DNA from: Klebsiella pneumoniae | GTDB taxonomy: Bacteria > Pseudomonadota > Gammaproteobacteria > Ga0077536 | Direction: 5' to 3' | Assembly: GCA_945861225.1 (NCBI GenBank) | Contig: CAMATU010000009.1 | Span: 1 to 39,612, forward strand | DNA: 39,612 bases | Shown here: positions 1-39,612 of the stretch, one piece after another | Numbering within the stretch: position 1 is the stretch's first letter | Layout of the letters: the number at the start of each line of letters is the position of its first letter | The notes under the pieces: model-generated | Told to the model about the DNA's origin: nothing | Databases searched by the model: none | Seen by the model: the letters and a program-made list of their open reading frames with translations, nothing else | Translations under genes and position numbers: made by a program

Positions 1-1
1 C

Positions 2-913
2 GGCTCGGGCACGGCAGCAGTCGAGGCCATGTTGATCAGCCTGGTGCCAGCGGACGGCAAATTGCTAATCATCGAGAACGGCATTTATGGCGAGCGCATG
101 ACCAATATCGCGCGCCGTCATCACCTCGCGCATCAACGCCTTGAGCACCCGTGGCTCGCGCCAATCGATCTTGCGCGTGTGCGGCAGACACTCCAGGCCG
201 CGCCAGAGACTACCCACGTGGCAGTGGTGCAGCACGAAACGACCAGTGGCAGGTTGAACGATCTGGGCGCATTGGCCACCATTTGCGCCGAGTACAACGT
301 TGAACTTCTGATCGACGCGGTGAGCAGCTTTGGCGCCGAAGCACTGGATTTCGCGCTATGGCCAATTGCGGCGGCGGCCGCGACCGCGAATAAATGTTTA
401 CACGGTGTGCCCGGAACCTGTTTCGTCGTCGCCAAACGCGCAGCACTCGCGGGTGCTGGTGAAGTGAACCGTTCGGTCTATCTCGACTTGCGCGCCTATC
501 TCGAAAATCAGGACCGTGACGGCACCCCGTTCACCCAATCGGTGCAGACGTTCTACGCACTGTCCGCAGCGCTCGATGAACTGGAAACAGAAGGCGGTTG
601 GGAGGTACGGCGCGCGACTTACCGTGCGCGTCTCGGCGCGGTACGTCGGCAATTGGCAGCACTGTCAGTGCGTCCGTTGCTGACAGATGCTGAGAGTTCA
701 TGTGTGCTCAATGCCTTTGAGTTGCCCGCAGATCTCGACTATCCAACGCTGCACGATGCGCTTAAGGCGCATGGCTTCATCATCTATGCGGGACAGAGCA
801 CCTTGGCCCAGCAGATTTTTCGAATCTCGACGATGGGCGATATCACCCCGGAAGATCTTGCACGGCTGTGTAGTGCGTTACGCGAGATTATTGTGCCGGC
901 CGGCGATCGCTAG
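2..913 (+). CDS. phnW: 2-aminoethylphosphonate--pyruvate transaminase, 5' end missing
   Basis: This is a PLP-dependent class V aminotransferase (fold type I) cut by the left window edge; 303 residues remain, and the frame is open from base 2 (GSGTAAVEAM), upstream of the first ATG at 29. The order of motifs is that of PhnW: a GSGT phosphate-binding stretch, the HETTSGRLND segment, the cofactor aspartate in DAVSSFGAE, and the Schiff-base lysine in TANKCLHGVPG (Lys codon at 392-394). PhnW interconverts 2-aminoethylphosphonate plus pyruvate and phosphonoacetaldehyde plus alanine. The gene could serve phosphonate breakdown or the making of aminoethylphosphonate-decorated surface molecules; the partners that would decide (phnX, pepM, ppd) are outside the window. 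A related alanine-glyoxylate type transaminase is the main alternative. Confidence 0.8.
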   Translation, partial: GSGTAAVEAMLISLVPADGKLLIIENGIYGERMTNIARRHHLAHQRLEHPWLAPIDLARVRQTLQAAPETTHVAVVQHETTSGRLNDLGALATICAEYNVELLIDAVSSFGAEALDFALWPIAAAAATANKCLHGVPGTCFVVAKRAALAGAGEVNRSVYLDLRAYLENQDRDGTPFTQSVQTFYALSAALDELETEGGWEVRRATYRARLGAVRRQLAALSVRPLLTDAESSCVLNAFELPADLDYPTLHDALKAHGFIIYAGQSTLAQQIFRISTMGDITPEDLARLCSALREIIVPAGDR

Positions 914-967
914 CCAACTCACAAGGCTAGTCGTTGATTGGGGTGGGCAACTAGACCGACACAGCTA

Positions 968-1237
968 AATAGCCCGCACTGTAGGTGAGACAAACGCATG
1001 ATTCGACGCGACATTGGGGATACCGAAAGCTTCTATCCCCGTCATCCCGGAAAGTGCGGAGCACTAATAGGCGTCATCCCGGAATTTGCAACGCAAATAT
1101 CCGGGGCGGGATCCATCTTGTCCTTCTGGTGCCCTTGGATCCCGGGTCTGCGCGGCTAACGCCGCTTCGCCCGGGATGACGACCTAAAAAGTTTTCGTCG
1201 CATCTCGCGTTTTGTTTCCATTGCAGTGCTGGCTATT
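968..1237. mobile_element. MITE-like element with terminal inverted repeats and probable TA target duplication
   Basis: This fills most of the 323-base gap between phnW and dxs. The left end (968 onward, AATAGCCCGCACTG) and the reverse complement of the right end (1237 backward, AATAGCCAGCACTG) agree in 13 of 14 bases, with interrupted similarity for another 30 bases or so. A TA flanks each end (966-967 and 1238-1239), as expected for Tc1/mariner- or IS630-type transposition and Correia-like MITEs. No transposase is encoded. The interior holds further nested inverted repeats (see the separate entry). The right-hand TA and the first element base together form the TAA stop codon of dxs. The boundaries are inferred from the repeats, without a second copy in the window. 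Confidence 0.7.
1041..1180. repeat. Nested palindromic repeat inside the MITE-like element
   Basis: GTCATCCCGG occurs at 1041-1050 and 1073-1082, and its exact reverse complement CCGGGATGAC at 1171-1180. An inner perfect pair, CGGGATCCA (1107-1115) and TGGATCCCG (1136-1144), lies within. Each half also folds on itself: ATTTGC (1084-1089) pairs with GCAAAT (1093-1098), enclosed by CCCGGA (1078-1083) and TCCGGG (1100-1105); CCCGGG at 1141-1146 faces CCCGGG at 1170-1175 around a GCGGC/GCCGC stem. The whole can form a cruciform or a branched RNA. This motif style resembles the short GTCATCCCGG-type dispersed palindromes seen in many proteobacteria, and it may be a second element that inserted into the first. 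Confidence 0.7.
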
Positions 1238-3135
1238 TAAGCCGACAACGCCGCCGGCGAAGTGCGCGTTCCAGTCAGCGCAAGATGGGGACGAATCGTC
1301 GTTTCGATTTGGGCGGCAGTAAGCCCCGCCTCTTCCAACATCTCTTCCCGTGCGCCGTGTTGAATCGCGCGATCCGGCAGGCCAATGTGCAGTATGTGTG
1401 GTGCGAGATCGTGTAAAGCGAGCAGTTCAGTGACTGCCCCACCCGCGCCACCCGCGATGACATTCTCATCCAAGGTAACCAGCAAATCATGCGTACGTGC
1501 CAATTCCAGCACCAGCTCATCATCCAGCGGTTTGATAAAGCGCATGTTGACTACCGTCGCGTCAAGGCGCTCGCCCACCTCCTGGGCTGGCGTCACCATG
1601 CTGCCAAACGCCAGCAGCGCGATTTTTTTACCGCGTCGCTTAATCTCTGCTTTGCCGAGCGTAAGCGCAGTCATCTCTTTTTGAGTCGCCACGCCCGGCC
1701 CGCTGCCGCGCGGGTAACGCACGGCGGCGGGTTGATCCAGGCAATAGCCGGTATAGAGCATCTGTCGGCATTCGTTCTCATCCGCAGGGGCCATGACCAC
1801 CATGTCCGGCAGGCAACGCAGCATGGTCACGTCATAGCTTCCGGCGTGGGTCGGGCCATCGGCACCGACCAGGCCCGCGCGGTCGAGCGCAAACAGCACC
1901 GGCAATTTCTGCAGCGCAACGTCATGCACGACTTGATCGTAGGCGCGCTGGAGGAAGGTGGAGTAAATCGCGACCACGGGCTTCAGGCCATCACACGCCA
2001 TTCCGGCGGCCACGGTCACCGCGTGTTGTTCCGCAATCGCCACATCCAGATACTGGCGCGGAAACTCACGCGCGTACTTAACCAGGCCAGAGCCCTCGCG
2101 CATGGCGGGGGTAATTGCGATCATGCGACTGTCGAGCGCCGCCATATCGCAGGCCCATTCGCCAAAAATGTCGCTGTAGGTAGGTTTGCCGGCCTTGCTA
2201 CCCGGCACGATGCCGAGCTTCGGATCGAAGGGCGATACCCCGTGATATTTGACCGGATCTGCCTCCGCCGGGGCGTAGCCCTTGCCCTTCTTGGTGATGA
2301 TGTGGAGGAACTGCGGTCCCTCCAGGTTTCGAATATTGCGCAGAGTTTGCAGTACGGCCGGCAAATCGTGACCATCGATTGGACCGATATAGTTGAAGCC
2401 AAACTCTTCGAACAAGGTGCCGGGCATCACCAAGCCCTTCACGTGTTCCTCAGCGCGGCGCGCGAGTTCCCATACGCTCGGCATTTGCGACAGGACCTTC
2501 TTGCTGCCCTCGCGCACCGTGGTGTAGAGCTTACCGGAGAGGATCTGCGCAAAGCGATTCGATAACGCCCCGACATTGGGCGAGATCGACATGTTGTTGT
2601 CATTGAGAATCACCAGCAGATTGGCGCCGATGTCGCCCGCGTGGTTGAGTGCCTCAAAGGCCATGCCGGCAGTGAGCCCACCGTCACCGATCACCGCTAC
2701 CGCGCGCCGCTGACTACCCGTGTGTTTAGCCGCGATGGCCATCCCGAGCGCGGCGCTGATCGAGGTGCTCGAATGCCCCACGCCGAAGGTGTCGTAGGGG
2801 CTTTCGTCGCGCTTCGGGAAGGGCGCGACGCCACCCCAGCGACGGACGGTTGGCATGGCGGCGCGGCGACCGGTGAGAATTTTGTGGGGATAAGCCTGAT
2901 GCCCGACATCCCACACGATGCGATCTTCGGGGGTGTTGTACAGGTAATGCAGCGCGACCGTCAGTTCAATCGAGCCCAGTCCCGCTGCAAAGTGCCCACC
3001 GCTGCGGCTGACGGAATCCAGCAAGTAGGCCCGTAGCTCGCGTGCGACCTGCTCAAGTGAGGATTCGGGTAACCGCCTGAGATCATGCGGGGAATCAATT
3101 TTTTCGAGGAGCGGATAGTGATTAGGCTCAGTCAT
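1237..3135 (-). CDS. dxs: 1-deoxy-D-xylulose-5-phosphate synthase
   Basis: DXS condenses pyruvate and glyceraldehyde 3-phosphate in a thiamin-diphosphate-dependent reaction, the first step of the MEP isoprenoid pathway. The 632-residue length fits the family. The N-terminal half has [32 protein letters not shown] and the thiamin-diphosphate/Mg motif [18 protein letters not shown] followed by NDNNMSIS; the transketolase pyrimidine-binding part has [17 protein letters not shown], and a C-terminal transketolase domain follows. The ATG at 3135 gives a standard N terminus. The gene is divergent from hpnH; dxs is a known companion of hopanoid clusters, so it probably boosts the isoprenoid supply for hopanoids. 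The stop codon TAA coincides with the edge of the MITE-like element. Confidence 0.97.
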
Positions 3136-3397
3136 GCTCGATGGTATCTGGTGGGAATGTCGCCTGACTTCGCGGCGGGCCCGTGATTATGGATAGGTGA
3201 TCTGGGCCTTGCAAGCTGAAGACCCGGGCTACGGTACCGGTCGCGCAGGATTAATTGGTGGTTTCATTTGCGGCCGAAATAATTTCTTTCCGCTGCCGCT
3301 ACATTGTCGTAATATGCGCCGCGAATCACTTTGGCAATTCATTGAATTTCAAGTGGTTTTAATCGAGTTTAAATCTACACATTCCGAGGGGATGCGA

Positions 3398-4531
3398 ATG
3401 GCAGTGCCGATGATTCAGCAGTATCGCGTAGGGCGTTACATCGTTGAACAAAAACTCAGAGGTGTAGAACGCTACCCGTTGGTGCTGATGCTGGAACCGC
3501 TGTTCCGTTGCAATCTGGCCTGCGCGGGCTGCGGCAAAATCGATTATCCGGATGAGATCCTCGACAAGCGATTGAGCTATGAGGACTGCATGGCGGCGAT
3601 TGACGAGTGCGGCGCCCCAATTGTCTCGATCGCTGGTGGCGAGCCGCTGATTCATAAAGACATGCAGCAGATTGTGCAGGGCTATATCGCCCGCAAAAAA
3701 TTCGTTTACCTGTGCACTAACGCCTTGTTGCTTGAGCGCAAGATGGACGAATATTCCCCCTCGCCGTACCTCACGTTCTCTATTCATCTTGATGGCAATC
3801 GCGATCGGCATGACGCCTCGGTGTGTCGCGATGGGGTGTTCGACAAGTGCGTCGAAGTCATTCAGAAGGCCTTGGGGCGCGGTTTCCGAGTCACGGTTAA
3901 CTGCACCCTGTTTCAGGGTGAGGCGCCGGATGAAGTCGCCCACTTCATGGACGAAATGATGAAACTCGGGGTGGAGGCCGTCACCATTTCGCCCGGTTAT
4001 ATGTACGAACGTGCGCCGCGCCAGGACGTATTCCTGAAGCGCACCTCCAGCAAGCAGCTCTTTCGCGACATCTTCAAGCTGGGCAAGGGCCGCAATTGGC
4101 GCTTTAACCAATCCTCGCTGTATCTCGATTTCCTCGCCGGCAACCAGACCTACCACTGCACACCGTGGGGTAATCCCACGCGTAATGTCTTCGGTTGGCA
4201 GAAGCCGTGCTACCTGCTGGTGGGCGAAGGTTACGCGACAAGTTTCAAATCCTTGATGGAAGACACCGCGTGGGAAAAATACGGCACCGGCGTAAATCCC
4301 AAATGCGCGGATTGCATGGTCCATTGCGGATACGAAGCGACTGCCGTGAATGACACCTTCAAAAATCCGTTGAAGGCATTCAAGACTTTCCTGAAGGGCC
4401 CCCAAACGGATGGCCCAATGGCGCCCGAAGTGCCGTTTCTCTATGACGACGAACCCGCCGCTCGCCCGCGTTTGGTCGCGACGGGTGACGCCGGTGCTGC
4501 GTGCAGCACGCGCAACAAGCGGGTCGCCTGA
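3398..4531 (+). CDS. hpnH: Adenosyl-hopene transferase, radical SAM
   Basis: HpnH joins the 5'-deoxyadenosyl group of S-adenosylmethionine to diploptene (hopene), the first step in making side-chain-extended C35 bacteriohopanepolyols at the inner membrane. The start chosen (MAVPMIQQYRVGRYIVEQKL, 377 residues) matches the family N terminus and follows GAGGGG at a good distance; an upstream in-frame extension from 3197 has no support. The radical SAM cluster motif is CNLACAGC (Cys38, Cys42, Cys45), followed by SIAGGEP, and further cysteines lie in the C-terminal part (CADCMVHCG). It heads the run hpnH-hpnB-hpnM-mlaA. The enzyme makes C35 precursors only if squalene-hopene cyclase (shc), not in this window, is present. 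Confidence 0.95.
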   Translation: MAVPMIQQYRVGRYIVEQKLRGVERYPLVLMLEPLFRCNLACAGCGKIDYPDEILDKRLSYEDCMAAIDECGAPIVSIAGGEPLIHKDMQQIVQGYIARKKFVYLCTNALLLERKMDEYSPSPYLTFSIHLDGNRDRHDASVCRDGVFDKCVEVIQKALGRGFRVTVNCTLFQGEAPDEVAHFMDEMMKLGVEAVTISPGYMYERAPRQDVFLKRTSSKQLFRDIFKLGKGRNWRFNQSSLYLDFLAGNQTYHCTPWGNPTRNVFGWQKPCYLLVGEGYATSFKSLMEDTAWEKYGTGVNPKCADCMVHCGYEATAVNDTFKNPLKAFKTFLKGPQTDGPMAPEVPFLYDDEPAARPRLVATGDAGAACSTRNKRVA

Positions 4532-4566
4532 GACCACTGCGTCCTCTTACGTGGGTGTCTTCCTCT

Positions 4567-4589
4567 GCCGTCAGCGTTGCGCTGGCGGC
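4567..4589 (+). other. Intercistronic hairpin between hpnH and hpnB
   Basis: GCCGTCAGCG (4567-4576) pairs with CGCTGGCGGC (4580-4589) over 10 positions, one of them a G-T wobble, around a TTG loop. No T-run follows, so it is not a clear terminator. It lies 36 bases after the hpnH stop and 28 bases before the hpnB start, and may be an mRNA-stabilising or processing hairpin that lets hpnH be expressed above the downstream genes. The role is inference. Confidence 0.5.
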
Positions 4590-4617
4590 ATGACCTGATG
4601 CAGGGGTCCGTTATGTC

Positions 4618-5736
4618 ATGCTGTTAAGCCTCACCTCCGTGGCGCTGCTTATCTGGTTGGCCATCCTGCTCCTGCCCTGGCGCCCGTGGTCGACTCTGGA
4701 AAGAATTGAAGTGTCGCCGCATCCGGCACACCCGGCGCTTGCCGACATCACCGCGCTGATTCCAGCCCGCGATGAAGCAGAATCGATCACCAGCACGCTG
4801 CATGCACTGGCCCAGCAAGGGCCGCTTGCCAGCATCATCCTGATCGATGATCAAAGCAATGACGGCACCGCAAATCAGGCCCGAGCCCTTGTCCTATCTA
4901 ATCTTCAAATAATCGATGGCGCGGCCCCGACGCCCGAGTGGAGCGGAAAACTGTGGGCGCTCGAGCAAGGATTCGCGCGGGTAACCACGCCCTACACGCT
5001 GCTCCTCGATGCGGATATCGAGTTAAGCCCCGGGCTACTCAGCGCCTTGCTGGAAAAGCTGCTCGCCGAGAATAAGGAGATGGTCTCGGTGATGGCGCGC
5101 CTGCCCATGGAAAGCTGGTGGGAGGCCTTGTTGATTCCGCCCTTCATTTATTTCTTTAAGTTGATTTATCCGTTCGCGTTGGCGAATAGCCGCTCCCGCG
5201 TGGTGGCTGCCGCTGCCGGTGGTTGTATCCTGATTAGGACGGCCGCTTTGCGGGAAATCGGCGGCTTCGCGGCCCTACGCGGTGCACTGATTGACGATTG
5301 CACCTTGGCGCGAAAGGTTAAAGAAGCCGGCGGCAGTGTCTGGCTCGGCCTCTCGCAGGGCGTGCGCGCAATCCGCCCCTACGCGGATCTGTCGAGCATC
5401 TGGAACATGGTCGCGCGCACCGCGTTTACCCAATTGCGGTATTCGAGCGGCCTGTTGCTGTTGTGCACGTTGCTCATGCTCGTCACTTTCGTAGTGCCGC
5501 TCTGTGGTATGTGGTCCGACTCTTCGTCAGTGCGGGTGGTCGCCGCGCTTTCGTTATGTTTGATGTTTATCACCTATTTGCCAGTATTGTCCTACTATGG
5601 ACGAACGCGCTGGTGGCTACCTACGCTGCCGGTCGCCGCCGCACTCTACCTTGCGATGACCTGGACCTCGGCACTACGTTATTGGCGTGGTGAGCGGTCT
5701 CGTTGGAAAGACCGCGTCTACGAACGAGTTTCTTGA
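4618..5736 (+). CDS. hpnB: Hopene-associated glycosyltransferase HpnB
   Basis: This 372-residue membrane-bound family 2 glycosyltransferase begins with a hydrophobic segment (about residues 2-20), followed by the GT-A nucleotide-binding part ITALIPARDEAESI and IILIDDQSNDGTA, the HpnB-like stretch WSGKLWALEQG, and the DXD-type LLDADIEL. Several hydrophobic segments lie at about 175-195 and 275-350. Its place between hpnH and hpnM is typical of hopanoid clusters; the exact acceptor is not established for the family, but modification of a hopanoid head group is the usual suggestion. No strong ribosome-binding site precedes the ATG (an AGGGG lies about 12 bases away). The family name is secure; the biochemical reaction is inferred. 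Confidence 0.88.
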   Translation: MLLSLTSVALLIWLAILLLPWRPWSTLERIEVSPHPAHPALADITALIPARDEAESITSTLHALAQQGPLASIILIDDQSNDGTANQARALVLSNLQIIDGAAPTPEWSGKLWALEQGFARVTTPYTLLLDADIELSPGLLSALLEKLLAENKEMVSVMARLPMESWWEALLIPPFIYFFKLIYPFALANSRSRVVAAAAGGCILIRTAALREIGGFAALRGALIDDCTLARKVKEAGGSVWLGLSQGVRAIRPYADLSSIWNMVARTAFTQLRYSSGLLLLCTLLMLVTFVVPLCGMWSDSSSVRVVAALSLCLMFITYLPVLSYYGRTRWWLPTLPVAAALYLAMTWTSALRYWRGERSRWKDRVYERVS

Positions 5737-5763
5737 GCATCCGCACCAATTCTGGAGAACCCC

Positions 5764-6363
5764 ATGCATCGAAGTCTGCAAATTCTCGCGCCCTTGTGCT
5801 TACTCCTCCTCGGAGCGCTGCCCGCAGACGCTGCCGAAACCGAGGCGAAGGTCACTGTTGAAAAACTGCACAGTGTGCTGCTGGAAACCATGCAAGAAGG
5901 CGCACAGTTAGGTTTCGCTGGCAGAACTACCAAGCTTGCGCCTACGCTCGCCGCCAGTTTCGACTTCGAAACTATCTCGCGACTAGCCACTGGCCGCTAC
6001 TGGGCGCAGATTCCCGCTGACAAAAAGCGCGAATTCATTGAGGTCTTTACCCGCCTCAGTACGGCGACCTATGCGGAGAACTTTAAGAGTTTTGGCGGCG
6101 AGCGCTTTGCGACGCGCGCGACAGAAAATAAGAAAAGCGCGCAGCTGGTCAAAACGGTGCTGATTAAATCCGATGGCAAGGAAGTGTCGCTGAACTATCT
6201 ACTTGCGAATGACCAGGGCAGGTGGCGAATCGTCAATGTGGTCGCCCAGGGCGTTTCTGATCTTTCACTCAAGCGTGCGGAGTACACCGCCGTTATAGGC
6301 AGTGATGGAATTGATACTCTTATTGCCAAACTCAAGGCGAAGGTTGCATCATACGGCCACTGA
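5764..6363 (+). CDS. hpnM: Hopanoid-associated MlaC-like periplasmic protein HpnM
   Basis: This 199-residue protein has a signal peptide (MHRSLQILAPLCLLLLGALP, cleavage likely after ADA at about residue 24) and an MlaC/Ttg2D fold: the FDFETISRLATGRYW segment, KKREFIEVFTRLSTATYAENFKSF and the C-terminal WRIVNVVAQGVSDL are family hallmarks. MlaC-like proteins carry lipids through the periplasm between the outer-membrane MlaA complex and an inner-membrane MCE transporter; HpnM is the version found in hopanoid clusters. It is followed by mlaA, and preceded by hpnB with a 27-base gap, so an hpnH-hpnB-hpnM-mlaA transcript is likely. The MCE operon at 25-28 kb has no mlaC of its own, which makes this protein a candidate partner. 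Confidence 0.88.
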   Translation: MHRSLQILAPLCLLLLGALPADAAETEAKVTVEKLHSVLLETMQEGAQLGFAGRTTKLAPTLAASFDFETISRLATGRYWAQIPADKKREFIEVFTRLSTATYAENFKSFGGERFATRATENKKSAQLVKTVLIKSDGKEVSLNYLLANDQGRWRIVNVVAQGVSDLSLKRAEYTAVIGSDGIDTLIAKLKAKVASYGH

Positions 6364-6436
6364 AATCGCCACCCTCCCTGGCCCCAGGTATAGCCAAGAC
6401 GTCACAGGATCTAACCACCCCTTCGGAAACGGTAAA

Positions 6437-7198
6437 ATGCATCAAGAAATAAACATGAACGCGGCGGCGTGTATTCTCATTTGTGGGCTGCTCGCGGGCT
6501 GTGCGGCCACGCCAACCACCCCCTCCGATGAAACGCCTGATCCCTACGAAGGGATGAACCGCAGTTTCTATAATTTCAACGATGCCATTGATCGCAATTT
6601 CTTCGAACCTGTGGCCCGCGGCTATGTCAAAGTCACGCCCGATCCGGTGCGCGCTGGCGTCACTAAGTTTTTCGGCAATGTCAGTTACATCAACATCATC
6701 GCCAACGACCTTTTGCAGGGCAAAGGCGGACAACTTGTCAAAGATACTGGCCGGTTCGTGGTGAACAGTACGGTAGGTATTGGTGGACTGTTCGATCCCG
6801 CCACCAGCATCGGAATGCCCGAGCACGATGAAGACCTCGGGCAGACATTTGGCACCTGGGGCATGGGTGAAGGTGCCTACCTGGTGCTCCCTTTAATGGG
6901 CCCCAATTCGTTTCGTGATCTGCCGAATAGCGCGTCCAGCATGCTGCTGAACCCACTGACCTATCTGAATGCCGTAGTGACCCTGCCACTCGGCGTGCTG
7001 AACGCCGTGAATACACGGGCCAACCTGCTCGAAGCCTCCAGCATCCGCGATCAAGCGGCGCTTGACCCGTACACCTTTGTGCGCGAGGCCTACCGGCAAC
7101 AGCGTGAGTACAAGATTTACGATGGCAACCCGCCAGGTGATGGCTTTGAGGATTATGTTGAAGACGACTCCGACGCTGCAATTCTGAAAATTTACTAG
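6437..7198 (+). CDS. mlaA: Outer-membrane lipid-asymmetry lipoprotein MlaA (VacJ)
   Basis: MlaA removes mislocalised phospholipids from the outer leaflet of the outer membrane and hands them to MlaC. The family signature DPYEGMNRSFYNFNDAIDRN is followed by GYVKVTPDPVRAGVTKFFGN, VNSTVGIGGLFDPA, EDLGQTFGTWGMGEGAYLVLPLMGP and the SxRD-type segment NSFRD. The precursor has a short signal ending in a lipobox (LLAGC). I start it at the ATG at 6437 (253 residues); the ATG at 6455 (MNAAACILICG, 247 residues) is equally possible, whereas the frame's open extension back to 6302 runs inside hpnM and is rejected. It ends only 18 bases from the convergent glcF stop, with no terminator visible. Confidence 0.92.
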   Translation: MHQEINMNAAACILICGLLAGCAATPTTPSDETPDPYEGMNRSFYNFNDAIDRNFFEPVARGYVKVTPDPVRAGVTKFFGNVSYINIIANDLLQGKGGQLVKDTGRFVVNSTVGIGGLFDPATSIGMPEHDEDLGQTFGTWGMGEGAYLVLPLMGPNSFRDLPNSASSMLLNPLTYLNAVVTLPLGVLNAVNTRANLLEASSIRDQAALDPYTFVREAYRQQREYKIYDGNPPGDGFEDYVEDDSDAAILKIY

Positions 7199-7216
7199 CG
7201 CCGCGGAGACTGTCCC

Positions 7217-8476
7217 CTAACCGCCCGCCGCCGTCCCTGGTGCGGGCATTGCCTCTGCCACCAGTTCCAGCCAGTGTTTAACTGGCGTCCGCGCCGCCTG
7301 CTGCAGGTACAACAAGCAACCGATATTCGCTGTGGCGATCGCCTGCGGGTGTCCGGCCTCCAGCGCCGTCAGTTTGCGTGCACGAAGTTCACCCGCAATT
7401 GCGGGCTGTAACAGCGAATAGCTGCCAGCCGAACCACAGCACAGATGACCATCGGCCACCGCCGACAATTGATACCCCGCCGCTCGTAGTAATTCACTGA
7501 CTTTTAGATTCCCGCGCAAACCGTGCTGCAGGCTGCACGGCGCTTGAAAGGCGATGGTGGTTCCCTGGTGTCCTGGCGCGCTTGCACATAGGGCAGCGAT
7601 GGCAGGCGGGTCGATCACTTCACTGGCATCGCGCACCGCCGCCGCAAGCTGGCTTGCGCGTGCGGTGTACTGCGGATCATCGCGCAGCAGGTGGCCGTAA
7701 TCCTTCAGCACTTGGGTGCATCCGCTCGATGCGCAGAACACGCCTGCGTACTCGCCACTGGCGAGCAGCGGTGACCAGGCATCGATATTACGCCGCGCGC
7801 AGTCGCGTGCCTCTTCGGTCGCACCGAGATGCAATGCCAACGCCCCGCAGCACCCCGCCTGCGGCACACGCTGCGTGGTGATTTGCAGACCGCTCAGAAT
7901 TTGCGCTGCGGCTAAATTGATTTGGGGCGCAGCCGTGTCCTGCACACACCCTTCAAGCAGGACATAACGCGCACGTGGAGCCGTCACTTGTGCGGCTGCG
8001 AACTGCGCGCGCGAAAGGCTCGGAACGAGATCGCGGAGCTTGCGCGGCAGCATCCAGCGAACTGCTCGTCCCATGGCGAGTAAGCGGCCAAAGCGCGCGG
8101 GATAGGGCACTATCTTGCGCAACAACCAGCGGATGAGCCTGGCGCGGAACGCGCGCGGGACTACTTGTTCTACCTGTGGACGAACGAGTTCCAGCAAACG
8201 CGTGTAGTGCACCCCGGACGGGCAGGTGGTCTCGCAGGCACGACAGCCAAGACAACGATCAAGGTGGGTCTGCGTGGTGGCTGTGACCGCGCCACCTTCC
8301 AGCAGATGCTTCATCAGATAGATGCGCCCACGCGGCCCGTCCCGCTCATCGCCCAGCACCTGATAGCTCGGACAGGTGGCGTTACAAAAGCCGCAGTGGA
8401 CACAGGCGCGCAGAATCGCTGCCGCTTCCGCCAGATCACCGGCCGGTAAAATATCCTGGTGCAATATCGCGCGCAT
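7217..8476 (-). CDS. glcF: Glycolate oxidase iron-sulfur subunit
   Basis: GlcF (419 residues) is the electron-transfer subunit of the membrane-linked glycolate dehydrogenase GlcDEF, which turns glycolate into glyoxylate. Two [4Fe-4S] ferredoxin motifs lie at the N terminus, CVHCGFCNATCP and CLGCRACETTCP, preceding two cysteine-rich CCG domains (GCCGALALHLG near the middle and LCCGSAGSYS near the end). The GDERDGPRGRIYLMKHLLEG stretch between the clusters is typical. It starts 9 bases after glcE ends, so the two are coexpressed. The FAD subunit glcD is absent from the window; see findings. Confidence 0.95.
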   Translation of the reverse strand: MRAILHQDILPAGDLAEAAAILRACVHCGFCNATCPSYQVLGDERDGPRGRIYLMKHLLEGGAVTATTQTHLDRCLGCRACETTCPSGVHYTRLLELVRPQVEQVVPRAFRARLIRWLLRKIVPYPARFGRLLAMGRAVRWMLPRKLRDLVPSLSRAQFAAAQVTAPRARYVLLEGCVQDTAAPQINLAAAQILSGLQITTQRVPQAGCCGALALHLGATEEARDCARRNIDAWSPLLASGEYAGVFCASSGCTQVLKDYGHLLRDDPQYTARASQLAAAVRDASEVIDPPAIAALCASAPGHQGTTIAFQAPCSLQHGLRGNLKVSELLRAAGYQLSAVADGHLCCGSAGSYSLLQPAIAGELRARKLTALEAGHPQAIATANIGCLLYLQQAARTPVKHWLELVAEAMPAPGTAAGG

Positions 8477-8485
8477 CGCTTTCTC

Positions 8486-9526
8486 TTATGAAGGATTGAA
8501 TAAACCCGTGGGGTCAAAACTGGCGATCACGCGCGTCGTGAGCGCGTCCGCGACCGGCGCGAGTCCCGTGCTGGGCCATGCTCGAACATGGCCTCCCGCC
8601 GCGACGACGGCCTGCGTCAGCTGCACCGGATCTGAGACACGCTTAAACCAGCGTAGCGCGCCACCCCAATCCCATACGCACTCGGCATCGACGGCTAACG
8701 GCGGCGTGGCCGCAGGCACTATCGCGCGCCATATTGCCTCCTTCCCGGCAAAAAAAGGATGCGTGAAATCACGCCAGGTCTGCCATTCCGCCAAGCCCTC
8801 AGTGGTCAGCTCAGGTGCCAGCGCGTCAAGCGCTGCCGCGACCGCCGGCACTGCGCCGGACAGTCGCAACTGCAGGAACCGCCCATCGTAACGGGCAGCG
8901 GAAATCGGATAGGTAAGACGACTGAGCGCACGCAGACGCTGCCACGCGGCGGGTTCGTCGCAGCGCCACCGAACGGCCACGGTCTGTGCTGGCTGGGGTG
9001 AAACACGCAGCGATATTTCAAGGAGCGGTCCCAAGCGTCCCCACGCCCCGGTCACCAGACGCGAAAGATCATAGCCGGCCACATTCTTCATGACCTGACC
9101 ACCAAAGCGCAGGATCTCACCATTGGCCGCGAGTAAACGCACCCCCAGCACATAATCTCGCACGCCGCCACGATAAGGCCGCGCGGGCCCGCTCAAACCC
9201 GCCGCGACCACCCCGCCAAGCGTGGCCTCGGGTCCCGTACGCGGGGGCTCGAAGCCGAGCATCTGACCACGCGCAGCGAGGGTTTGTTCGATCTCACTGA
9301 GCAAAGTGCCGGCACGCGCGGTGATCACGAGTTCGCTGGGTTCGTAAGCCACAATGCCGGCATACCGCCGCAGCGACAACGGCGTGACTGCAGAAGTTTG
9401 CCACCACGCGCGTTTGGTATTGCCACCAACGATGCGCAGCGGCAGACGCGCTGCGTGGGCACGCGCAAGCTGTGCGCAGAGGTCTGTCAGCACCTGCGTC
9501 AACTCTTCGGTGGCAATGGACCCCAC
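8486..9526 (-). CDS. glcE: Glycolate oxidase FAD-binding subunit
   Basis: GlcE (346 residues) is the second flavin-domain subunit of glycolate dehydrogenase. It has the FAD_binding_4 fold: LPLRIVGGNTK near residue 30, VITARAGTLLSEIEQTLAARGQMLGFEPP, ATLGGVVAAGLSGPARPYRGGVRDYVLG and FGGQVMKNVAGYDLSRLVTG. The start drawn is a GTG, 12 bases after the aroC stop and without a clear ribosome-binding site; a second GTG at codon 12, preceded by GAAGAG, is a fair alternative. The gene lies in the minus-strand run prmB-aroC-glcE-glcF. Its usual upstream neighbour glcD is replaced by aroC. Confidence 0.93.
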   Translation of the reverse strand: MGSIATEELTQVLTDLCAQLARAHAARLPLRIVGGNTKRAWWQTSAVTPLSLRRYAGIVAYEPSELVITARAGTLLSEIEQTLAARGQMLGFEPPRTGPEATLGGVVAAGLSGPARPYRGGVRDYVLGVRLLAANGEILRFGGQVMKNVAGYDLSRLVTGAWGRLGPLLEISLRVSPQPAQTVAVRWRCDEPAAWQRLRALSRLTYPISAARYDGRFLQLRLSGAVPAVAAALDALAPELTTEGLAEWQTWRDFTHPFFAGKEAIWRAIVPAATPPLAVDAECVWDWGGALRWFKRVSDPVQLTQAVVAAGGHVRAWPSTGLAPVADALTTRVIASFDPTGLFNPS

Positions 9527-9538
9527 GGGATCAAAGGC

Positions 9539-10651
9539 TCAGGAAAGGGGAGGTCTGGTGACCGCGCTGATGTTTGGCGTCGCGACCTTCACATCCGCGT
9601 TTTGAGCCCGCTGGCGCAGCAGATGATCCATCAACACTAGCGCCAACATGGCTTCGGCGATGGGCGTGGCGCGAATGCCGACGCACGGATCGTGACGGCC
9701 GAGCGTGGAAATTTCAGTTTCATGGCCGGCTTCGTCGATGGTATTCCCAGGCAGGCGGAGGCTCGAGGTGGGTTTCAGCGCTATGCTGACCAGCAACGTT
9801 TGTCCGGAAGAAATTCCTCCGAGAATGCCGCCTGCGTGGTTCGATTTAAAGCCTTGCGCCGTCAATTCATCTCGGTGCTCGGTGCCACGCTGGGTGATAA
9901 CGCCGAAGCCATCGCCAATTTCAACGCCTTTCACCGCGTTAATTCCCATCATTGCCTGTGCAATGTCGGCATCGAGACGTCCGAACACCGGTTCACCCAG
10001 CCCCGGCGGCACGTTTTCCGCACACACATTCACCCTGGCGCCGATGGAATCACCGGCTCGGCGTAAGGTGTCCATGAAAGATTCGAGCGCAGGCACTTGA
10101 GTCGGATCGCCGCAGAAAAACGGATTAGCCGCGACCGCGGACCAATCCTGCAGACTCAAGCTCAGCGGCCCGAGTTGCGCCAGATAGCCGCGTACCAAAA
10201 TCCCGTAGCGCTCGCGCAAATATTTTTTTGCGATCCCTGCCGCTGCCACGCGTACGCAGGTCTCACGCGCTGAGGCGCGACCGCCACCGCGCGGATCCCG
10301 GATGCCGTACTTGTGCAAATAGGAATAGTCCGCGTGCCCAGGCCTGAATTTCTGCGCAATCGCGCTGTAGTCTTTCGATTTCTGATCGGTGTTTTCGATG
10401 ATGAAACCGATCGGCGTACCGGTGGTCCGCCCCGCATAAACTCCCGACAGAATTCGAACCTGATCAGCTTCCCGGCGCTGGGTGGTGTGTCGCGATTGAC
10501 CGGGCTTGCGGCGGTCTAAATCAATTTGCAGATCGTCTTCGCATAATTCCAGACCCGGCGGGCAGCCGTCCACAATTCCCACATACGCCGGCCCGTGACT
10601 TTCGCCTGCGCTCGTGACTGTAAACAAGGTGCCAAAGGTATTGCCGGACAT
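9539..10651 (-). CDS. aroC: Chorismate synthase
   Basis: AroC catalyses the last shikimate-pathway step, the 1,4-anti-elimination of phosphate from 5-enolpyruvylshikimate 3-phosphate, using reduced FMN. The 370-residue protein has the family start [20 protein letters not shown], the region [18 protein letters not shown], the [17 protein letters not shown]-like segment ([10 protein letters not shown]), and [17 protein letters not shown]. It lies 4 bases after prmB, an adjacency common in gammaproteobacteria, and ends just before glcE. It is cytosolic and expected to be essential for aromatic compounds. Confidence 0.97.
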
Positions 10652-10655
10652 TGCG

Positions 10656-11555
10656 CTATTGTAGTGCGAATCGCGCCAGTTCGGGTTGCGTGATCACGCC
10701 AATGCCATCGCCGCCGTGTGCGAGTTCGACCCACACAATTGGCAGCGCGGGGAAGGCGGCGTCCACTGCCGGCCAAGTGCCACCGGCGTCGAGGACCAAC
10801 AAACCGCGCGCCGACAGGCGTGCCGCCGCCCCCGCGAGAATGCGTTTGATGAACGCCAATCCGTCGTCTGCCGCAAACAGCGCTATCTGCGGCTCATGCA
10901 GATATTCGGCTGGTAAGTCAGCGAGTTCTGCGACTGGCACATAGGGCGGATTGGCGAGGATGAGATCGTAGGGTTCACCTGAGTCGTTCGGAAACAGATC
11001 GGCCGTGTGAAGGTGTACCCGTTCTTCCAGCGCATAGGTGGCCACATTGCGCGCCGCGACTCCCAACGCGGCAGTAGAAATATCCGTCGCATCCACCTGC
11101 GCGGCAGGATAGGCCAGCGCTGCCGCGATGGCGATACAAGCGCTGCCGGTGCCAATATCGAGGATTCGCGTGATTGCCATATCACCAAGCCAGGGCGCGA
11201 AGCGCTGGCCGATCAGCTCGGCAATCGGCGAGCGTGGGATCAATACATTCTCATCCACATAAAACTCATGGCCCGCAAACCACATACGCTTGGATAAATA
11301 AGCGGCCGGACAGCGTCGCACAATGCGTTCGTCTAAGAGCGTCTTGACTGCTGCTTGTTGGCTCGCGGTGAGCGCGCAATCGAGGCTTGCATCGGCGCAA
11401 TCAAACGCCAGACCCAAGGCGTGGAAGACCAGAAACACCGCTTCGTCACGCGCGTTATCCGTGCCATGCCCAAAGTAGAGCTGCGCCCGTTTGAAGCGGC
11501 GCTCGGCACTCAGCACGAGCGAACGCGCGGTGACGGGGCGGAATCTCGAACTCAT
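10656..11555 (-). CDS. prmB: Ribosomal protein L3 N5-glutamine methyltransferase
   Basis: This 299-residue class I SAM-dependent methyltransferase modifies a glutamine side chain of ribosomal protein L3. An N-terminal helical part (residues 1-100) leads to the signature [20 protein letters not shown], the SAM-binding motif [16 protein letters not shown], and the catalytic NPPY in [10 protein letters not shown]. The N-terminal sequence VFHALGL and the [20 protein letters not shown] segment favour PrmB over the related release-factor enzyme PrmC, and adjacency to aroC supports this. Transcription probably continues into aroC, 4 bases away. Confidence 0.94.
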
Positions 11556-11627
11556 ACTGCCTTTGCCGAAACGTCCGAGGAACTGTTCAGTAGCGCTGCA
11601 CAGAGAGAATTCACGGTGCGCGATTCG

Positions 11628-11761
11628 CCGCTGGAGGGGACTGGCCGCCGCTACTCACTCCGCATTTCATCCATGAAATGCTCCGTTGCCGCCCGCGCTG
11701 CGCTAAACCATCCCTGGCTCGCTTGCACGGGAGGAACGCTCTGGCCAGTCCCCTCCAGCGG
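11628..11761. repeat. 134-base palindromic element between htpG and prmB
   Basis: CCGCTGGAGGGGACTGGCC at 11628-11646 is the exact reverse complement of the sequence at 11743-11761 (19 bases). Inside, GCATTTCAT (11662-11670) and ATGAAATGC (11673-11681) form a perfect 9-bp stem with a 2-base loop. The element fills most of the 233-base gap after htpG and before prmB, both on the minus strand. The layout suggests a small MITE or a REP-type unit, and its RNA would form a strong structure that may stop htpG readthrough. No second copy is in this window and no target duplication is evident. Confidence 0.75.
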
Positions 11762-11788
11762 CTTGGCGTGATCGGCATGTCCGCTTTC

Positions 11789-13672
11789 TTATTTAGGTTC
11801 CAACAGCATTTGGTTGATCCGCTGCACAAAGCCGGCGGCATCCTCCAGGCGCCCACCTTCGGCGAGGATCGCCTGCTCATACACCACGCGCGCGAAATCG
11901 CTGAAACGCGTGTCATCGGCTTCCGCCTCAAGGCGTACCAGCAACGGATGCTGCACATTGATTTCCAGAATGCGCTGCGTCGAAGAAACGTCCTGACCTG
12001 CTGCTTTGAGGATGCGCTGCAGATTCACTCCCATATCGAATTCATCGGCCACCAGACAGGCCGGAGAATTCGTGAGGCGCTGCGAGGCCCGAACATTTTT
12101 GACCTTCCCTTCCAAGACCTTCTTGATGCGTTCAACGAGCGCGGGCTGCGCCTTTTCTTCAGGTTTGTCGTCGGTTGGCTCTTCCCCGGGCAACTCGAGC
12201 TTGCCATGGAGCACTGATTTGAGATTCTTGCCATCGAAAGTCGTCAGATGCGTGGTCACCCATTCATCGACTGGATCGGTGAGCAGCAGCACTTCAATGC
12301 CGCGCGCCCGGAAGACCTCCAAGTGAGGACTGGCCTTGGCCGTCGCGAAGCTTTCGGCCGTCAGAAAATAAATAGCTTTTTGCCCCTCTTGCATCCGTCC
12401 GACGTAATCTTCCAGGCAGACGTGCGGCGTTTCGACATCATCATGGGTACTCGCAAAGCGCAAAAGCTTGGCCAGCCTCTCCTGATTCGCGTGATCCTCG
12501 ATCAGCCCTTCCTTGATTACCCGCCCAAACAGCTGCCAGAATTTCGCGTAATCCTCCGTACTCAGACCCTCGATCAGCCCCAGAATTTTCTTGACCGAGG
12601 CCGCCTTGATGGTATCGATGGTCTTATTTCGCTGCAGAATTTCCCGTGACACATTGAGCGGCAAATCCTTGGTATCAACCACACCGCGCACAAAACGCAG
12701 GTAGCGTGGCAGGGTTTGCTCCGCGTCATCCATGATGAATACGCGCTGCACGTAAAGTTTGACCCCGTGCTTCGCGTCCCGATCAAACAAATCAAAAGGC
12801 GCGCGACTCGGGATATAGAACAAGGTCGTATATTCCAGTTTACCTTCTGACTTGGTGTGGACCCAGGCGAGCGGATCTTCGAAATCATGTGAGACGTGCT
12901 TGTAGAAAGCCTTGTGGTCGTCATCGGTGATTTCCTGCTTACTGCGCAGCCACAGCGCAGTCGCGGTATTCACCGTTTCAGTACCAGTTTTTTCTTTGTC
13001 GATTTCCGCCATGCGGATTGGCGTCGAGATGTGATCGGAGTATTTCTTGATCAAGCCGCGCAAGCGCCAGGCATCTGCAAATTCGCTGGCATCGTCCTTT
13101 AGATGCAGCAGGATTTCGGTGCCGCGGGTTTTCCGTTCAATATCCTCAACGGTGAATTGGCCCTTGCCTTCCGAGCTCCAGCGCACGCCAGCGGAGTCCG
13201 GAGCGTCAGCCCGCCGGGCGGTGACGACCACGCGGTCGGCCACAATAAACGCCGCGTAAAAACCCACGCCGAACTGTCCGATCAGCTGCGAATCGGCACG
13301 CGCATCGCCGCTCAGAGCGCCAAAAAATTCCTTGGTTCCGGATTTCGCAATCGTGCCGAGATTGTTGATCACCTCTTCGCGCGACATTCCTATTCCATTG
13401 TCGCGGATGGTGATGGTCTTAGCCTTGTCGTCGAACTCAATATCAATCGCGAGCTCGGAGTCTCCGCCATACAAGTCGTGGTTCGACAAGGCATTGAAGC
13501 GCAATTTCTCGATCGCGTCCGACGCATTCGAGACCAACTCGCGGAGAAAAATCTCGCGGTTGCTGTAGAGCGAATTAATGACGAGGTCGAGAAGCTGGGT
13601 AACCTCGGATTGAAAGCCAAGGGTTTCGGGCGCGGATTTGGCCGAAGAATCAGAGTTAGTGGCTGTGGTCAT
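11789..13672 (-). CDS. htpG: Molecular chaperone HtpG (Hsp90)
   Basis: HtpG is the bacterial cytosolic Hsp90, an ATP-driven dimeric chaperone. The 627-residue length fits. The N-terminal GHKL ATPase domain shows EIFLRELVSNASDAIEKLRF, DNGIGMSREEVINNLGTIAKSG and GQFGVGFYAAFIVADRV; the middle domain has YIPSRAPFDLFD and LPLNVSREILQ; the C-terminal dimerisation part ends without an MEEVD tail, as usual in bacteria. A sigma-32 promoter lies just upstream (13716-13745), so heat-shock control is expected. The start ATG at 13672 follows a weak GAG. Confidence 0.97.
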   Translation of the reverse strand: MTTATNSDSSAKSAPETLGFQSEVTQLLDLVINSLYSNREIFLRELVSNASDAIEKLRFNALSNHDLYGGDSELAIDIEFDDKAKTITIRDNGIGMSREEVINNLGTIAKSGTKEFFGALSGDARADSQLIGQFGVGFYAAFIVADRVVVTARRADAPDSAGVRWSSEGKGQFTVEDIERKTRGTEILLHLKDDASEFADAWRLRGLIKKYSDHISTPIRMAEIDKEKTGTETVNTATALWLRSKQEITDDDHKAFYKHVSHDFEDPLAWVHTKSEGKLEYTTLFYIPSRAPFDLFDRDAKHGVKLYVQRVFIMDDAEQTLPRYLRFVRGVVDTKDLPLNVSREILQRNKTIDTIKAASVKKILGLIEGLSTEDYAKFWQLFGRVIKEGLIEDHANQERLAKLLRFASTHDDVETPHVCLEDYVGRMQEGQKAIYFLTAESFATAKASPHLEVFRARGIEVLLLTDPVDEWVTTHLTTFDGKNLKSVLHGKLELPGEEPTDDKPEEKAQPALVERIKKVLEGKVKNVRASQRLTNSPACLVADEFDMGVNLQRILKAAGQDVSSTQRILEINVQHPLLVRLEAEADDTRFSDFARVVYEQAILAEGGRLEDAAGFVQRINQMLLEPK

Positions 13673-13715
13673 GAAATTTCTCGTTACTCATTGGTCAATA
13701 ATTTGAACGGAGGGA

Positions 13716-13745
13716 AGATGGGGCTTCGGGCGCGACTTTTCAACC
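13716..13745 (-). promoter_or_regulatory. Sigma-32 (RpoH) heat-shock promoter of htpG
   Basis: On the minus strand GGTTGAAA (13745-13738), 14 bases and CCCCATCT (13723-13716) reproduce the sigma-32 consensus CTTGAAA - N13-17 - CCCCATNT with one mismatch in the -35 box. Transcription would begin about 8 bases beyond the -10 box, leaving a leader of about 36 bases before the htpG ATG. The match to a gene that is a known RpoH target makes the call strong. Confidence 0.85.
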
Positions 13746-13909
13746 TCTAGCCGAGGACCCCGCTTGCGCAACTCGGCACAGCGTGGCGCGCGAACAGGTC
13801 GCCATTTGCTAGCGGGCCGCTGGTCCTTGCTGGGCCGATGGTGAAATTTCATAATGCGGACCGCTCCTGTCAAACCTCTATCAATGCCGCGCGTTTCGGT
13901 CCGGTGATC

Positions 13910-14434
13910 ATGTCCAGGCTATTGCTGCATATTGAAGTTGCGCGCGAGAACCGCACCAACACGCGGAAATTGATCCTGCTCCTTGGGTTGACTCTGAGCG
14001 TACTACCAGGTTGCGCCGGGTTCGACCGCGGCCAGAATTCAGCCGCACCGAAGCCGGATCTCGCAGTGCTCGAACGGCAGGCCGAGGCTGCCTATGCCAA
14101 AGGGGATTGGTCAGCCAGCGAACAGCCATTCATTGCATTGACGAAAGCCTCCCCGCAGGCAGTCGAGCCCTGGTTCAAGCTCGGCAATATCTACGCCCGG
14201 ACCAACCGCTATGCACTCGCCGTGCGCGCCTACCGCGAGGTCGTGGTGCGCGATGCGAAGCACGTGCGAGCGTGGCATAACATGGGCGTGATTCAGTTGC
14301 GCCAGGCAGCTCAAACATTTGCAACGCTTGAAACCTATGCCCAGGGGGATGATCCCCTGGCTGTTCACGGCAGCCAACTGCGGCAAGCGGTCGAACACCT
14401 GCTAGAGGCCGGGCCCAACCCAGCCGCGCCCTGA
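13910..14434 (+). CDS. TPR-repeat lipoprotein of unknown function
   Basis: The ATG at 13910 (MSRLLLHIEV) gives a 174-residue protein with a basic N region (RENRTNTRK), a hydrophobic segment LILLLGLTLSVLPGC, and a lipobox-like LPGC (proline before glycine is unusual), so it is probably a lipoprotein. Residues from about 57 on form TPR-type helices: LERQAEAAYAKGDWSASEQP, AVEPWFKLGNIYARTNRYAL and HVRAWHNMGVIQLRQA. Such proteins usually scaffold envelope complexes; a specific role cannot be read. It lies 41 bases before mutS on the same strand. An in-frame ATG at 13838 would place the signal too far from the N terminus. Confidence 0.75.
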   Translation: MSRLLLHIEVARENRTNTRKLILLLGLTLSVLPGCAGFDRGQNSAAPKPDLAVLERQAEAAYAKGDWSASEQPFIALTKASPQAVEPWFKLGNIYARTNRYALAVRAYREVVVRDAKHVRAWHNMGVIQLRQAAQTFATLETYAQGDDPLAVHGSQLRQAVEHLLEAGPNPAAP

Positions 14435-14475
14435 GACCGCGTTCTTTTCTTTAGTCAGCCACTCGCACGCGCACG

Positions 14476-17019
14476 ATGACCGCCACGCACACCCCCGTGA
14501 TGCAGCAGTATTTGCGCATCAAAGCCGACCATCCCGAGTTGCTCCTGTTCTACCGGATGGGCGACTTTTACGAACTGTTTTTTGACGACGCGAAGCGCGC
14601 CGCGCAGTTGCTCGACATTGTGCTGACCAGCCGCGGCGAATCCGGTGGCGAGCGTATCCCGATGGCAGGCGTACCGGCACACGCCGCTGAAAACTATCTC
14701 GCACGCCTGTTGAAGCTTGGCGAGTCGGTGGTCATTTGCGAGCAGGTGGGCGATCCCGCGACCGCGCGCGGTCCGGTGGAACGCAAGGTCACGCGCATTC
14801 TGACCCCAGGCACCGTGGTCGAAGAATCCTTGTTGAGCGAGCGGGTGGAAAATTTATTGGTCGCGGTGCACAGCAAGGCCGAGCACCATGGCATCGCTTG
14901 GCTTGATCTCGCCAGCGGTCGCTTCAGGGCGATGGAAGTCAACTCAACGACTGCCCTGGAAACCGAACTCGCGCGTCTGCGTCCCGCCGAGCTCTTGGTC
15001 CAGGAACAGACCACGACCCCAATCGCGCACGACTTGGCCGCGATTCAACGGGTACGACCAGCGTGGCATTTCGATCATGCGCAGGCCTGCCGCCGCCTAT
15101 GTCTACGCTACGGCGTGACCACACTCGAAGGCTTCGGCATCGGCGCTGACAGTCTCGCGGTCGGTGCGGCCGGATGTGTGCTGACCTATGGCGAAGAGAT
15201 GCACTGCGGCCTGCTGCCGCATCTGCTCCCGCTGCAGCTTGAGCGGCGCAGTGACTGCATTCAGATGGATCCGGCGACTCGCCGTCATCTGGAGATCCTC
15301 GACAGTCACGACGGCGATCAGCGGCATACCCTGGCCGCCCTGATGGACAGTACGGTCACCACGATGGGCGCTCGACTATTGCGGCGCTGGCTACCAGCTC
15401 CCTTGCGAGATCATTCGATATTGGCGCGCCGGCTGCAGGCAGTTTCCACCTTGCTTGCCTCTGCCCATTCACTGACTATCCGCGACACCCTGAGCCAGAG
15501 CTTTGACGTCGAACGCATCGCCACGCGTATTGCGCTGCGCACCGTGCGTCCGCGCGAGCTTAGTCAATTGCGCCGTTCGCTACAGATGCTGCCAGTGCTG
15601 GGTGATCTGCTTGGCGCGCTCGACAGCCCCTTGGTACAAGCGCTGCAGAGCGAACTCTGCGATCACACCGCACTCACCGCTCTCCTCACGCGCGCGTTGG
15701 TCGAGACGCCTCCGTTACTGTTACGTGAGGGCGGCGTATTTGCAGCCGGTTACGATCCGAGTCTCGACGAGCTGCGCACCCTTGCCGTTGATGCCGACCA
15801 GTTTTTACTCGACCTGGAACGCCGCGAGCGCGCACGGACCGGCATCGCGGCGCTAAAAGTCGGCTTCAATCGAATTCATGGCTACTACATCGAACTCAGT
15901 CGCGCACGCGGTGCTGAGGTGCCGGTGGATTATCACCGCCGGCAGACCCTCAAAGGTGTGGAGCGCTATATCACGCCTGAACTCAAGCGCTTCGAAACCA
16001 AAATTCTAAGCGCTCATGAGCACGCGCTAGCCCGCGAACGCGAATTGTACGAAGGGCTCCTGACGACGCTGGCCGCTTCAATCCAGGACCTGCAACGCAC
16101 GGCCGCAGCGCTCGCCGAACTGGATGTGCTGACCTGTTTCGCCGAGCGTGCCGACACCTTGAATTTCTCACCGCCCAGCTTTACCACTGAGCGACGGCTT
16201 GAGATTAAGCAAGGTCGCCACCCGCTGGTGGAACGTTTCGGCGGCGGTGCGTTTGTGCCGAATGATCTGCTGTTGGAAGACCAGCGCCGTTTGCTACTGA
16301 TTACCGGCCCGAACATGGGCGGCAAATCCACCTATATGCGGCAGACGGCGTTGATTGCGATTCTCGCGCACTGCGGAAGTTTTGTGCCGGCCGCAGCGGC
16401 GGAGTTTGGCCCGTTGGAGGCAATATTTTCGCGGATTGGTGCGAGCGATAATCTTGCGCGTGGCCAGAGCACTTTCATGGTCGAGATGACCGAGACCGCG
16501 AATATCCTGCATAACGCCAATGCGTGCAGCCTGGTCCTGATCGACGAAATAGGCCGCGGCACCAGCACCTTTGACGGGATGTCGCTGGCCTGGGCCGCCG
16601 CTGAATATCTCGCACTTCAGAATCAGTCGTTCACATTGTTCGCGACGCATTATTTTGAATTGACGGCGATTGCGGCCGCCCTCCCCGTGGTGGCAAATGT
16701 GCGCATGGACCCCATCCAACACGGCGAGCAAGTGGTATTCATCCACGCGATCCGGGAAGGCCCCGCAAATCAGAGCTTTGGCCTGGCGGTTGCGCTGTTG
16801 GCGGGGGTGCCGCGGGTTGTTATCGAACAGGCTCGCCGGCGCCTACACGATCTCAACACGCGCTATGTCAGCCAAGTACAATTGCTCTCACCACAACTGC
16901 CGCGACCAGACGCCACGCAGCACCCTGCCTTACTCGCCCTCGCCGCGCTTGACCCTGATCAATTGTCGCCTCGCCAGGCGCTGGCCTTGGTCTACGAGCT
17001 GTGCACCCTGTTGAAATAA
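14476..17019 (+). CDS. mutS: DNA mismatch repair protein MutS
   Basis: MutS recognises mismatches and small loops and starts methyl-directed repair with MutL. At 847 residues it has the family length. The N-terminal mismatch-binding domain carries [19 protein letters not shown] with the Phe-x-Glu wedge type sequence, followed by [20 protein letters not shown]-like [19 protein letters not shown]. The C-terminal ATPase has Walker [15 protein letters not shown], Walker [17 protein letters not shown] and [10 protein letters not shown]. The neighbour fdxA downstream is the usual one in pseudomonads. No strong ribosome-binding site precedes the ATG. Confidence 0.97.
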
Positions 17020-17048
17020 AACTTTTGGGTTCCATACGGCACAGAATG

Positions 17049-17077
17049 TTGGGGCCGCCCGCTCCTATGGCTATAAT
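17049..17077 (+). promoter_or_regulatory. Sigma-70 promoter of fdxA
   Basis: TTGGGG (17049-17054), 17 bases, then a consensus TATAAT (17072-17077), followed by the fdxA ATG at 17108. The leader would be about 25 bases. It gives fdxA its own promoter between mutS and fdxA. Confidence 0.7.
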
Positions 17078-17107
17078 GCAGGCGTCTTCAACAATCCGTG
17101 GCGCACC

Positions 17108-17431
17108 ATGACTTTTGTAGTGACCGATAGCTGTATCAAATGCAAGTACACCGACTGCGTCGAAGTTTGCCCGGTAGATTGCTTCCACGAAGGTCCCAAC
17201 ATGCTGGTAATCGATCCCGACGAGTGCATCGATTGCACTTTGTGCGAACCAGAATGTCCGGCTGAAGCGATCAAGTCGGAGGACGATTTGACCGATGAGG
17301 AGCAGCAGTTCCTGGCGCTCAACATTGAGCTGTCCAAGGAATGGCCGGTGATCAACGAGATGAAGGATCCGCCTGCTGACGCCGATGACTGGAAGGGCGT
17401 AGCAGAAAAACTGCAATACCTGGAACGCTGA
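17108..17431 (+). CDS. fdxA: Seven-iron ferredoxin
   Basis: This 107-residue ferredoxin belongs to the [3Fe-4S][4Fe-4S] type of Azotobacter ferredoxin I. Cysteines at positions 9, 12, 17, 21, 25 and at 40, 43, 46, 50 fit the two clusters ([18 protein letters not shown], then [12 protein letters not shown]), and the C-terminal extension ends LQYLER. It carries low-potential electrons in the cytosol; partners are not known from the sequence. It is preceded by its own promoter and lies convergent with the small RNA at 17449. Confidence 0.95.
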
Positions 17432-17448
17432 TTCGGCGCCTCCAAGCG

Positions 17449-17700
17449 CAAAAAAAAACCCGGTGGCCGGCATCCACCGACCACCGGGCTGACCATTAAG
17501 TTCGTCCCTGAACTTTCCGCAGTTAATGGCCACTCCTCCCGCGCCAGACCCTTGCCGTCCGCTGGCTTGGTCTGGTGCGGTACCAGCTTCCCTGCCAGTA
17601 CGGAGCAAGCGTAGACCCCGCTGGGCCTGGGCGCGAATTTTGGATAATTCCGCTGCGCGACTCTCTGTGTTCCTGGTTACGCCAGCCGATACAGGGACTT
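17449..17700 (-). ncRNA. rsmZ: RsmZ/CsrB-family small RNA sequestering CsrA/RsmA (5' end approximate)
   Basis: The minus strand of the fdxA to DUF4124 gap encodes an RNA with nine GGA triplets between 17673 and 17473, mostly in loops. GUACUGGC (17601-17594) and GCUGGUAC (17587-17580) form an 8-bp stem (two G-U pairs) with loop AGGGAA. GCACCAGACC (17578-17569) pairs with GGUCUGGCGC (17550-17541) and encloses GCC-AGCGGAC-GGC. CCAUUAA (17529-17523) and UUAAUGG (17499-17493) enclose GUUC-AGGGAC-GAAC (17513-17500). GGGAGGAG lies single-stranded between stems. The terminator hairpin itself shows UGGAUG in its loop. AGGGA loops are the known CsrA/RsmA binding form, and rsmZ lies next to fdxA in Pseudomonas. 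I found no GacA box or firm promoter, so the 5' end could lie anywhere from 17680 to about 17850. Confidence 0.82.
17450..17488 (-). terminator. Rho-independent terminator of the small RNA
   Basis: On the minus strand CCCGGTGG (17488-17481) and CCACCGGG (17466-17459) form an 8-bp GC-rich stem around an inner CGG-TGGATG-CCG hairpin, followed by nine T (17458-17450). The T-run is only on the minus-strand side, so it terminates leftward transcription, which no protein gene here would need. fdxA ends 18 bases further left on the other strand. Confidence 0.9.
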
Positions 17701-17837
17701 GCCTCACGCAGGCCTGACACACGCTTAAGACTTTCAGATAAACGCGAAGGGTGGCGGCGACTTTTTCCCGATCACGCGCAGGTCGATCACGAAGGCACTT
17801 CAGCGCAGATGAACAGCGGCCAGCCAAAGTGGCGACT

Positions 17838-17869
17838 GGCGAGTCATCGAGAGCGCTTTTATACTCGCC
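17838..17869. other. Spaced inverted repeat between the small RNA and the DUF4124 gene
   Basis: GGCGAGT (17838-17844) and ACTCGCC (17863-17869) form a perfect 7-bp inverted repeat with an 18-base spacer that contains TTTATA (TATAAA on the minus strand). It lies in the divergent upstream region of the small RNA and the DUF4124 gene and could be a protein-binding site. No regulator can be named. Confidence 0.35.
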
Positions 17870-17924
17870 CACGCGACCCTACTTGGGTGGCGTTTTTTCA
17901 CCTAAATTTTTCCGCGAACCGCGC

Positions 17925-18428
17925 ATGGTGCAGACCCGTTTCTTCATTCGTCACCTGGGGTGGCTACTGGCCATAGCGATCATGGTAAGCGCGTCATTCG
18001 CCGGTGAAATATACAAATGGACGGACGCCGACGGCCGTGTGCATTTTGGGGACAAGCCAGGTGGCGCACAGGCACAAGCCGTTCAAATCAAATCGTCACC
18101 GGCGGCGCCGGACACTACTGGCCCGGCGTTGGAAGCGGGACGTCGTGCACGCACCGCACGCCTGCTCAACGAATACGCGGTCGAGCGCAGCGAACGTGAG
18201 GAGGCCAAAGCGAAAGCGCAGGCCGCGCTGAATGAACGTCGGCAGGCTTGCGCCGCAGCCCGCCGCGAACTGGCTGAACTGGAACAGACCCCGTACTTGT
18301 ATACGCGTGATGAACTAGGCGCCAAGGTGATCCTCCCCGCCAGCGACCTGCGCAAAGAACGTGCGCTGGTGACCGCGCGCGTGCAGGAATTATGCAAGGG
18401 TGACGCCGCAGCGCCGAATCGGCGCTAG
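17925..18428 (+). CDS. DUF4124 domain-containing secreted protein
   Basis: The 167-residue protein starts with a signal peptide (MVQTRFFIRHLGWLLAIAIM, cleavage about after SFA). The mature part begins with the DUF4124 signature GEIYKWTDADGRVHFGDKPG, then an Ala/Pro linker and a long, charged, probably coiled-coil helix (RTARLLNEYAVERSEREEAK and on) with two cysteines (CAAARRELAEL, and LCKGD near the end). DUF4124 proteins are common in gammaproteobacterial envelopes and have no assigned function. The ATG at 17925 is chosen because it begins the signal peptide; no ribosome-binding site is clear. Confidence 0.85.
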   Translation: MVQTRFFIRHLGWLLAIAIMVSASFAGEIYKWTDADGRVHFGDKPGGAQAQAVQIKSSPAAPDTTGPALEAGRRARTARLLNEYAVERSEREEAKAKAQAALNERRQACAAARRELAELEQTPYLYTRDELGAKVILPASDLRKERALVTARVQELCKGDAAAPNRR

Positions 18429-18595
18429 CCGTTCGCGCGCAGATTTTTGCCACGTAACCAATGCCAACCGGCGGCCGCCGCAAACTCTGCGGGCCGCAGA
18501 TAGCTCGGTTTCAGGCTCTACTCGCTGGTGATTTTTCAAGCTACTATGGCTAACATCTTGAAACCACTTTAATCGATACTGCGAGTTCATTGAGG

Positions 18596-21142
18596 ATGAA
18601 AGAGGCCTTCTGGAAATCCGACCGCTTTGTCGGAATCGCCATCACCCTGGTATTTCTCTCTGCGTGGATGATTGGGACCAAACTCCTGGAGGGTTTGGAA
18701 CGCGACACCTACGACCTCGGCGTACAGCTCTCCTCACGCGATCCCGGCGACCAAATCGCCGTTATCGCAATTGACGACGAAAGCATCAACAACATTGGCC
18801 GTTGGCCATGGTCGCGCGAAATCCACGCGCAAATGGTCAACAAGCTCAAATCCGCAGGCGCCAAAGTGATTGGCTCGACGATTTACTACACGGAAGCCGT
18901 GGTCGAACCTGGTCTCACCTGGATTCAACGGCTGAAGGCGCAGCTCGCCAATCTTTCACTAGATAGCGCGGCAGGTCAGGAAATCACCAACACACTCGCG
19001 AGTGCCGAACAAGCGCTTAATACCGATGCGATTCTCGCCGAGAGCATTAAAAACGGACCGCGCACGGTGCTGCCCATGCATCTCGAAGGGGGCGATCCAA
19101 TCGGTAATCCCGATGCGCCTCTCGCGGACTACGTAAAGCGTTTTGCGATCCCCAAGGAAAACATTCTCGATCCGAGCGGACAGAATCAGGATCTATTGCC
19201 ACCGGCCACCATCAATATGGCGCCACCGATCGCACCGTTCGGTGAGGCGGCAGCCGCGATCGGGCACCTGATTGTGTGGCCAGATGCAGTAGACGGCGAC
19301 ATCCGCTTTGAGCCGTTGGTGGTGCGCTACTACGACGACTACTTCCCTTCGCTCGCCTTAATGATCGCGGCGCAAAGCCTCAATGTGGGCGTCAACGATA
19401 TCAAAGTGAATCTCGGCGACAGCGTGCAGCTCAAGAATCTGAACATTAAAACAGACAGCGCGCTGTTCATGAATACGTTCTATTACGGTAAACGTGAAGG
19501 TGAGCGGCCGCCGTTCGACGTTTATTCCGCGCTGGATCTCCTGCAAGACAAAGTGCCGGCAGAACGCCTCAAGGACAAAACCGTGCTGATCGGCGCGACC
19601 GCGTTCGGGGTTGGTACCACCTTGCACACCCCGACTGGCGATGTCGGCGGTGCGGTGCTCATTCTGGCCCACAACGTGGCCAGCATTCTCAACCAGAATT
19701 TCTTCGTGCAGCCCGGATGGGCGCGAATTGTCGAACTCCTCGCCCTGCTCCTGGTCGGCGCCTATCTCATCGCGGGTCTCCCTCGTCTCGCGCCAGGACC
19801 GGCGTTTGTGGTCAGCGCCGCGGCGCTTGGCGCGCTGATCGTGCTTGAACTCGGCCTGATGAAATCACAGGGCATGTGGCTCAAGCTCATGACTGCCGCC
19901 AGCCTGCTCGCAATCGGACATATTCTGTTGACGACCAAACGGTATGTGGTTGCTGAAGTTGATCGCCGGCGCCTCGGAGTCGATTCTGCGGCGGGCAACC
20001 GCCAACTCGCGCTGCAGTTTCAGCAGAAGGGCGAACTGGACATGGCCTTCGACTATTTCCGTAAATGTCCCGTGGACAACAGTCTGCTCGAAGCGGTGTA
20101 CAGCTTGGCCGCGGACTTCGAGTCGAAACGCAAGTTCAACAAATCCGCCGCGGTCTACCAGTACATCGCCGAGAAAAATCCAGATTTCCGCGACATCAAG
20201 GCCAAGGTCAATCGCGCGAAGCATCTCGAAGAGACCGTGTTGATCGGCGGCGCGTCGTCCAAAGCTGGCGGCGCCACCCTACTGCTCGACGGCAGTATCA
20301 CCAAGCCCATGCTGGGTCGCTACGAAGTGCAGAAGGAACTCGGCAAGGGCGCGATGGGAATCGTGTATCTGGGCAAAGATCCGCGCATCAACCGGGTGGT
20401 CGCGATCAAGACCATGGCCCTGTCGCAGGAATTTGAGGCGGACGAAATTGATGAGGTTAAGGCGCGCTTCTTCCGCGAGGCGGAAACTGCTGGGCGCCTG
20501 CAGCATCCGAACATCGTGAGCATCTACGACGTCGGCGAGGAACACGATCTGGCCTTTATCGCGATGGAATTCCTGGAGGGCTACGACCTCGTTCGCCATA
20601 CCAAGCCAGACGCTTTGTTACCGCTGCCGATTACCATGGGCATTATCTTCAAGGCCGCGCTGGCGCTCGATTACGCGCACAAAGCGAATGTCGTTCACCG
20701 GGATATCAAGCCAGCCAACATCATGTACGAGCCCACTAAAAAGTCCGTCAAGTTGACCGACTTCGGGATCGCGCGCATCACCGATTCCAGCCGGACCAAG
20801 ACCGGGATGGTATTGGGCACGCCGTCGTACATGTCGCCTGAACAATTATCGGGCAAGAAAGTGGATGGGCGGTCGGATCTGTTCTCTTTAGGCGTCATGC
20901 TCTACCAGATGGTGACTGGCAAGCTGCCATTCATGGGGGAGTCAATGGCCACCCTGATGTACAAGATCGCGAATGAACCCCATCAGGACATCGCAGAATT
21001 GAAGCCCGAACTTGCGCGGCAACGCCCCTGTATCGCCGAAATCATCAACAAAGCACTACAGAAAGATGTCACCAAGCGCTACCAAACCGGGGCCGAAATG
21101 GCGAAGGACATTCAAACATGCGCCAAGCAAGTCGGCGGCTAG
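18596..21142 (+). CDS. CHASE2-domain transmembrane serine/threonine protein kinase
   Basis: This 848-residue receptor kinase has an N-terminal membrane segment (about residues 13-30), a periplasmic CHASE2 sensor (about 35-375; VIAIDDESINNIGRWPWSRE is the family motif), and two or three membrane segments (about 380-445). A tetratricopeptide-like cytoplasmic stretch follows (about 465-540: QLALQFQQKGELDMAFDYFR), and then a PknB-type kinase domain (about 575-840). The kinase looks active: glycine loop LGKGAMGIVYLG, Lys605 in VAIK, HRDIKPAN with Asp703, DFG Asp722, and SPE. EETVLI (Thr547) before the kinase resembles phosphothreonine sites bound by FHA proteins. A TTG at 18590 is an alternative start. 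It is followed 6 bases later by a PP2C phosphatase gene and then an FHA gene, which together make a phosphosignalling unit; the ligand is unknown. Confidence 0.9.
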   Translation: MKEAFWKSDRFVGIAITLVFLSAWMIGTKLLEGLERDTYDLGVQLSSRDPGDQIAVIAIDDESINNIGRWPWSREIHAQMVNKLKSAGAKVIGSTIYYTEAVVEPGLTWIQRLKAQLANLSLDSAAGQEITNTLASAEQALNTDAILAESIKNGPRTVLPMHLEGGDPIGNPDAPLADYVKRFAIPKENILDPSGQNQDLLPPATINMAPPIAPFGEAAAAIGHLIVWPDAVDGDIRFEPLVVRYYDDYFPSLALMIAAQSLNVGVNDIKVNLGDSVQLKNLNIKTDSALFMNTFYYGKREGERPPFDVYSALDLLQDKVPAERLKDKTVLIGATAFGVGTTLHTPTGDVGGAVLILAHNVASILNQNFFVQPGWARIVELLALLLVGAYLIAGLPRLAPGPAFVVSAAALGALIVLELGLMKSQGMWLKLMTAASLLAIGHILLTTKRYVVAEVDRRRLGVDSAAGNRQLALQFQQKGELDMAFDYFRKCPVDNSLLEAVYSLAADFESKRKFNKSAAVYQYIAEKNPDFRDIKAKVNRAKHLEETVLIGGASSKAGGATLLLDGSITKPMLGRYEVQKELGKGAMGIVYLGKDPRINRVVAIKTMALSQEFEADEIDEVKARFFREAETAGRLQHPNIVSIYDVGEEHDLAFIAMEFLEGYDLVRHTKPDALLPLPITMGIIFKAALALDYAHKANVVHRDIKPANIMYEPTKKSVKLTDFGIARITDSSRTKTGMVLGTPSYMSPEQLSGKKVDGRSDLFSLGVMLYQMVTGKLPFMGESMATLMYKIANEPHQDIAELKPELARQRPCIAEIINKALQKDVTKRYQTGAEMAKDIQTCAKQVGG

Positions 21143-21148
21143 ACCTCG

Positions 21149-21985
21149 ATGCTGGCAGGTCTGGACATCGAACTGGCCAACGTCTCAGACCCGGGGCGCA
21201 AACGCCCGCATAACGAAGACAGCGCGATCACCGATACCGATCTGGGGCTGGCCTTAGTTGCAGACGGGATGGGTGGCTACAAGGCAGGCGAAGTGGCCAG
21301 TGCCATCGCCGCCAAAGTCGTCTTTGACGGCATCCGAGAAGGGCGAAACAAGCATCATTTCGTACGCGGAAAAGAATGGACTGACCCGGAATCCGTGGAA
21401 GCGGCCCTGATCAGAACCACCATAGAAAGCGCCAATCGGTACATTTTCGAGACCGCACACAAAGTTCCGCAGTGTCAGGGCATGGGTACGACCATCGTCG
21501 CCGCGCTATTTACTGCCGGTCGGGTGACCATTGCCCACGTCGGTGACTCCCGAATCTACCGCTTGCGGGACGGCGACCTAAAGCAGGTCACGAGCGATCA
21601 TTCGCTGATCCAGGAACTCATTGACCGGGGATTTTTCACCTCCGAGGAAGCTCACGCCAATACCCCCAAGAATCTGGTCACACGGGCACTGGGAATCGAC
21701 GATACCGTGCAAGTGGACGTGCAGGAGCTGGAGACCCTTCCAACGGACATCTACCTGCTGTGCTCAGACGGTTTGAATGATATGGTAAATGATGAAGATA
21801 TTCGCTTAACCCTTGGTAAATATAGTGCTAATCTACTCCAGGCAGCGCACGAACTAGTGGGGCTCGCGAATGCGGGTGGGGGTAAAGACAGCATCTCGGT
21901 CGTGCTCGCCAGACCCGGTTCATCCCAGACCGCCGGTCCTGGCCTTAGGTCGAAACTAAAAAGTCTCTGGTCGCGGGACAGCTGA
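21149..21985 (+). CDS. PP2C-family serine/threonine protein phosphatase
   Basis: This 278-residue soluble PPM/PP2C phosphatase has the metal-binding motifs RPHNEDSAI, ALVADGMGGYKAGEVAS, VGDSRIYRLRDG, LLCSDGLNDM and GGKDSISVVLA. In the last motif the metal-binding Asp is kept, although Asn usually follows it. It most likely removes phosphates placed by the kinase encoded 6 bases upstream. It resembles Stp1/PrpC and PppA, which pair with PknB-like kinases. The FHA gene follows after 13 bases. Confidence 0.92.
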   Translation: MLAGLDIELANVSDPGRKRPHNEDSAITDTDLGLALVADGMGGYKAGEVASAIAAKVVFDGIREGRNKHHFVRGKEWTDPESVEAALIRTTIESANRYIFETAHKVPQCQGMGTTIVAALFTAGRVTIAHVGDSRIYRLRDGDLKQVTSDHSLIQELIDRGFFTSEEAHANTPKNLVTRALGIDDTVQVDVQELETLPTDIYLLCSDGLNDMVNDEDIRLTLGKYSANLLQAAHELVGLANAGGGKDSISVVLARPGSSQTAGPGLRSKLKSLWSRDS

Positions 21986-21998
21986 TAGGACGCAACAC

Positions 21999-22748
21999 AT
22001 GGGCAAACTCGTACTCAGCTTGAACGGCGCGGTTCAGGGCGAATTCCAACTGAACAAAGAGCGCATGACGATTGGACGCAAGCCCGATAATGACGTCCAA
22101 ATCGATAACCTTGCCGTCAGCGGCAAGCACGCGCTCGTTATCACGATCCTCGACGACTCCTTCCTCGAAGACCTCGGCAGCACCAACGGCACCTATGTCA
22201 ACGGCAAGCTGATAAAAAAACACGCTCTGCGCGATGGCGACGTGGTCGGTATCGGCAAACACGAACTGAAGTACGTCAACGAACACGCAACCGCTGACGA
22301 CGAAGAATTTGAAAAGACCATGATCATTCGTCCGGGCTCAGCGAGCGCGGCCGTGGCGGCGGCACGCGCTGCTGAAGACGCGGTGATCGCAGCCGCGCCG
22401 ATGGCAGCTGCAGCGCCGATGCCGCAGCCAGCGGCGCCAGTCGCCGCCCCGACCGCGAGCGGCGGTGGCATGCCGCTTGCGAAGCTGCAGGTCTTGAACG
22501 GCCCCATCGCGGGCAAAGAACTCGAACTGACCAAAGCGCTCATCACACTCGGCAAGCCAGGCGTACAGGTTGCCGTGATCTCACGCCGGCCGCAGGGCTA
22601 CTTCCTGACCCACATTGAAGGGGATGGCAAGAACAACAATTTCCCGATTGTGAATGGCAATCCGATTGGTGCGCAGGCCTACGGCATCAAGCACGGCGAC
22701 GTGATTGAGCTGGCCGGGATTAAGATGTCGTTCTCGCTGGTGCGCTAA
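21999..22748 (+). CDS. Double FHA-domain protein
   Basis: This 249-residue cytosolic protein starts with a canonical FHA domain (about residues 1-95): MTIGRKPDNDVQI, VSGKHALV and LGSTNGTYVNGKLI hold the Arg, Ser, His and Asn-Gly that bind phosphothreonine. An Ala/Pro-rich linker (about 112-160) leads to a second, degenerate FHA-like domain (about 165-249; ALITLGKPGVQVAVISRRPQ, NGNPIG, IKHGDVIELAG), in which the Arg and His are not clearly placed. FEKTMII (Thr107) between them is a likely kinase target, similar to the kinase's own EETVLI. TAGGA before the ATG is a good ribosome-binding site. It is the expected phospho-reader of the unit; the effector is unknown. Confidence 0.92.
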   Translation: MGKLVLSLNGAVQGEFQLNKERMTIGRKPDNDVQIDNLAVSGKHALVITILDDSFLEDLGSTNGTYVNGKLIKKHALRDGDVVGIGKHELKYVNEHATADDEEFEKTMIIRPGSASAAVAAARAAEDAVIAAAPMAAAAPMPQPAAPVAAPTASGGGMPLAKLQVLNGPIAGKELELTKALITLGKPGVQVAVISRRPQGYFLTHIEGDGKNNNFPIVNGNPIGAQAYGIKHGDVIELAGIKMSFSLVR

Positions 22749-22764
22749 GCGCTTGAACCTCACT

Positions 22765-22790
22765 GAGACTCTACCGTTTGGCAGAGTCTC
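22765..22790. terminator. Hairpin between convergent FHA and cyclase genes
   Basis: GAGACTCT (22765-22772) and AGAGTCTC (22783-22790) form a perfect 8-bp stem with a 10-base loop in the 88-base gap between the convergent genes. There is no adjoining T-run on either side, so it is only a possible bidirectional or factor-assisted terminator. Confidence 0.4.
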
Positions 22791-22836
22791 CTAGAAGGTA
22801 GCCGCGCTGCGGAAGGTTCTTCCCGCCACCGCCAAA

Positions 22837-25086
22837 CTATTTTTCAGTATGACTATGCACGCCGTCCCAGCCCTTCGCGGGCGGCGCCTTGCGGAAGTGC
22901 GCCACGCGCGCGATGTACAGGCTATATAAGCCTGGCGCGCGGGAACTTCGCTGCAGGTTAAGAAAATTCATCTCCGCCGAATCCCACTCCTGGGTGCGAT
23001 ACAAGCGCATAGCTTCGCGGTGGAGCTTGAGCTCCGCCTTTAACTTTGCATCGACTTCTTCTTTGAGGCACAGCGGCTCATAAATTGTGATCGGCTGTTC
23101 CTTCCCTTTCACCCGCACGCGATCAACCTCGCGATAGGCATACTCCGGAACCGCTTCTTTGGTCGTTTCACTAACCAGCATCACCGCCCCATAAGCTTTG
23201 GTCAGTCCCTCCAGCCGTGAGCCGAGATTCACGGCATCGCCCAATGCGGTATACGCCACACGAAACTCAGAGCCCATATTCCCCACGCTCATCGAACCCG
23301 TATTGATACCAATGCCAATTTTAATTTCCGGCCAGCCTTTCGCGCGGAAGGACTGATTGAGCTCCTGCACGCGCAGTTGCATCTCGAGTCCAGCCTGTAC
23401 CGCGTGCAGTGCATGGGCGTGATCTTCCGGCGGCGCCCCCCAGAACGCCATGATGGCGTCCCCCATGTACTTGTCGATGGTGCCCCGCCGTTCGTGAATC
23501 ACCCGCGTCATGGGCGTCAGGAACTGATTCATCAGCGCGGACAGTTCCTTGGGATTCAGCCCTTCGGAGATCGTCGTAAAGCCGCGCACATCGGAAAACA
23601 ATACAGTCATCTCGCGACTCTCAGCGGCCAAGGAATAGGCCTCTGGATGGCGCGCCATTTCGTCCACCAGAGAAGGCGGTATGTATTGACCGAAGAGGCC
23701 CGAGAGTTGGCGCTTGCCGCGTGACTCAATAAAATATCCATAGGACATATTGACCACAAACATCGTGGCCAGCATGAGCACCCCGGAGGCTAAGGGAAGC
23801 ACGAAATCGGCGACCGACCACACCAGTAAATTAAGCCCCACGTAACCGGCAACTAAGCCAAGCGCCAGCAGGGATGCAAACAACGGACTCAGCAGCGGCG
23901 CGATGATCGCCATCACCAGTCCAAATAACAGTAACAACAAAACTTCTGCGCCCAAGGTGTATTCAGGAAGCTGTTTGAGTTCGCCGTTCAAAATCCCCGC
24001 CACGAGATTCGCGTGCACTTCCACCCCTGGATAGACTTCATCCACCGGCGTGGAGCGGAGATCGAGCAGACCCGGGGCAGTGGTGCCCACCAGCACGAGC
24101 GCACCGCTCAGCACTGCCTTATCAACTTTGCCGTGCAACACGTCGGTCGCCGAAACATAGGGAAAGCTGCCACGCTTGCCGCGATACGGCACTAAGGTTT
24201 GCACGTTACGGTCAACGGGGATCAGTCGCGGCCCGAGTGCCAACCACTCCAGCCCCGGATAGCCACGACCGCTGAATAATGGTTGTTCGAAACGTGGCAC
24301 GATGTCTTTCGCCCCCAACGCGAGGCGGGCCATCTCCAGCGACAGCGAGGCATAGTAGGCGCCCTCGTACTCCACCAACATCGGGACCCGCCGGACCACC
24401 CCATCGGCATCGAGCACGGGATTAAAATGCCCACCGCCGACCGCGTTCTGTTGCAGTTTTTCGAGATTGGCGCCGAAGCCCTGCGCTGGGCGAAAAGCAA
24501 TTTTCTTACCCGTGAAAGTTCCCTTGACGAAGTTCGCGGGTGGCAAGGTGCCGCTCTTTGCGATGTCCTCACCCACTGTCCCATTGAGGTTGAAGTAATA
24601 ACCCAGCACCACCGGATATTTGTGCATGGTTTCGGCAAATAGCTGGTCGTAGTCCAAGCGTGCGCGCATGCTCGCGACCCGTGCCAGATACGCGGGATCG
24701 TCTTTAAAGTCCGTCGCCGCGAGATTCTCCAAAATACTTAAGCCAGAGCTCGTATCTGGCTCCGCGAAGACAATGTCGAAACCCGCCAAATTAATTTTGT
24801 AATCCGTGAAAAGCTTCTCCAGAAGATTCGCAAGCTTATCGCGCCCCCATGGCCAGCGCCCTTCGGCGCTCAAGCTTTTTTCATCGATATCCACAATCAC
24901 GATGCGTTTTTCCACGGTGCCTGGCATCGTGAGGTTGAGCCGCTGGTCATACGCCAGGTTATCGAGGCGATCAACGATTCCCAGCCGTAGCCAGTTCGCC
25001 GCGTGAAAGATGAACAACAGGAGCACCGCCAGGCCAAGGCCTATGCGCACCGCCTGAGTGCCAAGTCGGGCAAGTAGGTTCTTCAT
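22837..25086 (-). CDS. CHASE2-domain transmembrane class III adenylate cyclase
   Basis: The 749-residue protein has an N-terminal membrane segment, a periplasmic CHASE2 domain (about residues 35-350; IVDIDEKSLSAEGRWPWGRD), three or so membrane segments (about 360-445) and a cytoplasmic class III cyclase domain (about 485-665). Active-site features are present: metal Asp in LFSDVRGFT and DKYMGDAIMAFWG, the adenine-selecting Lys of IDKYMGD, and ALGDAVNLGSRLEG with the transition-state Asn and Arg. A helical, TPR-like tail follows. It should make cAMP in response to a periplasmic signal. Its ATG overlaps the auxiliary lipoprotein stop (ATGA), tying it to the MCE transporter operon. The CHASE2 motif is close to that of the convergent kinase. 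Confidence 0.92.
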   Translation of the reverse strand: MKNLLARLGTQAVRIGLGLAVLLLFIFHAANWLRLGIVDRLDNLAYDQRLNLTMPGTVEKRIVIVDIDEKSLSAEGRWPWGRDKLANLLEKLFTDYKINLAGFDIVFAEPDTSSGLSILENLAATDFKDDPAYLARVASMRARLDYDQLFAETMHKYPVVLGYYFNLNGTVGEDIAKSGTLPPANFVKGTFTGKKIAFRPAQGFGANLEKLQQNAVGGGHFNPVLDADGVVRRVPMLVEYEGAYYASLSLEMARLALGAKDIVPRFEQPLFSGRGYPGLEWLALGPRLIPVDRNVQTLVPYRGKRGSFPYVSATDVLHGKVDKAVLSGALVLVGTTAPGLLDLRSTPVDEVYPGVEVHANLVAGILNGELKQLPEYTLGAEVLLLLLFGLVMAIIAPLLSPLFASLLALGLVAGYVGLNLLVWSVADFVLPLASGVLMLATMFVVNMSYGYFIESRGKRQLSGLFGQYIPPSLVDEMARHPEAYSLAAESREMTVLFSDVRGFTTISEGLNPKELSALMNQFLTPMTRVIHERRGTIDKYMGDAIMAFWGAPPEDHAHALHAVQAGLEMQLRVQELNQSFRAKGWPEIKIGIGINTGSMSVGNMGSEFRVAYTALGDAVNLGSRLEGLTKAYGAVMLVSETTKEAVPEYAYREVDRVRVKGKEQPITIYEPLCLKEEVDAKLKAELKLHREAMRLYRTQEWDSAEMNFLNLQRSSRAPGLYSLYIARVAHFRKAPPAKGWDGVHSHTEK

Positions 25087-25697
25087 GGGGCGGAGTCTTT
25101 CGCGAAGGGAGGTTTTAGGGTGTCGCCGGCATCGACGATAAACGCCGCGAAGATGGCCGCCACCGCGCGGCTCATCGCCTGGGCAATTGCGCTCGGGGTG
25201 GCCTCATGCAGTGGTTCTGTCGCGCTATAGGATTTTACGAAAAGGGTGTTGCCCTGGCGCGGATCGCGCACTGCGAGTTCCAGTCCCGCAACCATGCTTT
25301 TGCCATCCTTTTGAAGCTGCTGTTCGAAGCGCGTAATTCTGCCCGTCACCACACGCGCTGCGTGTGCCGAGGTCTCAGTCACTACCTGCAAGCCGCCCAA
25401 GGCGCCCCGCAGATAGGTGGCCAACTCCTGCTGTAACAGTTGTTCCGGGCTCTCGATCCATAACTCGTGGTGCGAGAGCTGGAGCGAATGTCCGTCATCT
25501 CGCGTGTAGGCCAGGGCACGTTCTTTATGCAAACCGTTGGCAATAATGGGCGCGACGCGGAGTTCGCCGACAGTCCCATCCCCTGCACTCGCGGGCGCAG
25601 GCACGGCAAGTCGCAGAAAAACCTCTTCTGGCAATGGCGCCACTGCGCCGCAGGCAGCCAGTGCAACGGTCAACCCAGCGATGATCAACTGCCTCAA
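25083..25697 (-). CDS. ABC transport auxiliary lipoprotein of an MCE system
   Basis: This 204-residue protein begins with a TTG (overlap TTGA with the preceding MCE gene) and a lipoprotein signal MRQLIIAGLTVALAAC (lipobox LAAC, Cys16). The mature part has the ABC_trans_aux (PF03886, PqiC/YmbA-like) features: EVFLRLAVPAP, VGELRVAPII, ALAYTRDDGHSLQLSHHELW, and a C-terminal part with AIAQAMSRAVAAIFAAF. Members are outer-membrane lipoproteins that work with MCE transporters such as PqiAB. Here it lies between the MCE protein and the CHASE2 cyclase, overlapping both by four bases, and probably receives or docks the MCE tunnel at the outer membrane. Confidence 0.85.
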   Translation of the reverse strand: MRQLIIAGLTVALAACGAVAPLPEEVFLRLAVPAPASAGDGTVGELRVAPIIANGLHKERALAYTRDDGHSLQLSHHELWIESPEQLLQQELATYLRGALGGLQVVTETSAHAARVVTGRITRFEQQLQKDGKSMVAGLELAVRDPRQGNTLFVKSYSATEPLHEATPSAIAQAMSRAVAAIFAAFIVDAGDTLKPPFAKDSAP

Positions 25698-26698
25698 GGC
25701 GGCGCTGCCGTCGCCGGCGTGCGCAGAATCCGCGTGGGATTCTCGCGCAGCGCGCGGGCCAGCTCGTGCATTTGCCGCGCACCGCCCTCGACGTTGTACA
25801 TCACCGTGTCGATATCCTCATTGATGACCGTCGCGGTAGCGGCCATTTTGTCGAGTGCGATCCGCGCACTGCGGACTGCCTGGGAAAGATCTTCAGCGTT
25901 GGACTCGGCTAACTGATCAACCCGCTTTAACGTGCCATCCAGCTGGACTCTGGTTGCCTCAAGCCCAGTGATGAGCTGCTGGAGGTTGACTGCGGCGTCG
26001 TCGATATGGGTCAGAAAGCGCGTGATCCGTTGCTCGTTAGGCGTTCCCAAAATGCGCGCCAGGCTTTGTGAATTGGCATCGAGCCGGGCCAACACCTGGG
26101 CCGCCTGGGGCGCCAGCTCGCCATTCAAGCGGCGATCAAGATTGCGCACTAACGGTCCTAACTCATCGTGACGGAAAGTGCTGAATTCCTCGGCGATCTG
26201 CGAGATGCGCTTATTCAGATTGCGCAGTACTGGCGCGACACCCGTTGCCGAGAGATCGTTGAAGCCCGTCGCCACTTCGCTGAGCGCGGAGAACAAATCG
26301 ACCTGCTGCAGCCCCTGAATCTCATCACCAGGCGAGAGATGCTCGGTGCTCTGCCCTTCCCTAATTTGAATTTGGACTTGAGCGATAATGCCTGCCGCCA
26401 CCACCTCGGCGACGCTGTCGCGCGGAATTCGCCAGTCTTCAGCGACGGACAGATTCACTTTGTAACGAATTCCGTTCGGCGCCGGCACCGGTGTCACGTC
26501 TTCGACCTGTCCCACCCGGTAGCCCTCATAGAACACGCCGGTGCCAAACTTGATGCCGGTGACGTTTTCATAGAACGCGTAGTAGCGATCACTCGGACCG
26601 GATCTCCCGGTCACAAAAAACATCAGGGTAAAAAATGCCGCCAGCGCCACGCTAACAAACAGGCCGACCACCAGGTAATTCACCGTATCCCGCTTCAA
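25694..26698 (-). CDS. MCE-family (MlaD-like) lipid transport protein
   Basis: The 334-residue protein has one N-terminal membrane anchor (about residues 9-30, YLVVGLFVSVALAAFFTLMF) and a single MCE domain (about 40-120: YYAFYENVTGIKFGTGVFYE then GYRVGQVEDVTPVP). A long helical C-terminal part (about 150-310) follows, as in tunnel-forming MCE proteins. MCE proteins form hexamers that carry lipids between membranes. It lies 60 bases after the ATPase gene and overlaps the auxiliary lipoprotein gene. The longer tail compared with MlaD (about 180 residues) resembles MCE proteins that pair with PF03886 lipoproteins, so I avoid the name mlaD. Confidence 0.9.
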   Translation of the reverse strand: MKRDTVNYLVVGLFVSVALAAFFTLMFFVTGRSGPSDRYYAFYENVTGIKFGTGVFYEGYRVGQVEDVTPVPAPNGIRYKVNLSVAEDWRIPRDSVAEVVAAGIIAQVQIQIREGQSTEHLSPGDEIQGLQQVDLFSALSEVATGFNDLSATGVAPVLRNLNKRISQIAEEFSTFRHDELGPLVRNLDRRLNGELAPQAAQVLARLDANSQSLARILGTPNEQRITRFLTHIDDAAVNLQQLITGLEATRVQLDGTLKRVDQLAESNAEDLSQAVRSARIALDKMAATATVINEDIDTVMYNVEGGARQMHELARALRENPTRILRTPATAAPP

Positions 26699-26758
26699 AT
26701 CGCGCGCACTCCCGCCGTTCCTGGCAGCGCCGCGAGTTCGCGTAGGCCAGCGTCGGCG

Positions 26759-27565
26759 CTAGGCACTGGTTAACCGCCGCAGGTAGTCGTCGGCCGAGAG
26801 CGCCAGTGGCCGCGAGCGGCGCTGCAGAAGATCCTGCACCCGCTCAATACTTGAATTGCGCACCATGGCGGCGTCACCCTGAATCAGAATACGGCCATGA
26901 TCCAACACCGTGATCCGATCCGCAATCTTAAAGGCGCTTTCGAGTTCGTGGGTGACGACCACGATTGTCATCCGCAAAGAATCGCGGAGCTTGAGGATTA
27001 AATCGTCAAGCTCCGATGACACGACCGGATCAAGACCGGCCGACGGCTCATCGAAGAACAACAATTTGGGATCCATCGCAATCGCGCGCGCCAACGCTGC
27101 GCGCTTGATCATGCCGCCCGACAGCTGGGCGGGATAGAGATGTTCAAAGCCGCCCAAATTCACGACCTCAAGCTTGAGTCGCACCATGATCTGAATCGTC
27201 GTCTCATCCAGGGACGTGTGCTCGCGGAGCGGCAGCGCCACGTTCTCGCCGACCGTCAACGAACTCAACAAGGCGCCACCTTGAAAGGACACGCCCATAT
27301 TCTGGCGCAGTCGATAGCGCTCCTCTGCGCTGCAGCGGAAGGGATCCTGGCCGAGGATTCGTACGCTGCCGCTGGTGGGCGTTTTCAGTGCCAGCAGATG
27401 ACGTAACAAGGTGCTCTTGCCGGAGCCGCTGCCACCCATAATGACCATGATCTCGCCGTAACCCACCTCCATGGACACCCCATCAAGGATTCGGCGCGCA
27501 CCATAACTGGCCACCAGATCGCGCACTTCAACCGCCAAAGTAGGTGGGCTGGGCACGCTCGTCAT
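26759..27565 (-). CDS. MlaF-like ABC transporter ATPase
   Basis: This 268-residue ABC ATPase shows Walker A GGSGSGKSTLLRHLL, the Q-loop in RQNMGVSFQGGALL, the signature LSGGMIKRAALARAIAM and Walker B LLFFDEPSAGLDP, then the H-loop VTHELESA. GMIKRAALARA with SAGLDPV is characteristic of the MlaF/Ttg2A group that drives MCE lipid transport. The start is the ATG at 27565 (MTSVPSPPTL), overlapping the permease stop as TGATG; the frame is open further upstream inside the permease gene but this is not a plausible start. Confidence 0.93.
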   Translation of the reverse strand: MTSVPSPPTLAVEVRDLVASYGARRILDGVSMEVGYGEIMVIMGGSGSGKSTLLRHLLALKTPTSGSVRILGQDPFRCSAEERYRLRQNMGVSFQGGALLSSLTVGENVALPLREHTSLDETTIQIMVRLKLEVVNLGGFEHLYPAQLSGGMIKRAALARAIAMDPKLLFFDEPSAGLDPVVSSELDDLILKLRDSLRMTIVVVTHELESAFKIADRITVLDHGRILIQGDAAMVRNSSIERVQDLLQRRSRPLALSADDYLRRLTSA

Positions 27566-28377
27566 CAGCGATTCAGAAAGTAGGTAAACGCCATATCGGC
27601 GAGCACGATATAGGAAATCGACCACACCACTGAGCGCGTAGTGGCACGTCCCACCCCCTCCGCGCCACCCGTGACACTGAAGCCGTTGCTCACACCGACC
27701 AGGGTCACTACCAGTGCAAACACCACGCTTTTCAGCAGTCCTTGATTCACATCTTCGGCAGTGATGAACGTCGTCGCTTCATCCCAGAAGGCGACCTGGC
27801 TGAGGCCCAGCGCTAACTGGCAATACACTGCGCCGCCGAGTAACGCGGCAAGGTCGGCAAGCAAGGTCAGGGCCGGCACCATGATGAGCATCGCGACCAA
27901 CACCGGGGCCGCCAGAAACCGCACGGGGTCAATGCCCATCACGCACAATGCATCGATTTCCTGGTTGACCTGCATGGTGCCGAGACGTGCCGCGAGTGCT
28001 GAGCCGCTACGTCCGGCGATGAGAATGCCGGTAATCAGCGGACCGAATTCGCGCACCACTGACAGCGCAATCCCCAACACCACCTGGGTTTCTGCGCCGA
28101 ACTGACGGAGCGTGTAGATGCCTTGAATCGACAGCATCACGCCGATGGAGAAGGAAAGCATGAACACGATTGGTACGGCCGCGGTGCCAATCGACATCAT
28201 CTGCGCTGCGGTGGCCGCCAGACGAACCGGCCGCTGCTTGAAGGGGCCGATCACCAGCCAATACAGACACTCGCCAACCAGCGCGAGCCAATAGCCATAT
28301 TCCTCAACGACCACAGTCGCCGCCCGCCCGAGCCGAATCAACGGGTGGCGGCGCTGACCAGTCGCTTGCTCAGGCAT
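27565..28377 (-). CDS. MlaE-like permease of the MCE transporter
   Basis: This 270-residue integral membrane protein is the permease of an MCE (Mla-type) ABC transporter. Family features are VPIVFMLSFSIGVMLSIQG, the conserved VVREFGPLITGILIAGRSGSA-type loop (REFGPLITGILIAGRSGSAL), GTMQVNQEIDALCVMGIDP, and hydrophobic segments at about 60-85, 100-120, 150-180, 190-220 and 240-265. The start chosen is the ATG at 28377 (MPEQATGQ), which overlaps the end of the STAS gene by 8 bases; the open frame extends to 28533 inside the STAS gene. Overlap with the STAS gene recalls MlaE-MlaB pairs, where a STAS protein is a subunit of the complex. Confidence 0.92.
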   Translation of the reverse strand: MPEQATGQRRHPLIRLGRAATVVVEEYGYWLALVGECLYWLVIGPFKQRPVRLAATAAQMMSIGTAAVPIVFMLSFSIGVMLSIQGIYTLRQFGAETQVVLGIALSVVREFGPLITGILIAGRSGSALAARLGTMQVNQEIDALCVMGIDPVRFLAAPVLVAMLIMVPALTLLADLAALLGGAVYCQLALGLSQVAFWDEATTFITAEDVNQGLLKSVVFALVVTLVGVSNGFSVTGGAEGVGRATTRSVVWSISYIVLADMAFTYFLNR

Positions 28378-28702
28378 TCTTGGCGACGCGTTCCTCGAGC
28401 GAGGCGTAAATCGGAAACACCTTGTCCAGACGGGCCAACTCCAACACGCTGAGCGCGGCCTCACTGACGCCGAGAAGGCCAAACTCCAGACTCTTCTTTT
28501 TCGCAGTCTGGTAACCCTCGACGAGACTCGCAACGCCGGAACTGTCGATATAGGTGACCGCCGACAGATCGACCAAGGTCGGCAGTTTGCCGGTCAGGCA
28601 CTCAAGAATCACCTTGCGCGCCTCCGGCGAGCAGGAGAGATCGATATCCCCGGTTAGCTCGACGACGGCGAAACCCGCTTCTTTTTTGACTTTGTATAGC
28701 AT
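28370..28702 (-). CDS. STAS-domain anti-anti-sigma factor / MlaB-like protein
   Basis: This 110-residue single STAS domain contains TYIDSSGVASLVEGY, where the second Ser (Ser55) sits at the position phosphorylated in SpoIIAA/RsbV. It lies 11 bases after an RsbW-type kinase gene and overlaps the permease gene. Two roles are therefore possible and not exclusive: antagonist in a RsbU-RsbW-STAS partner switch, or MlaB-like subunit that supports the transporter ATPase. The intact DSSG phosphosite and the adjacent kinase and phosphatase genes favour regulation by phosphorylation. Confidence 0.9.
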   Translation of the reverse strand: MLYKVKKEAGFAVVELTGDIDLSCSPEARKVILECLTGKLPTLVDLSAVTYIDSSGVASLVEGYQTAKKKSLEFGLLGVSEAALSVLELARLDKVFPIYASLEERVAKNA

Positions 28703-28713
28703 TTCGTTGGTGC

Positions 28714-29133
28714 CTAGTTAATCTGCTTGCGCATCCGCACATAATTGCCGCATCTGCCTTCGAGATGGCCATAACTACATTCATCGACCGTCGCTTGGAT
28801 GAAATAAGTACCGAGTCCTCCCGGTCGAAGTTCATGCAGCGCGCGCGGGCCGATTTCACGATACTCGACGGGCGCTGCGAAATCAGTGAGCAGGATTTCG
28901 AGTTCGCCACCGTCACGGCGGATCTCCAGCACGATGCGACCGGCGCGATCCCCCTTATACGCGTGTTGCATGATATTCATGCACGCTTCATTCACCGCGA
29001 TCACGAGATCGCTCACCTGCTGCTTGGTACAGCCAAGCTTTTCGCCCAGCGCCTGGACTCGATTGCGCACGCTGCGCAGGCGATGCGGATCAGCTGGAAA
29101 ACGCAGCGTGAGCAGGGCGTTCTTAGAGGCCAT
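28714..29133 (-). CDS. RsbW/SpoIIAB-type serine kinase (anti-sigma type ATPase)
   Basis: This 139-residue GHKL ATPase belongs to the HATPase_c_2 group. The N box VNEACMNIMQHAYKG (Glu49 as general base, Asn53 for Mg) is intact, and the second glycine motif reads PGGLGTYFI. The first box is LTDFAAPV, with alanines where glycines are common. Such proteins phosphorylate a STAS antagonist and hold a sigma factor or another partner. The start ATG overlaps the end of the phosphatase gene by 11 bases, and the STAS gene follows. No sigma factor gene is nearby, so the released partner may be something else. Confidence 0.9.
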   Translation of the reverse strand: MASKNALLTLRFPADPHRLRSVRNRVQALGEKLGCTKQQVSDLVIAVNEACMNIMQHAYKGDRAGRIVLEIRRDGGELEILLTDFAAPVEYREIGPRALHELRPGGLGTYFIQATVDECSYGHLEGRCGNYVRMRKQIN

Positions 29134-30391
29134 CGGCAGCGATGAGCAATAACGTGAGATCGTCGTTGAATTGTCGATTCTGAGCCTCCATTTCGGTCAC
29201 GATCGCGCGCAAACGCGCCGGCGCCGGGACCTCGCTCACCAGTTCCAGTAGCGTAGTCAAGCCCGCCAATCCCAGTGGCTGTCCCGCCAAATTACGGGCC
29301 TCCGTCACGCCGTCAGTAAATAGGTAAACGCTGCCTTCGACAAGCGATAAGCGCTGGGTTTGGGCCGCCAGTTCGGCCAGCACGCCGAGCGGCGGCGCCG
29401 TCGCGGGCAAGCTCGCATAGCGCCCAGATCCCTGACGCAACAACGGTGGCGGGTGCCCGGCGTTGGCGTACACCAGTTGGCGCGATACGGGATCAATGAA
29501 GCCGGCCACGATAGTCACGAATAACCCTAACGACGCGGTCTCGAAAATTTCGGCGTTCACCTGCGCCAGCAGCTGTGCGGGATCTTGCACTGTTTTCGCG
29601 AGACAGCGCAGCAGGCTGGTGGCCTTCGCCATCAGCAGCGCGGCGTTCATGCCCTTGCCCGCCACATCCGCCACGCTGAAATAAATGCGCCCATCGGGCA
29701 ACAGGAAATAATCGTAGAAATCGCCGGATACCTGGTGCGCTGGTAGATTCAAGCCAAACACCGGCAACGCAGAATCCGGCGCGGGTAACAGACTGACTTG
29801 AATGGCGCGCGCAAGTTCGAGCTCTTTGCGTACGCGCTCCTGCTCGATCAGGCTGTGGGCCATGCGCGCATTGTGGATGGCGAGCGCCGCAGCGGCTGCC
29901 ACTGCGGTCGCTAACTGGAGATCGGCAGTGGCGAACAGGCCGTCGCCGCTGCGCTTGTTGATGAGTTCCAAGGCCCCGATGCATTGGTCGCGCACTGCCA
30001 GTGGCACGCACAGGATCGAGCGCGTCACAAACCCCGTGTCTTGATCGACGGTGGCCGCGAAATGGGTGCTTTCCTGCACGTCGCGGACCAGCTGCAAGGT
30101 ATTGGTTTGGACCGCCGCCCCGACAATGCCCTGGTCGGGGGCTAGCCGCAGGCCAGTAATATCGACCGGGCCAGCGCAACGCCGACACACCAGGGTTTGG
30201 CGCGCGTCATCGAGCAGAAAAATCGAGGCCGCTTCGGCCCGCAGGTAGTGGATGACTTTATCGATCGCCTGTTGCAGGGTCTCTTCAATATTGAGCGAAG
30301 TGGCGAAATCCAACGTGATATTCGCCAACAAACCAATCGCCGCGCCATCAAACGGCGAATCATCAGAGTCCGGCAAGTTGAACGAAGACAC
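29123..30391 (-). CDS. GAF-domain RsbU-type PP2C phosphatase
   Basis: This 422-residue cytosolic protein begins with GTG (preceded by GAGCGAG) and has a GAF sensor domain (about residues 25-175), a short coiled linker (EQERVRKELELARAIQVSLL) and a SpoIIE-type PP2C phosphatase domain (about 205-420). Metal ligands are VSGDFYDYF (Asp224), VADVAGKGMNAALLMA (Asp242), FTDGVTEA and NDDLTLLL. The usual job is to dephosphorylate the STAS antagonist when the GAF domain senses a signal. GAF ligand unknown. It starts the rsbU-rsbW-STAS-permease gene series, 10 bases after the DUF1841 gene. Confidence 0.93.
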   Translation of the reverse strand: MSSFNLPDSDDSPFDGAAIGLLANITLDFATSLNIEETLQQAIDKVIHYLRAEAASIFLLDDARQTLVCRRCAGPVDITGLRLAPDQGIVGAAVQTNTLQLVRDVQESTHFAATVDQDTGFVTRSILCVPLAVRDQCIGALELINKRSGDGLFATADLQLATAVAAAAALAIHNARMAHSLIEQERVRKELELARAIQVSLLPAPDSALPVFGLNLPAHQVSGDFYDYFLLPDGRIYFSVADVAGKGMNAALLMAKATSLLRCLAKTVQDPAQLLAQVNAEIFETASLGLFVTIVAGFIDPVSRQLVYANAGHPPPLLRQGSGRYASLPATAPPLGVLAELAAQTQRLSLVEGSVYLFTDGVTEARNLAGQPLGLAGLTTLLELVSEVPAPARLRAIVTEMEAQNRQFNDDLTLLLIAADGL

Positions 30392-30401
30392 GGCGGCTCG
30401 C

Positions 30402-30818
30402 TCAGCGCAACTTGCGCAGGCTGGCCAGATACGATTGTTCGTCGGGCATGCGCCCGGCAGCTTGGGCGGCCCACAGCACTTCCGCCAAAACCTGCATCAG
30501 GCGATGTTCAGTCGCATGCTCATCCATCGCCAGGGCGTTGAGTCGCTGGTATTCCGCGCGCAACCCAGCGGGGCGATCAGAGCGCAGTTGTTCGTGTAAA
30601 GCCACATGCAATCCCAGATGGAGAAAGGGATTATGGGCCGGATCCTGGTCGGGTGTCGCCGCCGGCGAACCGTCGGCGATTAGCGCGTGATACTCCGGAT
30701 GCGCGGCGATGACGTCCGCCACGAGCGCTTCCAGAGGTTCGAGCAGCACGCCCGCGCAGCGCTTTTGCCAGGTGGCACGAAAGAACTCACGCGTCTCGGT
30801 TTTACTGCGCGCGAACAC
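30402..30818 (-). CDS. DUF1841 family protein
   Basis: This 138-residue soluble protein of the DUF1841 family has no assigned function. Recognisable parts are SKTETREFFRATWQKR at the N terminus, HPEYHALI, NPFLHLGLHVALHEQL and the C-terminal EVLWAAQAAGRMPDEQSYL. The start is a GTG with GAGAGA upstream. It lies 24 bases after nth and 10 bases before the GAF-phosphatase gene, inside the long minus-strand run. The His-rich HLGLHVALHE stretch could bind a metal, which is a guess. Confidence 0.85.
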   Translation of the reverse strand: MFARSKTETREFFRATWQKRCAGVLLEPLEALVADVIAAHPEYHALIADGSPAATPDQDPAHNPFLHLGLHVALHEQLRSDRPAGLRAEYQRLNALAMDEHATEHRLMQVLAEVLWAAQAAGRMPDEQSYLASLRKLR

Positions 30819-30842
30819 GGCTCTCTCGTGCGCAAGCAGGCG

Positions 30843-31481
30843 TCACGCGCATGCTTCATTGGCGGGCCACGGGCACCACCGTGCGATGGTGCACGTCGCG
30901 CAGTGCGGACGTCGCGCCGTACACACATAGCGGCCATGCAGAATCAGCCAATGATGCGCATGCGCCAGATAGCGGCGAGGAATCACTTTGAGAAAACCCT
31001 GCTCAACCTGCAGCGGTGTCTTGCCCACCGCGAGCCGGGTGCGATTTCCTACTCTAAAAATATGGGTATCCACGGCCAAGGTCGGTTCGCCAAAGGCGAC
31101 ATTGAGTACCACATTCGCAGTCTTGCGGCCGACCCCAGGCAGCGCCTCCAAGGCCTCACGCGAGTGCGGGACCTCGCCACCATGACGCTCCAGCAGAATC
31201 TGCGAAGTGCGCAGAATATGGCGCGCCTTGGCGTTGAACAGGCCGATTGTTTTAATAAAGCGTTTTAGCCCGACTTCCCCTAAGGCGACCATTTGCGCCG
31301 GTGAGTTGACGTCGGCAAATAGTGCTTTAGTGGCCTTGTTCACACTGATGTCGGTCGCCTGCGCGGACAACATCACCGCGACCAGGAGTTCGTAGGCGTT
31401 CGCATAGGCAAGCTCGGTCGTCGGTGCCGGATTAGCCGCTGACAGAACCCGAAAAATAGCGGCGGCGCGTTTTTTCTCCAC
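30843..31481 (-). CDS. nth: Endonuclease III
   Basis: Nth is the DNA glycosylase/AP lyase that removes oxidised pyrimidines. The start chosen is the GTG at 31481, one base after the rsxB stop, giving 212 residues as in E. coli (211); the open frame continues to 31598 inside rsxB without support. Features are the helix-hairpin-helix LEALPGVGRKTANVVLN with catalytic Lys, the catalytic Asp in LAVDTHIFRVGNRT, and the [4Fe-4S] motif C-X6-C-X2-C-X5-C at the C terminus (CTARRPHCATCTIARWC). Its place after an rnfB-like gene is shared with many proteobacteria. Confidence 0.96.
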   Translation of the reverse strand: MEKKRAAAIFRVLSAANPAPTTELAYANAYELLVAVMLSAQATDISVNKATKALFADVNSPAQMVALGEVGLKRFIKTIGLFNAKARHILRTSQILLERHGGEVPHSREALEALPGVGRKTANVVLNVAFGEPTLAVDTHIFRVGNRTRLAVGKTPLQVEQGFLKVIPRRYLAHAHHWLILHGRYVCTARRPHCATCTIARWCPWPANEACA

Positions 31482-31482
31482 G

Positions 31483-32382
31483 CTACAGCTGCTCAGTGCG
31501 CTGACGCTGGTGTTCAGCGTGGTGTGCACGGGCGAGCGCCGCTGCGACTTCCTGCTGGGCAGAAACGCCCACAATGGTTTGTAGCTCCGGCAAGTCAAGC
31601 TTGGTCACGAGCGCACTGCGTACTGTCATCCGTTGGGCATGCGCCGCAGATCGCTTGGCTGCCACTGCGGCCAATTGCGCGCTGTGGGCCAGTGCGACCT
31701 TCGTTTGTTTGGCGTGTGCGAAATGTGCAGTCAACGGGATCTTGCTTGGACAGGCCTGATCACAGGCGCGGCACTCGGTACAGCGGGCGACCCCACCAGC
31801 AGCGGCATCCGCCAGCGCGAGCGCTTGCACGGCTGTCAACAACGCCTGGGGGTGTAAACCTTCAGGACAGACCGGCACACACGCGCCGCACGCGGTACAG
31901 TCCGCAGCGGCGGTCTGTTGGATTGTGGTTGCCGCGCGTGACGCTGCTGACGGCCAACCGCCAGCTGGCAACGGTCCCGGGACGAGCGTGATGCAATCCA
32001 CCGGGCATGGTGGCAAGCACAGGCCGCAGCCTGTACACGCTGCGTTGAGCACTGCGTGCAATTGCTGGCTCGCGCCAACGATGGCATCAACGGGGCAGGC
32101 ATCCAGGCATTTCGCGCAACCGATGCAGGTTTCTTCATCAATCCGCGCCATCACCGGTGGTGGCAATGGCGCGAGCATCTCTTGTGGAGTCACTTGGTCA
32201 GGAAGGTTTAGTAACACGCTCAGCTGTTGCCGCAAGCTGGCGCCGCCGGGCAGGCAAGCGTCCGGGGTTGCTGCACCTGCGCGCAGGGCTTCCGCATAAG
32301 GCGCGCAGCCCGCATAGCCACACTGCCGGCATTGTGTGTGCGGCAAGATCGCGAGCAAGCGCTCAGTGTCCACCATCGCCAC
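31483..32382 (-). CDS. rsxB: RnfB/RsxB-like ferredoxin protein with extra RnfC-like clusters
   Basis: This 299-residue protein has an N-terminal Fe-S domain (CRQCGYAGCAPYAEAL), two ferredoxin motifs typical of RnfB (CIGCAKCLDACPVDAI, CTGCGLCLPPCPVDCI), and then a tail with two more motifs (CTACGACVPVCPEGLHP, CTECRACDQACPSKIPL) that look like the C-terminal ferredoxin part of RnfC. E. coli RsxB has 192 residues and ends before that tail. It lacks the hydrophobic N-terminal anchor of RnfB. The start is GTG at 32382 or ATG at 32376. It lies between metG and nth, with no rnfA, C, D, G or E nearby, so it probably acts as a soluble electron carrier; this is inference. Confidence 0.85.
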   Translation of the reverse strand: MAMVDTERLLAILPHTQCRQCGYAGCAPYAEALRAGAATPDACLPGGASLRQQLSVLLNLPDQVTPQEMLAPLPPPVMARIDEETCIGCAKCLDACPVDAIVGASQQLHAVLNAACTGCGLCLPPCPVDCITLVPGPLPAGGWPSAASRAATTIQQTAAADCTACGACVPVCPEGLHPQALLTAVQALALADAAAGGVARCTECRACDQACPSKIPLTAHFAHAKQTKVALAHSAQLAAVAAKRSAAHAQRMTVRSALVTKLDLPELQTIVGVSAQQEVAAALARAHHAEHQRQRTEQL

Positions 32383-32386
32383 GCGA

Positions 32387-34408
32387 CTATTTCACGCGCA
32401 TGCCGGGCACTGCGCCGTCATCCGGTTGAATCAGAAACACCCCGGGTTCGCTACCGCTCGCCGCCAAGATCATGCCTTCGGACACCCCGAAGCGCATTTT
32501 CCGCGGCGCGAGATTCGCGACCATCACGACCTGGCGGCCGACCAAGGTCGCCGGATCGTAAGCCGACTTGATGCCCGCAAACACCGTGCGCGTTTCCTGG
32601 CCGAGGTCTAGCGTGAGCTGAATCAGCTTGTCTGCGCCCGCCACGTCAGTGGCCGCAATCACCTTGGCAATCCGCAAATCGATTTTCGAGAAGTCTTCGA
32701 TGGTGATCTGCGAGGCGACCGGCTCGCTGGCCACGCTCGCCATCGGCGCTGGCGTAACCGCGCCTTGTTTCGAATCCTCAAGCATGGCTGCTACCTTCGC
32801 CGGATCAATGCGGCTCATCAAAGGGGTGAATGGATTAATTTTATGCTGGCCCAGCAGATGCGCATGATCGCGCCAAACCAACGTGCCGCAGGCCAGAAAC
32901 TCCTCAGCCGCGCGTGCCATTAGTGGCAGCACGGGCTTGAGGTAGAGAATTAGCAGTCGAAATAACTCAAGGCCCGTCGAACACACAGCATGCAACTCGG
33001 CGTGGAGTTCCGGCTGCTTCGCCATGAGCCAGGGCTTACGCTGATCAATGTACTGATTGGCGCGATCAGCGAGCGCCATGATTTCCCGCATCGCCCGCGA
33101 ATACTCGCGGGCCACATAGTGCTGGGCGAGAGAATCGGCCGCGGCCTGTGCGAAGGCCAGAAGCTCTGGATTATCGGCTCGCGCGCAGAGCTCACCCGCA
33201 AAATTCTTGGTGATAAAGCCCGCGCAGCGGCTGCCAATATTCACTACCTTACCCACCAGATCGGAATTCACCCGCTGCTGAAAGTCCTCCAGATTGAGAT
33301 CGATGTCATCGATGCCACCGCTCAATTTGGCCGCGAAGTAATAACGCAAATACTCGGGGTGCAAATGGTCGAGGTAGGTGCGCGCGGTGATAAAAGTGCC
33401 GCGCGACTTGGACATTTTCTGTCCGTCCACGGTTAGAAATCCATGGACAAACACGCCGGTCGGCAAGCGAAATCCGGCGCCCTTCAGCATCGCCGGCCAG
33501 AACAATGTATGGAAATACATGATGTCCTTGCCGATGAAATGATAAAGCTCGGCAGTACTCGCGGGATCGCAGTAGCTCGCGAAATCCAAGCCCTCACGGT
33601 CACACAGGTTGCGGAAGCTGGCGAGATAGCCAATCGGCGCATCCAACCACACGTAAAAAAACTTGCCGGGCGCGTCTGGGATCTCGAAGCCGAAATATGG
33701 CGCATCACGCGAGATATCCCAATCTTGGAGACCGGTCTCAAACCATTCCTGCAACTTATTCACCACCCCCGGTTGTAACGCGCTGTGCCGCAACCAGTCG
33801 CGCAACATGGGTTCAAAATGATCCAGTTGAAAGAAGAGATGTTCTGACTCGCGCTGCTCAGGAGTCACCCCGGTGAGTGCCGAACGTGGTTCAAGCAAAT
33901 CTGTCGGCGCATAAGTGGCGCCACAGGCTTCGCAGTTGTCGCCGTACTGATCAGGGGTCCCACAGCGCGGGCAGGTGCCTTTGATAAAGCGATCAGGCAA
34001 GAACATCTGCTTGACGGGATCGTAGGCCTGCAAAATCGCGCGGCGCGCGATATGGCCAGAGTCCCGCAGCTGGGTGTAGATTTGCGTCGAAATCGCGCGA
34101 TTCTCGGGCGAGTGCGTCGAATGATAATTATCGAAATCAATGCCGAAGGCCGCGAAGTCTGCGCGATGCTCGGCGCTGACTCGCGTGATCAATTGCTCAG
34201 GGGTAAGGCCTTCTTGTTCGGCACGCAGCATGATCGGCGTGCCATGGGCGTCATCTGCACACACGTAATAGCACTCGTGGCCGCAGAGTTTCTGAAAGCG
34301 TACCCAGATATCAGTCTGGATGTACTCCACCATATGGCCGATGTGGATCGGTCCATTCGCGTAAGGTAGCGCGCTAGTAACAAGGAGGCGACGCGGGGCA
34401 GTCTTCAT
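32387..34408 (-). CDS. metG: Methionyl-tRNA synthetase
   Basis: MetG charges elongator and initiator tRNA with methionine. The 673-residue class I enzyme has the HIGH motif in [16 protein letters not shown], a zinc-binding knuckle ([18 protein letters not shown]), the KMSKS loop [12 protein letters not shown], and a C-terminal EMAP/Trbp111-like tRNA-binding domain (about residues 570-673; [20 protein letters not shown]). It is divergent from apbC and lies 4 bases before rsxB. It may head the long minus-strand transcription unit. Confidence 0.97.
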
Positions 34409-34449
34409 GGGGATCCATTTTCGATCATCAACTGGTGAGCTGGCGAGCA

Positions 34450-34480
34450 GTGAGGAGAGGTTAAGTTAACATCCCCTCAC
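34450..34480. promoter_or_regulatory. 31-base near-perfect palindrome between metG and apbC
   Basis: Bases 34450-34464 and 34466-34480 are complementary at 13 of 15 positions around a central G; the core is GGTTAAGTTAAC and the ends are GTGAGG and CCTCAC. It lies in the divergent upstream region, 42 bases from the metG ATG and about 78 from the apbC start. A dimeric regulator site or a hairpin in a divergent leader are both possible. Confidence 0.6.
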
Positions 34481-34557
34481 GGGTGACGCCACGAACTCTC
34501 GCCCGCGCCTTGTGTACAATGGCGTGTCTTCCGTTTGAACCCGAAATGAGCCCCGCT

Positions 34558-35649
34558 ATGAGTCTCGAGAAAGCCCAAGTTGAAGCCGCCATCCGCGGCT
34601 ATGTTGATCCCTATCTAGGCGTCGATTTAGTCACCGCAGGAATGATTAAGTCGATCACCAGCGAAAGCGATCGGCTTGAAGTCCAGGTCGAGGCGGGGTT
34701 TCCGTTGGCGCGTCACGGCGCGACCTTGCGCCAGGAACTCACAAGAGTCCTCACGCCGCTCGTCGCCAATGGTGCGTTAGAGTTGCGCATCGAGTCCAAG
34801 ATCGTCGCGCATGCGGTGCAGAAGGGTGTGAAGACGCTGCCTGGGGTGAAGAATACGATTGCCGTCGCCTCCGGCAAGGGCGGAGTTGGGAAATCGACCA
34901 CGGCAGTAAATCTGGCGCTTGCGCTGCGCGATGAAGGCGCGACGGTAGGTCTCCTGGATGCGGATATTTACGGCCCCAGCCTGCCGCGCATGATGGGCTG
35001 CCCGGGTCGCCCCGACTCCCGCGATGGGAAATCCATGGAACCGAAGGAAAGCTTCGGTATCCAGACCATCTCAATCGGTCATTTGATCGAAGAAGACACC
35101 CCGATGATCTGGCGCGGTCCGATGGCCACCAGCGCGCTGGAGCAGTTGTTACGAGAAACGAATTGGCGCGACGTGGACTATCTGGTCATCGATTTGCCGC
35201 CCGGCACTGGCGACATCCAGCTGACCTTATGCCAGAAAGTGCCACTGAGCGGTGCACTGATCGTGACCACGCCCCAGGACATCGCCCTGCTCGACGCCCG
35301 TAAAGGGCTCAAGATGTTTGAAAAAGTGGATGTGCCGGTGCTCGGCATCATCGAGAACATGAGCGTGCACATCTGTTCAAATTGCGGTCACGCTGAGCAC
35401 ATCTTCGGCGCTGGCGGCGGCGCCAGTATGGCGGCCCAGTTCCACGTCGATCTGCTCGGCTCCTTGCCCCTCGACATCCGTATTCGGGAAGGCGTGGACC
35501 AGGGGCTACCGACTGTCGCGACGGCGCCAGATGCGCCCTCGACCACCGCCTATCGCGAGGTCGCTCGCCGCGTCACCACCAAGTTGGCGCTCCGCGCACG
35601 CGATTACAGCGGTCGCTTCCCGAACATCGTCATTCAGAAGAACACCTAG
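34558..35649 (+). CDS. apbC: Fe-S cluster carrier ATPase ApbC/Mrp
   Basis: ApbC (Mrp) is a P-loop ATPase that carries Fe-S clusters to apoproteins. With the start MSLEKAQVEAAI the protein has 363 residues, matching the family; an ATG four codons upstream (34546) is possible. The N-terminal MIP18-like (DUF59) domain spans about residues 1-85, followed by the deviant Walker A VASGKGGVGKSTTAVNLA, the LLDADIYGPSLPRMMG segment, DYLVIDLPPGTGDIQLTL, and the cluster-binding CxxC in ICSNCGHAEHIFG. The order metG-apbC-dcd is conserved in pseudomonads. A TACAAT at 34515-34520 may be its -10 box. Confidence 0.95.
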   Translation: MSLEKAQVEAAIRGYVDPYLGVDLVTAGMIKSITSESDRLEVQVEAGFPLARHGATLRQELTRVLTPLVANGALELRIESKIVAHAVQKGVKTLPGVKNTIAVASGKGGVGKSTTAVNLALALRDEGATVGLLDADIYGPSLPRMMGCPGRPDSRDGKSMEPKESFGIQTISIGHLIEEDTPMIWRGPMATSALEQLLRETNWRDVDYLVIDLPPGTGDIQLTLCQKVPLSGALIVTTPQDIALLDARKGLKMFEKVDVPVLGIIENMSVHICSNCGHAEHIFGAGGGASMAAQFHVDLLGSLPLDIRIREGVDQGLPTVATAPDAPSTTAYREVARRVTTKLALRARDYSGRFPNIVIQKNT

Positions 35650-35667
35650 GCGGCGCCAGGACCGACC

Positions 35668-36234
35668 ATGCCTGTAAAAGCCGATACCTGGATTCGTCGC
35701 ATGGCGCTGGAGACGCGCATGATCGAACCCTTTGAACCGCAGCAGGTGCGCGCAGTGAACGGCGCGCGGGTGATCTCGTACGGGACCTCAAGCTATGGCT
35801 ACGACATTCGCTGCGCGCCAGAATTCAAGGTCTTCACCAACATCCACTCCGCCATCGTCGATCCCAAGAATTTCGATTCGGCGAGTTTTGTCGATATCAA
35901 CGCGGACGTCTGCATCATCCCGCCGAATTCATTTGCCCTCGCGCGCACCGTCGAATACTTCCGGATCCCACGCAATGTATTGACCATCTGTCTCGGCAAA
36001 TCGACTTACGCGCGCTGCGGGATTATCGTCAACGTGACCCCGCTCGAGCCCGAATGGGAAGGCCATGTGACATTGGAGTTTTCGAATACCACTACCCTGC
36101 CTGCAAAAATCTACGCCAATGAGGGCGTCGCGCAGGTGATCTTCCTGGAGTCCGATCAAGCGTGTGAAGTGTCGTACAAGGATCGCGGTGGCAAATATCA
36201 AGCCCAAACCGGCGTCACCTTACCGCGCGCCTGA
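35668..36234 (+). CDS. dcd: dCTP deaminase
   Basis: Dcd deaminates dCTP to dUTP, the main source of dTMP precursors in many gammaproteobacteria. The 188-residue length is standard. Motifs are [38 protein letters not shown], the substrate loop [20 protein letters not shown] with the catalytic Glu in the following [12 protein letters not shown] stretch, and the C-terminal [13 protein letters not shown]. It lies 18 bases after apbC and ends 18 bases from the convergent tusA-like gene. Confidence 0.97.
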
Positions 36235-36252
36235 GCCGTCTGGCGCAGACCG

Positions 36253-36513
36253 CTAGCGCGCGCCGTGCTTCTCGAGCACGAAATGAAATACGCAATCCAC
36301 ACACGCGGCGAATAACACGGCATGACCAGCTTCTGCAGCGTAGGCCGTGAGATCGCGCAGCGAGCCAGGATCTGTCGCAGCTAAATAGACTCGCTCGCCA
36401 TCCTGCATTGTCGCTAGCGCCTTCTTGGTTTTCAGCAAGGGCAGTGGGCAATTGAGGCCGGTGGCCAACACTCGTTGCACGCACGCGCTACGCAAGGTTG
36501 CGAGATCCGCCAA
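36253..36513 (-). CDS. tusA: TusA-like sulfurtransferase
   Basis: This small protein has the TusA/SirA motif GLNCPLPLLKTKKALATM with the persulfide-carrying Cys, then LAATDPGSLRDLTAYAAEAGH and a C-terminal strand FHFVLEK. TusA-like proteins pass sulfur in tRNA thiolation, molybdopterin and sulfur-oxidation pathways. I favour a TTG start at 36513 (86 residues), because AAGGAA lies 8 bases upstream within the msrB end; the GTG at 36480 (75 residues) is the alternative. A frame-open ATG at 36615 would overlap msrB by 100 bases and is unlikely. Two additional cysteines near the end (CVDC) are unusual. Confidence 0.82.
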   Translation of the reverse strand: MADLATLRSACVQRVLATGLNCPLPLLKTKKALATMQDGERVYLAATDPGSLRDLTAYAAEAGHAVLFAACVDCVFHFVLEKHGAR

Positions 36514-36515
36514 GC

Positions 36516-36908
36516 TCAGCGTTCCTTGAGCGACAGCGATACCGAGTTTATGCAGTAACGCAGTCCTGTCGGTTGCGGGCCATCGGGAAATAAATGACCC
36601 AGATGCGCCTCGCATTGCGCGCAGACTACCTCCGTCCGCGCCATGCCGTGGCTGCGGTCCTCGCGCTTCAGCACATTGTCCGCCACTGCCGGCTGCCAGA
36701 AGCTGGGCCAGCCACTGCCGGAAGCGTACTTTTGCGCTGAATCAAACAACTGCGCGCCACAACATTTGCAGAGATATTCGCCGTCCGTCTTGCACTCGTC
36801 GTATTCACCGGTGAATGGTCGCTCAGTCGCCTGTTCCCGACACACTGCGTATTCCATGGGGTCTAATTGCGCGCGCCATTGTTCTGGGGTTTTTTCCACT
36901 TTACTCAT
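36516..36908 (-). CDS. msrB: Peptide methionine (R)-S-oxide reductase
   Basis: MsrB repairs methionine R-sulfoxide in proteins. The ATG at 36908 follows a strong GGAGGT and gives 130 residues. The domain shows [37 protein letters not shown], and the C-terminal [10 protein letters not shown] with RYCINSVSL, where the Cys is catalytic. The zinc site is formed by CKCC in the first part and CAQCEAHLG in the second. The tusA-like gene begins 2 bases after its stop, using a ribosome-binding site inside msrB, so translation is probably coupled. Confidence 0.95.
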
Positions 36909-37044
36909 ACCACACCTCCGAAACTCTCTGGTCGATATCAAGGGCTGCGCCGCGCACTCGCGGTGCTTTTCTACACAGATCTATAAACTCCGTCACCCAT
37001 CCTGCCGCTATCCCTGAAAGAGAGCAGCTATCCTGTTGAAATAC

Positions 37045-37072
37045 TTGTGATGGACTGCTTGAACCGTATTAT
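37045..37072 (+). promoter_or_regulatory. Sigma-70 promoter of the response regulator gene
   Basis: TTGTGA (37045-37050), 16 bases and TATTAT (37067-37072) form a good sigma-70 promoter about 77 bases before the GTG start of the response regulator gene. The leader is longer than average but shows no clear structure. Confidence 0.6.
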
Positions 37073-37148
37073 AGTCACAGACCGGACGCGCGCCGTTCGG
37101 CACTGTCGCCGCAGAACCTTCGGTAGCGCGGATAGAGGGAGACCCACC

Positions 37149-37841
37149 GTGAGAGTAGCCTTACTGGAAGACGATCAGGACCAAGCGAACTTGTTCCTGG
37201 AGTGGCTGAAAGGCGCTGGACACACCTGCGAGCATTTCAAATCCGGCAAACAATTTGTCCGGACCATCAAGCACGACAGTTTCGATGCGCTAATTCTGGA
37301 TTGGATGGTGCCGGACATGGACGGTTATGAAGTCCTCGGCTGGGTACGTCAGAATTTCGAATGGCCAATCCCGGTGCTGTTCGTCACGGCCAAAGATAAA
37401 GAAGATGACATCGTGCGCGCGCTGGAACAGGGCGCCGATGATTACGTCGTAAAACCCGCCAAACAGCGCGAATTGCTCGCCCGCATCACGGCTGTCGCCC
37501 GCCGCGTCGCCACCGTTGACGAGGCCTTGACCATCATCGATTTCGAGCCTTTTCAAATCGATCTCGCGAATCATGAAATCAAGAAAAGCGGCCTGCGGAT
37601 CGAAGTCACCCAGAAAGAATATGAACTCATCGTGTTCTTGTTCAGGAATATTGGTCGCGTCCTGTCGCGCGCCCACATTCTGGAAAGCGTGTGGGGTCGC
37701 AATCCAGATATCAACACCCGCACCGTGGATACCCATATCAGTCGCATCCGGACCAAACTTACGCTAGCTGCGGAAATGGGCTGGAAGCTCTCGTCGATTT
37801 ACCAGCACGGTTATCGTCTGGAACGTCTGACCAACAGCTGA
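37149..37841 (+). CDS. OmpR-family response regulator, orphan
   Basis: The GTG at 37149 follows GAGGGAGA at an ideal distance and gives a 230-residue protein beginning MRVALLEDDQDQANLFLEWL. The receiver domain (about 1-118) has the acidic pair in LLEDDQ, the phosphoacceptor Asp51 in LILDWMVPDMDG, the switch Thr in LFVTAKDK and the Lys in DDYVVKPA. The winged-helix DNA-binding domain (about 125-225) has VTQKEYELIVFLFRNIGRVLSRAHILE-type helices and NTRTVDTHISRIRTKL. There is no histidine kinase gene beside it, so its partner is unknown. The track-like open extension back to 37047 lacks a ribosome-binding site. Confidence 0.92.
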   Translation: MRVALLEDDQDQANLFLEWLKGAGHTCEHFKSGKQFVRTIKHDSFDALILDWMVPDMDGYEVLGWVRQNFEWPIPVLFVTAKDKEDDIVRALEQGADDYVVKPAKQRELLARITAVARRVATVDEALTIIDFEPFQIDLANHEIKKSGLRIEVTQKEYELIVFLFRNIGRVLSRAHILESVWGRNPDINTRTVDTHISRIRTKLTLAAEMGWKLSSIYQHGYRLERLTNS

Positions 37842-37934
37842 ACACGCGGGAGCGGTAGTCCCCGGCACAGGCCTGGGCTAGAATCTGCCGCCTGCCGCGC
37901 GTCGGCGGATTTCCCTGGTACGGACAAAGCCATC

Positions 37935-39188
37935 ATGCACACGCATTCGAACTATCATCGTCGACAGAGTGTTGGGGTAAAGGTTGGCGCTATCACGATT
38001 GGCGGAGATCACCCAATCGTCGTCCAGTCCATGACTAATACCGATACGGCCGACGCTCTCGGCACGGCCAAACAGATTCAACAGCTCGCGGCAGCAGGTT
38101 CTGAGCTGGTCAGAATTACCGTCGATACCGAAAAAGCCGCTGAGCAGGTGGGCCGGATCCGTGATCGCCTGGATGCAGTCGGTTGTCGGGTGCCTTTGAT
38201 CGGGGATTTTCACTACAACGGCCACCTCTTACTCACGAAGTACCCCTCCTGCGCGGACGCCCTGGCGAAGTACCGCATCAATCCGGGCAACGTCGGCTTT
38301 GGACGCAAACGAGACGCACAATTTTCCACCATGATCGAAGTCGCCATCGCGCGCAAAAAGCCAATTCGAATCGGGGTTAACTGGGGCAGTCTCGATCCCG
38401 CGTTGGTGGCGCGGATGATGGACGAGAATGCCCGCCTGTCACAGCCGAAAAGCGCGGCCGAAGTCACGCGCGAAGCCTTAATCGAATCGGCACTGGTCAG
38501 TGCTGCGAAGGCCGAAGAACTTGGCCTGCCGCGCAATCATATTGTCCTTTCGTGCAAGGTCAGCGGTGTGCAGGACTTGATTGCCGTGTATGGCGAGTTG
38601 GCGCGACGCTGCGATTACGCGCTGCATTTAGGGTTGACCGAAGCGGGCATGGGTTCGAAGGGAATTGTGGCCTCGACCGCCGGCATGGGCATCCTGCTCC
38701 AACAGGGGATCGGCGACACCATCCGCGTCTCTCTCACGCCCGAGCCCGGTGGTGATCGGAGCAAGGAAGTGATCGTCGCGCAGGAAATCCTGCAGACCAT
38801 TGGGCTCCGTTCATTCACACCGCTGGTCACCGCCTGCCCGGGCTGTGGCCGCACCACGAGTACGGTGTTTCAGGAACTGGCGGAAGACATTCAAGCCTAT
38901 GTGCGGACCCAAATGCCCATCTGGCGAGAACAATATCCCGGCGTAGAAACGATGACGTTGGCGGTGATGGGCTGTATCGTCAACGGACCGGGCGAAAGCA
39001 AACACGCGAATATAGGCATCAGCCTGCCAGGCACTGGCGAGACCCCTGCCGCGCCGGTGTTTATCGATGGGGAAAAGGTCACCACCTTGCGCGGCGACAA
39101 AATTGGGGTGGAGTTCAAATCCATTCTGAATGACTACGTGAAGACTCACTACAGCGCCCCGCATGCCGCGCGCGTGATTCCGGCCTGA
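37935..39188 (+). CDS. ispG: 4-hydroxy-3-methylbut-2-enyl diphosphate synthase
   Basis: IspG (GcpE) reductively opens methylerythritol cyclodiphosphate in the penultimate MEP step. The protein has 417 residues, the longer proteobacterial form (the Pseudomonas and E. coli enzymes have about 370). Features are [20 protein letters not shown], the TIM-barrel part [14 protein letters not shown] and [10 protein letters not shown], and the [4Fe-4S] Cys residues in [11 protein letters not shown] and [11 protein letters not shown]. Together with dxs at the other end of the window it supplies isoprenoids for quinones and hopanoids. mpl follows 45 bases later. Confidence 0.96.
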
Positions 39189-39233
39189 CCGCTTCGCGGG
39201 TACCGCGCTTAAGCTCATTCGGACGCGCCCTCA

Positions 39234-39612
39234 ATGCATCTTCATGTGCTAGGGATATGCGGCACCTTCATGGCGGGTCTCGCGCATCTTGCGCGTGAAC
39301 TCGGCCATACCGTGTCCGGCTCAGACCTTAACGTCTATCCACCGATGAGCGATTTTCTGGCCGCCACTGAGATCGAGGTGCGCCTGGGCTGGGATCTCTC
39401 GCACCTGACGCCGCGCCCGGATTTGGTGATCATCGGCAATGCGCTCAGTCGGGGCAACCCACTCATCGAAGAAATCCTGGATCAGCGAATCCCCTACACT
39501 TCAGGACCCGCCTGGTTAGCAGAACACGTGCTAAGAGGCCGCCATGTGCTCGCGGTGGCCGGCACCCACGGAAAAACCACGACCACCAGCCTCCTGGCCT
39601 GGATTCTCGAAG
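39234..39612 (+). CDS. mpl: UDP-N-acetylmuramate:tripeptide ligase Mpl, 3' end missing
   Basis: The gene starts at the ATG at 39234 (MHLHVLGICGTFMAGLAHLA) and runs off the right edge after 126 codons. Mpl is a Mur-ligase paralogue that joins recycled murein tripeptide to UDP-MurNAc. The N-terminal Rossmann motif GICGTFMAGLA, GHTVSGSDLNVYPPMSDFL (typical of Mpl, in which MurC has a different sequence), IIGNALSRGNP, and the P-loop GTHGKTTTTSLLAW identify it. MurC is the alternative, but GICGTFM and NVYPPMS favour Mpl. Confidence 0.9.
   Translation, partial: MHLHVLGICGTFMAGLAHLARELGHTVSGSDLNVYPPMSDFLAATEIEVRLGWDLSHLTPRPDLVIIGNALSRGNPLIEEILDQRIPYTSGPAWLAEHVLRGRHVLAVAGTHGKTTTTSLLAWILE

Follow-up and report, generated by a model that had tools for sequence, protein, structure and literature searches.

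The window, that is, the whole 39,612-nucleotide stretch that was analysed, probably carries an unannotated gene for a small RNA that titrates CsrA. The candidate is a free-standing sRNA of ~150 nt on the minus strand (17452–17605), which would be RsmZ/CsrB-like in function and which lies at the position that rsmZ holds in Pseudomonas. We put the probability of this reading at about 0.87. The 3' end of the gene is set by a terminator, and the 5' end is tentative. The initial annotation had proposed a CsrA/RsmA-titrating RNA beside fdxA, and the proposal is well supported: it rests on the sequence, the predicted fold and the terminator, together with conserved ANGGA hairpins, their strand bias, covariation, the presence of csrA in the genome and the gene order mutS–fdxA–sRNA. 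With it, the known range of CsrA-sponge RNAs would take in an uncultured gammaproteobacterial order in which Rfam models miss them.

In the window, mutS (14476–17019, plus strand; TIGR01070, 1050 bits) is followed by fdxA (17108–17431, plus strand), which encodes a 107-aa ferredoxin (NCBIfam NF045490, 169.5 bits, above the cut-off) and converges with the candidate RNA gene. The gap from fdxA to the next gene beyond the RNA, which encodes a DUF4124 protein (17931–18428, plus strand), is about 500 bases, and a CHASE2-kinase gene comes after it. A tRNA/tmRNA search found none. The neighbourhood of Pseudomonas rsmZ includes fdxA and mutS (PMC4353343), in keeping with the earlier remark that rsmZ adjoins fdxA there, and the window likewise has the order mutS–fdxA–sRNA.

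The minus strand of 17449–17700 contains nine GGA triplets, as first counted, against three on the plus strand. They lie at 17673, 17651, 17591, 17560, 17539, 17536, 17518, 17507 and 17475. The window averages 2.9 GGA per 225 nt per strand, and at least nine occur in only 0.4% of the 225-nt stretches. The transcript probably starts 3' of the triplets at 17673 and 17651, so that seven remain in ~150 nt. Folding of the minus strand gave the 154-nt candidate (17605–17452) a minimum free energy of −80 kcal/mol with a z score of −5.6, and none of 200 shuffles was equally stable.

The hairpins with AGGGA and GCGGA loops were recovered where they had first been described. The predicted fold opens with the 5' hairpin GUACUGGCAGGGAAGCUGGUAC (17580–17601, minus strand), whose AGGGA loop (17589–17593) is the first predicted CsrA site; its aligned counterpart in the related locus L023 is GCCGAGAGGGAAGTTGGC. 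The middle hairpin (17540–17579, minus strand) has a GCGGA loop. In the 3' domain (17490–17532, minus strand) an outer stem is drawn around UGCGGA and the inner hairpin AAGUUCAGGGACGAACUU (17498–17515, minus strand), which presents AGGGA at 17505–17509 and whose stem covaries in 10 relatives. The tandem GGGAGGAG (17534–17541, minus strand), described earlier as a single strand, is present 3' of the middle hairpin and is single-stranded or weakly paired. If the transcript begins near 17605, part of GGGAGGAG may be paired with CUCC at the very 5' end, and to that extent the earlier description may not hold. A Rho-independent terminator (17451–17489, minus strand) faces fdxA; as had been claimed, it carries GGA in its loop, with a hairpin at 17460–17489, the loop GGAU, a minus-strand T tract at 17451–17459 and a stem that covaries. 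A published screening rule for such RNAs (PMC5568370) asks for two ANGGA motifs, along with a terminator and a poly-U at most 60 nt from the last of them, and the candidate has all of these.

A promoter scan at the consensus threshold gave no match for the candidate sRNA. Alignment by eye suggests a weak, tentative -10 element TACGCT (17608–17613, minus strand), which reads TAGTTT in L023 and TAGCCT in L025. A weak, tentative -35 element TTCGCG (17632–17637, minus strand) lies within a stretch common to L023 (AAATTCGCGC). Transcription of the minus strand would start a few bases 5' of the AGGGA hairpin and end at the terminator facing fdxA. CsrA dimers would then bind the GGA sites in the two ANGGA hairpin loops, the GCGGA loop, UGCGGA and GGGAGGAG, and sequestration of CsrA would release CsrA-repressed mRNAs. 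The activator of the sRNA might be the GacA-like regulator encoded upstream of uvrC.

Membership in the Rfam families RsmZ, RsmY or CsrB, whose models the initial annotation had proposed to run, was not borne out: these models gave no match in the window at gathering or permissive thresholds, and RF00166 (PrrB_RsmZ) gave none anywhere in the window's genome. Because the same RF00166 model scored above its cut-off in 0 of the 143 gammaproteobacterial genomes drawn, it is a narrow model and its missing match says little about function. An Rfam search of 20 fdxA loci, Stutzerimonas included, found a tRNA alone and so provided no positive control from Pseudomonas.

The CsrB and CsrC RNAs of enterobacteria (RF00018, RF00084) titrate CsrA through repeated GGA hairpins; they exceed the candidate in length and, by a wide margin, in the number of GGA repeats. 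The window RNA is predicted to share this titration through GGA hairpins, and it has no match to these families. Pseudomonas RsmZ agrees with it in several parts: both RNAs are ~120–150 nt long, repeat GGA in loops, end in a Rho-independent terminator and have fdxA adjacent and mutS near. In contrast to RsmZ, the window RNA is without an Rfam match and a detected canonical GacA box, its 3' domain has an outer stem around an ANGGA hairpin, and its next gene encodes the DUF4124 protein, whereas rpoS is the next gene at Pseudomonas rsmZ. CsrR2 of Alcanivorax dieselolei, an independently transcribed sRNA with six unpaired GGA that is proposed to sequester CsrA, lies next to a ferredoxin gene, and its authors remarked on the parallel with fdxA–rsmZ (PMC9788540). 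The window candidate is likewise a putative CsrA-sequestering sRNA adjoining a ferredoxin gene, a likeness drawn from the published description; unlike it, CsrR2 belongs to another lineage and has an hpt gene as its neighbour.

The fdxA loci of 58 relatives were oriented to fdxA. Among the 36 genomes, the window's family makes up the entire order, which is uncultured. When the relatives were searched for DNA similar to this region, one clear match (G005) was found. On the strand opposite fdxA, hairpins with AGGGA, AAGGA, ACGGA or AUGGA loops recur in most genera of the family, and their number and arrangement differ widely between genera. A hairpin was counted as strict if it had ANGGA in a loop no longer than 7 nt and a closing stem of 5 pairs or more. 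Across 27 loci of the order, the minus strand 3' of fdxA has 32 strict hairpins and the plus strand has 0; dinucleotide shuffles of the same loci had a mean of 1.1 and a maximum of 4 in 300 rounds. At least one strict hairpin is present in 22 of the 27 loci, and the conservation of GGA loops beside fdxA in relatives, on which the first reading depended, is therefore confirmed.

A covariance model (R1) was built from ten 3' domains of relatives, each comprising the last hairpin and the terminator, aligned without structural guidance. Its consensus has 17 pairs, eight of which changed on both sides. Covariation was 0.471, against 0.182 in shuffled alignments and at most 0.106 with the partners slid; changes on both sides numbered 25, against 7.4 in the shuffled and at most 5 in the slid controls. 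The seed segments were chosen by eye for hairpins, which biases them towards pairing, and the whole-genome search therefore serves as the independent test. The 3' domain of the window matched R1 with 77 bits (E 1e-18 genome-wide). In five genomes outside the seed (G035, G032, G003, G013 and G002) the best genome-wide match adjoins fdxA, with E values from 3.6e-11 to 1.2e-5, and all 15 of the 15 strong matches lie beside fdxA. Outside the order, the class-wide search gave only weak matches, away from fdxA. Among 80 fdxA loci from a public collection, two of which (L052 and L053) belong to the window's order, the only match at the right place outside the order was in Billgrantia (L080, E 0.004).

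A real structured sRNA might instead act by base-pairing, for example antisense to fdxA or to other mRNAs, with the GGA loops incidental. The RNA does converge on fdxA, and Alcanivorax CsrR2 has been proposed to have a dual function, antisense to fdx (PMC9788540). However, the terminator separates the RNA from fdxA, so the RNA overlaps the reading frame of fdxA only a little, and ANGGA is conserved in the loops while the stem sequences vary. We consider action by base-pairing improbable.

The hairpins could also be a mere terminator or palindromic, REP-like intergenic repeats with no sRNA function. Similar ANGGA hairpins do occur in a dispersed element of the genome (11.6–11.8 kb in the window; copies in L213, L214, L219 and L136). 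The background was taken from 440 kb of the window's genome, the window included, which amounts to 879 kb of strand sequence. Strict ANGGA hairpins occur in it at 0.023 per 300 nt, and two within 120 nt are found only at the fdxA site and in the dispersed repeat at 11.7 kb. Yet the 440 kb sample holds no copy of the fdxA element, across loci 32 hairpins point one way and 0 the other where dispersed palindromes would be expected both ways, and the position and the terminator are fixed across loci. A repeat without sRNA function is accordingly very unlikely, and an origin of the fdxA hairpins from a dispersed palindrome was judged unlikely.

The element itself (11627–11762, minus strand) lies between htpG and prmB and consists of a 20-bp inverted repeat (CCGCTGGAGGGGACTGGCC arms) around two ANGGA hairpins, with a z score of −6.96. 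Its copies on other contigs are 75–84% similar, which makes it a dispersed, MITE-like element.

That the region codes for protein, in a 334-codon or a 65-codon minus-strand frame, is highly unlikely: such open frames exist, but the 334-codon frame (16868–17872), called spurious at the outset, has no Pfam match and runs antisense through fdxA, and the covariation at the RNA level is strong.

A CsrA-titrating RNA calls for CsrA, and csrA was sought in the window's genome and found there as one canonical gene, after a lysC-like gene. The CsrA of this lineage is 64 aa long (L001). Of the 36 genomes of the order, 22 have a detected csrA. The fdxA hairpins are present in 19 of the 22 genomes with csrA and in 4 of 12 without it (Fisher p 0.005, kinship ignored), a co-occurrence that supports the function without any experiment. 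The pattern is clearest in genera g3 (six loci) and g5 (two loci), where neither csrA nor the hairpins were found. Genus g8 (G012, locus L034; G019, locus L035) is an exception, with hairpins beside fdxA and csrA not found, and three genomes (G001, G014 and G025) have csrA and no strict hairpin. In the g3 and g5 genomes, mostly ~2 Mb in size, csrA was not found, in contrast to most genera with larger genomes. One of the two g8 genomes is rated 100% complete, yet csrA was not found in it.

In other phyla the protein FliW antagonises CsrA. FliW is absent from all 36 genomes, which fits a known anti-correlation between FliW and BarA-UvrY systems or RNA antagonists (PMC4682653).

The initial annotation had also implied a Gac/Rsm circuit, and the search for gacA and gacS succeeded in part. 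A gene for a NarL-type regulator lies directly upstream of uvrC, the usual position of gacA. Its best family is UvrY/SirA/GacA, with 188 bits against an equivalog cut-off of 280 bits, and it is the GacA ortholog by position, not by score. No GacS/BarA equivalog was found above the cut-off in this genome, which is 88% complete; its hybrid kinases reach at most 430 bits against 890. The best match to the GacA box TGTAAG-N6-CTTACA in the window has 7 of 12 positions, no better than shuffles. A Gac/Rsm circuit and Gac control of the candidate sRNA appear plausible from these sequences, with csrA and the GacA-like regulator at uvrC in their favour and the want of a GacS/BarA above the cut-off and of a canonical GacA box against them.

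With the position beside fdxA fixed, such RNAs can be found cheaply in genomes that defeat sequence search, and the question arises whether rsmZ-like RNAs go back to a single ancestral locus. The region 3' of fdxA might be an ancestral CsrA-sponge site that was kept repeatedly across Gammaproteobacteria, with orthologous RNAs whose sequences drifted beyond recognition, an idea that we advance tentatively and rate somewhat below even odds. With the same reserve, it might span Pseudomonas rsmZ, Alcanivorax CsrR2, the window's order and three of the 80 public-collection loci, the position and the ANGGA hairpins persisting throughout. These three, all outside the window's order, are L080 and L099 (Halomonadaceae) and L094 (MAG N2D-Bin_13). 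Each has an opposite-strand terminator near fdxA, and the 180 nt before the terminator contain 11 (L080), 14 (L099) and 9 (L094) GGA.
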